DNA of 64,000 bases from Bacteroidota bacterium (GTDB taxonomy: Bacteria > Bacteroidota > Bacteroidia > Bacteroidales > FEN-979): NCBI GenBank assembly GCA_026391795.1, contig JAPLDI010000023.1, positions 1 through 64,000 on the forward strand, given 5' to 3'. Shown here one piece after another: positions 1 to 64,000 of the stretch. Every line of letters starts with the position of its first letter. Position 1 is the stretch's first letter. The notes under the pieces are model-generated. The model was given only the letters and a program-made list of their open reading frames with translations, ran no database searches and was not told where the DNA came from. The translations under genes and the position numbers were made by a program.

Positions 1-148
1 TTAATTTTTAATTCGGGAATGGATCAAAAATTGGATGGATGATAATATTGGTTGGGGCGTGTTTGTTTTAATGAAGGTTGGGGCGGGTTCCAAACCCAAA
101 AATTGGATGGATGATAATATTGGTTGGGGCGGGTTCTAAACCCGCCCC
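1..148. repeat. Interspersed repeat block with GC-rich hairpin (two copies)
   Basis: Bases 1-59 recur identically at 4044-4102. A shorter copy of the same sequence runs from about 97. The second copy ends in a near-perfect hairpin at 126-148, with arms GGGGCGGGTT and AACCCGCCCC around a 3-base loop. The first copy is degenerate at that end. The arrangement resembles a REP-type extragenic palindrome family. From 149 to 293 I see no further feature before the first gene. Confidence 0.7.
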
Positions 149-293
149 TGCCGTATTTTGTTCGGAATTGCAATGAATTGAGGGGGTCAAAAAAACGTAC
201 TGATATTTACCATAACTGAAAAATGTTATACCTTTATTGTTCTATGATTATGTAACCTGTGTTTATGTAAGAATCACCCAAATTTCAGACGTT

Positions 294-2366
294 ATGAAAA
301 AACTAACTGCTGTTATTTGTTTTTTTTTAGCTTCGGTGAGTGGCTTTTCGCAATGGCAATGGCAGAACCCGGTACCACAAGGTATTTCAATACGATCCAT
401 CTGTTTTCCCGGCACCGATACAGGGTATGCGGTCGGTGGCCTGGGGACTATCCTTAAAATCACCGATGGGGGCACAACCTGGACTGCGTTGTCCAGCGGA
501 ACGACAAACTCTTTATCCTCTGTTTTCTTTACCAGCCCCACAACCGGATATGCAGTAAGTGGCAGTTATCCCTCCGATTATGGGATAATTTTAAAAACAA
601 CCGATGGCGGCAAAACCTGGAATGCTACGACAATCGGAACATTGGTTTACTTAAACTCGGTATTCTTTGCCAATGAAGATACGGGATATGCAGTCGGAGA
701 CGGAGGTGCCATTTTTAAAACAACCGACTCGGGCACAACATGGAATAACATTCAAAGTGGAACAACATGTAATTTTCTTTCCGTTTACTTTACAGGTGCC
801 AATACGGGGTATGTAGTTGGCGGCGCTTACAGTTCCAATGGAACCATTTTAAAAACGACCGATGGCGGCACGACCTGGAATACCTGGTCAAGCGGATCGG
901 CAAGCTGGTTAGTATCCGTTTTCTTTTCCAATGACAGTACAGGTTATGTTGTTGGAGGCAATGGGTCCATACTCGAAACAAAAAATGCCGGTGCAACTTG
1001 GATCAATGTGTCAGGCGGAACAACAAACGGCTTAAGTTCAGTCTGTTTTCCAGATGCCGGAACCGGCTTTGCAGTGGGTGCAGGAGGAACCATCCTGGTA
1101 ACAAAAGATGCCGGTGCAACATGGAACTCTTTCCCAAGCGGAACAACTGAAAATCTGACCTCGGTCAGCTTTTCGGGAACCAATACAGGGTATATAGCAG
1201 GTAATTACGGGACATATTTAAAAACATCCGATGGAGGCACAACCTGGACTCTTCTGTCAAAAATAACAACCACAAAAACTTTATACTCAGTATTCTTTAC
1301 AGATACCCTGACAGGATACGCGGTCGGTGAAGAAGGAATCATGTTAAAAACAACAAATGGGGGAACGGATTGGACTGTTTTGTCAAATGGCCAATTCACT
1401 GACATGGCTTCAGTTTACTTTACCGATGCCAATACGGGATATACTGTAGGTTGGCGTGGAACGATATTAAAAACGATCGATGGGGGCACAAATTGGATTA
1501 CTTTATCAAGTAATACCTCAAATTATTTAAACTCTATTTATTTTACCGATGCCAGTACAGGTTATGTCGCGGGCGACAGTGGGACCATCTTAAAAACAAT
1601 AAATGGCGGCGAAAACTGGACTGCCTTGTCGACCGGAACCTCAAACTGGTTGAATGCAGTTTTTTTTCCCGATGCCGATACGGGTTACGCAGTGGGTGAA
1701 TATGAGATCATTATTAAAACAACGAATGGGGGTGCAACCTGGAACACTTTATCAAGCGGAACATTACCTTGGCTGGGATCTGTCTTCTTTACAGGTGCAA
1801 ATACAGGATATGCGGTGGGTAAATTTGGGACGATCCTGAAAACGACTGACGGGGGCACTACGTGGGATAGTCTGTCAAGCGGAACAACATCTTCTCTTTA
1901 TTCGGTCTGCTTTACTGATGCCAGTATAGGATATGTGGCAGGTTACAACGGAACCATTTTAAAAACCACCAATGGCGGTGCAAAGTGGAATGTTTTGTCA
2001 AGCGGAACAAAATCATGGTTAATGTCAATGTGTTTTCCCGGCACCAATACGGGTTACGTGGTTGGTGATGGCGGAGCCATCCTGAAAACCAGTAACGGGG
2101 GTGGTTATCCATATGGAATTAATGAAAACAAACCTGTTTTAAATACGCTGAAACTTTATCCCAATCCAACCTCCGGTAATCTTACCATTGAAGCTTCCGA
2201 AAAAGGCACCCTCTCTGTATATAATCTCAATGGCATGCTTCTTCTGCGACAGGAACTTACAGAACCCTCCACCACAATTGATGTCAGCACCCTTCCGGGC
2301 GGGGTCTATCTGGTGAAACGGATCGGCGTGAAGGGCGTGCAGGTAGGGAAATTCATCAAACAATAA
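294..2366 (+). CDS. Secreted YCF48/BNR-like beta-propeller protein with T9SS sorting domain
   Basis: A protein of 690 residues. The ATG at 294 is preferred because it opens a standard signal peptide (MKKLTAVICFFLASVSGFS); a longer frame from 237 adds 19 unlikely residues. The body is 14 repeats of about 45 residues, each with a TGYAVG-like core followed by ILKTTDGGTTW, the pattern of YCF48/BNR-type propellers. Fourteen units would fit two seven-bladed propellers (inference). The last 75 residues (LYPNPTSGNLTIE, then GGVYLVKRIG and KFIKQ) form a type A T9SS C-terminal domain, so the protein should be exported and anchored on or released from the cell surface. The ligand is unknown. Despite the family resemblance, a photosystem assembly role does not apply here. 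Confidence 0.9.
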   Translation: MKKLTAVICFFLASVSGFSQWQWQNPVPQGISIRSICFPGTDTGYAVGGLGTILKITDGGTTWTALSSGTTNSLSSVFFTSPTTGYAVSGSYPSDYGIILKTTDGGKTWNATTIGTLVYLNSVFFANEDTGYAVGDGGAIFKTTDSGTTWNNIQSGTTCNFLSVYFTGANTGYVVGGAYSSNGTILKTTDGGTTWNTWSSGSASWLVSVFFSNDSTGYVVGGNGSILETKNAGATWINVSGGTTNGLSSVCFPDAGTGFAVGAGGTILVTKDAGATWNSFPSGTTENLTSVSFSGTNTGYIAGNYGTYLKTSDGGTTWTLLSKITTTKTLYSVFFTDTLTGYAVGEEGIMLKTTNGGTDWTVLSNGQFTDMASVYFTDANTGYTVGWRGTILKTIDGGTNWITLSSNTSNYLNSIYFTDASTGYVAGDSGTILKTINGGENWTALSTGTSNWLNAVFFPDADTGYAVGEYEIIIKTTNGGATWNTLSSGTLPWLGSVFFTGANTGYAVGKFGTILKTTDGGTTWDSLSSGTTSSLYSVCFTDASIGYVAGYNGTILKTTNGGAKWNVLSSGTKSWLMSMCFPGTNTGYVVGDGGAILKTSNGGGYPYGINENKPVLNTLKLYPNPTSGNLTIEASEKGTLSVYNLNGMLLLRQELTEPSTTIDVSTLPGGVYLVKRIGVKGVQVGKFIKQ

Positions 2367-2400
2367 TTGGGGTGTTCAATCCTATTAAAAATGATGACAT

Positions 2401-3789
2401 ATGAAAAAACTCATCTGCATTGTACTATTCTTGTCCCCACTCTTTCTATATGCCCAGGAACCCTGGCACAAATCTTCGCCCCTGGATTACGCATGGAAAT
2501 ATGTCGGGAATGCAGGGTTCTCAGGAAATTGGGCAAACTTTATAAATATTGCTTTCAATCCAGCTGATGGCCAGCCTTATGTTGCCTTTCAGGACAAGGC
2601 AAATTCCAAAAAGGCAACGGTAATGAAATTTGATGGAACCAACTGGGTATATGTTGGAAATGCAGGTTTCTCATCAGGAGTAGTTGAATATACCAGTCTC
2701 GCCTTCAGCGCATCTGGCGAACCCTATGTGGCTTATAAGGATAACGGAATTACAGGAAAAGCAACGGTAATGAAATTTGATGGAACCAATTGGGTGGATG
2801 TTGGAACAGAGGGCTTTTCAGCAGCAGGAGCCCTTGGAACGAGCCTTGCTTTCAGTCCATCCGGCGAACCCTATGTGGGATATTGTGACGAATATTTTGG
2901 AGACCTGGCTACGGTAATGAAATTTGATGGAACCAACTGGGTCAATGTCGGAAGCGCTGGATTCACATCGCACCAGGTTGGTTTTACCTCCCTCGCAATC
3001 AGCCCTGCTGGTCAGCCATATCTGGCTTTTTCAAGTGGATATGCATATTATCCGGCTTCGGTAATGAAATTTAACAGCCCCAACTGGGTTTATGTGGGAA
3101 ATGAGGGTTTCTCGTCGCATATTGCTAGTGGGACAAGCCTCGCATTTGGTCCATCCGGCGAACCCTATGTGGCTTTTAGTGATCGGGGTATTGATTATTC
3201 CTATAAAGCTACCGTAATGAAATTTGATGGAACCAATTGGGTGTATGTAGGAAATGAAGGTTTCTCGGCAGGAGCTGTTGGTTTTACCAGTCTTGCCTTC
3301 AGCGCATCTGGTGAACCCTGTGTGGCATATCAGGATAATGGGAATTCCTATAAAGCAACAGTTATGAAATTCAATGGTACCAGCTGGGTGAATATTGGAA
3401 TTGCAGGTTTCTCCAAAGGCAGAGCTGATTTTACAAGCCTTGCCTTTAGCCCGTCTGGTGAACCTTATGTAGCCTATATGGATTATGGAAATGATACCGC
3501 TGCCACCGTTCTAAAATATGATTCCGTTTATGTTGGGATTAACAAGCAGCAAGAAATGAAATTTGTGCTTTATCCTGACCCTGCAACAGATAAGATAACA
3601 GTAGAATCACCAAAAGAAGTAAAAGGAATCAATCTGGAAATTGTAAATATTGCGGGTCAGCAACTCATCACACACCAGATTACCGAGTCCAAAACACAGA
3701 TTGACATCAGCGCATTACCAAGCGGGGTTTATTTTGTGCGCCTGACGGGAGATAAGGCTGTTGCGATGGGGAAATTCGTGAAGTATTGA
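2401..3789 (+). CDS. Secreted seven-repeat protein with T9SS sorting domain
   Basis: A protein of 462 residues with a signal peptide (MKKLICIVLFLSPLFLYAQ). It carries seven repeats of about 50 residues, each built as VGNAGFS, then SLAFSPSGEPYVAY, then ATVMKFDGTNW. Seven units suggest a seven-bladed propeller (inference). The C-terminus (FVLYPDPATDKITVE through GVYFVRLTGDKAVAMGKFVKY) is a T9SS sorting domain. The gene lies 34 bp after the YCF48-like gene on the same strand, so the two may be co-transcribed. No enzymatic motif is visible. A surface binding or adhesion role is plausible but not shown. Confidence 0.88.
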   Translation: MKKLICIVLFLSPLFLYAQEPWHKSSPLDYAWKYVGNAGFSGNWANFINIAFNPADGQPYVAFQDKANSKKATVMKFDGTNWVYVGNAGFSSGVVEYTSLAFSASGEPYVAYKDNGITGKATVMKFDGTNWVDVGTEGFSAAGALGTSLAFSPSGEPYVGYCDEYFGDLATVMKFDGTNWVNVGSAGFTSHQVGFTSLAISPAGQPYLAFSSGYAYYPASVMKFNSPNWVYVGNEGFSSHIASGTSLAFGPSGEPYVAFSDRGIDYSYKATVMKFDGTNWVYVGNEGFSAGAVGFTSLAFSASGEPCVAYQDNGNSYKATVMKFNGTSWVNIGIAGFSKGRADFTSLAFSPSGEPYVAYMDYGNDTAATVLKYDSVYVGINKQQEMKFVLYPDPATDKITVESPKEVKGINLEIVNIAGQQLITHQITESKTQIDISALPSGVYFVRLTGDKAVAMGKFVKY

Positions 3790-3836
3790 GTGGAGTGTGG
3801 AACAGAGAAAGGAAAACAGTCAAAAAATTATTAATC

Positions 3837-3985
3837 CGGATTAAATTCCCAATAGTATGGACTGGTCATGTAACCCAAACCAAAATATCCTCTATTCCCT
3901 GTGCCATAATAAACGCCACCCGATGAAAAATCCGGCATATCTGCTTTTTCTGCCCATTTATCCGTAACCGGGTCGTACTCCAAAT
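3837..3985 (-). pseudogene. Remnant of a Kelch-like gene (C-terminal end only)
   Basis: About 149 bp match the 3' end of the Kelch-like gene at 5569-6708. The deduced residues WEFNPD, YMTSPYYWEF, KADMPDFSSGGVYYGTG and EYDPVTDKWAEK parallel the last Kelch unit of that protein. Upstream of about 3985 the similarity stops and the frame continues into unrelated sequence to 4034. There is no signal peptide and no full domain. This is most likely a leftover of a duplication or recombination; the repeat at 4044 starts only about 60 bp away. Confidence 0.8.
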
Positions 3986-4043
3986 TATTGGTTCTCTTTA
4001 TAGGTTTCAAATCAAAAGGTAATATGTTATCCAATTATTTTTT

Positions 4044-4220
4044 TTAATTTTTAATTCGGGAATGGATCAAAAATTGGATGGATGATAATATTGGTTGGGG
4101 CGGGTTCCAAACCCGCCCCTTTGTTTTTTGTCCAAACCCGCCCCTTTGTTTTTTGTCCAAACCCGCCCCTTTGTTTTTTGTCCAAACCCGCCCCATTGTT
4201 TTTTGTCCAAACCCGCCCCC
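4044..4220. repeat. Repeat copy followed by a 25-bp tandem array
   Basis: Bases 4044-4102 are identical to window bases 1-59. The copy runs into the hairpin GGGGCGGGTTCC / AAACCCGCCCC at 4098-4120. It is followed by about four tandem copies of a 25-bp unit (CCCCTTTGTTTTTTGTCCAA plus ACCCG), with a single substitution in the last full copy and decay by 4220. Each unit carries one half of the hairpin stem, so the array looks like repeated partial copies of the hairpin end, as slippage would give. A minus-strand reading frame through it encodes only low-complexity peptide. Confidence 0.8.
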
Positions 4221-4275
4221 TTTTTCTTTGTCTCTTCTAAACGATGCAGGCCAGTGATTCTGGGCTAAAGCCGGC

Positions 4276-5511
4276 CTAATGCTTAATAAATTTCCCTGTC
4301 TGCATCCCCTTCTCCCCAATCAATTGTACCTCATACACCCCGCCTGGCAAGGTGCTGACGTTAATTTGAGTCACGGCCTCAGTGATTTGGCGGGTCAGGA
4401 TTTTCTGACCATTGATGTTCAATATTGATAATTCGCTATGGGATTGATTTACCGTGGTTTCAATGCTTATATTGTCTGATGATGGGTTGGGATAGATTTT
4501 CAAAGAGTTTTCAGTTGAAAGTTGAATGTTGACCCCGAGAGAATTACCACCATTTGTGGTTTTTAATATTGTCCCCATATCACCTACAGCATATCCCGTA
4601 TTTGCATCTGTAAAATAGACTGAACTTAAATGGGATGGAGTCCCTGAATTCTGAATTGTCCAATCTGTACCTCCATTTGAGGTTTTCATAATAGTACCAT
4701 AAAATCCTACAGCATACCCCGTGTTTGCATTCGCAAAATAAACTGAATTTAAACCATAACCTGACCTTGAGATTTGTGTTGTCATGTCTCCGTTCACCTT
4801 CATCTTGAACACCTCGCTATAAGGAGGCCGCTCCGGAAGACTCCCTCCAACGGCATAGCATGCATTTGTATCTGTGCAATAAACTGAGGTTAAGGGGCCA
4901 GTGCCCATGGAAGCATCACCCCAGGTTGTGCCACCATCCTCAGTCAGCAATAACAAAGTTAACACGATTGCCCCGTTGGGTATCAAAATCGTTCTGCCAC
5001 CCACCGCATAACCTCTTTTGGCATCAGTAAAGTAAACGGACGCTAAATTACCTTCTACCCCGAATGGAGTCACATTTGTCCAGGTTGTCCCTCCATCAAT
5101 GGTTTTAAGAATCGTTGCTGAATGACCTACAGCGAAACCTGTAGTGGCATTGGGGAAGTACAATGACGTTAAAATTTCAGTTGTTCCGCTCGATATAGCA
5201 CTCCAGGTCAGACCGGCATTACTGGTTTTTATGATCGTTCCCAAATCCCCAACCGCAAAACCCGTATTATCATCCGTAAAGTGAACGGCATTTAAATTAT
5301 TCGACGTTCCGCTCGATAAAGCAGTCCAGGTCAGACCAGCATTACTCGTTTTTAAAATCGTTCCCAACTCCCCTGCAGCATAACCTGTGTTAACGTCAGG
5401 AAAGTAAACAGAACTTAAATGGCTTGTTGTTCTGCTTGATAATGCAGTCCATTGTGCGATTGCACAGTTTACTCCGAACAGTGCAACCATCATGAGATAA
5501 TATTTTTTCAT
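4276..5511 (-). CDS. Secreted YCF48/BNR-like seven-bladed propeller with T9SS sorting domain
   Basis: A protein of 411 residues with a signal peptide (MKKYYLMMVALFGVNCAIAQ). I count seven repeats with a TGYAVGD-like core and ILKTSNAGLTW-type strands, matching one seven-bladed propeller and exactly half of the 14 units in the gene at 294. The C-terminus (LKIYPNPSSDNISIE through GVYEVQLIGEKGMQTGKFIKH) is a T9SS sorting domain closely resembling that of the gene at 294. Repeat 5 is degenerate (TNACYAVGG). The two genes are probably paralogues. The function is unknown. Confidence 0.9.
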   Translation of the reverse strand: MKKYYLMMVALFGVNCAIAQWTALSSRTTSHLSSVYFPDVNTGYAAGELGTILKTSNAGLTWTALSSGTSNNLNAVHFTDDNTGFAVGDLGTIIKTSNAGLTWSAISSGTTEILTSLYFPNATTGFAVGHSATILKTIDGGTTWTNVTPFGVEGNLASVYFTDAKRGYAVGGRTILIPNGAIVLTLLLLTEDGGTTWGDASMGTGPLTSVYCTDTNACYAVGGSLPERPPYSEVFKMKVNGDMTTQISRSGYGLNSVYFANANTGYAVGFYGTIMKTSNGGTDWTIQNSGTPSHLSSVYFTDANTGYAVGDMGTILKTTNGGNSLGVNIQLSTENSLKIYPNPSSDNISIETTVNQSHSELSILNINGQKILTRQITEAVTQINVSTLPGGVYEVQLIGEKGMQTGKFIKH

Positions 5512-5568
5512 ATACTTGAATTCTTAAATTAATGACGATTTTACTCACGAACCTATTTTTGAAGTGAT

Positions 5569-6708
5569 TTAAAACGGATTAAATTCCCAATAGTATGGAC
5601 TGGTCATGTAACCCAAACCAAAATATCCTTTATTTCCCGTGGCATAATATACACCACCCGATGAAAAAGCCGGCATATCCGCTTTTGCTGCCCATTTATC
5701 AGTAACAGGATCGTACTCCCAAAATGAAGTGTCAACACCTGTTCCATCTTCCTTGCTCCCCCCGCCTAAATAGCCGTAGTTGTGTATGGAAAATGAAATG
5801 GCAGAAATAGTTTTTCCCCTTTCAAAATCAGATCTTCTGATCCATTGTTTTGTTGAAGCGACATATTCCCAGAAATCGGAATTCGCATGACCGGCAAAAG
5901 ATTCAGCGTCACAACCTGTCCCCACAAAAATCCTGTCATTTATGGTAAAAGCAGCGGCATTTGACCTGCCATTACCAGGATAATCCGGTACTTGTGTCCA
6001 ATTATCAGATACAGGATCATACTCCCAAAAGTCATCCAGGAGCGACGAATTGCCGTAACCCAGACCCACGTAGCCTTTTCCTGATGTTGAAAAATTTACA
6101 CCTGATGAACGGGCTTGTCCCGGGAAATCACTCTTTCTGGTCCAGGTATCTGTTGAATAATCATACGCCCAAAAATCATTCCGGTTGCTTCCCAAACCCA
6201 CATAGCCCTTTCCATTAATACTAAGCCCGATTGGGTTATCGTGGGAACCTCCCGGGAAATTGCTTTTTTTGATCCATTGATTATCGGTATTGTATTCCCA
6301 AACCTCATTGGTATTATTCCCGCCGTAGGTGACTCCGAGGCAAACAAATCCAATCCCGTTAACAGTGAACGAGGCAGCTTTAAATCGTGCCGCACCCGGG
6401 AAAGGAGTACGATCAATCCATTCACCGATTGCAAAAGAACTGGAACCTCTTCCTTTCAGCTCAAATGTCAAAGGTTGAATATCCGTATCATTTGCAATGG
6501 AATGATTTATTTCCATTGCACCTAAATATTGTTTTTGTTCAGTCGGGCTGAATGAATAACCAACATTTACTGATTGGCCGGGTTGTATGGATCCGGTAAA
6601 GTTTGAAGAAAAATTATTCGGTGTTTTTATGGAATGTATAAAAACCGGTTGGGTCCCTTTATTTTTAAGGGTTAAAGTTTTGGACTTTTCGGTATTTACA
6701 AGGAGCAC
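5569..6708 (-). CDS. C-terminal part of a frameshifted lipoprotein: ASH-like plus Kelch-like propeller
   Basis: This frame opens at a GTG but is open upstream to about 6806, and its sense continues there (YYLDELFLDKVK, then LLELISTDTDFGVLLVN). It holds an ASH/choice-of-anchor type beta domain (DFGVLLVNTEKSKTLTLKN followed by GTQPVF), then six Kelch-like units of about 48 residues, each with a GKGYVGLG turn and FWEYDPVTDKW end, fitting a six-bladed propeller. It ends in a short WEFNPF without a T9SS tail. Together with the frame at 6732-7211 it reads as one protein of about 547 residues if one base is restored near 6807. A secreted or surface-tethered binding module is likely. Confidence 0.75.
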   Translation of the reverse strand: MLLVNTEKSKTLTLKNKGTQPVFIHSIKTPNNFSSNFTGSIQPGQSVNVGYSFSPTEQKQYLGAMEINHSIANDTDIQPLTFELKGRGSSSFAIGEWIDRTPFPGAARFKAASFTVNGIGFVCLGVTYGGNNTNEVWEYNTDNQWIKKSNFPGGSHDNPIGLSINGKGYVGLGSNRNDFWAYDYSTDTWTRKSDFPGQARSSGVNFSTSGKGYVGLGYGNSSLLDDFWEYDPVSDNWTQVPDYPGNGRSNAAAFTINDRIFVGTGCDAESFAGHANSDFWEYVASTKQWIRRSDFERGKTISAISFSIHNYGYLGGGSKEDGTGVDTSFWEYDPVTDKWAAKADMPAFSSGGVYYATGNKGYFGLGYMTSPYYWEFNPF

Positions 6709-6731
6709 ACCAAAATCAGTATCGGTTGAAA

Positions 6732-7211
6732 TTAATTCAAGTAACGAAGCCCGATAGGCCCAGGAAGGTATTTTAACCTTGTCAAGGAAGAGTTCATCCA
6801 GGTAATATTACCTGTGTCTGGTATCTTCCATGGGATGTGATTTAACATATGCAGGAAGGTGTCATTACGATGCTCATGAATTCCCAGAAATCCATGTGCC
6901 AATTCATGAAAAAAGACCATTTCCTTGCTTGTATCAGCCTGGTTATGCCAGAAAGCATAATCAACCTGTATCCTGACAGGATTTTCCTCATAATGACAGA
7001 GAGCAACATAAACCTGGCCGGTAAAATCAGCATATTCAATTTTCAACCCTTGTCCTTCGATATCAATGTGTTTTCCACGCAACCTTGCTTCATTCTCAAA
7101 TTCCTGAACATATACACTAAAGTCATCCGGGATGACTAAATGAACGGTTTCCTTTTTACAACCTGATAAAAAAGCAAAAAACAGGAGGGGGATTAAAAGG
7201 TACTTTCTCAC
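6732..7211 (-). CDS. N-terminal part of the frameshifted lipoprotein: zinc metalloprotease-like domain
   Basis: The preferred start is the GTG at 7211. It gives a lipoprotein signal (VRKYLLIPLLFFAFLSGCKKE, lipobox LSGC) and lies just after the stop of the upstream gene; an ATG at 7277 would overlap that gene. The domain carries HELAHGFLGIHEH, an HExxH zinc-binding motif with a third histidine, typical of small Bacteroidota lipoprotein metallopeptidases. After IPDTGN the frame goes out of phase and reads through unrelated residues to a stop at 6732. The expected family continuation YYLDELF is found in another frame. The product as read therefore lacks its C-terminal partner. Confidence 0.72.
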   Translation of the reverse strand: MRKYLLIPLLFFAFLSGCKKETVHLVIPDDFSVYVQEFENEARLRGKHIDIEGQGLKIEYADFTGQVYVALCHYEENPVRIQVDYAFWHNQADTSKEMVFFHELAHGFLGIHEHRNDTFLHMLNHIPWKIPDTGNITWMNSSLTRLKYLPGPIGLRYLN

Positions 7212-7239
7212 AGGGGGCCGGTTTTTCGTTTTCTTATTT

Positions 7240-8592
7240 TTACAGGATACAAAGTATCTTTGTTTGCACAGATTCACCGGCCTGTAAACGGTAGTAGTAG
7301 ATTCCGGTTCTCAATCCGTGCGGTTCAAACTTTACCACATAGGATCCTGCTGATTTTTCTCCGTTCACCAATGTAGCCACTTCGGTTCCAAGAGCATCGT
7401 ACACTTTTAAAATTACGTTTGATGACTCCTGGATCCGGAAACCGATTGCAGTTGATGAAGAGAAGGGATTTGGATAATTCTGATCAAGCGTAACATTACT
7501 GTTTGACGGTTTAACATCACCGATGCCAAGCGGGAATTCGCTTTTCCATTTAAAGATTGTATCGCCGCACCCTGCGCTCCATCCGGTTTTATTACTGACA
7601 AATGAATTCCAACCATGTGCCAGGTTATCAACCGGTATCCAGGTAACTCCGTCATCAGGGGTATAAATTGACCCCGACCTTGTAGGCTCAGGGTATCCTA
7701 TGTTTTTCTGGCATGCAATCATATAAGTTCCGATGGTTCCTGGAATGTAAATGATACCCCCGGCTGATGGCGGAGTCGGCGGTGCAGGGAGCCTTGTCCA
7801 GGTTACTCCTCCGTCGGTTGATTTTGAAATCTTATTGATATCATCTCCATAATAGGAACTGGCCATGCCATTCAGTGTATCCTTGAACGCAAGTTCCAGA
7901 AAGAAAGCCGGTTGGGGGAAAATATTTCGTGAAACTGACCAGGTTAGTCCTCTGTCTGTGGTTCGGTATACTGAACAGGATGCTGAGTTAAACCAGAAAC
8001 AATTGCCTGCGCCCGTTCCGTGGCCACCAAAGTCTCCTGAGGCCATGGCGGGTATGTGGGCGGATGGGACACGGGTCCAGTTTGTCCCACCATCAGACGT
8101 TGTGTAAATCTCCCAGTATCCATTCCTGGGCTGGCCGGTACAAAGACCGTTATTGGCATCGAAAAAATAAATTTGCATGGGATGTCCACCGGCACCGGGA
8201 AAGGCTGACGTCTGTTTTGTCCAGGTTAATCCGCCGTCGGTTGTTTTGAAAATGCCTCCGCTGGTTATGCTGGTAGGATCAAAAACTGCGATCCAGGCCG
8301 TCGTGGCATTTAACCCGGCTACAGATGCGGCCTGTAACCCGGCTAGCCCCTGAATATCCATCGGTTTCCAGTTTACACCCCCATCGGTGGTTAATATACA
8401 TTTCATGTTGGCGATTAGATTGTAGCTGTCCCCCTGTGCGCCCCAGCAGACATTCGAATCAACTGCCGAAAGGAGAAGTGTAGGATTCTGGGAATCAGGT
8501 AAACCTGAATGCTGAACAGTCCACTGGGAGAACAGTGGTGAAGAGAGACACACCACCGAAAAGATCATACTTAACAGTTTAAAACATTTCAT
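7240..8592 (-). CDS. Secreted BNR/YCF48-like protein with T9SS sorting domain
   Basis: A protein of 450 residues with a signal peptide (MKCFKLLSMIFSVVCLSSPLFSQ). The body has repeated TTDGGVNWK / TTDGGLTWTK / STDGGVTWTR segments, the Asp-box-like turns of BNR/sortilin-type propellers. The end (LDQNYPNPFSSSTAIGF, VYDALGTEVATLVNG, GIYYYRLQAG) is a T9SS domain of the QNYPNPF type, a different flavour from the neighbouring genes and common across Bacteroidota and Ignavibacteria. A sialidase activity cannot be claimed because no catalytic set is visible. It is followed on the same strand by the metalloprotease-Kelch lipoprotein. Confidence 0.85.
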   Translation of the reverse strand: MKCFKLLSMIFSVVCLSSPLFSQWTVQHSGLPDSQNPTLLLSAVDSNVCWGAQGDSYNLIANMKCILTTDGGVNWKPMDIQGLAGLQAASVAGLNATTAWIAVFDPTSITSGGIFKTTDGGLTWTKQTSAFPGAGGHPMQIYFFDANNGLCTGQPRNGYWEIYTTSDGGTNWTRVPSAHIPAMASGDFGGHGTGAGNCFWFNSASCSVYRTTDRGLTWSVSRNIFPQPAFFLELAFKDTLNGMASSYYGDDINKISKSTDGGVTWTRLPAPPTPPSAGGIIYIPGTIGTYMIACQKNIGYPEPTRSGSIYTPDDGVTWIPVDNLAHGWNSFVSNKTGWSAGCGDTIFKWKSEFPLGIGDVKPSNSNVTLDQNYPNPFSSSTAIGFRIQESSNVILKVYDALGTEVATLVNGEKSAGSYVVKFEPHGLRTGIYYYRLQAGESVQTKILCIL

Positions 8593-9114
8593 AAAACCTC
8601 CATCGTTTTCTTTATCCTAAAAACCCTTGAAAAGATCCGGCGACAAATATAATATGGAATTGGTCTAAATACAAATAAACTCGCAATTATTTCAATAGAC
8701 TTTGGCATAAACCAGGTTATGAGGAAATCCGGAGTTCCTGATAACCTGGGTTTCTGGGGTTCATCCCCATGAGTGACCAGCCAGCTTCTCAAAACATCAA
8801 TGGGGTAAGGTGGCCAGAATACTTATGGGAAGACAGGCCAAAGTGAGAGTTTTTTCAAATAAGCTGCTTCCCTATAGTTTGTCAGTGATAAAAAGAGGCA
8901 ACCCTTTTCGATTAATTCATTCAAAATGAGATATTTTTTGTATATTTAGTAAAATATTTGCTTTTACCAGGCATACCGGGTTTTCGACTCTAACAATGCT
9001 GACGGTATGCTGCTGTTAAATGAGAAGTGTGGCCGGGTTTGCAAGCAAACAGTATGGTCAATGATAAAAAATGTTACCGGCATAGAATCATTCAGAGGTT
9101 AATAAAATATTCTG
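8593..9114. other. Intergenic region, 522 bp
   Basis: AT-rich spacer between the divergent BNR-like gene and the histidine kinase gene. It holds an inverted repeat GCATACCG (8971-8978) / CGGTATGC (9003-9010) with a 24-base gap. Possible weak promoter-like AT stretches lie near 8940-8960, but none matches the full Bacteroidota consensus. The open frame at 8589-8792 on the minus strand has no recognisable content. Confidence 0.5.
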
Positions 9115-11229
9115 ATGAATAACCAGGCCAAATCCAACGAAGAACTCCTGTCAGAATTAACTGAATTGCAACAGGAGTTGAAATCGTTAAAGGAGACATG
9201 CAATAATGAGTATACCCAACTTCTCCTGAAATCCATTATTGAAAGCCCAAAGGATATCATCATACTTTCCATTGATAAGGATTACCAGTACCTTATTTTC
9301 AACTCATACCATCGCGATGTAATGCTTCAAGCCTATGGTAAAGAAATTAAGGTTGGAATGAACCTGCTTGAATGCATTACCAATGATGACGACAGGGTAA
9401 AATCAAAGTTAAATTACGACCGTGCATTGAATGGCGAAAGCCATCTCACAATTGAGGAATATGGCGACCTGGAACGATCCTGCTATGAAACGAGGTATAA
9501 CCCTGTTGTAAATGATAAAAATGAAATCATAGGGGCAACCGCTTTTTCTGCCAATATCACTCTGCGAATACAGGCAGAAGAAGCAGTGCTTGCAAAGCAA
9601 ATACTGTTCAGAAGAACATTTAATACCAGTCCGCTTTCTTCCGTGCTTACAAAACTTCCCGAAAGAACGGTTGTTGATGTAAACCCGGCATTCGAGAAAC
9701 TGTTTGGATACACAAACGCCGAAATTATTGGTAACCCCATCAATGAACTTGACATGTGGGCCGACCCTGCAGAACGGGAGCGTGTTGCGCAGATACTGTT
9801 TGAAACAGGCAAGGTACACGATCATGAGTTTGTGTTCAAAACAAAAACAGGCGAAACAGGGCATGGGATATTTTATGCGGAGATTATTGAAGAGCTTGAT
9901 GAAAAATATATGCTTACAAAAGTGCTGGACATCACACAGCTCAAAAAGGCAGAAGTAGCCATACGCATTCATACAGGACGTTTGCAAAACCTCCACGAAA
10001 TTGATCAGGCCATCCTTCTGGCAATTGAATCGCCCGAAGCGGTTGTTCAAACGGCTCTTCAGCAAATGCGCAACCTGCTTCAGTGCCAGCGTACCAGTGT
10101 GGGTATATTTGACCTTGAAAATAAGAAGGTACAGGTATTTGCAGCTGATGTGGATGGTAAGACCATCATAAAAACGGGTACAGTGCTTACGGAAGAGGTA
10201 TATGGATTGATTGATATCCTTCGTCAGAGCAAAATGGAAGTTGTGGAGAATATGTCTGTACTTAAATCGCCTTCCGCTATTAATAAGATTCTTGAGGAAG
10301 AAGGAATAGAGTCATTCATCAATGTGGCCCTGGTTTCTGAAATGGAGATGTATGGCGTGCTGAACGTTGGCTGGGAAAATCCCAGAACCTTCACTCAGGA
10401 AGAAATTGAAATTGTGAATGAGGTGGCAAGCCAGATTACCATTGCGATCGAAAAAGCCCGGCTGCTGAAAGAAACAAGGCATTATGCCGATGAATTGGAA
10501 ACCCGAGTTAGTGAACGCACATCCCAGCTCGAAGAAACCAACAAAGAACTGGAAGCCTTCAGCTACTCGGTTTCACACGACTTGCGCGCACCCTTACGCC
10601 ACATCAACGGATATGTGGACCTGCTGAATGACAGATTTCATGATTCACTCTCCGAAAAAGGGAAGCATTACCTTGATACAATTGCAGATTCCACAAGGCA
10701 AATGGGCACACTGATCGACGACCTGCTGCAATTTTCCAGGACCGGCAAGCAGGAAATGCATCTGAGCAATCTCGATATGAATTTATTGTTTCGGGAGGTG
10801 CTGGATAAAATTAAACAGGATATTAAAGGACGCAAGATTAAATGGATAATTGCCCCGCTTCCCCAAGTCAGAGGCGATTACAACCTGCTGCAGCTGGTTT
10901 GGGTTAACCTGTTAAACAATGCTGTGAAGTTTACCCGCAATAGAGAAAACACTACAATCGAAATCGGGTTCAGGGAAAAAAGCAATGAATATGAATTTTA
11001 TATAAGGGACAACGGAGCCGGTTTTGATATGCGATATGCCCATAAGCTGTTTGGCGTATTTCAGCGCTTACATTCAGCCGGGGAATTTGAAGGCACAGGC
11101 ATCGGGCTTGCCAACGTTCACAGAATCATTCTTAAACATGGCGGGCGCACTTGGGCCGAAGCTGAATTAGAGAAAGGAGCAACCTTCTATTTCACATTAC
11201 CCAGGCAGGAGGATGCCGGTATGCAATAG
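9115..11229 (+). CDS. PAS-PAS-GAF sensor histidine kinase
   Basis: A protein of 704 residues without membrane segments, so a cytoplasmic sensor. Order: short coiled coil (1-35), PAS (about 36-155), PAS (about 160-280), GAF (about 285-450), linker coiled coil, HisKA and HATPase. The H box SYSVSHDLRAPLRHINGY puts the phosphorylated histidine at 488. The N box is WVNLLNNAVKF; the G boxes are DNGAGFD and GTGIGLANVHRIILKHGG. This kinase type is close to bacteriophytochrome-like kinases, but no bilin-binding signature was recognised in the GAF domain. It is followed 52 bp later by a stand-alone receiver and then a receiver-PAS protein, forming a phosphorelay unit. Confidence 0.93.
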   Translation: MNNQAKSNEELLSELTELQQELKSLKETCNNEYTQLLLKSIIESPKDIIILSIDKDYQYLIFNSYHRDVMLQAYGKEIKVGMNLLECITNDDDRVKSKLNYDRALNGESHLTIEEYGDLERSCYETRYNPVVNDKNEIIGATAFSANITLRIQAEEAVLAKQILFRRTFNTSPLSSVLTKLPERTVVDVNPAFEKLFGYTNAEIIGNPINELDMWADPAERERVAQILFETGKVHDHEFVFKTKTGETGHGIFYAEIIEELDEKYMLTKVLDITQLKKAEVAIRIHTGRLQNLHEIDQAILLAIESPEAVVQTALQQMRNLLQCQRTSVGIFDLENKKVQVFAADVDGKTIIKTGTVLTEEVYGLIDILRQSKMEVVENMSVLKSPSAINKILEEEGIESFINVALVSEMEMYGVLNVGWENPRTFTQEEIEIVNEVASQITIAIEKARLLKETRHYADELETRVSERTSQLEETNKELEAFSYSVSHDLRAPLRHINGYVDLLNDRFHDSLSEKGKHYLDTIADSTRQMGTLIDDLLQFSRTGKQEMHLSNLDMNLLFREVLDKIKQDIKGRKIKWIIAPLPQVRGDYNLLQLVWVNLLNNAVKFTRNRENTTIEIGFREKSNEYEFYIRDNGAGFDMRYAHKLFGVFQRLHSAGEFEGTGIGLANVHRIILKHGGRTWAEAELEKGATFYFTLPRQEDAGMQ

Positions 11230-11281
11230 CATACAGGAACATTCATAAATCTGATTAACCAGTAATCTAAAAAAATGAGTC

Positions 11282-11728
11282 ATGGTACAATTAAAAACAA
11301 TTCTTTTGGCGGAGGACAATCCCAAAGATGCAGAACTTATAATTGAAGCCCTGGCCGAAAACAACCTTGCCAATCTGGTTGTAACTGTAAAAGACGGTGT
11401 GGAGGCATTGGAGTATCTGCGCTACGAGGGTAAATTTAAAACGCGGAAACAGGAAAATCCCGCTGTAACTTTATTGGATATAAAAATGCCCCGCATGGAT
11501 GGTATTGAAGTGCTGGAGGCAATCCGGGCCGATGAAAAGCTGAAGATGCTTCCCGTTGTCATGCTCACTTCTTCGCGCGAAGAACCGGATCTGAAAAGGA
11601 GTTATGCACTTGGGGTGAATGCCTATGTTGTGAAACCCGTAAATTTTAAAGATTTTGTTGAGGCAGTGAAACATATAGGTGTATTCTGGGCATTGATTAA
11701 TGAGTTGCCGCATGAAAAAGGAGGTTAA
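11282..11728 (+). CDS. Single-domain response regulator (Rcp1-like)
   Basis: A receiver domain of 148 residues with no output domain. The acidic pocket is AEDN (residues 10-13), the phospho-acceptor is Asp66 in LLDIKMPRMDG, and the conserved Thr/Ser and Lys occur in MLTSS and VVKPVN. This subfamily typically partners phytochrome-like PAS/GAF kinases, matching the gene just upstream. The C-terminus (HIGVFWALINELP) is also typical of Rcp1-type receivers. The 3' end contains the ribosome binding site of the next gene. Confidence 0.92.
   Translation: MVQLKTILLAEDNPKDAELIIEALAENNLANLVVTVKDGVEALEYLRYEGKFKTRKQENPAVTLLDIKMPRMDGIEVLEAIRADEKLKMLPVVMLTSSREEPDLKRSYALGVNAYVVKPVNFKDFVEAVKHIGVFWALINELPHEKGG
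11718..11724 (+). promoter_or_regulatory. Strong Shine-Dalgarno that decides the start of the next gene
   Basis: AAGGAGG at 11718-11724 lies 5 bases before the ATG at 11730. It is embedded in the last codons of the response regulator gene. Strong SD sites are unusual in this window. This one favours 11730 over in-frame ATGs at 11700 and 11712, and suggests translational coupling. Confidence 0.75.
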
Positions 11729-11729
11729 C

Positions 11730-12686
11730 ATGGATGAAAAAGATATCAGGGGAACCGTTCTCAATGTTCTGTCGCTGGAGGACTCTGTCAGGGACTTTGA
11801 GATCATCAGTGAACAACTGATCAATGCCGGGTTTGATCTGAACATCTCCCGGGTTGAAACGCAAAAGGAATTTACCGCATCACTCTCCGGCAATAAATAC
11901 GATATTATTTTAGCGGACTTCAAATTACCCGGTTTCGATGCATTCGGCGCTCTGCGTATAGCCCTGGAAAAATGCCCCGGAGTTCCCTTTATCTGCGTTT
12001 CAGGGTCAATTGGCGAAGAACTGGCTGTTGAGCTGCTTAAGTCCGGTGCCGATGACTATATTTTAAAAGACAGGCTGGAACGTCTGCCTTTTGCAATAAA
12101 ACGTGCAATCGATGATTCCAAAGAAAAGCATGCACGCAGCCGCGCAGAGAAAGCCCTAAAAGTGAATATTTCAAGGCTCGAACTTGCCATGCAGTCGGCA
12201 AATATGGCCTGGTGGGAAATGGATATCACGACCGGAAATGTTGCTTTCCATAAACGTAAAACCGAAATGCTCGGCTATTCCGCTGATAAGTTTACCCATT
12301 ATAAGGATTTCATGGCTTTGGTCCATCCCGAAGATTGCGAGAAGGCAATGGATGCCATGAAAAGGCATATTGAGGGATCCGTTGATAAATATGAGGTTGA
12401 ATATCGTATCCTGACCAGCACAGGAGAATATAAATGGTTCTTTGATATCGGGACCATTGTTGAAAGAGGTTCCAAGGGTGAGCCGCTATTTGTAACAGGG
12501 CTTGTTGTCGATATCACCATCTACAAACAGGCAGAGGCAGCAATACTAAAAAGGATAGTTGACCTTGAAGAATTCCATAAGTTAGTAGTCGGGCGCGAAC
12601 TTAAAATGATTGAACTCAAAAAAGAGATCAATGAACTGGCGAAACAATTGGGTGAAGATAAGGAACGGTATAAGACTTCCGGGTAG
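11730..12686 (+). CDS. Receiver-PAS response regulator
   Basis: A protein of 318 residues from the start set by the AAGGAGG at 11718. A receiver domain (about 8-130) has Asp63 in ILADFKLPGFDAF and the terminal KDRLERLP segment seen in receivers that precede PAS domains. A PAS domain (about 145-270) follows, including a YKWFFDIGTIVERG-like PAC strand. It ends in a coiled coil of about 40 residues (KRIVDLEEFHKLVVGRELKM). There is no kinase or DNA-binding domain, so the output is probably protein-protein interaction. It starts 1 bp after the previous stop and belongs to the same operon. Confidence 0.9.
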   Translation: MDEKDIRGTVLNVLSLEDSVRDFEIISEQLINAGFDLNISRVETQKEFTASLSGNKYDIILADFKLPGFDAFGALRIALEKCPGVPFICVSGSIGEELAVELLKSGADDYILKDRLERLPFAIKRAIDDSKEKHARSRAEKALKVNISRLELAMQSANMAWWEMDITTGNVAFHKRKTEMLGYSADKFTHYKDFMALVHPEDCEKAMDAMKRHIEGSVDKYEVEYRILTSTGEYKWFFDIGTIVERGSKGEPLFVTGLVVDITIYKQAEAAILKRIVDLEEFHKLVVGRELKMIELKKEINELAKQLGEDKERYKTSG

Positions 12687-12835
12687 AAATGGAATTCCCT
12701 TCTTCCTGAATATCCATGTTTGACCATGCCCCAGGTTTGGTGTATACAAATTTCAGGACGACACGTTCATCGGAATGTTTCGGCCCTGATCATACCCAGT
12801 TGCACTTCATTATCCACATAATCAAGAAAATCAAC

Positions 12836-12843
12836 TACTTTTG
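12836..12843 (+). promoter_or_regulatory. Candidate -7 box (TACTTTTG) upstream of era
   Basis: TACTTTTG matches the Bacteroidota consensus TAnnTTTG and lies 86 bp before the era start codon. No clear TTTG -33 element was found 19 bp upstream, so the promoter call is tentative. Confidence 0.4.
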
Positions 12844-12929
12844 CAAAACTATTTTGTAAAACCAGATCAGGTTTAAAATGACTTTGCCTGAAAAGCAAAG
12901 ATTGTCCGGGTAATCCAATTTTCAATCAA

Positions 12930-13820
12930 ATGAACCATAAAGCAGGATTCGTTTCCATCATCGGCAGTCCGAATGTCGGCAAATCTACCCTGATGAATGT
13001 CCTGGTGGGCGAGAAGCTTTCCATTATCACGCACAAGGCGCAGACCACCCGTCATCGGATCATGGGCATCTTCAGCGGCGACGACTTCCAGGTAGTTTAT
13101 TCCGACACGCCCGGGATCCTGAAACCGCATTACCTGCTTCACAAAGCCATGCTTTCGGCGATCTATTCCTCCATCAGCGATGCCGATGTCATCCTCCTCG
13201 TTACGGAAATAGGAGAGAAGTTTGCCCATGAAGAGGTTCTTCAGCAACTCAGGGATAACCAGAAACCGGTCATTGTCGTCATCAACAAGATCGACCTTGC
13301 CGACCAGGCGAAGGTTGAGGCTGCCATCGAAGAGTGGAAAGTAAAGCTGGAACATGCCGATATCATTGCCATCTCGGCGCTTCACTGTTTTCATACCGCC
13401 CTTGTTTTCGATACCATCCTGAAGCATCTTCCCGAATCACCTGAATATTTTCCGAAAGAAGAACTTACCGACCGTTCGCAGCGCTTCTTCATCTCGGAGA
13501 TCATCCGTGAAAAGATCCTTCTTAACTTTTCACAGGAGATACCCTATAGCGTTGAAGTTGTGGTGAACTCTTTCCTGGAGGAAGAAAAGCTGACCCGCAT
13601 TTCGGTCTATCTCTTTGTTGCCAGGGAATCGCAGAAAGCCATCATTCTCGGCCACCAGGGAAAAGCCATCAAGAAACTGGGAACCGAAGCCCGGAAAGAC
13701 ATCGAGGCATTCCTTGAAAAGCACATCTTCCTCGAATTGAATGTGAAGGTCAGGAAAGACTGGCGCGATGATGTGAAGGAATTGAAGAGGTTTGGCTACA
13801 GCCTGGATGATAATAAGTAA
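12930..13820 (+). CDS. era: GTPase Era
   Basis: A protein of 296 residues, normal for Era, the GTPase that binds 16S rRNA during 30S subunit assembly. The G1 motif is GSPNVGKST (residues 12-20), followed by DTPG and NKID. The C-terminal third (EIIREKILLNFSQEIPYSVEV, then GHQGKAIKKLGTEARKDIE) is the KH RNA-binding domain. It is followed 14 bp later by der; the two ribosome assembly GTPases are probably co-transcribed. No oddities. Confidence 0.97.
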   Translation: MNHKAGFVSIIGSPNVGKSTLMNVLVGEKLSIITHKAQTTRHRIMGIFSGDDFQVVYSDTPGILKPHYLLHKAMLSAIYSSISDADVILLVTEIGEKFAHEEVLQQLRDNQKPVIVVINKIDLADQAKVEAAIEEWKVKLEHADIIAISALHCFHTALVFDTILKHLPESPEYFPKEELTDRSQRFFISEIIREKILLNFSQEIPYSVEVVVNSFLEEEKLTRISVYLFVARESQKAIILGHQGKAIKKLGTEARKDIEAFLEKHIFLELNVKVRKDWRDDVKELKRFGYSLDDNK

Positions 13821-13834
13821 CAGAAACTGAATTT

Positions 13835-14428
13835 ATGAGCAATATCGTTGCCATCGTTGGCCGTCCGAATGTAGGGAAATCGACCTTTTTCAACCGTCTT
13901 ACCGGAGGGCGCGACGCGATCGTGGATCCCACCAGCGGGGTAACACGCGACCGGCATTACGGGAAATCGGACTGGAACGGGGTTGAATTTACCGTGATCG
14001 ACACCGGCGGATATGTCGATAACTCTGAGGATATGTTCGAAGGGGAGATCAAGAAGCAGGTCACGCTGGCCATCGGGGAAGCGGATGTGATCCTCTTCAT
14101 GGTCGATATCAAGGAAGGAGTAACCGGGATGGACGAAGACCTTTGCGTGTTTCTCAGACGGGCGAAAAAACCGGTTTTTATTGTCGCCAACAAAGCCGAC
14201 AATTATAAATCGCTTGACGACATTCATGATTTTTACAAGCTTGGATTTGAGAAGCTCTACGGCATCTCCGCCATGAGCGGAAGCGGTACCGGCGAACTGC
14301 TCGATGAAGTGGTAAAGGAGTTGCCCGACAAGTACAATCAGATAAGGACGCTGTGGAAACGGAAGAGACCGCCCTTCCCAGGATCGCCATCGTGGGCCGC
14401 CCGAATGCCGGGAAATCATCGCTGGTAA
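13835..14428 (+). CDS. der: GTPase Der, N-terminal half (gene split by a frameshift)
   Basis: The first G domain of Der (EngA): G1 GRPNVGKST, then DTGG and NKAD, ending in the family-typical [10 protein letters not shown]. Past about residue 165 the frame runs into non-homologous residues ([15 protein letters not shown]) and stops at 14428. The second G domain continues in another frame from about 14340. The whole locus 13835-15159 is 1325 bp, one base short of an open frame. Adding one base gives 441 residues, the normal Der length. Der is essential for 50S assembly in well-studied bacteria, so a sequencing or assembly error is the first explanation. Confidence 0.85.
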
Positions 14429-15159
14429 ACCTTCTCCTTGGAACCGACCGGACGATTGTGACTCCGACCCCCGGAACCACCCGCGATTCAATCCATTCAC
14501 ACTACAAATACTTCGATCTCGAATTCCAGCTGATCGATACCGCCGGAATACGGAAAAAAGCGAAAGTCTCCGAGGACATCGAATTCTATTCCGTCATGAG
14601 GGCCATCCGGTCGATTGAATCCAGTGACGTCTGTATCCTGATGCTGGATGCGGAGAGAGGGTTTGAAGCACAGGATCTGAACATCTTTTCGCTGATCGAA
14701 AAAAATCACAAGGGGGTTGTTATCCTTGTAAACAAATGGGACCTGGTTGAAAAACAAACCAACACCCACAAGCAGTTTGAAGATGACATCCGCCAGAAGC
14801 TGGCTCCTTTTACGGATGTTCCGATCATCTTCACATCCGTCCTGACAAAACAAAGGGTATACAAGGCAGTGGAGTCGGCTGTGGAGGTATTCCGAAACCG
14901 TTCGCGGAAGATCACCACCTCACAGCTGAATGATTTCTTTCTTCCCCTGATCAGCTCCATGCCTCCGCCTGCCTACAAGGGAAAATTCGTCAGGATCAAA
15001 TTCGTCACGCAGTTACCGGGACGATATCCCGCTTTTGCCTTTTTCTGCAACCTCCCGCAGTATGTAAGGGAGCCCTATAAGCGTTTCCTCGAAAACAAGT
15101 TACGGGAACAGTACAATTTTAACGGTGTTCCTGTCGAAATCTTTTTCCGGCAGAAATAA
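14353..15159 (+). CDS. der: GTPase Der, C-terminal half (gene split by a frameshift)
   Basis: The second G domain ([17 protein letters not shown]) and the KH-like domain of Der ([16 protein letters not shown], then [18 protein letters not shown]). The frame begins at a GTG at 14353 but is open further upstream, to a stop just before about 14315, so GTG is not necessarily a real start. The linker [12 protein letters not shown] is the usual acidic linker between the two Der G domains. This frame and the one at 13835 together form one complete Der with a one-base deficit between about 14315 and 14350. Confidence 0.85.
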
Positions 15160-15162
15160 AAT

Positions 15163-15549
15163 ATGGAAGAGGGCGTTCGAATAGATAAATGGCTTTGGAG
15201 CGTCAGGGTTTTTAAGACCCGGAACCAGGCAACACTTGCCTGCCGTTCAGGAAAGGTCAGGATGGATGAACATCCGGTAAAGCCTTCCCGGGAGATAAAA
15301 ACAGGGGATAAGGTTACCGTCAGCCTGGAGACGTTGAAGCGGACGATGAAGGTGCTGGCCCCTGTTGAACACCGTGTTGGGGCGAAACTTGTGGAACAAT
15401 TCATGGAAGACCTGACACCCCCGGAAGAATACCAGAAGCTGAAATTGCGCAAAAATGCCGGATTCGGTTACCGCCTCCGCGGCCTGGGACGGCCTACGAA
15501 AAGAGAACGCAGGGAAATTGATGTTTTGAAAAAGTACCTTGGAGCTTAA
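15163..15549 (+). CDS. S4-domain RNA-binding protein (Hsp15-like)
   Basis: A protein of 128 residues. The N-terminal S4 domain (VRIDKWLWSVRVFKTRNQA, then ACRSGKVRMDE and GDKVTVS) is followed by a basic tail (GLGRPTKRERREID), the architecture of Hsp15/HslR, which binds stalled 50S subunits carrying peptidyl-tRNA. It starts 3 bp after the der stop, so it sits at the end of the era-der operon and fits a ribosome-related role. Confidence 0.88.
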   Translation: MEEGVRIDKWLWSVRVFKTRNQATLACRSGKVRMDEHPVKPSREIKTGDKVTVSLETLKRTMKVLAPVEHRVGAKLVEQFMEDLTPPEEYQKLKLRKNAGFGYRLRGLGRPTKRERREIDVLKKYLGA

Positions 15550-15574
15550 TCCGTTTACTGCCCCGAATCGCTAA

Positions 15575-16357
15575 ATGAGAACACAAAAACCCAAGTATCC
15601 GGATTTGAATGACCTGGCCTTTACAGGCAGGAACAAAGACTATGGCTCCTATGCTCTCCGGAAAAAATACCCCCGGTTCCTCCTGGTCTCCTTACTTCTT
15701 TCCATCGTAATTATCCTTCTGACTACCCTGGTGCCTCTGGGCATCTATTTTTTTTACGGGCAGGAGATGACCTTCAATACGGAGGAACTCGTTACGGTTG
15801 AATATACATTTATTCCCTCCCCCGAAGATGACCTGAGTGCCCTTGCAAAGGCCGTCGCCAAACCACCGGAACCCAAGGTCGACGAGGTACCTCAGATTGT
15901 GGATACTGTGGTTCCGGAAAAGAAAATCGAGCCAGTGGAAGAAAAGAAGGTGGAGGATGAATATGTCAAAACCGACAGTACAGGTGCTTCTAACGGACAG
16001 TTGTCGGACGGGACGGGTTCTTCCGATGCCACAGGGATCTATACAACACTTGATGTCTATCCGAAGTTTCCCGGAGGGCCGCAGGCACTGCTGTTCTTCC
16101 TGCGGTCAAATATCAGGTATCCGGCCGTGTCATTGAAAAGCGGGATCCAGGGAGAGGTGATGGTATTGTTTATCGTGGAGGCCGATGGTGCGATCACCAA
16201 TGTTTCGGTCTCCAAAGGGATCAGCAAGGAATGCGATGAGGAGGCCATGCGCGTGTTTAAAAGGATGCCCAAATGGGATCCCGGACGGAGAAACGGGAAA
16301 TCGGTAAGGGTTCTGGTACGGATGCCGGTCCTCTTCAAGAATCCCGGGACGAAATAA
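15575..16357 (+). CDS. Energy transducer TonB
   Basis: A protein of 260 residues. A short cytoplasmic N-terminus with the Bacteroidota signature DLAFTGRNKDYGSYALRKKY, one membrane helix (about 35-58), a Pro/Glu/Lys-rich periplasmic spacer (about 80-135) and a TonB C-terminal domain (YPAVSLKSGIQGEVMVLF, FKRMPKWDPGRRNGK). It would carry proton-motive energy to TonB-dependent receptors such as the one at 58028. No ExbB/ExbD genes are adjacent. A rho-independent terminator overlaps the stop region. Confidence 0.93.
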   Translation: MRTQKPKYPDLNDLAFTGRNKDYGSYALRKKYPRFLLVSLLLSIVIILLTTLVPLGIYFFYGQEMTFNTEELVTVEYTFIPSPEDDLSALAKAVAKPPEPKVDEVPQIVDTVVPEKKIEPVEEKKVEDEYVKTDSTGASNGQLSDGTGSSDATGIYTTLDVYPKFPGGPQALLFFLRSNIRYPAVSLKSGIQGEVMVLFIVEADGAITNVSVSKGISKECDEEAMRVFKRMPKWDPGRRNGKSVRVLVRMPVLFKNPGTK

Positions 16358-16385
16358 AAAAAAGGGCTGTAGGCCCTTTTTTTAT
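16356..16385 (+). terminator. Rho-independent terminator after tonB
   Basis: The stem AGGGC / GCCCT around a 5-base loop is flanked by A8 on the left and T7 on the right. It could act in both directions, serving tonB and the convergent small gene at 16407. Confidence 0.85.
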
Positions 16386-16406
16386 TTATGTCAGGAATGA
16401 ACCTGC

Positions 16407-16634
16407 TTACTTCTTCTCAGGAGCTTTGGTGTCTTTACTCTCACCTTTTTTAGCGCAGCAACCTGATTTTTCTTTCTGAGTGCAGGTTTTGGAACAATCT
16501 TTACCGTCCTTTTTGGTCGTGGTTTCTGTCTTTGCAGGAGCAGCTTTTCCCTTTTCCTGGGTTTGCGGAGTCTGTGCAAATGTCAGTCCGGCAATTAATA
16601 CGAATGCGGAAACTAAAACAGCAACTTTTTTCAT
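16407..16634 (-). CDS. Small exported Cys/Lys-rich protein
   Basis: A protein of 75 residues. A clear signal peptide (MKKVAVLVSAFVLIAGLTFAQ) is followed by a low-complexity Lys/Thr/Glu/Pro region with four cysteines arranged CSKTC and SGCCAKK. No domain was recognised. The cysteine spacing could bind metal or form disulphides (inference). It has its own -7 box (16676-16683) and faces the tonB terminator. Small proteins of this shape are common and unnamed in Bacteroidota. Confidence 0.75.
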   Translation of the reverse strand: MKKVAVLVSAFVLIAGLTFAQTPQTQEKGKAAPAKTETTTKKDGKDCSKTCTQKEKSGCCAKKGESKDTKAPEKK

Positions 16635-16675
16635 TTTGATCTATGTTTTAAGTTAAGTTAATTATTTAAACATTA

Positions 16676-16683
16676 CAAAAGTA
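16676..16683 (-). promoter_or_regulatory. Candidate -7 box (TACTTTTG, minus strand)
   Basis: Reads TACTTTTG on the minus strand, matching TAnnTTTG, 42 bp before the start of the small exported protein. No well-spaced -33 element was seen. Confidence 0.45.
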
Positions 16684-16746
16684 CGTTTTTTTCTTGAATG
16701 ATGAAGCTTCAAACGGTTAAAATTAAGTTAATATTGCATTTCCTGC

Positions 16747-16767
16747 ATTCGTAATTCATAATTCGTA
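16747..16767. repeat. Three 7-bp tandem repeats (ATTCGTA-type)
   Basis: ATTCGTA, ATTCATA, ATTCGTA in direct succession, followed by a decayed fourth unit. The tract lies just downstream of dtd and is one of several 7-bp tracts around that gene. Confidence 0.7.
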
Positions 16768-16777
16768 ATTGATTGTA

Positions 16778-17230
16778 TTATTCCCTGTTCTTTGTATCGA
16801 TGATGATCGTAACAGGGCCATCGTTGAGGAGCGAAACTTTCATCATCGCACCGAATACCCCGGCTGATACTTTTTTCCCGAATTCCTGTTCCAGCCTCGA
16901 AAGGAACCGTTCATACACCGGAACTGCAATCTCAGGTTTCGCAGAGCGGATGTAGGAGGGCCGGTTTCCTTTCCGGGTACTGGCATGAAGCGTAAACTGG
17001 CTCACAACAAGAATTTCCCCGTTAACCTCTGCAACCGACCGGTTCATGATGCCCTGTTCATCGTCGAAGATCCTGAGGTGGACAATCTTCCCGGATAACC
17101 AATCGATGTCCTCATCTCCATCTCCTTCCTCGATACCAACAAGGATCAAAAGCCCCGGACCGATCCTTCCAATGATCTCCCCGTCGACCGTTACCGAAGC
17201 AGAGGTGACTCGTTGTATGACTGTTTTCAT
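16778..17230 (-). CDS. dtd: D-aminoacyl-tRNA deacylase
   Basis: A protein of 150 residues, the normal length for DTD, which removes D-amino acids from mischarged tRNAs. The family motif SQFTLHA (active-site Thr region) and the C-terminal gate motif NDGPVT (equivalent to NxGPVT) are both present, along with the N-terminal MKTVIQRVTSASVTVDG. The gene is isolated, with 7-bp tandem repeat tracts on both sides. Confidence 0.96.
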   Translation of the reverse strand: MKTVIQRVTSASVTVDGEIIGRIGPGLLILVGIEEGDGDEDIDWLSGKIVHLRIFDDEQGIMNRSVAEVNGEILVVSQFTLHASTRKGNRPSYIRSAKPEIAVPVYERFLSRLEQEFGKKVSAGVFGAMMKVSLLNDGPVTIIIDTKNRE

Positions 17231-17236
17231 TTTTTT

Positions 17237-17267
17237 GAGATGTGAGATGTGAGATGTGAGATGTGAG
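17237..17267. repeat. 7-bp tandem repeat (GAGATGT x4)
   Basis: Four exact GAGATGT units plus a partial GAG, starting 6 bp upstream of the dtd start codon, so in the dtd leader. Copy number change here could affect dtd translation (inference). Confidence 0.85.
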
Positions 17268-17290
17268 TATATACTAAATAATAACCTGAT

Positions 17291-17494
17291 CCTAATACCT
17301 AATACCTAAAACCTAAAACCCAGCATCCAGCATCGAGCATCCAGCATCCAGCATCCAGCAACCAGCATCCAGCATCCAGCATCCAGCATCCAGCATCCAG
17401 CATCGAGCATCGAGCATCCAGCATCGAGCATCCAGCATCCAGCATCCAGCATCCAGCATCCAGCATCCAGCATCCAGCATCCAGCATCCAGTAT
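17291..17494. repeat. Adjacent 7-bp tandem arrays (CCTAATA x4, then CCAGCAT x25)
   Basis: CCTAATA twice and CCTAAAA twice (17291-17318), then after 1 bp 25 units of CCAGCAT (17320-17494) in unbroken 7-base phase. Variants include CGAGCAT, CCAGCAA and CCAGTAT. The array ends 75 bp before the pdxJ start. A minus-strand frame through it (repeating MLDAGCW) is an artefact of the repeat. Confidence 0.92.
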
Positions 17495-17569
17495 CCAGCC
17501 AAAGGTAAGAAATTTCGCCCGGATGGGTGATCGTGCGGCGGGATTGTCGTAGTTTTACAAAAAAATTCG

Positions 17570-18286
17570 ATGACGAAACTGAGCGTCAACATCAATAAAA
17601 TTGCGACCCTGAGAAATGCCCGCGGAGGGAATCTCCCGGATGTTGTAAAAGTTGCCCTTGACTGTGAACGCTTCGGAGCCGAAGGGATTACGGTTCATCC
17701 CCGGCCGGATGAACGCCATATCCGTTACCGGGATGTGCTTGAACTGAACCCGGTACTCACCACAGAATTCAATATTGAAGGTTATCCCTCCCGGAGTTTT
17801 ATCGACCTTGTGCTTTCAGCTGAACCTGACCAGGTTACACTGGTCCCTGATCCGCCGGGTGTGCTTACCTCCAATGCAGGATGGGATACAGTGAAAAATA
17901 AGGAGTTCCTGAAGAAGGTTATCGGGGAATTCAAAAGCCATCGTATCCGCACGTCGGTTTTTATTGATCCCGACGAAAAGATGATCCGGAATGCAGCGGA
18001 TACGGGGACCGACCGCGTTGAACTCTATACGGAATCCTACGCGAAGAATTTTCCCGAAGATCGTGAAAGGGCGATCGGTGTCTTTATCGCTGCCGCTGTA
18101 GTTGCAGGTAAAGCCGGATTGGGTTTGAATGCCGGTCACGATCTGAACCTTGACAACCTGCATTATTTTTATAAGAATATTCCCGGCCTGCTGGAGGTTT
18201 CCATCGGGCATGCCCTGATCTGCGATGCACTTTATTTCGGACTGGAAAATACAATCCAGCTCTATCTGCGTCAGCTGAAAGGATAA
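17570..18286 (+). CDS. pdxJ: Pyridoxine 5'-phosphate synthase
   Basis: A protein of 238 residues, normal for PdxJ, which condenses 1-deoxy-D-xylulose 5-phosphate with 3-amino-2-oxopropyl phosphate in vitamin B6 synthesis. Signatures: [15 protein letters not shown] at the N-terminus, [29 protein letters not shown] and [15 protein letters not shown]. The start at 17570 follows the heptad array by 75 bp. The M19 dipeptidase gene follows 30 bp later. Confidence 0.97.
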
Positions 18287-18316
18287 GAAAACAGGCAACC
18301 TTTAAATTCCCGAACA

Positions 18317-19561
18317 ATGAAACTATTTTCTTCACTACTGATCACACCCTTTTTACTGACAGGATTGATTGCAACCGGGCAGAACGGCAGTTCCGACCTG
18401 GAAAAGAGGGTTGAAGCAGTTCACCGGAAGATCCTCACGATTGATTCGCATACCGATACACCGCTTCACCTGACCGAACCCGGTTTTGATCTTTCCAAGC
18501 GCCACGACACACAAAAAGATCATTCCCGGCTCGATTTCCCGCGCATGAAAGAGGGTGGGCTGGATGCCGCATTCTTCGCGGTTTTCGTTTCACAGGGAAA
18601 GCGCACGCCTGAAGGTAACTTCCGGGCACAGGCGAGGGCTGATGCCCTGTTCGATTCGATCTATGCCGTTCTTGCGAGGTTTCCCGGTGAAGCCGGACTT
18701 GCCGTTACCCCCACCGATGCATGGAAATTAAAGAAAGAGGGAAAGCGTGCCATCTTTATCGGGATTGAGAACGGGTATCCCATCGGTAATGACCTTTCGC
18801 TGATCAAGGCTTACTATGCCAAAGGGGCTAGGTACATTACCCTCTGCCATACACGGAACAACGACATCTGTGATTCCTCCACCGATTCAACAGAGTTTAA
18901 CGGTCTCAGCGAATTCGGCAGGAACGTTGTGCAATTCATGAATAAAACCGGGGTGATGGTGGATGTGTCGCACATCTCTGATAAATCTTTTTATGACGTC
19001 ATTGCTTTATCGAAAGCACCCGTCATTGCCTCTCATTCCTGTGCAAGGGCACTTTGCGACAATCCGCGGAACATGAACGATGACATGCTCCGTGCCCTGG
19101 CGAAGAACGGGGGCGTGATCCAGATGTGCATCCTGAGCGGCTACGTGAAAAAAGAACCGCCAAACCCGGTAAGGGATTCCGCGTTTGCCAGCCTACGGAA
19201 AAAGTATAAGAATTATGAAAATCTCTCCCGGGCCGCGATGGACAGCGCACGGCAGGAATGGGATGCACTGGATGATAAATACTCGCAACCAAAGGCTACA
19301 GTCTCCGATGTTGTGGATCATATCGACCATATCGTAAAGGTGGCGGGAATTGATCATGTAGGCATCGGAACCGATTTTGACGGCGGTGGCGGAGTCATCG
19401 GCTGTGCGGATGTAAGCCAGATGAAGAACATCACGCGGGAACTGCTGAAGCGGGGCTATTCAACGCACGATATCGGCAAGATCTGGGGAGGGAACCTCAT
19501 GCGCGTCATGACGAAAGTGAGAAAGGTTTCAAAACGGCTCAGTCCTTCGTGTAATTGCTAA
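18317..19561 (+). CDS. Secreted membrane dipeptidase, family M19
   Basis: A protein of 414 residues with a signal peptide (about 1-21, ending ATGQ). The renal dipeptidase zinc ligands are visible: HTD in TIDSHTDTPLHL, Glu in FIGIENGYPIG, His in MVDVSHISD and His in IASHSCARALCDNPRNM; the C-terminal GIGTDFDGGGG motif is also present. Family members cleave dipeptides, some with D-residues, in the periplasm or at the surface. It is one of a short same-strand run with pdxJ and the deaminase-like gene. Confidence 0.94.
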   Translation: MKLFSSLLITPFLLTGLIATGQNGSSDLEKRVEAVHRKILTIDSHTDTPLHLTEPGFDLSKRHDTQKDHSRLDFPRMKEGGLDAAFFAVFVSQGKRTPEGNFRAQARADALFDSIYAVLARFPGEAGLAVTPTDAWKLKKEGKRAIFIGIENGYPIGNDLSLIKAYYAKGARYITLCHTRNNDICDSSTDSTEFNGLSEFGRNVVQFMNKTGVMVDVSHISDKSFYDVIALSKAPVIASHSCARALCDNPRNMNDDMLRALAKNGGVIQMCILSGYVKKEPPNPVRDSAFASLRKKYKNYENLSRAAMDSARQEWDALDDKYSQPKATVSDVVDHIDHIVKVAGIDHVGIGTDFDGGGGVIGCADVSQMKNITRELLKRGYSTHDIGKIWGGNLMRVMTKVRKVSKRLSPSCNC

Positions 19562-19582
19562 TACCCAAAATCTTTTCATCCG

Positions 19583-20533
19583 GTGAAAAACTCGTTTACG
19601 GAAGCTCTTGAAAACCGCGACCTGCGGTTGCTGCGGAAAGTCCCCAAAAGCGATCTCCACAATCACGCCCTGATGGGTGGAAGGCTGCGCAGCATGGAAA
19701 AATTTACAGGAAAAAAACTGGAAAAGTTTGGACACGGCTCCAAAGGTGTGCATGGAATCAATGAATGGCTGGGAGAGGTTTATCGTCCGCTCTTTGACGT
19801 GCCCGGGGCTTTTAAAGCGGCCGTTGATGCCGCGTTCTTGCAGGCCCGGTCAGATGGTGTCACCCGGCTTGAAATGAGCATGGATGCCTTTATGGGCAGG
19901 TTGTTCAACATCCGTCCGGAGGAGATCGTTTCCACCTTTACCGCTTCGCACCATGACATTGCACCGGAGATCGACTTCCGCCCCGAACTGGGTTTTTCAA
20001 AGTCGCTCCCGGTACGAACCCTTCTCTCCTGCTTTGAACCCTATGCGGGGATGGGTTATTTCCGGTCCATCGATCTTTACGATATAGAGGATGCCCAGCC
20101 GCTTGAGAATTTCCGCGAGATCTACAGGTTTGCCAGAAAAGCGGGCATGAAATGCAAAGCGCATGCCGGTGAATTCGGGAGTGCCGGCTCTGTGAGGCAA
20201 GCCGTTGAGATACTTGAACTGGATGAGGTCCAGCATGGAATCGGTGCTGCAGAAAGCCCGGAAGTCATGAAATGGCTTTCGGAAAACGGGATTTCACTGA
20301 ATGTTTGTCCGGCAAGCAACATCTCCCTGAAGAGGGTCAGATCCTACAAGACGCATCCCCTCCGGATCCTTTTTGATCACGGTGTAAAAGTAACGGTGAA
20401 TACGGATGATGTGATGCTTTTCAACGCCGGGAATTCCGAACAATACCTCCGGCTTTTCAGATCGGGACTTTTCACTGCGGAAGAACTTGACCGGATCAGG
20501 ATGAACGGCCTGGAAAGGACACAGGGAAACTAA
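19583..20533 (+). CDS. Adenosine deaminase-like amidohydrolase
   Basis: A protein of 316 residues from a GTG start 21 bp after the dipeptidase gene. Motifs of the family: SDLHNHALMGG (metal-binding HxH), CKAHAGEFG (His-Ala-Gly-Glu), VQHGIGA, and VTVNTDDVMLFN (SLNTDDP equivalent). It is shorter than typical adenosine deaminases (about 340) and diverges in the N-terminal region, so the substrate may be another purine or aminopyrimidine. Its end overlaps the convergent GNAT gene by 4 bp. Confidence 0.85.
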   Translation: MKNSFTEALENRDLRLLRKVPKSDLHNHALMGGRLRSMEKFTGKKLEKFGHGSKGVHGINEWLGEVYRPLFDVPGAFKAAVDAAFLQARSDGVTRLEMSMDAFMGRLFNIRPEEIVSTFTASHHDIAPEIDFRPELGFSKSLPVRTLLSCFEPYAGMGYFRSIDLYDIEDAQPLENFREIYRFARKAGMKCKAHAGEFGSAGSVRQAVEILELDEVQHGIGAAESPEVMKWLSENGISLNVCPASNISLKRVRSYKTHPLRILFDHGVKVTVNTDDVMLFNAGNSEQYLRLFRSGLFTAEELDRIRMNGLERTQGN

Positions 20534-21018
20534 AGCCTTTTTACATAAATTACTTTTCCGTCGCCCGGTTTGTAGTAATCGGCGATGAAAGCATCTTTGC
20601 TGTACCCGTTCTTTTCATAGAACAGGCGCGTCGGAAGGTATTTTTCAAGGGAGGAGGTTTCCGCAATGATATAGCGCGCGCCCATCTCCTTTGCTTTCTT
20701 CTCCGTTTCCCTAAGCACGATCTTCCCGATTCCTGTACCACGCATGTCATTGTGGGTGGCGATCCAGTAGAGATCATATCCGGCATCCGTCCCGGCAATG
20801 TGCCCGTAACAACTGTAAGCAACCGGCTTCCCTTCCACCTCAGCGAAGATGAAGAAATAACCGCTTTGTTCACCTTCGAAGGCTCCTTCTTCCACCAGCT
20901 CCAGGGCTACCGGAACTTCAAAATCATAAAAGAACCCGGTAGAAACAATGATCTCCCTGACATGTTCAATATCTTCAGGCGTGGCGTTCGTTCTGAACTT
21001 TATCTGTGATGCTTCCAT
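20530..21018 (-). CDS. GNAT family N-acetyltransferase
   Basis: A protein of 162 residues from the ATG at 21018; an ATG at 21042 would add eight poorly supported residues. The acetyl-CoA site is ATHNDMRGTGIGKIVL (RxxGxG type), followed by AKEMGARYIIAETSS, standard GNAT motif A/B. It is the last gene of the minus-strand run KamA-like, ATP-grasp, ATP-grasp, GNAT. It is much shorter than the known beta-lysine acetyltransferase AblB (about 270 residues), so equating the two is not justified. Acetylation of a small amine or peptide made by the upstream enzymes is an inference from context. Confidence 0.88.
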   Translation of the reverse strand: MEASQIKFRTNATPEDIEHVREIIVSTGFFYDFEVPVALELVEEGAFEGEQSGYFFIFAEVEGKPVAYSCYGHIAGTDAGYDLYWIATHNDMRGTGIGKIVLRETEKKAKEMGARYIIAETSSLEKYLPTRLFYEKNGYSKDAFIADYYKPGDGKVIYVKRL

Positions 21019-21047
21019 GTTGAATTTTTGCTGATCATGCAAATATA

Positions 21048-22022
21048 CTAAGGTTTGCCGGCTTCTTCAACAATCTGCCGGATCACCTCCCTAAATTTAT
21101 AACCTGCTTTCCGGGTAGCGGCAATAAATCCTCCCGACTCCGAGATGCAGGGATTCAGGTTCATGTCAATGACCAGCGGAACCCGGTCGGCACCCATCCT
21201 GAAATCGATTCGTACATAACCTTTAAAACCAAAGCTGTTCCAGCATTTCGTGCAGATCTTTTCGATTCCGGCTTTGATATCCTTGTCACTGGCGGGGAGG
21301 TTAAAGGTGCGCCGCGTGTGTGAATATTCGAACGAATCCTCCTTCCATTTGGCGGTGTACCCCATGATCTTCGGCTTCCCTTCGGGGTATTTCAGAAAGG
21401 TCATCTCTGCAATGGGAAGGACAACGGGTCCATCCTTTGTTCCCATAATCGAAACGTTGAATTCCCTTCCTTCAATGAATTCCTCGACGAAGAAATAGTT
21501 CTTGTTTTTCGTTTCGATCTTGCGGATGAAGGCTTTGTCTGACCCGTCAAACACGCTGTCTTCATCGAGTCCGAGCGATCCCTCTTCCCAGGTAGGTTTG
21601 AGTATGTATTTCCGGTTCTTCTTTAGTTTATTCAGATGGTCAAGGGTGGCCCAGGCCGGTGTCGGGATTCCGATCTTTGTCAGCTGTTCTTTTGCAAGAA
21701 CCTTGTTGGCGGCAAAAAACAGCGGGATCAGCGGGTTTCCCGAAAAAGGGATGTTGAGATGGGTCAGGATGGCAGCCGGGATGTATGCGAATTCCCCTTT
21801 GTTGTCGAGTGTTTCGGCAAGGTTGAAAATAAAAGCGGGCCCGATCTTACGGATCTCTTTGATGGCCTTGCCCAGGTTCAGACCGATCTGGTATTCCACA
21901 ACGGTATACTTCAGTTTGACCAGGGCCTCTGACACGATTTTAACCTGGTCGAGGACATCGAGTTCATCATCCTTGGGATGGGAAGAGATCCTGTTGAAAA
22001 GGATCATAGCTGTCTTGGTCAT
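21048..22022 (-). CDS. ATP-grasp ligase, D-Ala-D-Ala ligase-like (first of two)
   Basis: A protein of 324 residues of the D-alanine-D-alanine ligase-like ATP-grasp group: FIFNLAETLDNKGEFAYIPA near residue 85, ATP-binding KYILKPTWEEGSLG, FVEEFIEGREFNVSIMG, and metal-binding VRIDFRMG with PLVIDMNLNPCIS. This is not the canonical Ddl, since the N-terminal and active-site contexts differ and it sits with a second homologue. It should join an amine to a carboxylate via an acyl phosphate. It ends 29 bp before the GNAT start. Confidence 0.88.
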   Translation of the reverse strand: MTKTAMILFNRISSHPKDDELDVLDQVKIVSEALVKLKYTVVEYQIGLNLGKAIKEIRKIGPAFIFNLAETLDNKGEFAYIPAAILTHLNIPFSGNPLIPLFFAANKVLAKEQLTKIGIPTPAWATLDHLNKLKKNRKYILKPTWEEGSLGLDEDSVFDGSDKAFIRKIETKNKNYFFVEEFIEGREFNVSIMGTKDGPVVLPIAEMTFLKYPEGKPKIMGYTAKWKEDSFEYSHTRRTFNLPASDKDIKAGIEKICTKCWNSFGFKGYVRIDFRMGADRVPLVIDMNLNPCISESGGFIAATRKAGYKFREVIRQIVEEAGKP

Positions 22023-22080
22023 CTTTTATAGGGTATTAATTAATGTGGTTCATTGGTCAAATGCTAAATTAGTATTTTTT

Positions 22081-22155
22081 ACCGCAAAGGCGCAAAGACG
22101 CAAAGGGCGCAAAAAAAATAGTGCGATTCATTTAGCGTCTTCGCGTCTTCGCGGT
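22081..22155. repeat. Imperfect inverted repeat of 8-bp units between two operon genes
   Basis: The left arm (22081-22102) is ACCGCAAAGGCGCAAAGACG plus CA. The right arm (22134-22155) has the reverse complement ACCGCGAAGACGCGAAGACG plus CT. Four of 22 positions differ; read as minus-strand RNA, two of these become G-U pairs. Each arm is made of 8-bp units. The element fills the only sizeable gap inside the KamA/ATP-grasp operon, so an RNA hairpin that processes or attenuates the transcript is possible. It also resembles repeats scattered in environmental genomes. Confidence 0.75.
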
Positions 22156-22160
22156 GATCT

Positions 22161-23144
22161 TTATTTACTCTGAGGAATTCTCTTCTTCGCCGAATCGATG
22201 ATGGTTTTAATGATGAAGGAATAATCATATCCATTCATCCGTGCAAGGATCGGCAGGTCGGAGGTGATGTCGTTCAATCCGGCAAGCGGGTTCACCTCGA
22301 TGAAATTTGGAATTCCCTCAGCATCCATCCTGACGTCGATGCGTCCGCCATCGCGGCAGCCGAGGGCCTTCCAGGCATCCAGGGCCATTTCACAGCAGGT
22401 GCTCATCACCTCCGGTTCGGGTAACGCATAATCGATAAACTGTTCGTAGTTCGTTTTCAGGTCGTAGGAATAGACACTCTCCTCTGCATTGCTTCTGAAC
22501 AGTACCTCCATCGCGCCTACCGAAAAGCTATCATCACCGGAACCCAGGATGCCTACAGTGAACTCCCTGCCGGGAAGGTAAGTCTCAACCAGCAGGGGGA
22601 TGTTCCCGTTTTTCCATTGCCCGGCGCAGGTTGCCCTGAGTTCCTCCGGGTTTCTCACCTTCGAATTATAACTGATCCCTTTCCCGGAGCCTTCGGCATT
22701 GGGTTTCACAAACAGGGGATAGGGGAGGTCGACCCTCTCCATCTCTTCTTCTGATGAAACGACGGCAAAATCAGGTGTCGGGATCCCGCAATCGCGGATC
22801 ACATGCTTGGTCATTCCTTTGTGCAGGGTGAGGGCCAGCACCAGCGGATCAGAAAAAGTATAGGGAATGGAGTAGGCGTCGAGGATCGCGGGAACCTGCG
22901 CTTCACGGCCGATTCCAACCATTCCTTCACTGATGTTGAAGACAAGGTCCCAGCGTTTGCCTTCCACAAGTTTCTGTGTGAGGCTGCGGATGTGTCCGAT
23001 TCTTTCCGTGGAATGTCCGAGGAAATGCAATTCCCGTTCGATGGCATCGACCGTGCTTTCCTTGTCAAATTCAGCGGTCTCTTCTTCGGAGAAGCCTTCT
23101 TTCAGATAATCTGAGCGAAGATCATAGGTGAGGCCGATTCGCAT
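22161..23144 (-). CDS. ATP-grasp ligase, D-Ala-D-Ala ligase-like (second of two)
   Basis: A protein of 327 residues, homologous in architecture to the ATP-grasp at 21048. Motifs: FNISEGMVGIGREAQVPA, PLFVKPNAEGSGKGI (ATP-binding loop), VETYLPGREFTVGILG, and GRIDVRMDAEGIPNFIEVNPL with AGL. The start lies 3 bp after the stop of the radical SAM gene, so the two are translationally linked. Two distinct ATP-grasp enzymes in one operon suggest two successive amide bonds, or one ligase per substrate end. The substrates are not readable from sequence. Confidence 0.88.
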   Translation of the reverse strand: MRIGLTYDLRSDYLKEGFSEEETAEFDKESTVDAIERELHFLGHSTERIGHIRSLTQKLVEGKRWDLVFNISEGMVGIGREAQVPAILDAYSIPYTFSDPLVLALTLHKGMTKHVIRDCGIPTPDFAVVSSEEEMERVDLPYPLFVKPNAEGSGKGISYNSKVRNPEELRATCAGQWKNGNIPLLVETYLPGREFTVGILGSGDDSFSVGAMEVLFRSNAEESVYSYDLKTNYEQFIDYALPEPEVMSTCCEMALDAWKALGCRDGGRIDVRMDAEGIPNFIEVNPLAGLNDITSDLPILARMNGYDYSFIIKTIIDSAKKRIPQSK

Positions 23145-23147
23145 AGA

Positions 23148-24419
23148 TTACTCCTTGAAATCAGGATACCTGAAAACCTTGTTTTCATAGTTTTTCAGCA
23201 GAAGATATTCTCCGTCCCTTCCCTGGGTATAATCAGGAAGCAGAGGGATTTTGCCGCCGCCGCCGGGTGCATCGATCACGTATTGAGGAACGGCATAACC
23301 GGTAGTATGGCCCCGGAGACCACGGATGATCTCGAGTCCTTTTTCAACGGGAGTGCGAAAATGCGTGGAACCCAGGATGGGGTCACACTGGTATAGGTAA
23401 TAAGGGCGTACCCTGAATTTAAGCAAGCCCTGCATCAGCTTTTTCATCACGGCAATATCATCGTTGATCCCTTTCAGCAAAACCGTCTGGCTCCCTAACG
23501 GAATACCTGCATTTGCCAGCCTTTCACAGGCTTCCCTGACCTCGGGTGTGAGTTCGTCGGGATGGGTGAAATGGATGCTGATGAAGAGGGGATGATATTT
23601 ACGGAGGATATTTACAAGCGAACGTGTAATCCTCTGCGGCAGGACAGCAGGTACTTTGGTGCCGATGCGGATGATCTCGACATGTTCAATCGACCGTAGC
23701 CTGGAAAGAAGGTAATCGATGTGGAGGTCGGGCATGGTCAGCGGGTCGCCTCCCGATACCAGTACATCGCGGATTTCAGGATGGTCCCGGATATACTGGA
23801 GAGCAGGTTCCCAGGCTTTGGTTCCCACATGGCATTTGTCTTTTGCAACCATGTGCGACCGCGTGCAGTAACGGCAATAGGCTGAACAGAATCCCGTGGC
23901 CAGAAACAGCACACGGTCAGGATACCGGTGTACGATGTTTGGAACCGGGCTGTCATGCTCTTCGGAAAGAGGATCGGATGCTTCCCCGCGCCGGGTGATG
24001 AATTCGTCGATCACCGGGACAACACTCCTTCGCAAAGCCTGGTCGGGATTGTTTTTCTCAAGCAGACTCAGGTAATACGGTGTGATCCGGATCGGAAGCG
24101 TATTGTTGATTTCCACCGCAGGCCGGATCTCGTTATCGGAGAGATGCAGGAACCGGGAAAGCTGGTCGATGGTTTTGACACTGTTCTTTAACTGCCAGCG
24201 CCAATTGGTCCAGTCCTTCTCGGTGGCTTCCGGAAAATAGTGCTTGATGAATTCAATGGAATGCGGGCTCAGGCTGGTTTTATCCCGATCGAGCCGGTCC
24301 TGGATGTATTCTCTTAATATCTGCTCTTCACTTATGAAACATTTTGTACTTGGAGGCTCTTCGTCTTCATTGAGCTCCGTATGGGTTACGCCCGGTTTTT
24401 CGTTGTGAAGTTTTTCCAT
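23148..24419 (-). CDS. Lysine 2,3-aminomutase-like radical SAM/PLP enzyme (KamA family)
   Basis: A protein of 423 residues, close to the clostridial lysine 2,3-aminomutase length. The [4Fe-4S]/SAM motif CSAYCRYC uses Cys178, Cys182 and Cys185. The PLP lysine is Lys390 in DAPGGGGK. The two aspartates that bind the substrate epsilon-amino group in the Clostridium enzyme (Asp293, Asp330) match Asp346 (QCDPILG) and Asp383, with identical spacing, favouring lysine over glutamate as substrate. The product would be L-beta-lysine. First gene of the operon with two ATP-grasp enzymes and a GNAT. EF-P modification (EpmB) is less likely because the enzyme is longer and no EpmA or EF-P gene is nearby. Confidence 0.9.
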   Translation of the reverse strand: MEKLHNEKPGVTHTELNEDEEPPSTKCFISEEQILREYIQDRLDRDKTSLSPHSIEFIKHYFPEATEKDWTNWRWQLKNSVKTIDQLSRFLHLSDNEIRPAVEINNTLPIRITPYYLSLLEKNNPDQALRRSVVPVIDEFITRRGEASDPLSEEHDSPVPNIVHRYPDRVLFLATGFCSAYCRYCTRSHMVAKDKCHVGTKAWEPALQYIRDHPEIRDVLVSGGDPLTMPDLHIDYLLSRLRSIEHVEIIRIGTKVPAVLPQRITRSLVNILRKYHPLFISIHFTHPDELTPEVREACERLANAGIPLGSQTVLLKGINDDIAVMKKLMQGLLKFRVRPYYLYQCDPILGSTHFRTPVEKGLEIIRGLRGHTTGYAVPQYVIDAPGGGGKIPLLPDYTQGRDGEYLLLKNYENKVFRYPDFKE

Positions 24420-24572
24420 TTCTTGGTTAAGGTTACTAAAAACCGATGTTCACTGCCCTTCTTTTCGGATCGATGATCGTTGATGCTAAACACTGATAAT
24501 CCGGTTTTTAAATTAAAATAATTAGCCATAATACGGAAGGGAAAATCCCTTCTGATTTGGTTCTGCAAATAG

Positions 24573-24594
24573 GTACATTTTTTATGTACATTTG
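24573..24594 (+). promoter_or_regulatory. Palindrome overlapping a -7 box
   Basis: GTACAT-TTTTT-ATGTAC (24573-24589) is a perfect 6-bp-arm inverted repeat. It overlaps the TACATTTG box (24587-24594), which matches TAnnTTTG and points toward the hydrolase gene at 24657. It lies in the divergent region shared with the KamA operon, so it may be an operator for either or both. Confidence 0.5.
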
Positions 24595-24656
24595 ACAAAG
24601 TCTAAACTTTTTTTTCAACAAAATATTGTTAATAAAACAAATCAATTTTACAGCCG

Positions 24657-25454
24657 ATGAAACTATTCGTCCGCCGCATGGGACAAGGGAATCCGGTAAT
24701 CATCCTCCATGGGTTGCTGGGGCTTTCCGATAACTGGGTTACCTTCGGACGGCAACTGGCTTTTGATTTCGAGGTATTCATTCCTGATCTTCGCAACCAT
24801 GGGCGATCTCCGCATGATCCGGTATTTAATTTTCCTGTCCTTGTTGAGGATCTGCACAGGTTGATTGACGATGAACGGCTGGATAAGGTGATCCTGATCG
24901 GCCATTCACTGGGAGGAAAGATCGCCATGCATTTTGCACTGGAATACCCGGAGATCCTGGATAAGCTTGTAGTTGTGGACATCGCTCTCCGGAAATACAC
25001 GCAGAACCTCGAACACCTGATGCTGATGGAGGCCATGATGAACGTTGACTTCTCTACGGTTCACGCAAGGTCGGATGCGGAAAGGCAGCTGGAACAGTCT
25101 GTACACAGTTTGAAACTCCGGCAATTCCTGCTTAAGAATATATTCCGGAAAGATGACGGTACACTTGCCTGGCGGGTAAACCTTCCCGTTCTCATCGACT
25201 CGCTTCCCCGTATGCTGGAAGATGTCGCGCAGGAAAAGAAATTCCTGAAGCCGGTGTTGCTGGTACGTGGAGGGTTGTCTGATTATGTTACTGATGCAGA
25301 TCTGCCGGAGATGATAAAAAAATTCCCCGGTACCACGGTAAAAACCTTTGCAAATGCTTCACACTGGGTTCATGCCGACGTACCGGGGGAATTTTACAGC
25401 CTGGTACATGAGTTCATGCTTTCCGGATCAGTACCTTACAACATCAATGGATGA
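24657..25454 (+). CDS. Alpha/beta-fold hydrolase (YbfF-like esterase)
   Basis: A protein of 265 residues. The oxyanion segment is ILHGLLGLSDNW, the nucleophile elbow GHSLGGK near residue 84, the acid region GGLSDYVTD and the catalytic His in ASHWVHAD, a full catalytic triad. DLRNHGRSPHD is typical of the YbfF-type esterases. No signal peptide, so cytoplasmic. Its 3' end overlaps the convergent LiaF-like gene by 27 bp. Confidence 0.9.
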   Translation: MKLFVRRMGQGNPVIILHGLLGLSDNWVTFGRQLAFDFEVFIPDLRNHGRSPHDPVFNFPVLVEDLHRLIDDERLDKVILIGHSLGGKIAMHFALEYPEILDKLVVVDIALRKYTQNLEHLMLMEAMMNVDFSTVHARSDAERQLEQSVHSLKLRQFLLKNIFRKDDGTLAWRVNLPVLIDSLPRMLEDVAQEKKFLKPVLLVRGGLSDYVTDADLPEMIKKFPGTTVKTFANASHWVHADVPGEFYSLVHEFMLSGSVPYNING

Positions 25455-26366
25455 GACTGCAGTTTTAATGGTAATGTAGATTTTGGTTTTGCTCTCCTTG
25501 AAATTTGCGGTCTGGTAAACATGGTTCCCTTTATTTTCAAAACCTTCAAGGTTTTTGCTCACCAGGAAAGATTCTGATTTGACCTGGCAACCGGCTGTTT
25601 TCGGAACATCTACATGAATCGAGGATGCCCCGGCGTTGAATTCAACAACCGTATTCGGATTCTTGTCTCCCAGTTTTACAATCATGGAGGTAGCGCCTGC
25701 CTCAAAAAAAGCGGAATCAATCCTGTAATCGCTCAGGTCAAAATCCACAGCCGCTGCACCAATGCTCATTTTAAGGTTCCATGCGGGTTTGGAATTCAGT
25801 TTGATATTGACTTCGTTCTTCTTGACGTTATGGCCCGACGTCCCCTCCTTCATGGTCAGATCAATCTGTTTGCCACCGTTAAGATCCTTCGTGGTCAATT
25901 CATAGTTGCTGATATCACCGCTCTTGGTAAAGGAGAGAAATTCGGTGGTGTTTCCTTTGATGATAAAATTACCGGCGGCTGCATCGAGGTTCAGTATACC
26001 TCTCTTCGCCAGTGAGTCGAAGGGAACAGAGAGGTTCTGATCGCTGATGGTTGACAGTGTGGTGTCGCTGTCGTCATCCCATTCCCACCGGAACGAATGG
26101 TCGGGATGATGGAATTTCCAATACCAGGGCCGTGTTTCAGGCAGCCGGTTAATGACGAAGAACATGGAAACCAGGACGACACCCAGAAGGATGTACTTCA
26201 CCAGGTCTTTCACCGGCAGGATGGCAATTCCCCAGAAGAGGAGAACTACGGGCCAGAGTCTCCAGAAGGAGAACCAGCTGAAGTGAACAATGCCCAGATT
26301 GTTCAGGATAAAGAGCATTCCGATGGCGATCAGGATCAAACCCCAGAACAGATGCTTGTATTTCAT
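25428..26366 (-). CDS. LiaF/toastrack-type membrane protein
   Basis: A protein of 312 residues. Three hydrophobic helices in the first 90 residues (FWGLILIAIGMLFILNNLG, FWRLWPVVLLFWGIAI, YILLGVVLVSMFFVI) match the LiaI/LiaF-type DUF5668 segment. They are followed by a repetitive beta domain (NLDAAAGNFIIKG, MSIGAAAVDFDLSDY, EFNAGASSIHVDVP) of the toastrack/DUF2154 kind. In Firmicutes such proteins act in cell-envelope stress signalling. The PspC-like gene sits immediately upstream, forming a likely two-gene envelope-stress unit. Confidence 0.82.
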   Translation of the reverse strand: MKYKHLFWGLILIAIGMLFILNNLGIVHFSWFSFWRLWPVVLLFWGIAILPVKDLVKYILLGVVLVSMFFVINRLPETRPWYWKFHHPDHSFRWEWDDDSDTTLSTISDQNLSVPFDSLAKRGILNLDAAAGNFIIKGNTTEFLSFTKSGDISNYELTTKDLNGGKQIDLTMKEGTSGHNVKKNEVNIKLNSKPAWNLKMSIGAAAVDFDLSDYRIDSAFFEAGATSMIVKLGDKNPNTVVEFNAGASSIHVDVPKTAGCQVKSESFLVSKNLEGFENKGNHVYQTANFKESKTKIYITIKTAVSSIDVVRY

Positions 26367-26445
26367 AATCTTAATTTTTTATTGAATGATTCTGCATGCT
26401 CAAATTTATTCCAATCGAGATGCGCGTGATTATCATAAGTTGGAA

Positions 26446-26928
26446 TTACGGATTGTTTTTTCTTCCCGAAAAACTGTTGATGAGAAGACCGATCCCTATT
26501 ACCACGAGAATCAGCGGCCACAGGTCACCAAAGCTTACATGGGGGATGAATTCATCCGCCAGGAACAATGCGCCTAGTGTGATTAAAACAAGTCCGCCGA
26601 TAAGGTTACCCCGTCCTTTGGGTTTACGCGGGGGATAGCGGAAAGGATCATTTTTTGCGTTGTCCTGTGAACCCTGGGGTTCTTCAGTTTTTGTTTCTTG
26701 GTTTTCCATCGTTGGGGAATTTTTGAATTGAGAATAATCAATGGGTTTCTCCGGTGTAATGATCCAGAGAACAATGTAGGCAATCAATCCTCCTCCGCCT
26801 GCAAAAATAAGCACCAGGAATAAAAGGCGAATGAGAACGGAGTCAATTACAAAGTGTTCTGCAAGCCCTCCGCAGACTCCGGCAAACACTTTATCCGTAC
26901 GGCTGCGGTAAAATTTATTTGATTCCAT
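26446..26928 (-). CDS. PspC-domain protein with LiaI/LiaF-like tail
   Basis: A protein of 160 residues. The PspC domain (KFYRSRTDKVFAGVCGGLAE through YIVLWIITPEKP) is at residues 4-60. A polar linker follows, then two helices of the DUF5668 type (IGGLVLITLGALFLADEF, LWPLILVVIGIGLLI). PspC proteins are membrane partners of phage-shock-type envelope responses. Located 79 bp upstream of the LiaF-like gene on the same strand. No PspA gene is in the window. Confidence 0.88.
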   Translation of the reverse strand: MESNKFYRSRTDKVFAGVCGGLAEHFVIDSVLIRLLFLVLIFAGGGGLIAYIVLWIITPEKPIDYSQFKNSPTMENQETKTEEPQGSQDNAKNDPFRYPPRKPKGRGNLIGGLVLITLGALFLADEFIPHVSFGDLWPLILVVIGIGLLINSFSGRKNNP

Positions 26929-27002
26929 AGATAAGTAGAATTAAATTAGTTGGGTGTTAGACGACGACCTGCTCTTCAAAGTTACAAACTGTTTTTATTT
27001 TT

Positions 27003-27827
27003 TTAATCGTCTGATTCTTTCCGCTTCCGGTAGATCCTTTTTGAGAGCTGAACACTGATCTCATAGAGGGCGTATAAGGGAATTGCGACCACAAGCTGGC
27101 TGAAAATATCGGGGCTGGGAGTGATCAGCCCGGCGATGATCAGAATAACAACGATGATGTGTTTCCGGTATTTCGACATGAAAGAAGGAGTCAGGATCCC
27201 TATTTTAGTCAGGAATACAACGACCACGGGAAATTCAAAAACGAGACCCATCAGGAGCGACATCGTGGTAACCGCACTTGTGAAAGAATCGAGTGTGATC
27301 TGGTTGACCACCGATTCACTGACCTGGTAATTTCCGAGAAAGTTGACCATCAGGGGTACAGCGAGGAAATAGCTGAACAAAACGCCGGTAAGGAAGAGTC
27401 CGGAGATCACAAGGACGGCTCCGCGGGTATTCTTCCGTTCGTTCGGAGTCAGCCCCGGTTTGATGAACCGCCAAAGCTCCCATACGATATAGGGTGAGGC
27501 AACGACAAAACCGGCAATAATGGCGGTCGTCATGTGTGCCATGAACTGGCCGGCAAGGCTGATGTTGATCAGGTGTATGGTGGTGGTGTCGAGGCAGAAG
27601 GAATCCATCGACAAAAATTTCCCGAGTTTACACAAAACCCGGTAGGTGATAAAATCGGCGTTTTTGGGAGCAAGGACAATGTAATCGAACAGGATCTGCT
27701 TGAAACTGAAGGCAACGATGAAGATCAGGGAAATCGCAATAATGCCGCGGATGAGAACGCCCCTGAGTTCATCCAGGTGTTCCCAGAAGGTCATTTCCCT
27801 TTCCCCGTCTTTGGTCTTCTTTTTCAT
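27003..27827 (-). CDS. tatC: Sec-independent protein translocase TatC
   Basis: A protein of 274 residues from ATG 27827; ATG 27842 is an alternative five residues longer. The family signature MTFWEHLDELRGVLIRG opens the protein, followed by six membrane helices, PYIVWELWRFIKPGLTPNE in the first periplasmic/cytoplasmic loop region, and LITPSPDIFSQ before the last helix. TatC is the twin-arginine signal receptor. The TatA partner is far away at 44508, and no TatB-like gene was seen. A TATATTTG -7 box on the minus strand lies at 27840-27847, only a few bases upstream of the chosen start. Confidence 0.95.
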   Translation of the reverse strand: MKKKTKDGEREMTFWEHLDELRGVLIRGIIAISLIFIVAFSFKQILFDYIVLAPKNADFITYRVLCKLGKFLSMDSFCLDTTTIHLINISLAGQFMAHMTTAIIAGFVVASPYIVWELWRFIKPGLTPNERKNTRGAVLVISGLFLTGVLFSYFLAVPLMVNFLGNYQVSESVVNQITLDSFTSAVTTMSLLMGLVFEFPVVVVFLTKIGILTPSFMSKYRKHIIVVILIIAGLITPSPDIFSQLVVAIPLYALYEISVQLSKRIYRKRKESDD

Positions 27828-27925
27828 TTTTATCGAGAACAAATATAGAGATAAAAAGGTTGCATCATTTTAAAAATTTCTCTACCTTGCAAGGGTTAAA
27901 TCAGACAACCTTAATCCCCATCCTT

Positions 27926-29947
27926 ATGAAAAAAGTCTACCTGTTACTCCTGTTTTGCACAGTTTCTGTCCTGTCATTTGGTCAGATGTTCTTCTATGAA
28001 TCTTTTGACGCCGGCCAGATGCCTCCGACGGGATGGACGATCGATGGCATCCCTGCCCAATGGTCTGCCAGCAATTCCAACAATGCCGGTGGAAATCCTC
28101 CCGAAGCAAAATTCACCTATACCAACGGAACCACAACCACACGCCTCATCTCGCCCATGGTCGACCTGTCGGGGAAGACCTCCGTAAAATTTTCCTTTAC
28201 CCATTATTACGACTGGTATTCAAACCCGGCACCAAAAGTCGGCGTTGCAACGCGTTCCCACAGCGGAGCCTGGACCAGCGTTTATGAAATCACTCCTACC
28301 GGGAATGTCGGTCCGGTCAGCGTCGATATAGATATCACCAACGGGGATGTCGGACAGTCGGAATTCCAGGTGTGTATTTACCTTAACGGCAATATGTTCA
28401 ACCTTGATTACTACTATTGCGATAACCTGCTGCTCTATACCCCGCTGAACCTGGATGCAGGTCTTGTTTCCATCAGTGCCACCCCGACCTATTTTTCCGA
28501 CCCGGTTGATGTTAAAGGAACGATCATGAACCTCGGAACGACCACAATCAACCATTTTGATGTCACCTGGCAAAAGGATGGAGAACCCAGCGTCTATCTG
28601 ACGGGCTTCACGGGCCTGTCCATCCCTCAGCAGGGAACGTATGATTTTACCTCTGCATTCCCCCTGGGTGCAGCAATCGGAAGCCATAACCTGAAGGTCT
28701 GGATCAGCAATATCAACGGAGATGTTGACGACAATCAGAATGATGATACCCTTACAAAAGTGGTGAACAGGGTATGCAATGTGATTCCCCGGGTTCCGCT
28801 CTGCGAGGAATTTACAAGTTCCACCTGCAGTCCTTGCGCTCAGTTCAACGCCGACTTCGTTCCCTGGTGCAACGACAAAGACACTGCAATCACCCTTATC
28901 AAGTACCAGATGAACTGGCCCTCGCCCGGTGATCCTTATTACACGGAAGAAGGTGGCGTCAGGAGAGACTATTACGGCGTTGGTTTCGTTCCCGACCTCT
29001 ACACCAACGGGGCAGAAGTTGCAACTGACATCTCGGCCGTGCAGGCTGCTTACGACCAGGCAACCGCACAGATCGGGATGATGAAGATGGTTGTCTCTCA
29101 TACGCTTGCCGGGCATGTCATCACAGTTGACGCTACCGTGCTGCCCTTTACGAACTTCACAAACTGCCATGTTTACATCGTGGTGATGGAGCAAATCACC
29201 TACAATAACCACATGACAAACGGCGAAACCAGTTTCGAGCACGTGATGATGAAGATGCTCCCGGATGCCGGCGGAACAGCCGTCAGTTTCACCGACCGTG
29301 TTCCTGTATCCTTCCACCAGGTCGCCGACCTTACCGCAACTCACATGGAAAGATGGAATGATATTATAGTCGGGGTTTTCGTTCAGGATGATGCCACACG
29401 AGAGGTGTACCAATCCATCTATTCGATGGAGAACGGTACGTTCAACACGGAGGCAAGGCTGGAGAATATCCTGGTGAACAGTGTTTCGGTGCCGGGCTTC
29501 AGTCCCGATGTTTTTACCTACAATGTGACATTACCGGGGGGTACTACCAATGTTCCTGACATCGTCGGAACACCCATGGACCCAAAAGAAACGGTAATTG
29601 TTGTTCCCGGAATTTCATTACCGGGAAGCTCAACCATCGATGTTTTTTCAGAAAGCCTGAAGGAGCATAACCTTTATACGGTGAACTATTCCTTTGCTGT
29701 TGGTCAGAAAGAGAACAAGGCTGATAATGTAAGCGTGGCCCCGAACCCGACTTCAGGAATGATCCGTATTTACGGTGCCCCGCATTCAACCATCACAATT
29801 TATTCTGGCAGCGGAGTGTTGTGCCGGACCCTCAATGATTTTACAGGACCCTCACTCAACCTCACCGATCTGTCCAAAGGGGTTTACATCCTGAATATAC
29901 AGAAGGAAGATAATACGGTGATCAGGAAGAAGGTAGTTCTTCTTTAG
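27926..29947 (+). CDS. Secreted multidomain protein: cleaved-adhesin-like, CARDB-like, Omp28-like, T9SS tail
   Basis: A protein of 673 residues from the ATG at 27926, which begins the signal peptide MKKVYLLLLFCTVSVLSFGQ. The frame opens earlier at 27860 but adds 22 non-signal residues. Order: MAM/cleaved-adhesin-like lectin domain (FFYESFDAGQMPPTGW, about 22-165), CARDB-like beta domain (LDAGLVSISATPTYFSDPV, about 170-280), Omp28-like thioredoxin-fold domain (CEEFTSSTCSPCAQFN, with a CSPC redox pair, about 285-490), a beta segment, then a T9SS sorting domain (VAPNPTSGMIRIY, KGVYILNIQKEDNTVIRKKVV). A surface-exposed redox or adhesion role is possible. Confidence 0.88.
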   Translation: MKKVYLLLLFCTVSVLSFGQMFFYESFDAGQMPPTGWTIDGIPAQWSASNSNNAGGNPPEAKFTYTNGTTTTRLISPMVDLSGKTSVKFSFTHYYDWYSNPAPKVGVATRSHSGAWTSVYEITPTGNVGPVSVDIDITNGDVGQSEFQVCIYLNGNMFNLDYYYCDNLLLYTPLNLDAGLVSISATPTYFSDPVDVKGTIMNLGTTTINHFDVTWQKDGEPSVYLTGFTGLSIPQQGTYDFTSAFPLGAAIGSHNLKVWISNINGDVDDNQNDDTLTKVVNRVCNVIPRVPLCEEFTSSTCSPCAQFNADFVPWCNDKDTAITLIKYQMNWPSPGDPYYTEEGGVRRDYYGVGFVPDLYTNGAEVATDISAVQAAYDQATAQIGMMKMVVSHTLAGHVITVDATVLPFTNFTNCHVYIVVMEQITYNNHMTNGETSFEHVMMKMLPDAGGTAVSFTDRVPVSFHQVADLTATHMERWNDIIVGVFVQDDATREVYQSIYSMENGTFNTEARLENILVNSVSVPGFSPDVFTYNVTLPGGTTNVPDIVGTPMDPKETVIVVPGISLPGSSTIDVFSESLKEHNLYTVNYSFAVGQKENKADNVSVAPNPTSGMIRIYGAPHSTITIYSGSGVLCRTLNDFTGPSLNLTDLSKGVYILNIQKEDNTVIRKKVVLL

Positions 29948-30002
29948 AAGGTAAGTTCCGGGATCAACCGGATTTTTCCGGAGATGAAAATTGGCACTCA
30001 GA

Positions 30003-30044
30003 CCGGGATGCGGAGATAATCTAATCACTATCTTTGCATCCCGG
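30003..30044 (+). promoter_or_regulatory. Stem-loop enclosing a -7 box upstream of osmC
   Basis: CCGGGATGC (30003-30011) and GCATCCCGG (30036-30044) are perfect inverted arms around a 24-base loop, followed by TTTTTC. The loop ends in TATCTTTG (30029-30036), a full TAnnTTTG box 57 bp before the OsmC start. The element can be read as the terminator of the upstream T9SS gene, as the promoter of osmC, or both. Confidence 0.6.
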
Positions 30045-30092
30045 TTTTTCATTTTACCGGAAGAATATGTAAATCTCTGAAAGGAATCAGTT

Positions 30093-30488
30093 ATGGATAT
30101 GGAAATCACATTTGCAGGAGGGAAAAAAGTCAATGCCAGTTTTAAAGGGCATCTTCACAAAACCGATCAGCCAGTCACCGCCGGGGGAGAAAATTCTGCA
30201 CCTTCGCCTTATGAGCTGTTTCTGGCCTCCATCGGAACCTGTGCCGGGATTTATGTGAAATCATTCTGTGACCAGCGGAATCTTCCGACAGAGAATATTA
30301 AACTTATCCAGTCGCTGGAAATGAACCCCGAAACAAAAACGCCTTCGAAGATTACCATCCGGATCGAGTTACCGGCTGATTTTCCTGAAAATTACAAGGA
30401 GGCGGTAATCAAGACTGCCGAGCTGTGTGCCGTGAAGAGGACCATTGCAAACCCGCCTGTTTTTGAGATCGTGACGGTGACGGTGTAA
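30093..30488 (+). CDS. OsmC family peroxiredoxin-like protein (first of two)
   Basis: A protein of 131 residues of the OsmC/Ohr/YhfA superfamily. The two reactive cysteines are in SIGTCAGIYV and AELCAVKRT, placed as in OsmC. Family members reduce organic hydroperoxides or handle thiol adducts. It lies convergent to the FNR-like regulator and close to the sulfur gene cluster; a second OsmC protein is at 43893. A role in persulfide or peroxide defence linked to that cluster is an inference. Confidence 0.88.
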   Translation: MDMEITFAGGKKVNASFKGHLHKTDQPVTAGGENSAPSPYELFLASIGTCAGIYVKSFCDQRNLPTENIKLIQSLEMNPETKTPSKITIRIELPADFPENYKEAVIKTAELCAVKRTIANPPVFEIVTVTV

Positions 30489-30517
30489 GATCCATGCAGG
30501 CCCGGGCCGGGCACTGC

Positions 30518-31219
30518 TTATCCTTTTTTACTGATCTGCTCAAGCAATTCCATCTTCTTTATTTTCAGGAAACGTCCGTTGATGTCGATGATGCCTTCTT
30601 CTTTGAACTTGATCAGTGCACGGGTCCCGCTTTCCCTGGAAACCCCGATGAGATCCGCAAACTCTTTGCGGGTGAAGGGAAGGTTGAATGCATTCGTTTC
30701 GTAAATGATCCTCGCGAAATAGAGAATGGCATCCGCAACCCTTCCATATATCCTCTTCTGCGACTGGTTGACAAAGCGGTGGAAATTGTTCAGGCTGTCG
30801 CGGCTCACAGATACAAGGATCTCATAGGCGAATCCCCCGTTTTCCTTGATGAGCTTATTAAAGACATTGATGTCAATGTAACAGACCTTGATGTCTTCGA
30901 GGGCGGAATAGGAATAATGATTGATCCTGTCGCCAAACAAAGAAGGCAACCCCAGGTAAGTATGTTCTTTTACGATCGAAAGGATCTGTTCCCGGTCGTT
31001 GGCAGGCTTGACAAATTCTTTAACAAGGCCTGATTTGAGATAGATGATATGGGATGTAAGCGAACCCTGGTGGAGGATGATCTCTCCTTTTTGAACCTCG
31101 CTCTCACGGCTGTTAAAGTTGATCTGGTCAAGCTGGCTTTTCGTCAGGATGGCGGCAGCGCACGACTTGTCCTTGCAATCGCTGCAGCGGTTCTTCGTAT
31201 TAACTGAATCTGAAAACAT
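30518..31219 (-). CDS. Crp/Fnr-family regulator with FNR-type cysteines and CRP-type recognition helix
   Basis: A protein of 233 residues. A cyclic-nucleotide-like beta roll is followed by a dimer helix and a winged helix. Four cysteines sit as in E. coli FNR: Cys12, Cys15, Cys20 (CSDCKDKSC) and Cys113 in ALEDIKVCYID, which aligns with the FNR segment around Cys122, so an oxygen-labile [4Fe-4S] cluster is likely. The recognition helix GVSRESGTRAL has Arg-Glu-x3-Arg, the CRP pattern that reads TGTGA, not the FNR pattern. Palindromes with TGTGA arms are found at 31290 and 33435. It is divergent from the sulfur cluster and is its most likely controller. Confidence 0.9.
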   Translation of the reverse strand: MFSDSVNTKNRCSDCKDKSCAAAILTKSQLDQINFNSRESEVQKGEIILHQGSLTSHIIYLKSGLVKEFVKPANDREQILSIVKEHTYLGLPSLFGDRINHYSYSALEDIKVCYIDINVFNKLIKENGGFAYEILVSVSRDSLNNFHRFVNQSQKRIYGRVADAILYFARIIYETNAFNLPFTRKEFADLIGVSRESGTRALIKFKEEGIIDINGRFLKIKKMELLEQISKKG

Positions 31220-31289
31220 GTTACTTTCTAAGCATCAAACCCCTGAACTATTTCAGACTGCAAAGTTGCGAAAAAATGTCAAGGCTTTG

Positions 31290-31305
31290 TGTGATTAAAA
31301 TCACA
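31290..31305. promoter_or_regulatory. Crp/Fnr-type operator TGTGAT-N4-ATCACA
   Basis: TGTGATTAAAATCACA has perfect six-base arms. It lies 71 bp upstream of the regulator start and 179 bp before the NifX-like gene. It fits the TGTGA-N6-TCACA pattern predicted from the regulator's recognition helix. A weaker half-match ends in TCACA at 31324-31328, about 23 bp away centre to centre. Confidence 0.75.
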
Positions 31306-31404
31306 AAATATAATTTATGCATATCACATCAGGGAAAACAGATTGTCACAGGATTCCGTACCTATAATCACGGTGTTTCCTGGAATTGAAACACAGGTAG
31401 TTAG

Positions 31405-31412
31405 TACTTTTG
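31405..31412 (+). promoter_or_regulatory. Candidate -7 box (TACTTTTG) of the NifX-like gene
   Basis: TACTTTTG matches TAnnTTTG, 72 bp before the ATG at 31484. A TTG ends 16 bp upstream (31386-31388), slightly closer than the usual 19 bp. The operator at 31290 is far upstream of this box. Confidence 0.45.
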
Positions 31413-31483
31413 CTGTGACCAATGTTCCGGTCTGTTTTTACTACAAAGGGAGAGCTTTCCCCAAACAGTATAATCTTAAGAAA

Positions 31484-31825
31484 ATGAAAATAGCAATTCC
31501 GACAGATGATGGATTTACCCTGTCAAAAAAGTTCAGCCCGGCATCGGCTTACCTGGTTCTCACGGTTGAACTTGGTGAGATTGTCAACCAGGAAATGAGA
31601 AGAAACAAAGTGACAGGCTTTACAATTTCCGAATTCACCACGTTTAATACTATCCGCGACTGCAGTGTTGTCATCGTAAGATCCATCGGGGAAGGCCCTT
31701 CTCAGGTGCTTAAAGCGCAAAACAAAGAGATCATTCTGACAGACGAATCCATTGTTACAAGTGCAGTGCTGCATTACCTTGAATCATCGCTGCAGAAGGA
31801 ATCAAACAGCTGCTGCTGTCCGTAA
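31484..31825 (+). CDS. NifX/NifB-C-terminal-like protein (dinitrogenase cofactor superfamily), first of three
   Basis: A protein of 113 residues from the ATG at 31484 (MKIAIPTDDGFTLSKKF); an earlier frame start at 31343 would include the promoter region. The KIAIPTDDG opening is the hallmark of the NifX/NafY/VnfX superfamily, which binds metal-sulfur cofactors in nitrogenase systems and occurs in non-nitrogen-fixers with unknown ligands. The C-terminus carries three consecutive cysteines (SNSCCCP), an unusual metal-binding-like tail. No nitrogenase genes are present. First gene of the run facing away from the FNR-like regulator. Confidence 0.85.
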   Translation: MKIAIPTDDGFTLSKKFSPASAYLVLTVELGEIVNQEMRRNKVTGFTISEFTTFNTIRDCSVVIVRSIGEGPSQVLKAQNKEIILTDESIVTSAVLHYLESSLQKESNSCCCP

Positions 31826-31911
31826 CATGTGCAGGGAACAAATTCAATCACACTGCTCCGTTATCGTCATCACCCGCCAGGCAGGACATTCCCGGCTTCT
31901 GAGTCAATCGT

Positions 31912-33408
31912 ATGCTTTTACTTGATAAAAATACAAATCATCTGCAGCTCCAACGGTACTTCCATAAGTACCGGGAGCAGATTGTAGGCAGGGATCAGCT
32001 TTACAGAACTCCGTACGGAGTACAGAAAATGCTTTATGCCGACTGGGTAGCCAGCGGCAGGTTGTATATGCCCATTGAGAGGATCCTGGTAAATTCCATC
32101 GGACCCTTTATCGGGAACACGCATACGGAAACAAGCGAAACCGGGCGGCTGATGACACAGGCATACCAGCTTGCCCATCAAAAGATAAAACGGCATGTTA
32201 ATGCCGGAAAGCAGGATGTGATCCTGACAACGGGATTTGGAATGACAGGTGCTCTCGTCAAGTTTCAGCGGATCCTGGGAATGAAGATCTGTGGCGGAAT
32301 TTCACATCGCAAATGTTTGAAGGAAGAGGAGAGACCCGTTGTTTTTGTCACTCATATGGAGCATCATTCAAACCAGACCACCTGGTATGAAACTTCCGCT
32401 GATGTGGTCGTGATAGAGCCCGGGGAGGATATGCTTGTTGACCTGAACAGGCTTGAGGACGCTCTGAAAAAATACAGGCACCGCAAAAGGAAAATCGGTT
32501 CTTTCACAGCTTGTTCAAATGTCACCGGGATCCGCACACCGTATCTCCGGATGGCAAGGTTAATGCACGAATATGGCGGACTTGCTTTTATTGATTTCGC
32601 AGCATCCGCTCCTTATGATCCGATCGACATGCATCCATCAGACCCCCTTGAAAAACTGGATGCGATCTTTTTTTCCCCGCATAAATTCCTCGGCGGTCCG
32701 GGTGCATCCGGTGTTCTGGTATTTGATTCAGCACTCTACAACAGCAAAACACCGGATCTGCCGGGCGGTGGAACCGTTGACTGGACAAATCCCTGGGGCG
32801 AATATAAATACATTGACAATATCGAAATGCGAGAGGATGGAGGTACGCCCGGATTCCTGCAGGCCATAAAGACAGCACTGGCCCTTGAATTGAAGTCTCA
32901 GATGGGAACGGTGCAGATGCAATCCCGTGAACGGCAGCTGGTCAGAACTGCGTTCCGTGAGTTGTCATCGGTTCCGGGAATCCAAATTCTTGCAGATCAT
33001 GTAACCGACCGTCTTGGAATAATTTCATTCTACATTCCACCGATTCATTATAACCTGATCGTTAAACTTCTCAGCGACCGGTTTGGAATCCAGGTCAGGG
33101 GGGGGTGTGTTTGCGCAGGTACTTATGGCCATTTTTTGCTGAATGTCAGCCCTTCACGCTCAAAAATCATCACCGACAGGATAAATGCAGGCGATCTGTC
33201 TGAAAAACCGGGATGGGTAAGACTTTCCATTCATCCGACCATGACAGAAGAGGAACTGCAAACCATCGCGGATTCGCTGAAACAAATTGCAATCCACCAT
33301 AGGGAGTGGGGGAAAGACTATTCCTATGATAAGCACACAAATGAGTTTAAGCATTTCTCTACGGTCAACCGGAACAGTCGTATTGAAGAATGGTTTACCA
33401 TTCGGTAG
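31912..33408 (+). CDS. Class V aminotransferase, cysteine desulfurase-like
   Basis: A protein of 498 residues, about 100 longer than SufS/IscS. The PLP lysine is Lys258 in FFSPHKFLGGPGASG. His148-His152 (THMEHHSNQ) corresponds to the cofactor-stacking histidine region. A Cys pair at 399/401 in VRGGCVCAGTYGHFLL sits where desulfurases carry the persulfide-forming cysteine. The extra length lies in the N-terminal arm and the C-terminal tail. In this context, upstream of dsrE-tusA, supply of protein-bound persulfide from cysteine is the likely role; a lyase on another thiol or selenol is possible. Confidence 0.85.
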   Translation: MLLLDKNTNHLQLQRYFHKYREQIVGRDQLYRTPYGVQKMLYADWVASGRLYMPIERILVNSIGPFIGNTHTETSETGRLMTQAYQLAHQKIKRHVNAGKQDVILTTGFGMTGALVKFQRILGMKICGGISHRKCLKEEERPVVFVTHMEHHSNQTTWYETSADVVVIEPGEDMLVDLNRLEDALKKYRHRKRKIGSFTACSNVTGIRTPYLRMARLMHEYGGLAFIDFAASAPYDPIDMHPSDPLEKLDAIFFSPHKFLGGPGASGVLVFDSALYNSKTPDLPGGGTVDWTNPWGEYKYIDNIEMREDGGTPGFLQAIKTALALELKSQMGTVQMQSRERQLVRTAFRELSSVPGIQILADHVTDRLGIISFYIPPIHYNLIVKLLSDRFGIQVRGGCVCAGTYGHFLLNVSPSRSKIITDRINAGDLSEKPGWVRLSIHPTMTEEELQTIADSLKQIAIHHREWGKDYSYDKHTNEFKHFSTVNRNSRIEEWFTIR

Positions 33409-33434
33409 GACAGGATACCGGGAATACCCTGGTC

Positions 33435-33450
33435 TGTGACAAATATCACA
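33435..33450. promoter_or_regulatory. Crp/Fnr-type operator TGTGA-N6-TCACA (distal)
   Basis: TGTGACAAATATCACA has perfect five-base arms. Its centre lies about 76 bp upstream of the expected start point of the promoter at 33482-33512 and 22 bp from a second site, so both face the same side of the helix. Confidence 0.8.
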
Positions 33451-33456
33451 ACACAA

Positions 33457-33472
33457 TGTGATAGAATACACA
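33457..33472. promoter_or_regulatory. Crp/Fnr-type operator, one mismatch (proximal)
   Basis: TGTGATAGAATACACA has one substitution in the right arm (ACACA for TCACA). It ends 9 bp before the -33 element, so it is well placed for an activator touching RNA polymerase. Confidence 0.7.
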
Positions 33473-33481
33473 AATATTTCT

Positions 33482-33512
33482 TTTGTTCATTAATTCACAA
33501 CAGGTATCTTTG
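33482..33512 (+). promoter_or_regulatory. Consensus Bacteroidota promoter of the dsrE-tusA-hdr run
   Basis: TTTG (33482-33485), 19-bp spacer, TATCTTTG (33505-33512): both elements and the spacing match the Bacteroidota -33/-7 consensus exactly. It lies 49 bp before the DsrE-like start codon, with two operator sites immediately upstream. Confidence 0.85.
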
Positions 33513-33561
33513 CCGCATATACATACAAATATATATATAACTAAATGTAATATGAATTCCT

Positions 33562-34107
33562 ATGACTATTGAACTAGAAAAACAGATCCAGGAACTGAAA
33601 AACAAGGTTGACCGGTTGGAAGCCGGCACAAAGGATCAATTATCCATGGTCGTCTTTTCGGGTGATCTTGATAAAATTTTAGCCGCGCTGATCATTGCAA
33701 CCGGGGCGGCTGCCTATGATATGAAAGTGAAGCTCTTCTTTACCTTCTGGGCGACTGCAGCACTGCGTGATCCGAAGAAAAGCGGGAAAGGGAAAAACAT
33801 GATTGAGAAGATGTTCGGAATGATGCTGCCGAAAGGGAGCCGGAAGGTGACACTTTCAAAAATGCACATGGCCGGTATGGGAACGGCCATGATCAAGGGG
33901 ATCATGAAGAAGCACAAAGTTGCTTCTCTTCCTGAAATGTTCAAGACAGCCGGAGAACTCGGTATTCAAATAAACATCTGCGAGATGTCGATGAACCTTA
34001 TGGGATTTAAAAAGGAAGAGATGATCGATTATCCCGGGATGACCGTCTGCGGAGTGGCTACTTTTCTCTCGGATGCACAGGAAAGCAAAATCCAGTTATT
34101 TATATAA
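33562..34107 (+). CDS. DsrE/DsrF/DrsH-like sulfur-carrier protein (DsrE2 type)
   Basis: A protein of 181 residues. A short N-terminal coiled coil (MTIELEKQIQELKNKVDRLE) is followed by a DsrE2-family domain: MVVFSGDLDKILAALIIATG, TFWATAALRDP, and the reactive-cysteine motif NICEMSMNLMGFKKEEMID (Cys140) with Cys163 in MTVCGVATFLS. DsrE2 proteins accept persulfide sulfur, often from TusA, in sulfur oxidation clusters. TusA is the next gene, 12 bp on. The gene starts the promoter-proximal position of the hdr run and is probably controlled by the Crp/Fnr sites. Confidence 0.9.
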   Translation: MTIELEKQIQELKNKVDRLEAGTKDQLSMVVFSGDLDKILAALIIATGAAAYDMKVKLFFTFWATAALRDPKKSGKGKNMIEKMFGMMLPKGSRKVTLSKMHMAGMGTAMIKGIMKKHKVASLPEMFKTAGELGIQINICEMSMNLMGFKKEEMIDYPGMTVCGVATFLSDAQESKIQLFI

Positions 34108-34119
34108 AACCTTACAACA

Positions 34120-34371
34120 ATGACTACTGAGGAACTGAAAAGCCTGAAATCGAACACGATCGTAGACGCCCGCGGAACCGCTTGTCCGGGACCCTTATTG
34201 GCAGCAAAAAAAGGAATCGGAGAGATTGAATCCGGGGAGATCATGGAGATCTACTCCTCGGATGAAGGCACGAAGAATGATATCCCGAAGTGGTGTTCAA
34301 AAATGACCCATGAATTTCTTGGAATCATTGAAGAGGACAGCTATTCGAGATTATTCCTGAAGAAAGCATGA
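34120..34371 (+). CDS. TusA-family sulfurtransferase
   Basis: A protein of 83 residues. The TusA signature is VDARGTACPGPLLAAKKGI with the CPxP motif at Cys22, followed by GEIMEIYSSDEGTKNDIPKW and a second cysteine at WCSKM. TusA proteins carry sulfane sulfur between desulfurases, DsrE proteins and downstream oxidoreductases. Flanked by DsrE2 (12 bp) and the MvhD/HdrA genes, it fits the sulfur-transfer middle of the cluster. Confidence 0.93.
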   Translation: MTTEELKSLKSNTIVDARGTACPGPLLAAKKGIGEIESGEIMEIYSSDEGTKNDIPKWCSKMTHEFLGIIEEDSYSRLFLKKA

Positions 34372-34507
34372 TGAGGGCTGCCTGATTCGTGGCGCCTCTG
34401 CAAACATTCAATTCGCTGTTTTACCCTGCTGACAAATGGGTGCCGGAAACCGGTTCCCCGGGGGAGATTTTGTCCGGACAGTTTAAAAAAATATAACAAT
34501 CTTAATC

Positions 34508-34906
34508 ATGGAAAAGACACCCACACGACCGAAGATCCTGGTATTCTCTACCGATAAGATATCCGACCCCGGGATCGACCAGGCCGGATTGCGTAAGATC
34601 CATTATTCACCTGCTGTATATGTTATCAGTCTTCCCTGCTCCTCGGGTATCAAGCCCCGCTGGATCCTGCATGCTTTAAAGCATGGATTTGACGGGGTTT
34701 TTATTGCTGCCGACGGCCACGAATGTTCCTACAGCCCCAGGTGTCCCGAGCTGACCAACCGCATCATCGAGGAATCCCAGCAAATGATGAAAGAAAATAA
34801 TATCAATCCAAAGAGGATCAGGATGGCTGCCATCTGTTCTGTTTGTGCAGAACCTTTTGCAAATCACATGAACAATTTTACAAAAATTTTAGCTGAACTC
34901 GAATGA
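34508..34906 (+). CDS. MvhD-type hydrogenase/heterodisulfide reductase iron-sulfur subunit
   Basis: A protein of 132 residues of the MvhD/FrhD family, a [2Fe-2S] electron-transfer subunit of Hdr-type complexes. Conserved cysteines: VISLPCSSGIKP, GHECSYSPRCPE and ICSVCAEPF. It overlaps the following HdrA gene by 4 bp (ATGA), strong evidence for a joint complex. In Qmo complexes this domain is fused to QmoB; here it is a separate gene, as in methanogens. Confidence 0.92.
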   Translation: MEKTPTRPKILVFSTDKISDPGIDQAGLRKIHYSPAVYVISLPCSSGIKPRWILHALKHGFDGVFIAADGHECSYSPRCPELTNRIIEESQQMMKENNINPKRIRMAAICSVCAEPFANHMNNFTKILAELE

Positions 34907-37650
34907 CAAAGAAGAACATAAAATATGACACCCTGGTCATCGGCGGCGGCATTGCCGGGCAGGAAGCAGCTTTAAACCTGGCCAACATGGATTACAAAGT
35001 GCTTCTTGTTGACAAGGCGCTCTCCATTGGCGGAAAAATGATCCAGCTGAGCAAAGTATTCCCTACGCTTGATTGTGCGGCCTGTATTACCACTCCAAAG
35101 ATGTCGGAAACCGCCCGGCATCACAATATCACACTCCTCCTCAACAGCGAAATTGAGAGCATTCATAAGGTAAACGGACATTTTGAGCTGAATGTGGAGA
35201 AACATTCCCGGTACGTGATCTCCGAGAATTGCACAGGATGTCAGCAATGTGAGCAGGCATGTCCGGAAGTCAGGCCCGATGAATACAACATGAACCTCGC
35301 TGGCAGGAAAGTTGCCTATATCCCTTTCAGCCTGGCAAACCCGAGAATAGCTGTGATCGACCGCCAGGATACCTCCGCTCCCTGCATTGCAGCCTGCCCG
35401 GGAGGCGTAAAGCCCTATGGATATATAACGCTGGTCAGGAACGGTCAATACGAGGAAGCGATGAAACTGCATATGGAGGATATTCCCATTCCGGGAAGCC
35501 TTGGCAGGGCATGTTATGCCCCCTGCGAAGGAGAATGTACACGTGGCAGCCTGGAAGCACCGGTTGATATCAGGCGGATAAAAAGATTTTTTGCAGAAGA
35601 CTATTACGCAAAGCATCCCACGCCGGCAATGATTACCATTGAAAAAAAATCCGGTAAATCCATTGCGATTGTCGGATCCGGGCCTGCCGGACTTACAGCT
35701 GCTTATTTTCTTGCATTGAAGGGCCATCGGGTAAAAATTTTCGAAGCTGCCCCTGAATTGGGCGGAATGTTAAAACTCACCCTTCCTGAATACCGTTTGC
35801 CAAACAGTATTGTCGACAGGGACATTCAGAATATCCTTTCACTGGGTGTTGAACATGAAGTCAGCCGGAGGATCGGGAATCTTGAAGATCTTAAAAAAGA
35901 AGGATTCGATACTGTTTTCGTTTCAGTTGGAACGCATGAAACCACTTCTATGAAGATCGAGGGATCAGATCTGGAAGGTATTGTTTCGTGCCTCGATTTT
36001 CTACGTGAATCCAAGATCGGAAAGAAAACTGATCTGACAGGTAAAAAAGTATTGGTTATCGGTGGCGGAAATACAGCCATGGATGCCTCAAGGACTGCAA
36101 TAAGACTTGGAGCTTCCTCTGTAAAAATCATCTACCGCAGGAGCCGTGAGGAAATGCCCGCCTGGAAGGTCGAATTGCAGGAAGCAATTGAAGAGGGCGT
36201 GGTGCTTGATGTCCTGTGTACCCCCGTCAGGTTTACAGGAGAAAACGGAGCCATAAAGAAAGCCGGAATGATCCGGATGAAACTGGGTGATCCGGATGAA
36301 AGCGGCAGGAAAAGTCCTGTTGAGGTCAGGGGATCTGAATATACCGAAGAGGTTGACTTTGTGATTGAAGCCATTGGATTACAACCCACAACTTCCGGTT
36401 TCAGAAACGAATTGGAACTTGCCAAAAACGGAAGAATTAAAGTCAACCCGAAAACGCTCCAGGCTTCAACCCCATGGATCTTTGCCGGCGGCGACTCGGT
36501 TACCGGTTCATCCACCATTATCGAAGCAGCCGGTCAGGGTAAGAAAGCTGCCTTTTACATTGACAAATATCTTTCGGGCGAAATGCCTGATGATTTTGAA
36601 TTCGGGGACAAACTGGCTGCTGTCGACAAAAGAACCATCCTTGGCCGCGAAAACATCCTTCACAAACCGGCGCTGGGTGACAATTTGCGTCCGGCAGCTG
36701 AAAGGATAAAAGATTTTCAGGAGATCGAAAGAACCTTTACAGAAGAGGAGGTCAGGCAAAGCACGGAACGTTGCCTGGATTGCAGCAATTGCCGTGAATG
36801 CCACCAGTGCATCTCAGCCTGCCCGGCCAATGCCATCGATTTTTCACAAAAAGAAGCAAAGATATCAGCACTGGCAAGCAGCATCATTGTCTCCTCCGGA
36901 TTTCATTTGTTCAATGCTGACGGGAAACCGCAATTTGGTTCTTCGAAATACCCCAATGTCATTAATTCCCTCCAGATGGACCGGCTGATCGCCCCGACAC
37001 GACCTTATAACAATGTTTTACGGCCGGGTGACGGAAAAATGCCGGGCAACATTGCCTATGTGCTCTGTACAGGTTCGCGCGATTCAAGCCTGGATAATTA
37101 CCGTTCCTGCAATGCAGCCTCTGCAAACAATCCCATCTGTTCACAGATCTGTTGCATGTATTCCATCAAGCAGGCACAATTGCTCATGGGGGCACTACCG
37201 ATGGCTGATATTACCATCTATTACATGGATATCCGGGCTTTCGGCAAAGGATACGAGGAGTTTTTCCAGCAGTCGAAGTCGATGGGCATCAGTTTTGTGA
37301 AAGGAAAGATTGCCAGGATAAAACAAAAAGAGGATAACAGCGGCGATCTGATCCTGCGTTTTGAGAACATTGAAACCGGGCAGGTAAAAGAGATGACCCA
37401 CGACCTGGTTGTTTTGTCCGTTGGCGTTCAGCCGAACAATGAGATCGTCAAAGCTTTTAAAAATGCTCCTCTTGAACTCGACGAATTCAGTTTTGTAAAG
37501 CAGGTGGATGTCCTGACAAGCCCTGCAAGAACAACCATCGAGGGTGTTTTTGTAGCCGGTACAGCTTCTGGTCCCATGGATATTCCCGATTCAATACTCT
37601 CAGCCGGCTGCGCAGCATCCGAAGTCGCCGCTTATCTCAATGTAAAATAA
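34903..37650 (+). CDS. HdrA-like flavoprotein with inserted NADPH-dependent GltD/NfnB-like module
   Basis: A protein of 915 residues, about 500 longer than QmoA. Order: HdrA FAD domain (VIGGGIAGQEAALNLA at 12-27; DCAACITTPKM), [4Fe-4S] cysteines 110/113/116/120, then an insert: DPYD/GltD-type Fe-S region (about 160-230, AACPGG and APCEGECTRG), second FAD domain (IVGSGPAGLTAAYFLALKG, 256-274), NADPH site (VIGGGNTAMDASRTAIRLGA with YRRSREEMPA, 385-420), FAGGDSV, and the HdrA part resuming with cysteines 624/627/630/633/636/640 and a second HdrA domain (VLCTGSRDSSLDNYR). The insert should let the Hdr complex exchange electrons with NADPH, with possible flavin-based bifurcation (inference). Confidence 0.9.
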   Translation: MTKKNIKYDTLVIGGGIAGQEAALNLANMDYKVLLVDKALSIGGKMIQLSKVFPTLDCAACITTPKMSETARHHNITLLLNSEIESIHKVNGHFELNVEKHSRYVISENCTGCQQCEQACPEVRPDEYNMNLAGRKVAYIPFSLANPRIAVIDRQDTSAPCIAACPGGVKPYGYITLVRNGQYEEAMKLHMEDIPIPGSLGRACYAPCEGECTRGSLEAPVDIRRIKRFFAEDYYAKHPTPAMITIEKKSGKSIAIVGSGPAGLTAAYFLALKGHRVKIFEAAPELGGMLKLTLPEYRLPNSIVDRDIQNILSLGVEHEVSRRIGNLEDLKKEGFDTVFVSVGTHETTSMKIEGSDLEGIVSCLDFLRESKIGKKTDLTGKKVLVIGGGNTAMDASRTAIRLGASSVKIIYRRSREEMPAWKVELQEAIEEGVVLDVLCTPVRFTGENGAIKKAGMIRMKLGDPDESGRKSPVEVRGSEYTEEVDFVIEAIGLQPTTSGFRNELELAKNGRIKVNPKTLQASTPWIFAGGDSVTGSSTIIEAAGQGKKAAFYIDKYLSGEMPDDFEFGDKLAAVDKRTILGRENILHKPALGDNLRPAAERIKDFQEIERTFTEEEVRQSTERCLDCSNCRECHQCISACPANAIDFSQKEAKISALASSIIVSSGFHLFNADGKPQFGSSKYPNVINSLQMDRLIAPTRPYNNVLRPGDGKMPGNIAYVLCTGSRDSSLDNYRSCNAASANNPICSQICCMYSIKQAQLLMGALPMADITIYYMDIRAFGKGYEEFFQQSKSMGISFVKGKIARIKQKEDNSGDLILRFENIETGQVKEMTHDLVVLSVGVQPNNEIVKAFKNAPLELDEFSFVKQVDVLTSPARTTIEGVFVAGTASGPMDIPDSILSAGCAASEVAAYLNVK

Positions 37651-37660
37651 CCTTAAAGTT

Positions 37661-37690
37661 TCACCCCAACCCTCCCCAAACAGGAGGGGG
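37661..37690. repeat. Short GC-rich hairpin between the two hdrA genes
   Basis: CCCTCC (37670-37675) and GGAGGG (37683-37688) flank CCAAACA, in the 64-bp gap between the two hdrA genes. It could be a weak RNA processing hairpin or a degenerate repeat; there is no T-run, so a terminator is unlikely. Confidence 0.45.
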
Positions 37691-37714
37691 CGGATAAAGG
37701 GAAAACAAGAAAAT

Positions 37715-39718
37715 ATGGAAGAGAAACAAAAAAAAGAACGGATCGGGGTCTATATCTGTCATTGCGGCGGAAATATTTCCGACTACGTGGATGTGGCCCA
37801 GATTAGGGATCTTGCAAAAAATGAAGAAGGGGTCATTATCTCAAAGAATGTGATGTTTGCCTGTGCTGACTCCAATCAGAAGGAGATGATCAGGGATATT
37901 GAAGATGAGAAGCTGGATGCGATCGTCGTCGCATCCTGTTCCCCCAAGCTTCATCTTCACACCTTCAGAAATGTAGCCTTACGCGGAGGGATCAACCCCT
38001 ATAATTACACGCAGGTTAACATCCGGGAACAATGTTCATGGGCACATTCCGATACTCCGGGCGAGGCAAGCATAAAAGCAGCAGGGCTTATCCGCGCAGG
38101 GATCAAAAAAGTCTCCTTTTCTGAAGCGCTTGAGAATATTGAAGTTTCTTCGACCCGGGCCGTGGTGATCATCGGCGCAGGCGTCTCGGGAATGCGGGCT
38201 GCAATCGACCTGGCAAAAATGGGTAACCAGGTATACCTGATCGAGAAAGAGAAAGCAATCGGTGGTAACGTGGCAAAGTGGAAAGAGCTGTTTATCACGG
38301 GGCAGAAAGGAAATACCATTATTGAGGCTCTTTCCAAACAGATAAGGGAACTCACAAACATTACTCTCTTTACTGGTGCCACAATAGAAAAGGTAACGGG
38401 CAGCATCGGCAATTTCATTGCCGAAGTTAACATCGGGGATGAAAAACTTAACCTGAAATCAGGAGCCATCCTGGTCACAACGGGATTTGATTCATACCTG
38501 CCTACAGAGGGTGAGTTCGGGTATAAAAACAATCCGGCCGTGATTACACTTCCTGAATTCAAAGGGCTGATCGATAACAGTCATGAAACACTGCTTTACA
38601 ACAACCGAAAGGTAAACAGCATAGCGTATATTTATTGTGTGGGAATGAGGCAAACCAAAGGAGAAAACAAATACTGCTCGAGGGTTTGCTGCACAACGGC
38701 GATCCAAAGTTCACTCACTGTTCATGAGAAATTCAAAGATATTCAGGCCTACCATTTGTACCGTGATATCCGGACCTATGGGAAACAGGAAATACTTTAC
38801 GAACGCTCCTCGAAAAACGGGGATATCTATTTGAAGTTCGATGAAAAGGCGCCACCGGTTGTTGAACCAATTGGCAATAAACTTCTGGTAAAAGTCAAGG
38901 ATGAGCTTACAAAACGGAGGGAACTTGAACTGGAAACCGACCTGGTTGTATTGGTTACAGGATTGGTCCCGCGCAGCGACAGTAAACAGATCTCTGCCTT
39001 ATTGAAGATTCCCGTCGGAAACGATGGATTTTTCAACGAGATCCATCCGAAATTAAGACCGGTCGAGACCGTAATCAACGGCGTTTTCATTGGAGGTTCA
39101 TGCCAGGGCCCGAAGAATATCTCCGAATCCGTTCAGTCTTCCCTGTCAGCTGCCGTCAAAATCAATGCACTTACCAAGAACCCGACAATTTTTCTTGAAC
39201 CTATTGTTGCACGGATCAATTTTGATGCCTGTGTCTGGTGTGGCAAGTGTGCAGAGGTATGCGAATATGATGCAATACATCCCCTGGAGATGTATGGTAA
39301 AACGGTAGCCTCCGTTAATGAAGCCGTATGCAAAGGATGCGGGATGTGTGCACCGGTTTGTCCGGCCGATGCCATCGACATGGCTCAATATTCCAACAAT
39401 GAGATTGAAGGAATGATTGACGGATTCATGGAGAAAGTAGAGCTTGTGGCAGAAGCAGGAGATAAATTGCAGGATGGCGGCGAAGAGGGAATTGCAATGA
39501 AAGACATGCCGCTTATCTGGAGACAACTGGCCGGGTGCCTGCAGGGCGATTCAAAATCAATTCCTGATCTGGCCAAAGAGCTTGGTTTAGATTCCGAACT
39601 GGTTACCTACAATCTTATGACCATGAATAAATACAGCCTGGTTGAAGCGGATAAGCTGGATGATTCAGATGAATACTTCTCGTATAAATTAAAAAATATT
39701 CCCCATGTCCAGAATTGA
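37715..39718 (+). CDS. HdrA-like flavoprotein with ferredoxin domain and C-terminal winged-helix-like tail
   Basis: A protein of 667 residues with the classic HdrA/QmoB layout: N-terminal GVYICHCGGNISDYVDV and VASCSPKLHLHTFR, FAD-binding VVIIGAGVSGMRAAIDLAKMG (about 150-170), IGGNVAKW, VGMRQTKGENKYCSRVCC, and FIGGSCQGPKNISESV. Two [4Fe-4S] ferredoxin motifs (CVWCGKCAEVC; CKGCGMCAPVC) lie near 508-555. An unusual tail of about 90 residues follows (MPLIWRQLAGCLQGD, IPDLAKELGLDSELVTYNLM) that looks like a small winged helix. The QmoC-like gene overlaps the 3' end by 14 bp, so both are in one complex. Confidence 0.9.
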   Translation: MEEKQKKERIGVYICHCGGNISDYVDVAQIRDLAKNEEGVIISKNVMFACADSNQKEMIRDIEDEKLDAIVVASCSPKLHLHTFRNVALRGGINPYNYTQVNIREQCSWAHSDTPGEASIKAAGLIRAGIKKVSFSEALENIEVSSTRAVVIIGAGVSGMRAAIDLAKMGNQVYLIEKEKAIGGNVAKWKELFITGQKGNTIIEALSKQIRELTNITLFTGATIEKVTGSIGNFIAEVNIGDEKLNLKSGAILVTTGFDSYLPTEGEFGYKNNPAVITLPEFKGLIDNSHETLLYNNRKVNSIAYIYCVGMRQTKGENKYCSRVCCTTAIQSSLTVHEKFKDIQAYHLYRDIRTYGKQEILYERSSKNGDIYLKFDEKAPPVVEPIGNKLLVKVKDELTKRRELELETDLVVLVTGLVPRSDSKQISALLKIPVGNDGFFNEIHPKLRPVETVINGVFIGGSCQGPKNISESVQSSLSAAVKINALTKNPTIFLEPIVARINFDACVWCGKCAEVCEYDAIHPLEMYGKTVASVNEAVCKGCGMCAPVCPADAIDMAQYSNNEIEGMIDGFMEKVELVAEAGDKLQDGGEEGIAMKDMPLIWRQLAGCLQGDSKSIPDLAKELGLDSELVTYNLMTMNKYSLVEADKLDDSDEYFSYKLKNIPHVQN

Positions 39719-40829
39719 TCCGGAATTTGCATCTGAAATAAAAAAGTATGGTGCAAAAGATTTCAGTGCCTGTTTTAATTGCGGAAATTGCACCGCCGTT
39801 TGCGGGTTGACGGATAAAAGCGTGAATTTTCCGCGGATTTTTCTTCGATCCGGGATCCTTGGATTAAAGGATGATATTCTTCAGAGCAGGGAGATCTGGT
39901 TGTGTTATGCATGCGGTGAATGCTCTGAAACGTGTCCCCGCCAGGCAGGTCCGGGAGACTATATGGCTGCCTTGCGCCGCTATGCAATCGCAAGCTACGA
40001 GCCCACGGGCCTGACAAAACTGATTTTTAAAAGCAACCCCGTTTTTATCCTTTTCACAATTTTTCTTTCCGTGATGCTGGGGTTTTTCCTCTTTACCCTA
40101 AAACCCGATCATGAAGTATCCAGGTGGCTTTTTACTGTGATCCCTTATGCCGTTATCCATAACATGGGATTGGTGATCTTCAGCATTACCGGAATTTCCA
40201 TGGCCTGGGGACTGATTACAATGTATCTGAAACTTTCAAAAACCGTCGTGAAATCTGAACCTGGTAAAAGTAACTTCGTGAACGCGTGGAGAGAAGTCGT
40301 AAAGGAACTTGGAACCATGAACCGTTACCAGACATGCGACAAGGAAGATGACTCGTATTGGAAGAATAAACCTGCGGCCATACAGCCCTGGTTTGTGCAC
40401 TGGTCTATCATGTGGGGCTTCCTGGGATTATTGTTAGCTACTGTCCTGGATTTTATACTGAAAGATCCTGCTACCGCAATCTGGTGGCCAAGCCGCATCC
40501 TTGGAACCGTTGCAGGGTTACTCCTGGTTTACGGAACCAGTTTGTCCATAACTTACCGTTTCAAAAAAGTGACCAAGACCTATCGGGAAACAAGGCTTGC
40601 AGACTGGATGTTCCTGCTGTTTCTCTGGGTTGCCGGGATAACAGGGTTCTGGCTTGAAATTTCTGTGGCCTTTGGTGCAAACTACCTGCTGAACCATATT
40701 GTATTGCTTATCCATACGATCATTTCGATGGAACTTGTGCTGTTGTTTGGATTTTCAAAGTTCGCCCACGCCATCTACCGTCCCCTGGCCTTGTTCTTTT
40801 ATTTCAGGGAGAGCCAACAAAAAAATTAA
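39705..40829 (+). CDS. QmoC-like subunit: HdrC iron-sulfur domain fused to a heme-b membrane domain
   Basis: A protein of 374 residues, the normal length for QmoC. The N-terminal HdrC part has two [4Fe-4S] motifs: CFNCGNCTAVC and CYACGECSETCP. Residues about 105 to 365 form a NarI/HdrE-like membrane domain with about six helices and histidines suited for heme b (VIHNMGLVIF, WFVHWSIMWG, LNHIVLLIHTIISMEL). In sulfate reducers QmoC links the complex to the menaquinone pool. No HdrB (CCG domain) gene is present, as in Qmo and unlike classical Hdr. The gene overlaps hdrA by 14 bp. Confidence 0.92.
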   Translation: MSRIDPEFASEIKKYGAKDFSACFNCGNCTAVCGLTDKSVNFPRIFLRSGILGLKDDILQSREIWLCYACGECSETCPRQAGPGDYMAALRRYAIASYEPTGLTKLIFKSNPVFILFTIFLSVMLGFFLFTLKPDHEVSRWLFTVIPYAVIHNMGLVIFSITGISMAWGLITMYLKLSKTVVKSEPGKSNFVNAWREVVKELGTMNRYQTCDKEDDSYWKNKPAAIQPWFVHWSIMWGFLGLLLATVLDFILKDPATAIWWPSRILGTVAGLLLVYGTSLSITYRFKKVTKTYRETRLADWMFLLFLWVAGITGFWLEISVAFGANYLLNHIVLLIHTIISMELVLLFGFSKFAHAIYRPLALFFYFRESQQKN

Positions 40830-40841
40830 TCTGTAAGAATA

Positions 40842-41180
40842 ATGAAAGACAAAATCAGGATCGCAATACCTTCCGACGACGGAGTTACCATCAAGTCACG
40901 GTTCAGCCGGTCGAGGGGGTTTGTTGTTACCACCATTTCATCCGGCAGGATCATTCACCGCGAAATGCGCTGGAACCTTCTCAGCGAAAGAATGACTTCC
41001 CCTGATGGTGTGTTTTATAATCTTAAAGGATGTGATGTTGTGATCGCAAAAGCAGTTGGAAATTATTACTCCGGCCTGATGGCGGAGAAAAAGATTAGGG
41101 TTGAGGAAACGAATGAAACGAACATAGCTAAGGTACTAGTTAATTACCTGGAAGGGGCCCATATTCTTTCTTATAAATAA
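40842..41180 (+). CDS. NifX-like protein (dinitrogenase cofactor superfamily), second of three
   Basis: A protein of 112 residues starting 12 bp after the QmoC-like stop, so part of the hdr run. IRIAIPSDDGVTIKSRFSRS is the superfamily opening, followed by GCDVVIAKAVGNYYSGLMAE. It resembles the NifX-like protein at 31484 more than the one at 42733: both have IPxDDG without the Cys-rich GCGCH segment. It may bind an iron-sulfur or metal-sulfur species for complex assembly (inference). Confidence 0.83.
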   Translation: MKDKIRIAIPSDDGVTIKSRFSRSRGFVVTTISSGRIIHREMRWNLLSERMTSPDGVFYNLKGCDVVIAKAVGNYYSGLMAEKKIRVEETNETNIAKVLVNYLEGAHILSYK

Positions 41181-41214
41181 ATCGCATAAATATCACTAGC
41201 TGGAAATTATTCTT

Positions 41215-41222
41215 TATCTTTG
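41215..41222 (+). promoter_or_regulatory. Candidate -7 box (TATCTTTG) of the thioredoxin gene
   Basis: Perfect TAnnTTTG match ending 18 bp before the start codon at 41241. No TTG at the expected -33 position. It implies a separate start point for the thioredoxin genes after the hdr run. Confidence 0.5.
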
Positions 41223-41240
41223 CCATAAAATAAACAAATC

Positions 41241-41663
41241 ATGTGGATCACGTTAATAGTGCTTGCTGTCGTTCTGTCTCTTTTTACGCTGCTTCTTGTA
41301 ATTGCCAAACGAAGGATGGGCAGCATCCCTGTCGTAGCCGATAGTCCCAAATTGGTTACCCTTACGGATAAGAATTTTACAAACAAGATTAAATCAGGCA
41401 TGGTCCTGGTTGATTTCTGGGCAGCCTGGTGCGGCCCTTGTAAAATGATGGCACCGGTGCTGAATGAACTGGCAGAAGAAGTGGATGGAAAGGTCACAAT
41501 CGGTAAAGTCAATGTTGATGAGCAAAGGGTTACTTCATCAAAATTCAACATTCGTAGCATCCCCACCATGATCCTTTTTAAAAACGGGCAAGAGATCCAT
41601 CGGTTTTCCGGATATAAATCAAAGGATTACCTGCTGAAAGAACTGGATCGCAGGTCAATTTAA
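41241..41663 (+). CDS. Membrane-anchored thioredoxin
   Basis: A protein of 140 residues. One N-terminal helix (WITLIVLAVVLSLFTLLLVI, about 2-21) with a following KRR, so by the positive-inside rule the orientation may put the thioredoxin domain in the cytoplasm. The domain has the classic WCGPC (Cys64, Cys67), the cis-proline in SIPTMILF and FKNGQEIHRFSGY. It sits directly behind the hdr run and could supply thiol electrons to the sulfur carriers. Confidence 0.9.
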   Translation: MWITLIVLAVVLSLFTLLLVIAKRRMGSIPVVADSPKLVTLTDKNFTNKIKSGMVLVDFWAAWCGPCKMMAPVLNELAEEVDGKVTIGKVNVDEQRVTSSKFNIRSIPTMILFKNGQEIHRFSGYKSKDYLLKELDRRSI

Positions 41664-41676
41664 TCATAAACTGCTG

Positions 41677-42102
41677 ATGAAAAAGATTCTTGCATTGTTT
41701 GGTTTATTCGTAACCCTGGCCGGGACGAATGCAACTCCTGCCCAGAACAGCGCTCAGGACAAGAACCTGCCGAAAGTCACCGTTTATTATTTCCATCCTT
41801 CCGAACGCTGCCCGATAGACCAGTCGGTCGAAAAAAACACAAAGACAGTCGTGCAAAATTATTTTGACAAAGAAGTCAAAAACGGGACCCTCCTCTTGCG
41901 TGTTATCAACACTGATGACAAGTCCAATGCTAAGTTTGCATCAACATTCGATATCAATGCACAGGCACTGTATATCGTAAAAACCGTCGCCGGTAAAGAA
42001 ACCCGGAATGATCTGACGCGGGTTGCATTTGATTACAGCCTGAGTAATCCCACAAAATTCAAGGCAGGACTCAAGACCGAGATTGAAAAAGCACTGAAAT
42101 AG
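41677..42102 (+). CDS. Exported thioredoxin-fold protein (ArsF-like)
   Basis: A protein of 141 residues with a signal peptide (MKKILALFGLFVTLAGTNA). KVTVYYFHPSERCPIDQSVE resembles the ArsF-type small thioredoxin-fold proteins of Bacteroidota, but the usual CxxC is reduced to one cysteine (CPID), so dithiol chemistry is unlikely. It is 13 bp after the thioredoxin gene. Function unknown. Confidence 0.65.
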   Translation: MKKILALFGLFVTLAGTNATPAQNSAQDKNLPKVTVYYFHPSERCPIDQSVEKNTKTVVQNYFDKEVKNGTLLLRVINTDDKSNAKFASTFDINAQALYIVKTVAGKETRNDLTRVAFDYSLSNPTKFKAGLKTEIEKALK

Positions 42103-42110
42103 ACGCAGGC

Positions 42111-42725
42111 TTACTTTCGCGCGGTCAGCAAAAATACAGGGTACTCGGCTGTGCTTCCCTCAGAAGTTAATTTACGAATAACAAAGCAGGATGAGATTTT
42201 TACTTCCGAGAATCCTGTTTTCACGATCATATCCTTCAGATTTTCCGGGTCAAATCCGTGGTGAACGTTCACATCTCCATCGTGGAATGAACCGTCTTCC
42301 TGGTAAAGGTCAGCAATGGCAAGTATCCCTCCCGGTGAAAGCAGGTTATAAAACTTCCCGAAAATGGCCTCCGTATCCCGGATATGATGAAGCACCATCT
42401 GGCTGTACAGGATGTCGAACGGTTCGACGGTAAAATTTTCTTTTTCAAGGTCAAAGTAGATCGTCCTGAATTTTGAACGGTCTGCTTCATCCATCTTCTG
42501 CTCAGCCATGTTCAGCATTTCCTGCGAGCTGTCCATCAGTGTGATCGCAGAAAACATATCTTTCAGGTAGAAACTCAGCAACCCGGTTCCTGCCCCGAAT
42601 TCCAGCGCTTTCATTCCTGGTTTCAGGTCCACCATATTCTGAAGGTGCGCTGCAATGGCAATTGTGCGGTCCAGATGCATCCGGTTTTTATCCCATTCAC
42701 GGGCTTTTTCATCAAATTCGCTCAT
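42111..42725 (-). CDS. Class I SAM-dependent methyltransferase
   Basis: A protein of 204 residues. The SAM-binding glycine loop is ALEFGAGTGLLSFYL, followed by TLMDSSQEML, FDLE and FDILYSQMVLHHI, a Methyltransf_11-like order. The substrate is unknown. It lies 7 bp downstream of the NifX-like gene and is probably co-transcribed with it. Arsenite, thiol or small-molecule methylation are possible; no arsenite-specific cysteine set was seen. Confidence 0.88.
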   Translation of the reverse strand: MSEFDEKAREWDKNRMHLDRTIAIAAHLQNMVDLKPGMKALEFGAGTGLLSFYLKDMFSAITLMDSSQEMLNMAEQKMDEADRSKFRTIYFDLEKENFTVEPFDILYSQMVLHHIRDTEAIFGKFYNLLSPGGILAIADLYQEDGSFHDGDVNVHHGFDPENLKDMIVKTGFSEVKISSCFVIRKLTSEGSTAEYPVFLLTARK

Positions 42726-42732
42726 GAGATGA

Positions 42733-43107
42733 TTAATTTAATTCAGGATGATCACAACCGTCATGCTCTGTGCAGGTTTGCCCATTGTCTTTGATGGTTC
42801 CCTGAAGGAATTCAGTAACGACTTTTTCTGCCTCTCCATAACATCCCCTGACCACCTCGATACCAAATTCATTCAGGTGGCTTATTGCCCCGGCACCAAT
42901 GTTCCCGGCCAGCATTACGGATACTCCCTGTTCAGCAAGTGTCCTGGCTATACCTGAATGGCAGCCACATCCGTCAGACACGACAGGCATCCTTGATTCA
43001 ATTTGTTTTTCAGATGAGATTGTATAAACTGAGAAGTTTTCCGAATGTCCAAAATGTTCATTAACGAAACCGTTATGAACGGGTATTGCGATTTTTATTT
43101 TTTCCAT
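42733..43107 (-). CDS. NifX/NafY-like protein with Cys-rich segment, third of three
   Basis: A protein of 124 residues. KIKIAIPVHNGFVNEHFGHSENF is the opening of the MTH1175-type NifB/NifX family, with the GHS signature shared with NifB C-terminal domains. Extra cysteines (DGCGCHSGIA, and TCTEHDGCDHPE at the C-terminus) could bind metal. The family is often encoded beside MRP/ApbC-type Fe-S carriers, but none is here. It is divergent from the DUF6132-thioredoxin-OsmC genes, with a tandem operator between them. Confidence 0.88.
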   Translation of the reverse strand: MEKIKIAIPVHNGFVNEHFGHSENFSVYTISSEKQIESRMPVVSDGCGCHSGIARTLAEQGVSVMLAGNIGAGAISHLNEFGIEVVRGCYGEAEKVVTEFLQGTIKDNGQTCTEHDGCDHPELN

Positions 43108-43131
43108 TTCTTATCTATTGTTATCAGGTTG

Positions 43132-43211
43132 CAAAGATAAGAAGAAAAGTGATATTAAAACGATTTAAGTGATAATAAAGCGCTTTAATCCAATACTTCT
43201 TTTTATCTTTG
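43132..43211. promoter_or_regulatory. Divergent promoters flanking a tandem 20-bp operator
   Basis: Two tandem 20-bp units (43148-43167 AGTGATATTAAAACGATTTA; 43168-43187 AGTGATAATAAAGCGCTTTA) agree at 17 of 20 positions and each holds a TAAA-xCGx-TTTA palindrome, perfect in the second. A TATCTTTG -7 box lies on each side: minus strand 43132-43139 (towards the NifX-like gene) and plus strand 43204-43211 (towards DUF6132). The operator covers both -33 regions, so one regulator should control both directions. The regulator is not identified here. Confidence 0.78.
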
Positions 43212-43230
43212 CAGCATAAAAATATAGGTA

Positions 43231-43470
43231 ATGGAACAAACCTGTGAAGCAAAGAAAAAACCAAAATCGTTTAAGGAGTTTATTAAGTCGTCCTATTTTC
43301 TGCGTCCCTTTCTTGGAATCGTAATCGGCGGAGAGGCCGGTTACCTTTATTATCATTTTGTGGGATGTTCCACAGGATCCTGTGCAATTACGGGCAATCC
43401 TTTCATGAGTACAATTGCCGGCGGTTTCCTTGGATATTTTGCCCTGAACAGTCCCTGCAGCGGATGCTGA
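43231..43470 (+). CDS. DUF6132 family small membrane protein
   Basis: A protein of 79 residues. One to two hydrophobic helices (FLGIVIGGEAGYLYYHFVG, STIAGGFLGYFAL) with a cysteine-rich loop CSTGSCAITGNPFMSTI and a CSGC ending. This DUF is frequently found with thioredoxin-like and rhodanese-like genes in Bacteroidota, hinting at sulfur or redox transport (family knowledge plus inference). First gene of the plus-strand run with the thioredoxin-like and OsmC genes. Confidence 0.82.
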   Translation: MEQTCEAKKKPKSFKEFIKSSYFLRPFLGIVIGGEAGYLYYHFVGCSTGSCAITGNPFMSTIAGGFLGYFALNSPCSGC

Positions 43471-43520
43471 AAGGCAGGGGAATTGACAATCAAAAAAAAC
43501 AAATCCAAAAACTTACAATC

Positions 43521-43868
43521 ATGTTAGAAACAAATTTAAAACACATCCTTACGGCTGATGAACACCAGAAGGTTATCAGTGAACATGAAAATGTTATGAT
43601 CTGTTGCGGCAGGATGGGCCCGATGTGCATTCCGGTCTATGGAATAATGGAAAAGCTGGAATCCGTTTATACGCAGGTGAAATTCTTCGACATGGAATTC
43701 AACAGCCCGGAATCGCATGTGATCGGGAATGCACCTGAGTGCAGGGGATTTATGGGATTGCCGTTTACCGTATATTATAAAAACGGGAAACTGGTAAAGG
43801 CAACGACAAGCATTCAGAATGAACAGCAGATCAGGTCCATTCTGGATACTGAGTTCGGAACAATTTAA
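43521..43868 (+). CDS. Thioredoxin-fold protein with an altered active site
   Basis: A protein of 115 residues from ATG 43521; a longer frame from 43365 overlaps the previous gene and is not credible. The fold motifs remain (QVKFFDMEFNSPE, cis-proline LPFTVYYKNGKLV), but the usual WCGPC is replaced by ICCGRMGPMCIPV (Cys28, Cys29, Cys36), i.e. a CX6C arrangement plus an extra cysteine. A persulfide or metal relay instead of ordinary dithiol exchange is conceivable. Flanked by DUF6132 and OsmC genes. Confidence 0.85.
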   Translation: MLETNLKHILTADEHQKVISEHENVMICCGRMGPMCIPVYGIMEKLESVYTQVKFFDMEFNSPESHVIGNAPECRGFMGLPFTVYYKNGKLVKATTSIQNEQQIRSILDTEFGTI

Positions 43869-43892
43869 AAACGAATAAACGAAACAACAGAA

Positions 43893-44321
43893 ATGACAAC
43901 ACAATCAATCGATGTTCAATGGAGCAGCAACATGGCATTCAAAGCAAATGTCAACGGTCATGAAATCATCCTGGATCTTGACGAGTCAGCCGGAGGCACA
44001 AACCTGGGACCTAAACCCAAGCCGTTGCTTCTTGTGGCTCTTGGAGGATGTACCGCAATGGATGTGGTTTCGATGATGAAAAAGATGAAGATCGTACCGG
44101 AATATTTCAACGTCAAGGTTGATGGTGAACTTACCGAAGAACATCCGAAGCACTTTAAAAAAATAAAGGTAACCTATGAATTCCGGGGAAAGGACCTTCC
44201 GGTTGATAAACTTCAGAGAGCCATTGATCTCTCGCTGGGCCAGTATTGCGGGGTTTCGGAAACACTCAGGAAAACGGTTGAAATCGTCTCCGAGATAAAA
44301 ATTCTTGACACGCCCGAATAA
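43893..44321 (+). CDS. OsmC family peroxiredoxin-like protein (second of two)
   Basis: A protein of 142 residues, YhfA/OsmC type. The two cysteines are in ALGGCTAMDVVSMM and GQYCGVSETLRK. GGTNLGPKPKPLLL before the first cysteine is typical of this subfamily. It differs from the OsmC at 30093, so this is not a recent duplication. Located 24 bp after the thioredoxin-like gene, presumably under the tandem operator at 43148. Confidence 0.9.
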   Translation: MTTQSIDVQWSSNMAFKANVNGHEIILDLDESAGGTNLGPKPKPLLLVALGGCTAMDVVSMMKKMKIVPEYFNVKVDGELTEEHPKHFKKIKVTYEFRGKDLPVDKLQRAIDLSLGQYCGVSETLRKTVEIVSEIKILDTPE

Positions 44322-44507
44322 CCCTGAAACAGGTTTACCGCAAGTTCCGGATCCAGACGTTCCGAAAAACAGGAGGCACAACAAATCAGATTATTCCCGA
44401 ACAGGGTCAGATAATGATGATCTGTGTCTGTAACCAGTCGCAAAGAGAATAAAGATCGCGACAGTATTTTAAGATCGTGATGTGCTGGACAGAAAAGAAG
44501 GGAGGGA

Positions 44508-44768
44508 TCAGCCGGCGGGAGTGTTTTCTTTCCCGGTATCTGTCGGTTTTTGGGTAGTTTTATCAGCCTCTTTTTTCGGCGACTCATTAATATCATCTTC
44601 AAGGCCTTTTAACCCGTCTTTGAATCCTTTAACGCCTTTCCCGACGCCTTTCATGAGTTCAGGGATTTTTGAACCTCCAAAAAGTAACAGTACGATAAGG
44701 GCGATGAGAATAAGTTCCGGGGCGCCAAGGCCTCCAAGAATTCCGGCAATTATCATTAATGTCTGCAT
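44508..44768 (-). CDS. tatA: Twin-arginine translocase subunit TatA
   Basis: A protein of 86 residues from ATG 44768 (MQTLMIIAGILGG); a frame start at 44804 adds 12 residues. The TatA hallmark is LGAPELILIALIVLLLFGGSK with a single helix and the following IPELMKGVGKGVKGFKDGL amphipathic helix, then an acidic/polar tail. It forms the protein-conducting part of the Tat system with TatC (27003). The 186 bp upstream of 44508 hold nothing I could identify. Confidence 0.92.
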   Translation of the reverse strand: MQTLMIIAGILGGLGAPELILIALIVLLLFGGSKIPELMKGVGKGVKGFKDGLKGLEDDINESPKKEADKTTQKPTDTGKENTPAG

Positions 44769-44833
44769 CTGGATTATTTTTAACGATGAAATAGTAAACG
44801 ACAAAAGTAATCAATATTTAATAACAGGAAAGT

Positions 44834-46090
44834 TCATTCCCCTGAATCTTTTCTGAAGAACAAACAAGCATCGCCGTAACTTAAAAACCGGAACTCGTGC
44901 CGGAGGGCAAATTCATAGGCGGTCTTCCATTTAGGTCCGATGAATGCTGCCACCAGCAGCAACAGTGTACTCTGCGGCATGTGAAAATTGGTGATCATTC
45001 CCTGAACGATACGGAAACGGTAACCGGGAACGATCATCAGTTCTGTCGCGCCCGTGTACCTGTCATATCCTGATTTTTCAAGGTATGCGGCTAAAGTGGA
45101 AAGTGCTTCGGCAACAGGGATGTTCCTGTTGAAATCCGGCTCATAGGGGTCCCATTGGTGAACCTCAGGAGGATGTTCGGTGCCCCTGACAATGAGTTTA
45201 ACTCCCAGCCAGTAAAGGCTTTCAATCGTGCGTACCGAGGTTGTCCCTACGGCAAAAACAGGTCTCTTACTCTGGCTGATCAGTTCCTTGAGGATGGACA
45301 GCCCGACGGAAATTTTTTCTGAATGCATCGTGTGATCTGCGATATTATCCGCACTTACCGGCCGGAAGGTTCCGATTCCGACATGCAGCGTCACCTTATG
45401 GATGGTGATGTTTTTCTTTTCCAGGATTTCCATTACGGGTTCTGTGAAGTGCAGTCCGGCTGTCGGGGCTGCAACGGAGCCTTCCTGCCTTGCAAAAACG
45501 GTTTGGTAACGGCTGGCATCCCGGGTTGTGGGAGCTCGCAGGATATATGGTGGCAGGGGTACCATCCCGGCATGTTCAATGATCTCTGAAAAGGAGGACC
45601 CTGCAGGTTCCCAGGAAAAAGAGATGGAAAAACAGCCATCTCCCAGGCTCTCTTTTTTTTCGGCTGACAATGTATAAGGATTTCCTTCCAGAACAAATGA
45701 TTTCTTAAGGTTCCCCTCCTTCCATCTTTTTACATTTCCAACAAGGCATTTCCAGGTAGAGGTTTTGGTTTGGGCAAAAGCAGCCTGAATTTCGGTAACC
45801 GGAAAGAGTGGTTCAAGGCAAAAGATCTCGATGGTTGCCCCCGTGTTTTTAGAAAAGATCAGTCGGGCGCGGATCACCCTGGTATCGTTTACCACAAGGA
45901 TTGCATCTTCGGGCAATTCATCCCCGATCCGTGAAAAGACCGATTCCCTGATATCTCCTTCCTTCCATACCAGCAGTTTAGAGCTTTCACGTTGTTCCAG
46001 CGGGAATTGTGCAATGCGTGAAGCAGGCAGCGGATAATCGTAATCCTTGATCCGGATATTCCCGGGAACTGGCATAGCTTGGATTTTCAT
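44834..46090 (-). CDS. queA: S-adenosylmethionine:tRNA ribosyltransferase-isomerase
   Basis: A protein of 418 residues that transfers a ribosyl unit from SAM to preQ1-modified tRNA in queuosine synthesis. Signatures: DYDYPLPASRIAQFPLEQRESSKLLV, ILVVNDTRVIRARL, SVAAPTAGLHFT, VTLHVGIGTFRPV, TTSVRTIESLYW and NFHMPQSTLLLLVAAF. It is about 60 residues longer than the E. coli enzyme, with an enlarged middle region; such long forms are common in Bacteroidota. An ATG 15 bp downstream (46075) is an alternative start. No other queuosine gene is nearby. Confidence 0.93.
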   Translation of the reverse strand: MKIQAMPVPGNIRIKDYDYPLPASRIAQFPLEQRESSKLLVWKEGDIRESVFSRIGDELPEDAILVVNDTRVIRARLIFSKNTGATIEIFCLEPLFPVTEIQAAFAQTKTSTWKCLVGNVKRWKEGNLKKSFVLEGNPYTLSAEKKESLGDGCFSISFSWEPAGSSFSEIIEHAGMVPLPPYILRAPTTRDASRYQTVFARQEGSVAAPTAGLHFTEPVMEILEKKNITIHKVTLHVGIGTFRPVSADNIADHTMHSEKISVGLSILKELISQSKRPVFAVGTTSVRTIESLYWLGVKLIVRGTEHPPEVHQWDPYEPDFNRNIPVAEALSTLAAYLEKSGYDRYTGATELMIVPGYRFRIVQGMITNFHMPQSTLLLLVAAFIGPKWKTAYEFALRHEFRFLSYGDACLFFRKDSGE

Positions 46091-46104
46091 GCAAAGATAG
46101 GAGT

Positions 46105-46141
46105 AAAAAAAAAGCCCCCGTCCTGGATCCGGAAGGGGGCT
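46105..46141 (-). terminator. Rho-independent terminator of the porin gene
   Basis: On the minus strand an 11-bp stem with one mismatch (plus-strand arms 46113-46123 and 46131-46141) closes a 7-base loop. It is followed by eight T (A8 at 46105-46112 on the plus strand). It lies 18 bp after the porin stop and just before the queA start, separating the two. Confidence 0.88.
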
Positions 46142-46159
46142 GATACAGAGTTGATCTGT

Positions 46160-47602
46160 TTATTTTTTTTCGGATGTAAAGAAATTGGGTTTATAGGTAA
46201 GCATTACATAAGCGTATTGTCCCATGCGGCCGGTTCCTGCTTTCAACCCGTCCATGATTTCCTTCGAGTTGCTGTTCAGGTAGAGACAGTAGGCTGCATT
46301 CAGCTCCAGGTTCGGGATGGGTTTGTAGAGGAACATCAGGTCGATTTCTGAGCCAAGCTGTTTGCTGACAGACTGGTAGGGGAGATCTCCTTTCTTGACA
46401 ATCTTTGCAGGCAGGTAGCCATAGGGCAGGGTGAACCAGCGGTAAGTGGCTTCCAGGGATGTTTTTTCAGAGAACCTGACCGTTGCCCTTCCATAGAGGT
46501 CGTTGAGCCCGTTGTGCAGTGCGTCCTGTCCGAGATAGGAGGTGTAAAGGTCCATGTAACCATAAAACTGGTGCTTGGTTGAAAAAGGTGTCGCAAACCC
46601 GCGAACCTCGGTTTTCAGCTTTGTTGTATCGGAAGCATTGTTCCCGCTCAGCCTCTCATATCCGATAAGAAGTGTAAGCGGTTTCACGACCCTGTAGGAC
46701 ACCCATCCTCCCATGAAATATGCATTCATGTTGCGGCCATCCTTGTATTTCCCGGTCTGGTAAAAGCCGTTGACAAATACACTCAGGTTTTTCCAGTAAA
46801 ACCCGGCAGTAGCTCCTGCTGTTCCGCGGGCATAGATCGTAAGATTATGGGTCTGAGTTGCAGTGGTAGCAGCAATTTTCGTGGTGAAAGAACCGACGGT
46901 ATCGGATCCGTTGGTGACCCAGGTTGTCACGGTCTTTGCAGGGGTGGTTGTCGTGGTGTTTGCCATCTGGTAGGCATCAACCACACCCAGAACGGAAACA
47001 ACGAGTTTCTCCTTGAGGAACTTCATCTGGTTGTAAAGATAACTCATGTATTTGTAATTCTTCAGCGTGTAATCACCAAGGTAAGGAACGGTTGCCGGGG
47101 CTGCATTGTTGATTGCAAATCCATAATCGCCGACGTACTTTGCAGAGGGTACGTTCCATTCGAGGTTCACAATGTCGTGGGTGGCACCCCATTGCGACCA
47201 GTTCGACAACCCGAAGATCCTCATGTCATCATACGTCAGCCCCATGCGGCCGATGCGCACGGCAAAACCCTTCGTGAAGTAATAGCGCAGCCATCCTTCA
47301 TAAATATTGATGGTGTTTTTTGAGATCGAATCGGAAGCATAATTGTTCTCACCGAAGGTAAACGCATGCTGCAGGGAGATAAGGGTCTGGAGTTTTTCGC
47401 TGTTGTAACCAAAGCTAATGCGGCTCCTGCCAAGAATGGTGCCATAGCCGGTCATCGTGGAGTCTCCCAGTTTATAGTAGCCGTTGCGGTATTCGGCCCT
47501 TGGCCGGAATTCCCCTGAAATGGTAAACTGTGCAGCGGCATTGCCTGCGAAAGCAAGCGTAAGAACGAAGAGACACAGTGCCCTCGTAAAAGTTGTTTTC
47601 AT
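46160..47602 (-). CDS. Outer membrane beta-barrel (porin-like) protein
   Basis: A protein of 480 residues with a signal peptide (MKTTFTRALCLFVLTLAFAGNAAAQ). The rest alternates short amphipathic strands, starting FTISGEFRPRAEYRNGYYKL, with many aromatic residues and an aromatic-rich final strand (YAYVMLTYKPNFF), typical of a porin or alginate-export-type barrel. The substrate is unknown. The gene stands alone with its own terminator at 46105 and a CAAAAATA element (TATTTTTG on the minus strand, 47634-47641) as a candidate -7 box. Confidence 0.82.
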   Translation of the reverse strand: MKTTFTRALCLFVLTLAFAGNAAAQFTISGEFRPRAEYRNGYYKLGDSTMTGYGTILGRSRISFGYNSEKLQTLISLQHAFTFGENNYASDSISKNTINIYEGWLRYYFTKGFAVRIGRMGLTYDDMRIFGLSNWSQWGATHDIVNLEWNVPSAKYVGDYGFAINNAAPATVPYLGDYTLKNYKYMSYLYNQMKFLKEKLVVSVLGVVDAYQMANTTTTTPAKTVTTWVTNGSDTVGSFTTKIAATTATQTHNLTIYARGTAGATAGFYWKNLSVFVNGFYQTGKYKDGRNMNAYFMGGWVSYRVVKPLTLLIGYERLSGNNASDTTKLKTEVRGFATPFSTKHQFYGYMDLYTSYLGQDALHNGLNDLYGRATVRFSEKTSLEATYRWFTLPYGYLPAKIVKKGDLPYQSVSKQLGSEIDLMFLYKPIPNLELNAAYCLYLNSNSKEIMDGLKAGTGRMGQYAYVMLTYKPNFFTSEKK

Positions 47603-47729
47603 GTTTTTTTTGTTTTGTTAGTAAATGGTGCGGCAAAAATATAAAAAGTTCTTGATGGATGTGTCGTTATGTGCATATCGGTTTAATGAAATATTACCTA
47701 TATTTACATCCTGACGAACTCCCTGGAAA

Positions 47730-48464
47730 ATGAAAAAACATATTCCCAATGCCTTAACAACCCTCAACCTTGTTTGCGGGCTTTTTTCCATTACGATGGT
47801 CTTCCAGAATCACCTGATCTGGGCAGCTTCTTTCATCTTTCTTGCAGCGGTCTTTGATTACCTGGACGGGACGGCAGCCCGGTTGCTGAAAGCCTATTCT
47901 GAAATGGGAAAGCAAATGGATTCGCTGGCCGATGTGGTTTCATTCGGCGTAGCTCCCGGAATCATCGTTTTTCAGCTGCTTTCTTTAAACTGTACCAGTT
48001 GCAACATCCTGGAGCGCTGGCATATCATTCCCTATTTTGCATTCCTGATCCCGGTTTGTTCGGCGCTCCGCCTTGCCAAGTTCAACATCGATCCGCGCCA
48101 GGCTGTGAATTTTATTGGCCTGCCTACTCCCGCCAATGCTATCTTTTTTGCATCCATCCCGATGATACTGCTTATCCAGGGAAGGATCCATACTTTCATT
48201 GAACTTGACTTTATGGTAGTGTTGTTCTCAAACCCGCGTGTACTGGCAATTCTGTCGGTTGTATTCTCATACCTCCTGATCTCTGAAATACACCTGTTTT
48301 CGATGAAGTTCAAATCCATGGCCTGGAAAGGGAATGAGCACCGGTTTATCTTTCTGATTCTCTCCCTGGTGCTTCTGGTGATCTTTTCGATCAGTGCGGT
48401 GCCGATGGTGATCCTGCTCTACCTTTTCCTTTCCCTCATCTATCAGAAAAGAATGCAGGAGTAA
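47730..48464 (+). CDS. pssA: CDP-diacylglycerol-serine O-phosphatidyltransferase
   Basis: A protein of 244 residues with about eight membrane helices. The CDP-alcohol phosphatidyltransferase motif D-x2-DG-x2-AR-x8-G-x3-D-x3-D is complete: DYLDGTAARLLKAYSEMGKQ and then MDSLAD. IPNALTTLNLVCGLFSI at the N-terminus is typical for PssA of the small, integral type. It makes phosphatidylserine, precursor of phosphatidylethanolamine. No psd gene is adjacent. Confidence 0.94.
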   Translation: MKKHIPNALTTLNLVCGLFSITMVFQNHLIWAASFIFLAAVFDYLDGTAARLLKAYSEMGKQMDSLADVVSFGVAPGIIVFQLLSLNCTSCNILERWHIIPYFAFLIPVCSALRLAKFNIDPRQAVNFIGLPTPANAIFFASIPMILLIQGRIHTFIELDFMVVLFSNPRVLAILSVVFSYLLISEIHLFSMKFKSMAWKGNEHRFIFLILSLVLLVIFSISAVPMVILLYLFLSLIYQKRMQE

Positions 48465-48484
48465 TTTCTTCGGATTCCCTTTTT

Positions 48485-49207
48485 CTACCGCAATTCAAAA
48501 TTCTGCCCGAGGTAAACCTTGCGTACATGAGGGTCCTGGGCCAGTTCCTGTGAGGATCCGGCCATCAGGATGGATCCTTCGAAGAGGAGATAGGACCTGT
48601 CGGTGATGGTCAGGGTTTCATGAACATTATGATCGGTAATAAGGACACCGATGTTTTTTTGCTTCAGTTTGATGACGATGTTCTGGATATCCTCTACCGC
48701 AATCGGGTCAATGCCGGCGAAAGGCTCATCCAGCAAAATGAACTTGGGATCTACGGCAAGACAGCGGGCGATTTCCGTTCTGCGCCGTTCGCCTCCTGAA
48801 AGCTGGATTCCCTGGCTTTTTCTTACATGCTGCAGTCCGAATTCATCCAGAAGGATTTCCAGCCGTTCTTTTTGCTGTATTTTGTTGAGGGGGGTGAACT
48901 CAAGGATAGCACGGATGTTGTCTTCGACGCTCAGTTTCCGGAAAACAGATGGTTCCTGGGCCAGGTACCCGATTCCCCGCTGGGCCCTCCGGTACATGGG
49001 TTCTTTTGTGATGTCCAGGTCGTCTAGAAAAACCTTCCCGTTTAAAGGTTTTATAAGTCCTACGATGATGTAAAAAGAGGTGGTCTTCCCGGCGCCGTTG
49101 GGGCCGAGCAGTCCCACAATCTCCCCTTGTTTCACCTGGACGGAGACCTCATTCACCACCGTCCGGTTCCTGTATTTCTTTACTATTTTTTCAGTTCGAA
49201 GCACCAT
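48485..49207 (-). CDS. lptB: LPS export ABC transporter ATP-binding protein LptB
   Basis: A protein of 240 residues from ATG 49207 ([20 protein letters not shown]); ATG 49255 adds 16 poorly supported residues. Walker A is GPNGAGKTT, the signature [16 protein letters not shown], Walker [14 protein letters not shown], and the H-loop [12 protein letters not shown], closely matching LptB. It drives LPS transport to the outer membrane. It is the last gene of the minus-strand run kpsF, DUF5686 protein, lptB, all cell-envelope related. Confidence 0.95.
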
Positions 49208-49268
49208 CTGATTCCTGGCTTTATGCAATCGGGATCCAACATCCAAAATTATCAATAATATTAATACC

Positions 49269-51803
49269 TCAGAACGAAAAGTTCAGGGAAACAAAAACGC
49301 CCCATGTCGGAACATGCGGGTTCTGAATATCATGCTGATGGGTGAGGCGCCATACCGCATCCACCCGGATAAACCGGAAGATGTTTTCAATACCTGCAGT
49401 TGCTTCCCAGTAAGGAGTAGCCCCGATGGGATGCATGATATCGGGAAACTTTGAATAGGTAAGATTTTTCTGGCTCAGGGCACCATAGATCAGGCGGGTC
49501 GAGACGACCTCCCGCCACTTCAGTTTTCGCAACAGGGGGATCTTGTTGAAGAGCAATCCGTCAAAATGATGTGTATAGAAGAAGTTTATATATTCGTCGC
49601 TTACAAACTCATAATAATACATAAGATTTGAAGCAAGCTCATCGTAGAGGAAGGTCTGGTTGCCGTCGTGGATCCTGAGAAGGGGATAAGGCAGGGTTCC
49701 CCAGATCTTGCCTCCTTCAATCATGTACTTCGACCAGCCGATGGTGGCGAAGTTGAACCATTGCGAAACGTTCACAACAAGTTTGTTGTACTCAAAGTTG
49801 CTGTTCAGGAGCTTTGGAAAACCATAGGAATAGGTCAGCTGGATGATCGGGTAGTCGGAACTGATCGTAAAACGGTAAATATCGGTTGAAATAAACCGTT
49901 CCTTGAATGAGAGCCTGGCCCCCAGGCTGATCTCCGACGTATTGATGACGGGCATGTCAACCGCCACGCCGTTGTTTTCGGGGTAGAGCGTGAAATCAGT
50001 GGTTCCCAGCGGAAAGAGCTCGCGGTGGGTAAGCTTGATCGTATTAATCAATCCGGTGAACCATTCATGTTCGTAACCGACCTTGTACTCTGTCACCATG
50101 GTAAGCTTATTGTTGGGCCCCCGGTGGAAGAGCGACGACAGAATATTATCGGCTGCAAATGCATTCGGGCTCATCCCCAGCTGTTCAATATCATATTTCA
50201 GGCCCGCCGTAAAATCCCTCCTCGGGTTTTTGCTGTAGACCCAGATCACATCGGCCCCTCCCTTGTAAGTCAGGTCACTGACCCCATAGGCAACATATCC
50301 TTCGAGCTGTATTTTCCGGCTGAAGCCATCGCCAGTCCTCGCACCCAGCCGGAACCGGGCACCTTCAAGGGTATTGAAACTGAAGGTTTTGAAATAGGGG
50401 CCGAATTCCCAGTTTCCCCAGGGCAGGTAACCGGTGACAATCCCGTAGATCACATCCCTGTATGTTTTGAAGATCGGTATGTTTTTCACCGAATCGACCA
50501 TCTTATAGATCCCTGTCTCTGATTTTGAAAGTTTTTCAGGCCGAAGCTCCTGCCAGAAGGCATCCGTTTTTTCAGACGCTTTGGGCTCAATGAAAACATT
50601 GGTGGGCAATGAGTAGAACCGTTTGTTTTCAGGAGTGTCGAACTGAAAATCGGAAAAGAAGGTGGTCTTATGGCCAAAGAAACCAATGATCTTTTTGGAT
50701 TTCTGTACGATGTTGAAGTCGATAACCAGGTGGTCCTTCGTCTTTATCCAGAATTTGTTCTGGGTCCACTGGTACTCCTGCTGGATTGCCAGGTCGTTCA
50801 CGAAATTAATGTTGGCGTCGGTGGCGATCCTCATTTCAATTTTCTTGATGGCGAAGGAGGTATCGCAAACCCAGAGGTTTCCGGAAAAGGTCAGTTGCTG
50901 TTTGTGGCGCGGCTTGAACATGATATGGTAGGACCACTTTCCTTCGAGGAATGCGCTGTCGACCAGGTAATACCGGTAATAATCAATCCCGAAGGAAGCG
51001 GCTGGGCACACAAAGTTTTTCTCAAACAGCGGGATATAGTCTTTGTAAACATCGATTTCCAGCGACAGGTTTCCCAGGAACTGCGAGATGCTTTCATTTT
51101 CGAGCCCCGAGATCTTCGACCCGGTGATGATCTCTTTCCGGGCTTTGGGGTTTTTCCTGAAAAACACATCCGAAGTGGTTTCCGTCAGGAAAACCGGCAG
51201 GTAAGATTTCCCCGTGAGGGTGGAGGTATCGATGTAGTTAAAAACAAAATTGAAGGGTTTCAGCAGTTTCCGGTTCTTGAACTTGTCGGTGATGTTGTTT
51301 GCATCGATCTCGATTTTGGTATAGGCCCTATATTGGTAGGATTCAAAGGCCTGAAGGCTGTTCTTCTCCCTGTTTTTGACCACCTTTTTAAGGATGATCT
51401 CTGCAGGATTTCCGGTGTAATGGATCGTGACCTCGGGAAGCAGGATATTGTTTTCGGCCAGGAGAATGTCGAGGGCCTGGAACTGGTGTTTTAAGATCTT
51501 CCGGGTAACGGTCTTATACCCCAGGAGTGAGTACCGGATAGAGTCTCCCTTGGTGTTCACTTCGAGTGCGTATCTTCCTTCGAAATCGGTGAGCGTGCCA
51601 TCGGTGGTTTTAAGAATGATGATGTTGACGAAAGGAAGGGGTTCGCCGGTGGCGGAATCCTTTATGTTTCCCATGATCTTTGTCAGTTGCGGGAAAACGG
51701 AGAGGGGAAGAACAAAGAATATCAATGCCCAGATCCGCCGGCGTGAGAGCAAACGAAAAAACGCAACAGGGATCCCGCTGATTTGTTTTTGGGCATAGAT
51801 CAT
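49269..51803 (-). CDS. DUF5686/carboxypeptidase-like regulatory domain outer membrane protein
   Basis: A protein of 844 residues. A hydrophobic segment near 25-38 ([16 protein letters not shown]) acts as the export signal. It is followed by a CarboxypepD_reg-like beta domain ([31 protein letters not shown], about 45-130) and a large DUF5686 region ending in beta-barrel strands and an aromatic-rich C-terminus ([12 protein letters not shown]). It starts 10 bp after kpsF and is 61 bp before lptB. Likely an outer membrane protein of unknown role. Confidence 0.87.
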
Positions 51804-51813
51804 TATACAACCA

Positions 51814-52779
51814 TCAGATTATACCTTCTTTAAGGATATCGTGAAGGTGAAGAACACCGAGATATTTATCATCGTCGGTAACCAGGAGCTGGGTGATATT
51901 GTTCTTCCGCATCAGGGTAAGGGCATTCACCAGCAGGGTATCGGGGGTCACAGATTTCGGGGAGGTATTCATGATGTCGCCGGCAGTGATGGTTTCAAAA
52001 TCTGTTGTCTTCTCAAGCATTCTTCGAAGGTCCCCGTCGGTGATGATGCCTTTGAGTTTCCCGTTTTCGAGGACTGCAGTGGCGCCCAGCCGCTTGGATG
52101 ATATCTCAACGATAATGGATTTGATACTGTCGGTGACCTGGACTTTCGGAACCTGGTTGTTGATGTAAAGATCGGCGACTTTCAGGTACAATTGCTTTCC
52201 GAGCACACCCCCGGGATGCAGCTTGGCAAAATCGCTGGTGGTAAATCCACGGCATTCGAGAAGGCAAACGGTAAGCGCGTCGCCCATCACCAGTTGCGCT
52301 GTGGTGCTTGAGGTAGGGGCAAGGTTGTTGGGACAGGCCTCTTTTTTTACCGTCGTGTCGAGGATAAAGTCCGCCTGTTTTGCAAGATACGAGCTGGGAT
52401 TTCCGACAATGGCGATCAGTACACTCCCATAAAGTTTCAGTAAGGGAATGAGGATCCTGATCTCGGGCGTTTCACCGCTCTTGGAAAGGCAGATGATGAT
52501 ATCTTCCTTCTGAATGGTCCCCAGGTCGCCGTGGATGGCATCCGCGGCATGCATAAAGATGGAAGGTGTCCCGGTTGAATTCAGGCTGGCTACGAGCTTG
52601 GCACCGATGATGGCACTTTTCCCGATCCCTGTCACGATGACCCGTCCTTTTGAATGAAGGATCAGCTTCACGCATTTCACAAAGTCATCGTTGATGCTGC
52701 CAACAAGGGCTGCAATTGCTTCCCCTTCTTCGGTTATTGTTCTGACAGCAATTTCCTTTATTGATATATCTTCCTTCAA
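51814..52779 (-). CDS. KpsF/GutQ-type D-arabinose 5-phosphate isomerase
   Basis: A protein of 321 residues. The N-terminal SIS domain (VIVTGIGKSAIIGAKLVASLNS, MHAADAIHGDLG, CLSKSGETPEI) is followed by a pair of CBS domains (about 200-318; DGDLRRMLEK, NNITQLLVTDDDKYLGVLHL). This is the standard KdsD/KpsF architecture. It makes arabinose 5-phosphate for KDO in LPS, in line with the downstream lptB. It is divergent from recQ. Confidence 0.95.
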   Translation of the reverse strand: MKEDISIKEIAVRTITEEGEAIAALVGSINDDFVKCVKLILHSKGRVIVTGIGKSAIIGAKLVASLNSTGTPSIFMHAADAIHGDLGTIQKEDIIICLSKSGETPEIRILIPLLKLYGSVLIAIVGNPSSYLAKQADFILDTTVKKEACPNNLAPTSSTTAQLVMGDALTVCLLECRGFTTSDFAKLHPGGVLGKQLYLKVADLYINNQVPKVQVTDSIKSIIVEISSKRLGATAVLENGKLKGIITDGDLRRMLEKTTDFETITAGDIMNTSPKSVTPDTLLVNALTLMRKNNITQLLVTDDDKYLGVLHLHDILKEGII

Positions 52780-52825
52780 TGATCGAATTTTTTTAAAATT
52801 TTGTATTCAATTTTGCGTTTTATAG

Positions 52826-52833
52826 TATATTTG
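52826..52833 (+). promoter_or_regulatory. Candidate -7 box (TATATTTG) of recQ
   Basis: TATATTTG matches TAnnTTTG. A TTTTG ends 22 bp upstream (near 52803), somewhat farther than the 19-bp norm. It lies 76 bp before the recQ start in the divergent kpsF-recQ region. Confidence 0.5.
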
Positions 52834-52908
52834 TATTAGAGGCTTCTTCTGATGTAAAAAAAATCACGATCAGTAAGACAAAAATACTAAAATTAACCGG
52901 AGTACACA

Positions 52909-55110
52909 ATGGCTGCCAAGAAGGACGAGTATAAACTCTATGAAGTACTGAAAAAAGTTTTTGGATTCGACAGTTTTAAAGGGAATCAGGAAGCTATCAT
53001 CAATAATATTCTGCAGGACAAGGATACGTTTGTAATTATGCCGACGGGCGGTGGTAAATCAATGTGTTACCAGCTCCCTGCATTGATCAAGGATGGAACA
53101 GCGATCATCATCTCACCCCTCATCGCCCTGATGAAAAACCAGGTGGATTCCATCCGGAGTTTTGGCACGGAAACCAATGTTGCCCATTTTATGAATTCCT
53201 CTCTTACCAAGCAGGAGATTGCCCAGGTAAAAAAAGATATTGTTGCCGGAGATACCAAGTTGTTGTATGTGGCACCAGAGACGATCACAAAAGAGGAGAA
53301 CATCGAATTTCTAAAATCCATCAAGATATCTTTTTATGCCATCGATGAGGCGCATTGCATTTCGGAATGGGGACATGATTTCCGTCCGGAATACCGCAGG
53401 CTGCGGCCCATCATTGAAGCGATCGGCCAGAAGGTGCCGGTAGTTGCGCTAACTGCCACCGCCACTCCAAAGGTTCAGCAGGATATCCAGAAGAACCTGG
53501 CCATGGCCGATGCCACCCTCTTCAAGGCTTCCTTTAACCGGCCGAATCTCTATTATGAGGTGAGACCCAAGACCAAAAATGTAGTCAAAGACATTATTAA
53601 ATTCATCAAAACAAATTCCGGGAAATCTGGGATCGTTTACTGCCTCAGCCGGAAAAAGGTGGAAGAGATTGCGGAGACCCTGGTGGTAAACGGGATCAAA
53701 GCCCTGCCTTACCATGCAGGACTGGATGCCCAGACCCGCAGGAAGAACCAGGACGATTTCCTGATGGAGGAGGTGGATGTCATTGTTGCGACCATTGCTT
53801 TCGGGATGGGGATTGATAAGCCGGATGTACGGTATGTGATCCATCATGACATTCCCAAAAGCCTGGAAGGATATTACCAGGAAACCGGGAGGGCGGGCCG
53901 TGATGACGGGGAAGGCAATTGCGTTGCCTTTTACAGCTATGATGACATCCAGAAGCTGGAAAAATTCATGAAAGGGAAACCCGTCGCTGAACAGGAGATC
54001 GCCAAACAGCTGCTGCTTGAAACAGTGGCCTATACTGAATCCTCCGTATGCCGAAGGAAACAGCTGCTTCATTATTTCGGGGAGATCTCCCGGGAAGATA
54101 ATTGCCAGAATTGCGATAACTGCCTTCATCCGAAAAAGCGTTTTGAAGGAAAGCAGTATGTTACCCTTGTGCTGGATACCGTTATGGCGGTGAAACAGCA
54201 GTTCAAGCAGAAATACATCATCAATATCCTTCTCGGGAAGAGCACAGCCCACATCAAATCCTACAAACACAACAAGCTGAAAGAATTCGGAGCGGGATCG
54301 GATAAAGATGAGAAATTCTGGAATGCCGTAGTCAGGCAGACCCTTATCGAACGGCTGCTACAAAAAGACATTGAAAACTATGGCCTGCTGAAGATCAGTC
54401 CCGAAGGTGCACAATTCCTCAAAAAACCCTTCTCCATCATGCTGGTGGATGATCATGATTTTGAAAATATTGAGGAGGATGAATTTTTTGCAGCAATGGG
54501 ATCCAAGTCCAGCACTGCGGATAAGACGTTGTTTGCACTGCTGAAGGATCTCCGTAAGGAGATCTCAAGAAAAGAAAAACTGCCGCCGTTCGTGATCTTC
54601 CAGGATCCCTCCCTCGAAGACATGGCCATTCAGTATCCGATCACGGTGGAAGAGCTGAAACAGATTACCGGTGTCGGATCGGGAAAAGCCCTGAAATACG
54701 GAGGCCCTTTCCTGGAACTTATCAAGGAGTACGTTGAAGAAAACGAGATCATCCGGCCGATGGATATGGTCGTGAAATCGGTGGTCAACAAATCGGGACT
54801 GAAAGTTTATATCATCCAGAACATAGACCGAAAGCTCGTTCTTGAGGATATTGCCTATGCCAAAAACCTCAGTCTTGCGGAACTGCTCTCAGAGATCGAG
54901 AGCATTGTCTCTTCCGGAACCAAGATTGACCTGAATTATTACATTGATGAATTTGTGGATCCCTACCACCAGGAAGAGATATTCAATTATTTCCGGGAAG
55001 CCGAATCCGATTCCGTTGAAGAAGCCCTTACCACATTGGGCGAAGACGAATACACGGAAGAAGAGATCAGGCTTATGCGGATCAAATTTATGTCAGAATT
55101 AGGTAACTAA
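52909..55110 (+). CDS. recQ: ATP-dependent DNA helicase RecQ
   Basis: A protein of 733 residues. Helicase core: motif I MPTGGGKSMCYQLP (about 44-57), DEAH in AIDEAHCISEWGHDF (about 145), motif IV-VI GMGIDKPDVRYVIHHD and QETGRAGRDDG. The RQC zinc-binding cysteines (VCRRKQLLHYFGE, DNCQNCDNC) and winged helix follow. An HRDC domain (KDLRKEISRKEKLPPFVIF, about 540-615) is followed by a long acidic C-terminal extension of about 110 residues typical of Bacteroidota RecQ. It unwinds DNA in recombination and fork repair. The OmpH-like gene is 14 bp downstream. Confidence 0.97.
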   Translation: MAAKKDEYKLYEVLKKVFGFDSFKGNQEAIINNILQDKDTFVIMPTGGGKSMCYQLPALIKDGTAIIISPLIALMKNQVDSIRSFGTETNVAHFMNSSLTKQEIAQVKKDIVAGDTKLLYVAPETITKEENIEFLKSIKISFYAIDEAHCISEWGHDFRPEYRRLRPIIEAIGQKVPVVALTATATPKVQQDIQKNLAMADATLFKASFNRPNLYYEVRPKTKNVVKDIIKFIKTNSGKSGIVYCLSRKKVEEIAETLVVNGIKALPYHAGLDAQTRRKNQDDFLMEEVDVIVATIAFGMGIDKPDVRYVIHHDIPKSLEGYYQETGRAGRDDGEGNCVAFYSYDDIQKLEKFMKGKPVAEQEIAKQLLLETVAYTESSVCRRKQLLHYFGEISREDNCQNCDNCLHPKKRFEGKQYVTLVLDTVMAVKQQFKQKYIINILLGKSTAHIKSYKHNKLKEFGAGSDKDEKFWNAVVRQTLIERLLQKDIENYGLLKISPEGAQFLKKPFSIMLVDDHDFENIEEDEFFAAMGSKSSTADKTLFALLKDLRKEISRKEKLPPFVIFQDPSLEDMAIQYPITVEELKQITGVGSGKALKYGGPFLELIKEYVEENEIIRPMDMVVKSVVNKSGLKVYIIQNIDRKLVLEDIAYAKNLSLAELLSEIESIVSSGTKIDLNYYIDEFVDPYHQEEIFNYFREAESDSVEEALTTLGEDEYTEEEIRLMRIKFMSELGN

Positions 55111-55124
55111 AAACCATCCAGAAC

Positions 55125-55826
55125 ATGCAAGAAGAATACAACAACATTCCTGAGGATCCTCAGGCAGACGGCGATGATTTTCAGCCGGGGAATCCCGGAA
55201 AACAAAAAGCGGATAAATGGAATATCTTCCAGGGGCATCTTGCCATCGAGCTGATCCTTCTGATCGGGCTGGCGGTGCTTTACGTCCTCTTTTTCACCTC
55301 TAAGAAAAACGCAGATCCGGGGGTCTCAGCGGCTCTCTCCAAATCGTCCGGCAAGTCGGTCAGGGTGGTATTTGTGAACATCGATTCGCTCAACAACCAG
55401 TACACCTTTGTGAAAAAGCTGAAAACAGATCTCGAGGCAACCGGAAAGCGGTTTGAGACTGAGATACTTTCCGAACAGGCAGCCTTTGAAAAAGAGGCAA
55501 CCGCGTTCCAGAAGCAGGTCGCAGCCAATGCAATTCCGGAAGACAAGGCAAAGATCCAGTATGAAGCTTTGATGCAGAGACAACAGGCACTGGTAGAAAA
55601 GAAAGACCGGTATACCCAGCAGGTAGCTGAGAAAGAGCAGGCCATGCATGTGACCCTGCTCGACACGGTGACCAATTTCCTGAAAAGATACAACCGGAAT
55701 TATAAGTTCGATTACATTCTCGGGCTGGCGAGTGCAGGCCAGATCCTCCTTGCCAGTGACACGCTTGATATCACAAAGGATGTGGTGAAGGAACTGAACA
55801 AAGAATACCAGGAAAAGGGAAAATAG
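55125..55826 (+). CDS. OmpH/Skp-family protein with N-terminal membrane anchor
   Basis: A protein of 233 residues. A polar head (1-40) precedes one membrane helix (LAIELILLIGLAVLYVLFF), followed by a Skp/OmpH-like helical region rich in Glu/Lys/Gln (NNQYTFVKKLKTDLEATGKR, KFDYILGLASAGQILLASDT). It is probably an anchored periplasmic chaperone for outer membrane proteins. It lies between recQ and a DUF4296 lipoprotein gene. Confidence 0.87.
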   Translation: MQEEYNNIPEDPQADGDDFQPGNPGKQKADKWNIFQGHLAIELILLIGLAVLYVLFFTSKKNADPGVSAALSKSSGKSVRVVFVNIDSLNNQYTFVKKLKTDLEATGKRFETEILSEQAAFEKEATAFQKQVAANAIPEDKAKIQYEALMQRQQALVEKKDRYTQQVAEKEQAMHVTLLDTVTNFLKRYNRNYKFDYILGLASAGQILLASDTLDITKDVVKELNKEYQEKGK

Positions 55827-55831
55827 TGTTT

Positions 55832-56215
55832 ATGAGGACGTTCATCGCTTCCTGCCTGATTTGTCTCCTGGTTTCCTGCAATGGCCATAAAAAGGAATTG
55901 CTTCCGGCCGGGCTGGTAGCCGATTCCATCCTCCCCCGCGAAAAAATGATCAGTGTCCTTGTGGATGTCCACCTGGTGGAAGCCAGTTTGAACATTGAGA
56001 AAAACCGGGGCGGAGACATCGCCCTTCTGAGTGAAAATTACTACCAGGGACTTTGCAGGAAATACCATATGTCGAAACGAAGGTTCCGGGAAAATATGAA
56101 CTACTATAAAATGGATCCTGAGAATTTCAGCAAGATGTACGGGGAGGTTTTGCAGAACCTGACGGATCTGGCGAAAAAAGAGGGTCAGCCTGTAAAACGG
56201 AAGGCCGGCAAATAA
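55832..56215 (+). CDS. DUF4296 lipoprotein
   Basis: A protein of 127 residues from ATG 55832; a GTG at 55826 overlaps the previous stop. A short lipoprotein signal (MRTFIASCLICLLVSC) gives lipobox LVSC. The DUF4296 signature follows (REKMISVLVDVHLVEASLNI, YYQGLCRKYHMSKRRFRENM, NYYKMDPENFSKMYGEVL). Bacteroidota-specific family of unknown function. It is co-directional with the OmpH-like gene, 5 bp after its stop. Confidence 0.87.
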   Translation: MRTFIASCLICLLVSCNGHKKELLPAGLVADSILPREKMISVLVDVHLVEASLNIEKNRGGDIALLSENYYQGLCRKYHMSKRRFRENMNYYKMDPENFSKMYGEVLQNLTDLAKKEGQPVKRKAGK

Positions 56216-56223
56216 ACCAATAC

Positions 56224-56637
56224 CTATTTTTTTGTAAAGACGGCATGGACCGAATTCAGGTCTGCCAGGTCAAGGTATGTAAACGGCCAGTCAATGCCGG
56301 TGGCACTGGTGATTGACCCGTTTCCGTTCACGATCCATCCGTTGGTAAACAGTTCGTCCTTGGGCATCACCAATGAATTTCCCGAGAGATAGACAGTGGC
56401 TTTCACGGACTGTCCGGCCCCCCCGAAATTGTAAATCCACATCCCGCTAGAAGAGGTGGAATCAATCGCGAAGGTCACCTCGAATGTCAGTTTCTTCTTT
56501 GAATCCTGTTCCGTCCATTTCCCGACAAGTGAAGTACGGGTAATCGCCGTGGGGGTATCGCTGCTCTTGCTGCAGGAGGTGACGAACATGCCTGCAAGGA
56601 GGAACAGAACCAGGATCTTGTTCATGGCTTTTTTCAT
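56224..56637 (-). CDS. Putative lipoprotein, lipocalin-like size
   Basis: A protein of 137 residues from ATG 56637; a longer frame from 56721 overlaps the preceding gene. A lipoprotein signal (MKKAMNKILVLFLLAGMFVT then SCSK) gives lipobox VTSC. The mature part (TSLVGKWTEQDSKKKLTFEV, GMWIYNFGGAGQSV, YLSGNSLVMPKDELF) has the beta-strand rhythm of small lipocalin-like domains seen in Bacteroidota, but no firm family assignment can be made. Confidence 0.72.
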   Translation of the reverse strand: MKKAMNKILVLFLLAGMFVTSCSKSSDTPTAITRTSLVGKWTEQDSKKKLTFEVTFAIDSTSSSGMWIYNFGGAGQSVKATVYLSGNSLVMPKDELFTNGWIVNGNGSITSATGIDWPFTYLDLADLNSVHAVFTKK

Positions 56638-56674
56638 GCGCGGGAGTGTTGTTTCAATGATTTTATCCGAACCT

Positions 56675-57208
56675 TTAGTGTGCAAAAGTATGGAATTTTT
56701 TCCATTGCATGAAGGCCACATAGAAGCTGAAAATCAAAGTAGTGATTACCTGTACCAGAAGAAAAACAGGTTCAGCTTCTTCCTGCAGAAACAGCATATC
56801 AAAGAAAACCAGGTAGAGGGCATAACAAATGATTTTACTGACAACAATGGAGATGATCATGGAGAGCAATACGGAATTGATCTTCCGGATCAGGTAGTAA
56901 TAGAGGAAAACATTGACTGCAATCTCTCCGGTCATCACCAGCATCTTAAAGAATTCAGGGTGTCCGGAGACAGCCCAGGAAAAAAAAGGCAACGTCAGGG
57001 CCAGCAGGTAAGAATTTATCCGGCTGGAATGCGCGATGGAAAGGATCACCATCAGCCGCATGGGTTCCACCATGTAAAAGGGCAAATGAAAAAGCTCACC
57101 GATTTTAGGAGTGAAGAAGACAAACGTAAAGGCGGCCAGGTCAAGAAGCAATGCGACAATAACATCCCTGGCACGGATGGCAGAAAGATCAAGTTTTTTC
57201 AAAGTCAT
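56675..57208 (-). CDS. Multi-pass membrane protein of unknown function
   Basis: A protein of 177 residues with about five hydrophobic helices, including VIVALLLDLAAFTFVFFTP, LLALTLPFFSWAVSG, INVFLYYYLIRK-like and MIISIVVSKIICYALYLVFF. The size and helix number recall ECF transporter substrate-binding (S) components, but no signature is conclusive. It lies between the lipoprotein gene and deoC on the minus strand. Confidence 0.65.
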   Translation of the reverse strand: MTLKKLDLSAIRARDVIVALLLDLAAFTFVFFTPKIGELFHLPFYMVEPMRLMVILSIAHSSRINSYLLALTLPFFSWAVSGHPEFFKMLVMTGEIAVNVFLYYYLIRKINSVLLSMIISIVVSKIICYALYLVFFDMLFLQEEAEPVFLLVQVITTLIFSFYVAFMQWKKFHTFAH

Positions 57209-57253
57209 TAAAGGCAGCCTGAGTAAGGAGGTAAAGATAAGGAATTTTTTATT

Positions 57254-58012
57254 TCAGCCTGCAGGAGAAGACAAAATTTCCTTTGCCAGGGCATCGGCAA
57301 GACGGCTGGCACCGATCCTGAGAAGGTTTTTATTCAGCCATTCAGGGCCAAGGATCTGCCCGGTAAGATGATAATAGTTGAGTGCCTGACCAGGTTCTGA
57401 AATTCCTCCGGCAGGTTTTATCCCGATTTTCTTTCCCGATTTTGTGTGCTCTTCGCGGATCACTTCCAGCATAACCGCCATGGCTTCTTCGGTGGCTGCG
57501 GGCTGGATCTTCCCGGTTGAAGTTTTTATAAAGTCGGCTCCGGCTGCGATGGCGATCACGCTGGCTTTGCGGATGAGAGAGGGCGTTCTGAGCTCACCCG
57601 TTTCCAGGATCACCTTCAGGTGAACCTCCTTGCAGACTTCCCGGATGGCTGCGATCTCGTCGAACACATACTGATCATCTCCTTCGAGCAGCCTTCCTCT
57701 TGAAATTACCATATCGATCTCATCGGCACCTTCATTCACTGCGTACCTGACCTCTTCAAGCCTGACCGACAGGGGCGATTGTCCGCTGGGAAATGCTCCG
57801 GCAACGGAGGCAACCCGGATGCCACTCCCGTTCAACTGAACTTTTGCCAGCTTCACAAAAGGGGGATAGACACAAACGGCGGCAGGAAGCGGAAGCCCGG
57901 ATTCACCGAACGACAAAGCCTTATGGCAAAGTTCAATAATCTTTCCGTTATTATCGCTTCCTTCAAGGGTAGTCAGATCGATGCAGGATAAAAGCGTGCG
58001 AAGGGCGTCCAT
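57254..58012 (-). CDS. deoC: Deoxyribose-phosphate aldolase
   Basis: A protein of 252 residues. The Schiff-base lysine is in GADFIKTSTGK; EIDMVISRGRLLEGD and GIKPAGGISEPGQAL (with the second conserved lysine) complete the DeoC pattern. It cleaves 2-deoxyribose 5-phosphate to glyceraldehyde 3-phosphate and acetaldehyde. It starts 15 bp after the TonB-dependent receptor gene, which may imply co-transcription rather than functional linkage. Confidence 0.95.
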   Translation of the reverse strand: MDALRTLLSCIDLTTLEGSDNNGKIIELCHKALSFGESGLPLPAAVCVYPPFVKLAKVQLNGSGIRVASVAGAFPSGQSPLSVRLEEVRYAVNEGADEIDMVISRGRLLEGDDQYVFDEIAAIREVCKEVHLKVILETGELRTPSLIRKASVIAIAAGADFIKTSTGKIQPAATEEAMAVMLEVIREEHTKSGKKIGIKPAGGISEPGQALNYYHLTGQILGPEWLNKNLLRIGASRLADALAKEILSSPAG

Positions 58013-58027
58013 GGTCGTGATCTGCTA

Positions 58028-60343
58028 TCAAAAGGTAAAGCTGATACCCAGGCTGGGCATCAGCGGCAGCTGGTCAACACGCTGATAACTGACCCGGTCG
58101 AAGTAGAAGATGTTCTGCTGGTTCAGCATGTTGGTGACACTGGCATTGATCTCCAGTTTTGTGTATCGTCCCAGGTCGAATTTCTTTTTGATATTGAAGT
58201 CAAGCCTGCTGTAATAGGGCAGCCGGCCTTTGTTGTAATCTGCATAGATGGTTCCCAGGGTACCGTTCTGGTTTATAATACTGGTTCCGATGTCATTGAA
58301 ATTGATTTGCTCGTAGAAACCTCCGGTTTGGGTAAACGGGAACCCGGAACCGTAATTCCATCGGAGATCAACTTCCCAGCCCTGGTGTTTGCCAAAAATG
58401 TAGGAAGCCGTCAGGTTTACATTGTGCCGGCGGTCATATACCGGCACATACCATGTCTGCCCATCGAACCGGTGAATAAAACACAAGGAATAGACTCCCC
58501 AGAAGTGGAGGTTCTTGTAGTCATAGCGAAGCGAAACATCCACACCTTCGGCATCTCCGGTTTCAATGATAAAATCTTTTTTCAGGTAATCCGGTTTGTC
58601 GGCATTCTCCGGCGTATCTTCATAGAGTTTGTTCCGGTTCAGGTTGGTGAGTTGAGGGTAGTATTTGTAGTACCCTTCCACATTCAGGGTAAGGTTTCTG
58701 TAGAGGTCGGCTTCAAAACCCAGGATAACCTGGTCGCATTTCTGATACTTGCTGGTGACCGCGTGGCCGTTGAATGTTTCCGGAAGGTTATTGGGACCCG
58801 CAATAAAACCGTAGAAAAGATTGACGACATCCCTGTCGTAGGTTGTGCTGACAAGATTCTGAGAATATATCCCGGCAGCCATTTTCAGCCGGAACTTGTC
58901 GGTGACGTTGTATTTGATGGCAAGGCGGGGTTCAATGGAGGCTGCCCCGAGAGAAGCATAGTACTGAAGGCGCAAACCAGGCTCGAAAATAAATTTGCCC
59001 ACCAGCCATTTGTATTTCACATAGACGGAAGGATCAGTGGTGTTCTGTTCAAGGACGATGGCGCGGTTCACCGAGTTGTAAAACGAAAGTGTCGTTTTGT
59101 AACCGCTCAGGTCAATTCCGTATTTAAGGGCATTTTTTCCGAAGAAATAGGTAAAGTGAAAGCCCCCCGAAAAACCGGCAATGGAACTTGACCGGGGAGA
59201 AAAGTTATCCTGTTCAAGCGTCACCTTATACTGGGAGTAAGCAAAATTACCTTCCAGCAGAACGGGCGACCCCCCGGGGATGACGATAAAATTGGTCCCT
59301 CCTCCGTAAGAGTTCCACTTGTAATTCTGCAGGATCTGGTATTGAACCTTGTCGGTAAAATCAAAGCCATACAGGTTTACCTTGCTGCCGTTGGCTGCAT
59401 TGATGGAGATCTTTCCATAGATGTCCAGGTAGTTATAGGGCAAGCCGTTTTCGTCGATGTATTTGTAAAAGATCTTTGAGCTTTCCGCCAGGTACGAATT
59501 TTTTACGGAAAGGATGAAGGAGGCACCCGATGCGTCTTCGCTTTTAGCTCTGGCGAGAGGGCCTTCGAGTAAAACTTTTGCACCGAAGGTGCTGACGTCG
59601 ATCTTCCCTGCAAACCGATTATGGTTCCCGTCGCGGGTAGTTATGTTCATGACAGAAGACAGCCTTCCCCCGTATTCTGCATTAAAGCCGCCGGTCATCA
59701 CATCCACGTTTTTAATGATGTCGACATCAAACACCGAAAAAAGTCCGATGGAATGAAACGCCTGGTAGAGTTCCATCCCGTCGAGCAACACCTTGTTCTG
59801 GATCGGGGGGCCGCCGCGGATGTACAATTGTCCGCCCTGGTCGCCGGAAAAGATGACTCCCGGAAGAACCTGCAGGTATTGCGCCAGGTCAGGTTGCCCA
59901 CCAATAGAGGGGATCTGCCCGATCTCCTTCGGTGTGATCTTGATGATGGAGGTCTGGGTCTCTACTTTTTTGTCTTCCCGTGCTGCCGAAATGCTGAATT
60001 CCCCCAGCATAACGGAAGATTTTTTCAGGTAAAGCTTTTTGGTGATAAGATCATTGCTTTTTACGGTGATGGGGATCTGTAACGTGTCAAACCCCATGTA
60101 GGAAACCATCAGGAGATATTGCCCGGCGGGGACCTTCCCGATGGAAAAATAGCCATTCACATCTGTGGCTGCCCCGAGAGAGGTCTTGAACAGGTATACG
60201 TTGGTGAAGATTACCGGCTCTCCGGTCTCCGTTTCGTAAACGAATCCCCTGATAACACCGGTTTGTGCCTGAACCTTCGAAGATGTAACGAAAAAGGAAA
60301 GGAAGAAGAGGAAACAAACAGCAAAGAGTAAATGAGATTTCAT
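58028..60343 (-). CDS. TonB-dependent receptor with carboxypeptidase-like N-terminal domain
   Basis: A protein of 771 residues. A signal peptide (about 1-27) is followed by a CarboxypepD_reg-like domain (GVIRGFVYETETGEPVIFTN, TDVNGYFSIGKVPAGQYLL, about 30-115). The plug domain (about 140-235; IPSIGGQPDLAQYLQVLPGV, YIRGGPPIQNKVLLDGMELY) precedes a 22-strand-sized barrel that ends in an aromatic residue (SLGISFTF). There is no SusD-like partner and the length is below that of SusC proteins, so this is a small-molecule or metal-complex receptor; the substrate is unknown. Confidence 0.92.
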   Translation of the reverse strand: MKSHLLFAVCFLFFLSFFVTSSKVQAQTGVIRGFVYETETGEPVIFTNVYLFKTSLGAATDVNGYFSIGKVPAGQYLLMVSYMGFDTLQIPITVKSNDLITKKLYLKKSSVMLGEFSISAAREDKKVETQTSIIKITPKEIGQIPSIGGQPDLAQYLQVLPGVIFSGDQGGQLYIRGGPPIQNKVLLDGMELYQAFHSIGLFSVFDVDIIKNVDVMTGGFNAEYGGRLSSVMNITTRDGNHNRFAGKIDVSTFGAKVLLEGPLARAKSEDASGASFILSVKNSYLAESSKIFYKYIDENGLPYNYLDIYGKISINAANGSKVNLYGFDFTDKVQYQILQNYKWNSYGGGTNFIVIPGGSPVLLEGNFAYSQYKVTLEQDNFSPRSSSIAGFSGGFHFTYFFGKNALKYGIDLSGYKTTLSFYNSVNRAIVLEQNTTDPSVYVKYKWLVGKFIFEPGLRLQYYASLGAASIEPRLAIKYNVTDKFRLKMAAGIYSQNLVSTTYDRDVVNLFYGFIAGPNNLPETFNGHAVTSKYQKCDQVILGFEADLYRNLTLNVEGYYKYYPQLTNLNRNKLYEDTPENADKPDYLKKDFIIETGDAEGVDVSLRYDYKNLHFWGVYSLCFIHRFDGQTWYVPVYDRRHNVNLTASYIFGKHQGWEVDLRWNYGSGFPFTQTGGFYEQINFNDIGTSIINQNGTLGTIYADYNKGRLPYYSRLDFNIKKKFDLGRYTKLEINASVTNMLNQQNIFYFDRVSYQRVDQLPLMPSLGISFTF

Positions 60344-60474
60344 GAAGATGAAATGTAAGTAAATGATTATTCTGCTACAAAAATAGAAATTCTGATGCAG
60401 AAAAAAAATTAATTGATGAAGGGGCTTTCCGGCACCGGTGAACCTGATTCTGTGGTTTATTCAGAAATTCTTTT

Positions 60475-60482
60475 TACTTTTG
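60475..60482 (+). promoter_or_regulatory. Candidate -7 box (TACTTTTG) of iorA
   Basis: TACTTTTG matches TAnnTTTG, 28 bp before the ATG at 60510. This placement also argues against the earlier frame start at 60438. TGTGG at 60451-60455 lies at the -33 distance but is a weak match. Confidence 0.5.
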
Positions 60483-60509
60483 TCCGTAAGAAATAATTTT
60501 CATCAAACT

Positions 60510-62126
60510 ATGCAAAGACTTCTACTTCTGGGCGATGAAGCAATCGCACAGGGAGCATTGGATGCAGGCCTGTCGGGGATTTATGCTTACCCCGGAACAC
60601 CCTCCACGGAAATTACCGAATTTGTTCAGAACTCAAAGCAGGCAAGACAGGATCATATTCATTCCACGTGGTCGGCAAATGAAAAAACGGCGATGGAAAC
60701 TGCGCTTGGGATGTCCTATGCAGGGAAACGGACAATGGTTTGCATGAAGCATGTCGGGCTGAATGTTGCAGCCGACCCGTTTGTGAATTCCGCCATCACG
60801 GGTGCCAACGGGGGACTGATCATTGTGGCTGCCGACGATCCGTCGATGCATTCTTCCCAGAATGAACAGGATTCACGTTTTTTTGGGAAATTCGCCATGG
60901 TTCCGATCCTGGAACCGGTTGACCAGCAGGAAGCCTATGACATGGTTCATTACGGATATGATTTTTCGGAACAGCATAAAATTCCTGTGTTGCTGCGTAT
61001 CACTACGCGCCTGGCCCATTCCCGTGCCGGTGTGAAAAGAAAAGATCCCCGGAAACAGAATGACCTGAAACTTCCCGAAGATCTTCGTCAGTTTGTATTG
61101 TTGCCAGCCATTGCCCGGAAAAGATACCGCAACCTGTTAAAAGCACAGGAGCTGTTTATTCAGGAGTCTGAAACTTCTTCGTTTAACAAATACATGGATG
61201 GTCCCGATAAATCTCTCGGCATCATTGTTTGCGGTATCGCTTACAATTACCTGCTTGAAAATTATCCCGACCGGAACGTGCCGTATCCCGTTTTGAAGAT
61301 CGGTCAATACCCTTTGCCTGTAAAGATGATCGAACGCATGTATTCGGATTGCAAGGAGATCCTGGTTCTTGAAGATGGTTATCCCGTCGTTGAAGAATCG
61401 CTGAAGGGGCTGCTTGGCAAAGGCCTGAAAGTGAAAGGCCGCCTTGACGGAACGGTACCCCGCGACGGCGAACTGAATCCGAACATTGTTGCGGTGGCCC
61501 TCGGGATGGAAGATACCTTTGGCTTACCGGTTCCCTCCATCATGGTGAACCGTCCGCCTTCTCTCTGTTCGGGCTGTCCGCATATCGATTCGTTCAAGGC
61601 ACTTAATGAGGTCCTGGCACTGTTACCGAAAGGTCGTGTTTTCTCCGATATCGGATGTTATACGCTGGGTGCATTGAAACCGTATGAAGCCATCAATTCC
61701 TGCGTGGATATGGGGGCTTCGATCACGATGGCAAAAGGTGCTGCCGATGCCGGGCTGATCCCTTCGGTCGCCGTTATCGGCGATTCCACCTTTACACATT
61801 CAGGCATGACAGGTTTGCTGGATGCCGTCAATGACAAATCCCCGGTCACCATTTTTATCCTCGATAACGGTACGACGGCAATGACCGGCGGCCAGGATTC
61901 ACCGGCCTTCGGGAAGATTGAAGCCATTTGTAAAGGAATGGGAGTGGAAGAGGGGCATATCCATGTACTCCGTCCGCTGAAGAAATTTCATGAAGAAAAT
62001 GTCAGGATCATCAATGAAGAGCTGATCTATCCCGGAGTTTCCGTTATCATCCCCCGGCGCGAATGCATCGTAACCATTGATAAACGCATGAGGGACAAAT
62101 TCAAAAATGCAGAAGCACCCGTATAA
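60510..62126 (+). CDS. iorA: Indolepyruvate:ferredoxin oxidoreductase alpha subunit, short form
   Basis: A protein of 538 residues from ATG 60510 (MQRLLLLGDEAIAQGALDAG). Pyrimidine/POR-type N-terminal domain (YAYPGTPSTEITEF), then the TPP-binding domain with GDSTFTHSGMTGLLDAVND and LDNGTTAMTGGQDSP. CSGCPHID is the conserved cysteine segment. The C-terminal two-[4Fe-4S] ferredoxin domain of typical IorA (about 600+ residues) is absent: the protein stops shortly after IPRRECIV. It would oxidise aryl pyruvates to aryl acetyl-CoA with IorB, passing electrons to ferredoxin or another acceptor. Confidence 0.9.
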   Translation: MQRLLLLGDEAIAQGALDAGLSGIYAYPGTPSTEITEFVQNSKQARQDHIHSTWSANEKTAMETALGMSYAGKRTMVCMKHVGLNVAADPFVNSAITGANGGLIIVAADDPSMHSSQNEQDSRFFGKFAMVPILEPVDQQEAYDMVHYGYDFSEQHKIPVLLRITTRLAHSRAGVKRKDPRKQNDLKLPEDLRQFVLLPAIARKRYRNLLKAQELFIQESETSSFNKYMDGPDKSLGIIVCGIAYNYLLENYPDRNVPYPVLKIGQYPLPVKMIERMYSDCKEILVLEDGYPVVEESLKGLLGKGLKVKGRLDGTVPRDGELNPNIVAVALGMEDTFGLPVPSIMVNRPPSLCSGCPHIDSFKALNEVLALLPKGRVFSDIGCYTLGALKPYEAINSCVDMGASITMAKGAADAGLIPSVAVIGDSTFTHSGMTGLLDAVNDKSPVTIFILDNGTTAMTGGQDSPAFGKIEAICKGMGVEEGHIHVLRPLKKFHEENVRIINEELIYPGVSVIIPRRECIVTIDKRMRDKFKNAEAPV

Positions 62127-62164
62127 AGAAAGTTGAGTGGCATTATAAGCAAGATTAAATCCAG

Positions 62165-62752
62165 ATGAAAAGAGACATTATACTTGCAGGTGTTGGTGGC
62201 CAGGGAATCATTTCGATTGCGGCCATTATCGGTACGGCGGCCATTGACCAGGGCCTTCACCTGAAGCAATCCGAAGTTCACGGGATGAGCCAGCGGGGCG
62301 GCGATGTACAGTCGAACCTGCGGATTTCCGACAAGATGATTGCTTCCGATCTTATTCCCTATGGAAAAGCCGACCTGATCATCTCGGTTGAACCCCTGGA
62401 AGCTTTACGTTACCTGCCTTACCTTTCTTCCGACGGATGGGTGATCACCAGTACCAAGCCTTTTCTCAATATCCCGGATTATCCCGACATGGAAAAGCTG
62501 ATGGATGAGATCCGGAAACTCCCCCATTACGTTGCCCTCGATGCCGATGAGATCGCGAAGGAAATCGGAACGGCAAAAGCTGCGAACATCGTGATCCTGG
62601 GCGCTTCTTCCCCGTTTCTTGAGATGCAGTATGAGAAACTGGAAGATGCAATCCGTTTTATTTTCAAGCGAAAAGGGGACGAGGTAATCAGCAAAAACCT
62701 CGAGGCCCTGAAAGCCGGAAGAGAATTTACTCAGAAGCAGATGCATTCGTAA
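62165..62752 (+). CDS. iorB: Indolepyruvate:ferredoxin oxidoreductase beta subunit
   Basis: A protein of 195 residues of the POR gamma-type domain: DIILAGVGGQGIISIAAIIG, SEVHGMSQRGGDVQSNLRIS, and DLIISVEPLEALRYLPYL. It pairs with IorA 38 bp upstream. The pair degrades aromatic amino acids via their keto acids in anaerobes. Confidence 0.95.
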   Translation: MKRDIILAGVGGQGIISIAAIIGTAAIDQGLHLKQSEVHGMSQRGGDVQSNLRISDKMIASDLIPYGKADLIISVEPLEALRYLPYLSSDGWVITSTKPFLNIPDYPDMEKLMDEIRKLPHYVALDADEIAKEIGTAKAANIVILGASSPFLEMQYEKLEDAIRFIFKRKGDEVISKNLEALKAGREFTQKQMHS

Positions 62753-62767
62753 TTATAACTTTTTACT

Positions 62768-62775
62768 TATCTTTG
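62768..62775 (+). promoter_or_regulatory. Candidate -7 box (TATCTTTG) of the SPT-like gene
   Basis: TATCTTTG matches TAnnTTTG exactly and lies 33 bp before the start codon at 62809. No TTG at the -33 distance, which falls in the end of iorB. Confidence 0.5.
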
Positions 62776-62808
62776 AATTTTCGCAACAGCGCCTAAAGAA
62801 AATAATAT

Positions 62809-63996
62809 ATGAGGATTTTACAACGGAAGACATCACATTATACTGAGCCACAGAAGGTTGAAAAATTGGGGCTGTATCCCTTCTTCAGGGTCATCGAATC
62901 TGACCAGGATACCACGGTGACCATGAACGGCCGAAAAGTTCTGATGTTCGGATCCAACAGTTACATGGGGCTGACCAATCATCCCCGGATCAAGGAAGCA
63001 TCCATCAAGGCCATTGAGAAATACGGAAGCGGATGCGCCGGATCGCGGTTTCTGAACGGAACCCTCGACATCCACATTGAACTCGAAAAAAAGCTTGCCG
63101 AATATGTAAACAAGGATGCAGCCCTTGTATTCAGCACCGGGTTCCAGGTTAACCTCGGGGTGATCCCCACGGTGACCGGAAGAAATGATTATATCCTCAT
63201 CGATGAACTCGACCATGCATCGATCATCGAAGCCACACGGCTGTCGTTTGCGAAAGTGATGAAGTTCCGGCACAACGATATGCATTCGCTCGAACGTCTT
63301 CTGAAAAGATGCGAACCCGGCCGGATAAAACTCATCGTGGTAGACGGCATCTACAGCATGGAAGGAGATATTGCCAACCTCCCGGGTATCGTGAAACTGG
63401 CTGAAAAGTATGAAGCCACGGTGATGGTCGACGATGCCCATTCCATCGGCGTGATCGGTGAACATGGTTCAGGTACGGCTTCCCACTTCGGACTGACCGA
63501 CAAGGTTGACCTTATCATGGGTACCTTCAGCAAATCGCTGGCCTCCCTGGGCGGGTTCATCGCCAGTGATGCGGATACGATCAATTACATGAAACACCAT
63601 TCACGTACCCTTATTTTCAGCGCCAGCATCACACCGGCTTCAGCGGCCGCTGTCCTCGAAGCGCTCGAGATCATCAAGGCTGAACCCGAACGGATGGTCA
63701 ACCTCTGGGCGCTCACCCGCCATGCCCTCGAAAATTTCAAACAGATGGGATTTGACGTCGGGAAGAGTGAAACCCCGATCATCCCCCTATACATACGAGA
63801 TAACCTCAAGACCCTCAAACTTACCCGGATGTTAATGGATGAAGGTGTCTTTGTCAACCCGGTCGTTTCACCGGCCGTGAGCAAAGATTCCACACTGATC
63901 CGCTTCTCTCTCATGGCTACCCATACCAGGGAACAGGTCGATATTGCACTTGACAAATTTAATAAGTGCGGAAAGAAGCTTGGCATCATTCATTGA
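62809..63996 (+). CDS. Serine palmitoyltransferase-like alpha-oxoamine synthase
   Basis: A protein of 395 residues of the alpha-oxoamine synthase family (KBL, BioF, SPT). MFGSNSYMGLTNHPRIKEAS, SGCAGSRFLNGTLDIHIELE, VDDAHSIGVIGEHGSG and the PLP lysine in GTFSKSLASLGGF are visible. The N-terminal IESDQDTTVTMNGRKVLMFG is typical of the Bacteroidota SPT that makes 3-ketosphinganine for sphingolipids. KBL (glycine C-acetyltransferase) is the main alternative. The gene ends 4 bp before the window end. Confidence 0.88.
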   Translation: MRILQRKTSHYTEPQKVEKLGLYPFFRVIESDQDTTVTMNGRKVLMFGSNSYMGLTNHPRIKEASIKAIEKYGSGCAGSRFLNGTLDIHIELEKKLAEYVNKDAALVFSTGFQVNLGVIPTVTGRNDYILIDELDHASIIEATRLSFAKVMKFRHNDMHSLERLLKRCEPGRIKLIVVDGIYSMEGDIANLPGIVKLAEKYEATVMVDDAHSIGVIGEHGSGTASHFGLTDKVDLIMGTFSKSLASLGGFIASDADTINYMKHHSRTLIFSASITPASAAAVLEALEIIKAEPERMVNLWALTRHALENFKQMGFDVGKSETPIIPLYIRDNLKTLKLTRMLMDEGVFVNPVVSPAVSKDSTLIRFSLMATHTREQVDIALDKFNKCGKKLGIIH

Positions 63997-64000
63997 TAAA

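Follow-up and report, generated by a model that had tools for sequence, protein, structure and literature searches.

Regulator and neighbouring genes

The question raised by this locus is how a single regulator of the CRP/FNR family, here called REG, would control the genes around it when its cysteines resemble those of FNR and its recognition helix that of CRP. The locus lies in a window of 64,000 nucleotides (the whole stretch of DNA that was analysed), for which a first-pass annotation had predicted the regulon of an FNR-type sensor with CRP-type DNA reading.

30518-31219, minus strand: REG, CRP/FNR-family regulator of 233 aa, with Cys 12/15/20/113 and the recognition helix RESGTR

Membership of the CRP/FNR family was supported by the Pfam domains PF00027 (cNMP_binding) and PF13545 (HTH_Crp_2), both above cut-off, and by Foldseek, the top matches of which were CRP/FNR proteins without exception. 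Fnr was the best NCBIfam match (59 bits, under the cut-off of 228), and the score against the CRP equivalog (47 bits against a cut-off of 266) places REG outside curated CRP. As the sensor half of the AlphaFold model was poor (pLDDT <50 at residues 1-18 and 51-103) and hence unreliable, the model was used solely for the helix-turn-helix and the overall fold class.

The four cysteines (12, 15, 20 and 113) and the Arg-Glu-x3-Arg helix described in the first-pass annotation are indeed present in REG, and in a phmmer alignment all four cysteines fall on the cluster cysteines of Aliivibrio fischeri FNR, in the arrangement C-x2-C-x4/5-C with a fourth cysteine ~93 residues on. Among 30 orthologs C12, C15 and C113 are invariant and C20 is kept in at least 90%. 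The recognition helix, R195-E196-S-G-T-R200, is equivalent to R180-E181-x3-R185 of CRP, with R195 and E196 invariant and R200 near-invariant, and it is not the FNR helix (E-x2-S-R, with a TTGAT half-site), being of the form R-E-S-x-x-R with TGTGA as the half-site. It fits a G3/A6 reading, because a published family-wide correlation pairs R180 with G3 and E181 with A6 of the half-site, which corresponds to TGTGA (Rodionov et al., PMC1274295). Among the four CRP/FNR proteins read in the window genome, only REG has the RE-x3-R helix. Its orthologs, which share 56-93% identity in genomes of the window's family and ~53% in Prolixibacter, are found in uncultured Bacteroidales (from anoxic lakes, fens and sulfidic settings) and in Prolixibacter bellariivorans and P. 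denitrificans.

The plus-strand genes of interest are as follows.

31484-31825, plus strand: NifX-like protein of 113 aa with a Nitro_FeMo-Co domain (PF02579), conserved next to REG
31912-33408, plus strand: class V aminotransferase (PF00266), a SufS/CsdA-like cysteine desulfurase relative, below the NCBIfam sufS cut-off
33562-40829, plus strand: dsrE2 operon (Pfam and NCBIfam), with conserved gene order
33562, 34120 and 34508, plus strand: starts of dsrE2, tusA and the flpD/mvhD-like gene
34903, 37715 and 39705, plus strand: starts of the HdrA/GltD-like, HdrA/QmoA-like and qmoC-like genes

The Qmo/Hdr-like operon at 33562-40829 encodes a separate MvhD-like protein, two HdrA-type flavoproteins, one of them fused to a GltD-like module, and a QmoC-like membrane protein. 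As judged from the genes present, the cysteine desulfurase, DsrE2 and TusA suggest a cytoplasmic sulfane-sulfur relay feeding a Qmo/Hdr-like electron-transfer complex. Neither dsrA nor aprA was detected in the window genome (95.6% complete), making a classical sulfate-reduction role unlikely. Elsewhere in the window, the minus-strand ORF at 17299-17595 begins with a WMLDAGC tandem repeat and is probably a non-coding DNA repeat.

Palindromic operators

Two palindromes of the TGTGA-N6-TCACA type and one near-match had been listed in the first-pass annotation, the latter pair spaced by 22 bp, and all of these coordinates proved correct.

31290-31305, palindromic: full operator TGTGATTAAAATCACA, common to the REG promoter (~-41.5) and the divergent NifX-like promoter (~-119.5)
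33435-33450, palindromic: full operator TGTGACAAATATCACA of the dsrE2-qmo promoter, at ~-74.5, with a conserved spacing of 61.5-63.5 bp
33457-33472, palindromic: second operator TGTGATAGAATACACA, at ~-52.5, with one mismatch, a 22-bp step nearer the promoter (22 bp centre to centre from 33435-33450)

A random genome-wide frequency of the motif had been named in the same annotation as grounds for giving up the prediction. Instead, the perfect sequence TGTGA-N6-TCACA occurs exactly twice in 3.76 Mb, at 31290-31305 and 33435-33450, both at this locus. Matches with up to two mismatches were dropped as evidence, their frequency in the window being at chance level (28 seen against 28.9 expected). 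When all 1024 5-mer dyads with a 6-bp gap were compared upstream of 37 REG orthologs, 24 had the TGTGA dyad in exact form and 31 when one mismatch was allowed, whereas the best of the other 1023 dyads reached 1/37 and 10/37, respectively. Three REG loci with no operator (L116, L119 and L130) also have no NifX-like, aminotransferase or dsrE2 neighbours. Taken together, the helix and the conserved operator are consistent with the CRP-type reading of TGTGA-N6-TCACA by R180/E181/R185. The earlier proposal that protein and DNA agree on one site was likewise borne out by the orthologs, in which the same operator stands at fixed promoter positions across genera and, for dsrE2, across families.

Promoter geometry and extent of the predicted regulon

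Promoter positions were set by the TAnnTTTG box, which spans -12 to -5 in a Flavobacterium transcription start site map (PMC9723704); the box definitions were partly picked after looking at the sequences.

31261-31268, minus strand: -7-type box CAACTTTG of the REG promoter, 29.5 bp from the operator centre
33505-33512, plus strand: -7 box TATCTTTG of the dsrE2 operon

Of 31 orthologs, 22 have a CAnnTTTG-type box exactly 29.5 bp downstream of the operator centre in the REG promoter, which predicts a position of ~-41.5 for the operator, that of class II promoters. For dsrE2-tusA-qmo, an operator-to-box distance of 61.5-63.5 bp (~-74.5) was observed in nearly all relatives that have the operator, and this spacing holds across genera and in three other families (L083-L085). 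A second dsrE2 palindrome one 22-bp step closer (-52.5; 40.5 bp to the box) is found in the genus of the window, in a sister genus and in one further family, and in several relatives each of the two sites is a full palindrome. Only one operator precedes dsrE2 in genus g8, where a proximal TCAC is not clearly seen. Scanning of 43 whole genomes for operator+N20-22+YAnnTTTG gave a single match per genome in 14 of them, always at REG. For operator+N52-56+TAnnTTTG, 18 genomes had a single match, which lay at dsrE2 in most cases and on the NifX-like side in one. Controls with the patterns reversed gave 3 and 0 matches, respectively.

The first-pass annotation had also placed the near-match operator 9 bp upstream of a perfect TTTG-19-box promoter. 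The coordinates are right, with TTTG at 33482-33485 in the window dsrE2 promoter, 9 bp past the near-match and followed by a 19-bp gap to TATCTTTG, but the weight given to the -33 element was misplaced. TTTG at this gap was found in 1 of 23 dsrE2 promoters, namely the one in the window, and in none of the 26 NifX-like promoters, and it was rejected as a promoter element, being conserved at neither. The lack of a conserved -33 box points to activator-dependent promoters.

The predicted regulon is thus supported, although its size is tiny, comprising three promoters in one locus. A wide regulon was rejected, as other perfect TGTGA-N6-TCACA sites in relatives are without promoter geometry; many of these have TGTGAA...TTCACA cores and perhaps serve other proteins. 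PhsA/PsrA-like genes were also rejected as regular targets, their upstream regions showing no consistent operator-box geometry. Operons for PhsA/PsrA-like molybdoenzymes (thiosulfate or polysulfide reductase type) adjoin REG orthologs in L136, L143 and L144.

Some further observations concern relatives. In one genus (L070, L072, L074 and L075) the dsrE2 operator centres a 36-48 bp palindrome ~100-140 bp upstream of dsrE2, the arms of which vary between species with compensatory changes; it may be a hairpin terminating the preceding gene or else an extended element for binding. Sister-clade CRP/FNR regulators (L181-L185, L187-L190, L031 and L032) keep C-x2-C and the C113 equivalent and have no third FNR cysteine. 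Most of them keep R-E-x3-R, and several are transcribed divergently from dsrE2-tusA-qmo, the operator again being spaced by about 62.5 bp. As regulators without the third cysteine adjoin the same operator, the site does not require a cluster held by four cysteines. Other Bacteroidales CRP/FNR paralogs (L191, L192, L195 and L110) have C-x2-C-x-C near the N-terminus, most also with a cysteine at the C113 position, and may possess a different Fe-S ligand set.

A 22-bp half-site ladder toward the NifX-like gene

The palindrome at 31290 held up as an operator and was found, in addition, to serve two divergent promoters. The operators of the first-pass inventory stood, but the most unusual feature of the locus, a ladder of half-sites at 31324-31372, had been overlooked.

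31324-31328, plus strand: ladder half-site TCACA, third rung from the NifX-like promoter
31346-31350, plus strand: ladder half-site TCACA, second rung, 22 bp on
31368-31372, plus strand: ladder half-site TCACG, promoter-proximal rung, 22 bp on, with an implied dimer centre at ~-52.5
31405-31412, plus strand: -7 box TACTTTTG of the NifX-like/aminotransferase operon

From the palindrome, TCAC(A/G) half-sites in the same orientation follow at +22, +44 and +66 toward the NifX-like gene. TCACA was observed at these three distances from the operator in 10, 7 and 9 of 31 cases, respectively, against a background of 0.3. With the box as anchor, TCAC stands at an implied dimer centre of 40.5 in 25 of 26 promoters, a count that overstates independence because many of the related genomes are congeners, and in 9 of 9 members of a non-redundant set (<60% identity), which is the safer base. 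Within this 9-member set, 20 of the 21 non-operator TCACs are in the ladder register. In a shuffling test TCAC occurred 16 times in one register, against at most 6 times for any 4-mer in 500 shuffles.

The length of the ladder is quantised. The operator-to-box distance on the NifX-like side is 62.5, 106.5/107.5, 128.5/129.5 or 150.5 bp, which is 18.5 or 19.5 modulo 22 in all 26 promoters with a box. About 26 related genomes preserve the ladder in whole 22-bp steps, and on the REG tree its length class has changed 7 times or more. In L124 the best palindrome is shifted by one rung, with the spacer length unchanged. The inter-rung sequences of distant members are dissimilar, showing that the ladder is not a copied tandem repeat. 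A scan of the 43 genomes for the 4-rung pattern found this locus in three genomes and otherwise simple repeats alone, and these identical tandem repeats were set aside as unrelated. The inner rungs have decayed in several genomes, and all rungs are degenerate in their left halves.

Proposed mechanism and alternative explanations

The operators, their spacings, the half-site ladder, its quantised lengths and the gene linkage are present in the DNA of the genomes compared. From them we infer binding by REG, contiguous occupancy, activation, iron-sulfur sensing and a role in sulfur physiology. The favoured model as a whole, REG-driven control of three promoters including a 22-bp dimer array, with iron-sulfur sensing, is given a probability of roughly 0.7. 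REG would be a dedicated CRP/FNR-type activator, probably with an oxygen-labile iron-sulfur cluster, for three promoters in its own neighbourhood. At its own promoter it would bind the 31290 palindrome at ~-41.5, a class II position, resulting in positive autoregulation. On the NifX-like side, dimers would be added every 22 bp from the same palindrome, with a single TCAC half-site as the main contact of each, and the final one, at ~-52.5, would meet RNA polymerase at the NifX-like/cysteine-desulfurase-like operon. The dsrE2-tusA-qmo promoter would use a two-step version, with dimers at -74.5 and -52.5. The array would be nucleated by the distal palindrome, and the promoters are predicted to depend on it because no -33 box is conserved. 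Class II activation and the action of a proximal dimer at -52.5 are extrapolated from other phyla. For uncultured Bacteroidales encoding a Qmo-like complex, the locus would provide a small sulfur/redox switch that lends itself to testing.

Several points of this model admit other explanations. The palindromes may be REG operators while the 22-bp TCAC ladder is read by another protein, such as a response regulator or nucleoid protein, tiling every 22 bp; response regulators of the BvgA type do so (PMC7250471), and the degenerate left halves of the rungs would fit. This is rather unlikely, given that the rungs share the A-TCAC half-site and register with the right half of the REG palindrome, that the corresponding dsrE2 rung is a full REG-type palindrome in several genomes, and that in L124 the best palindrome is found at the next rung. 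REG is the likeliest occupant of the rungs, since half-site, register and orientation all match its palindrome. It was also considered that the spacing merely keeps the operator on one DNA face for looping or bending, the half-sites being decoys and no dimers tiling, as 22 bp is about two helical turns and long-range helical phasing is common. Pure phasing, however, would permit steps of 10-11 bp, whereas the 26 promoters show multiples of 22 only (within 1 bp), and TCAC is found at each step far above chance, leaving this explanation very unlikely. Tiling by dimers is favoured over helical phasing because the steps are whole 22-bp units rather than 10-11 bp, and the footprint of a CRP-type protein is ~22 bp.

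The direction of control and the signal were weighed in the same way. CRP/FNR proteins are able to repress, and HcpR sites overlapping -10 boxes have been taken as repression (PMC545781), so that REG might be a repressor of these promoters, as proposed for HcpR at Desulfovibrio aps and sat. This is unlikely: no operator overlaps the -7 box, the -33 boxes are not conserved, and -41.5, -52.5 and -74.5 are upstream, activator-type positions. Activation by REG is preferred on the grounds of these operator positions and the missing -33 element. The signal is the least secure step, as it is deduced from the cysteines and sister clades with three of the four share the operator. REG could respond to sulfide, persulfide, NO or a ligand rather than to O2 through a [4Fe-4S] cluster, with its cysteines acting as thiols or holding a different cluster. 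That the targets are sulfur-transfer genes, that the wider subfamily keeps C-x2-C and C113 only, with a variable third position, and that HcpR relatives show a nitrosative stress response (PMC1274295) make this a realistic possibility, if not the favoured one, for the REG clade aligns all four FNR ligand positions with A. fischeri FNR and keeps the third cysteine in at least 90%.

Comparison with known systems

The combination of FNR-like cysteines with CRP-like reading, though present in REG as the first-pass annotation had stated, is not a novelty, as it is already precedented. The HcpR1 regulon of Desulfovibrio is like that of REG in its CRP/FNR family, its Arg180-type helix and its wTGTGAnnnnnnTCACAw operator, the sequence read by Desulfovibrio HcpR (PMC545781, PMC1274295), and the inclusion of sulfur-respiration genes (aps, sat) among the HcpR1 targets is a further likeness. 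HcpR, however, is without the FNR cysteine motif (PMC1274295), unlike REG, which this motif sets apart from HcpR. The core targets of HcpR are hcp/frdX, no 22-bp ladder is described for it, and its phylum differs from that of the REG host; among the matches of the two operator-plus-box scans, hcp was absent.

The Bacillus subtilis Fnr/Crp2 type is likewise an FNR-type regulator with a CRP-like box, although the Fe-S cysteines of B. subtilis Fnr are C-terminal, unlike those of REG, and its targets (nitrate respiration and fermentation) differ from those of REG. The box associated with this type is the CRP-like TGTGA-N6-TCACA (PMC1274295 for Crp2). FNR of E. coli and A. fischeri shares with REG four cysteines at aligned positions and the class II promoter position, but reads TTGAT-N4-ATCAA with E-S-R, whereas REG has R-E-x3-R and would read TGTGA.

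In textbooks, activators of the CRP/FNR family exemplify a single dimer bound at a single fixed position, and we know of no CRP/FNR example of dimer tiling from a distal palindrome to the promoter. No 22-bp CRP/FNR half-site arrays were found in the open-access literature, which is weak evidence of novelty; to our knowledge of that literature, a 22-bp ladder with quantised length is undescribed for CRP/FNR proteins. If the array is true, the CRP/FNR family can also act as a nucleated array, and operator searches based on palindromes only would miss most of the contacts of such an array.

A comparable architecture is found outside the family. BvgA belongs to the NarL family of response regulators, with a fold unrelated to CRP/FNR, and REG, being CRP/FNR by Pfam, lies outside that family. 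At BvgA promoters of Bordetella (fha type), a distal strong palindrome is followed by dimers that recur at 22-bp intervals along the same face of the DNA, and the last of them abuts the core promoter, the 22-bp steps being the natural unit (PMC7250471). The REG locus appears to follow the same plan of a distal strong palindrome and then sites every 22 bp to the core promoter, a likeness of architecture and not of family. BvgA binds many weak sites with little sequence, whereas the REG locus has clear TCAC half-sites. On this comparison, it is judged reasonably probable that a CRP/FNR activator works here as a contiguous 22-bp array of whole dimers, nucleated by a palindrome and guided by half-sites, with a distance that evolves by whole dimers: a BvgA-like arrangement reached independently by an unrelated fold.
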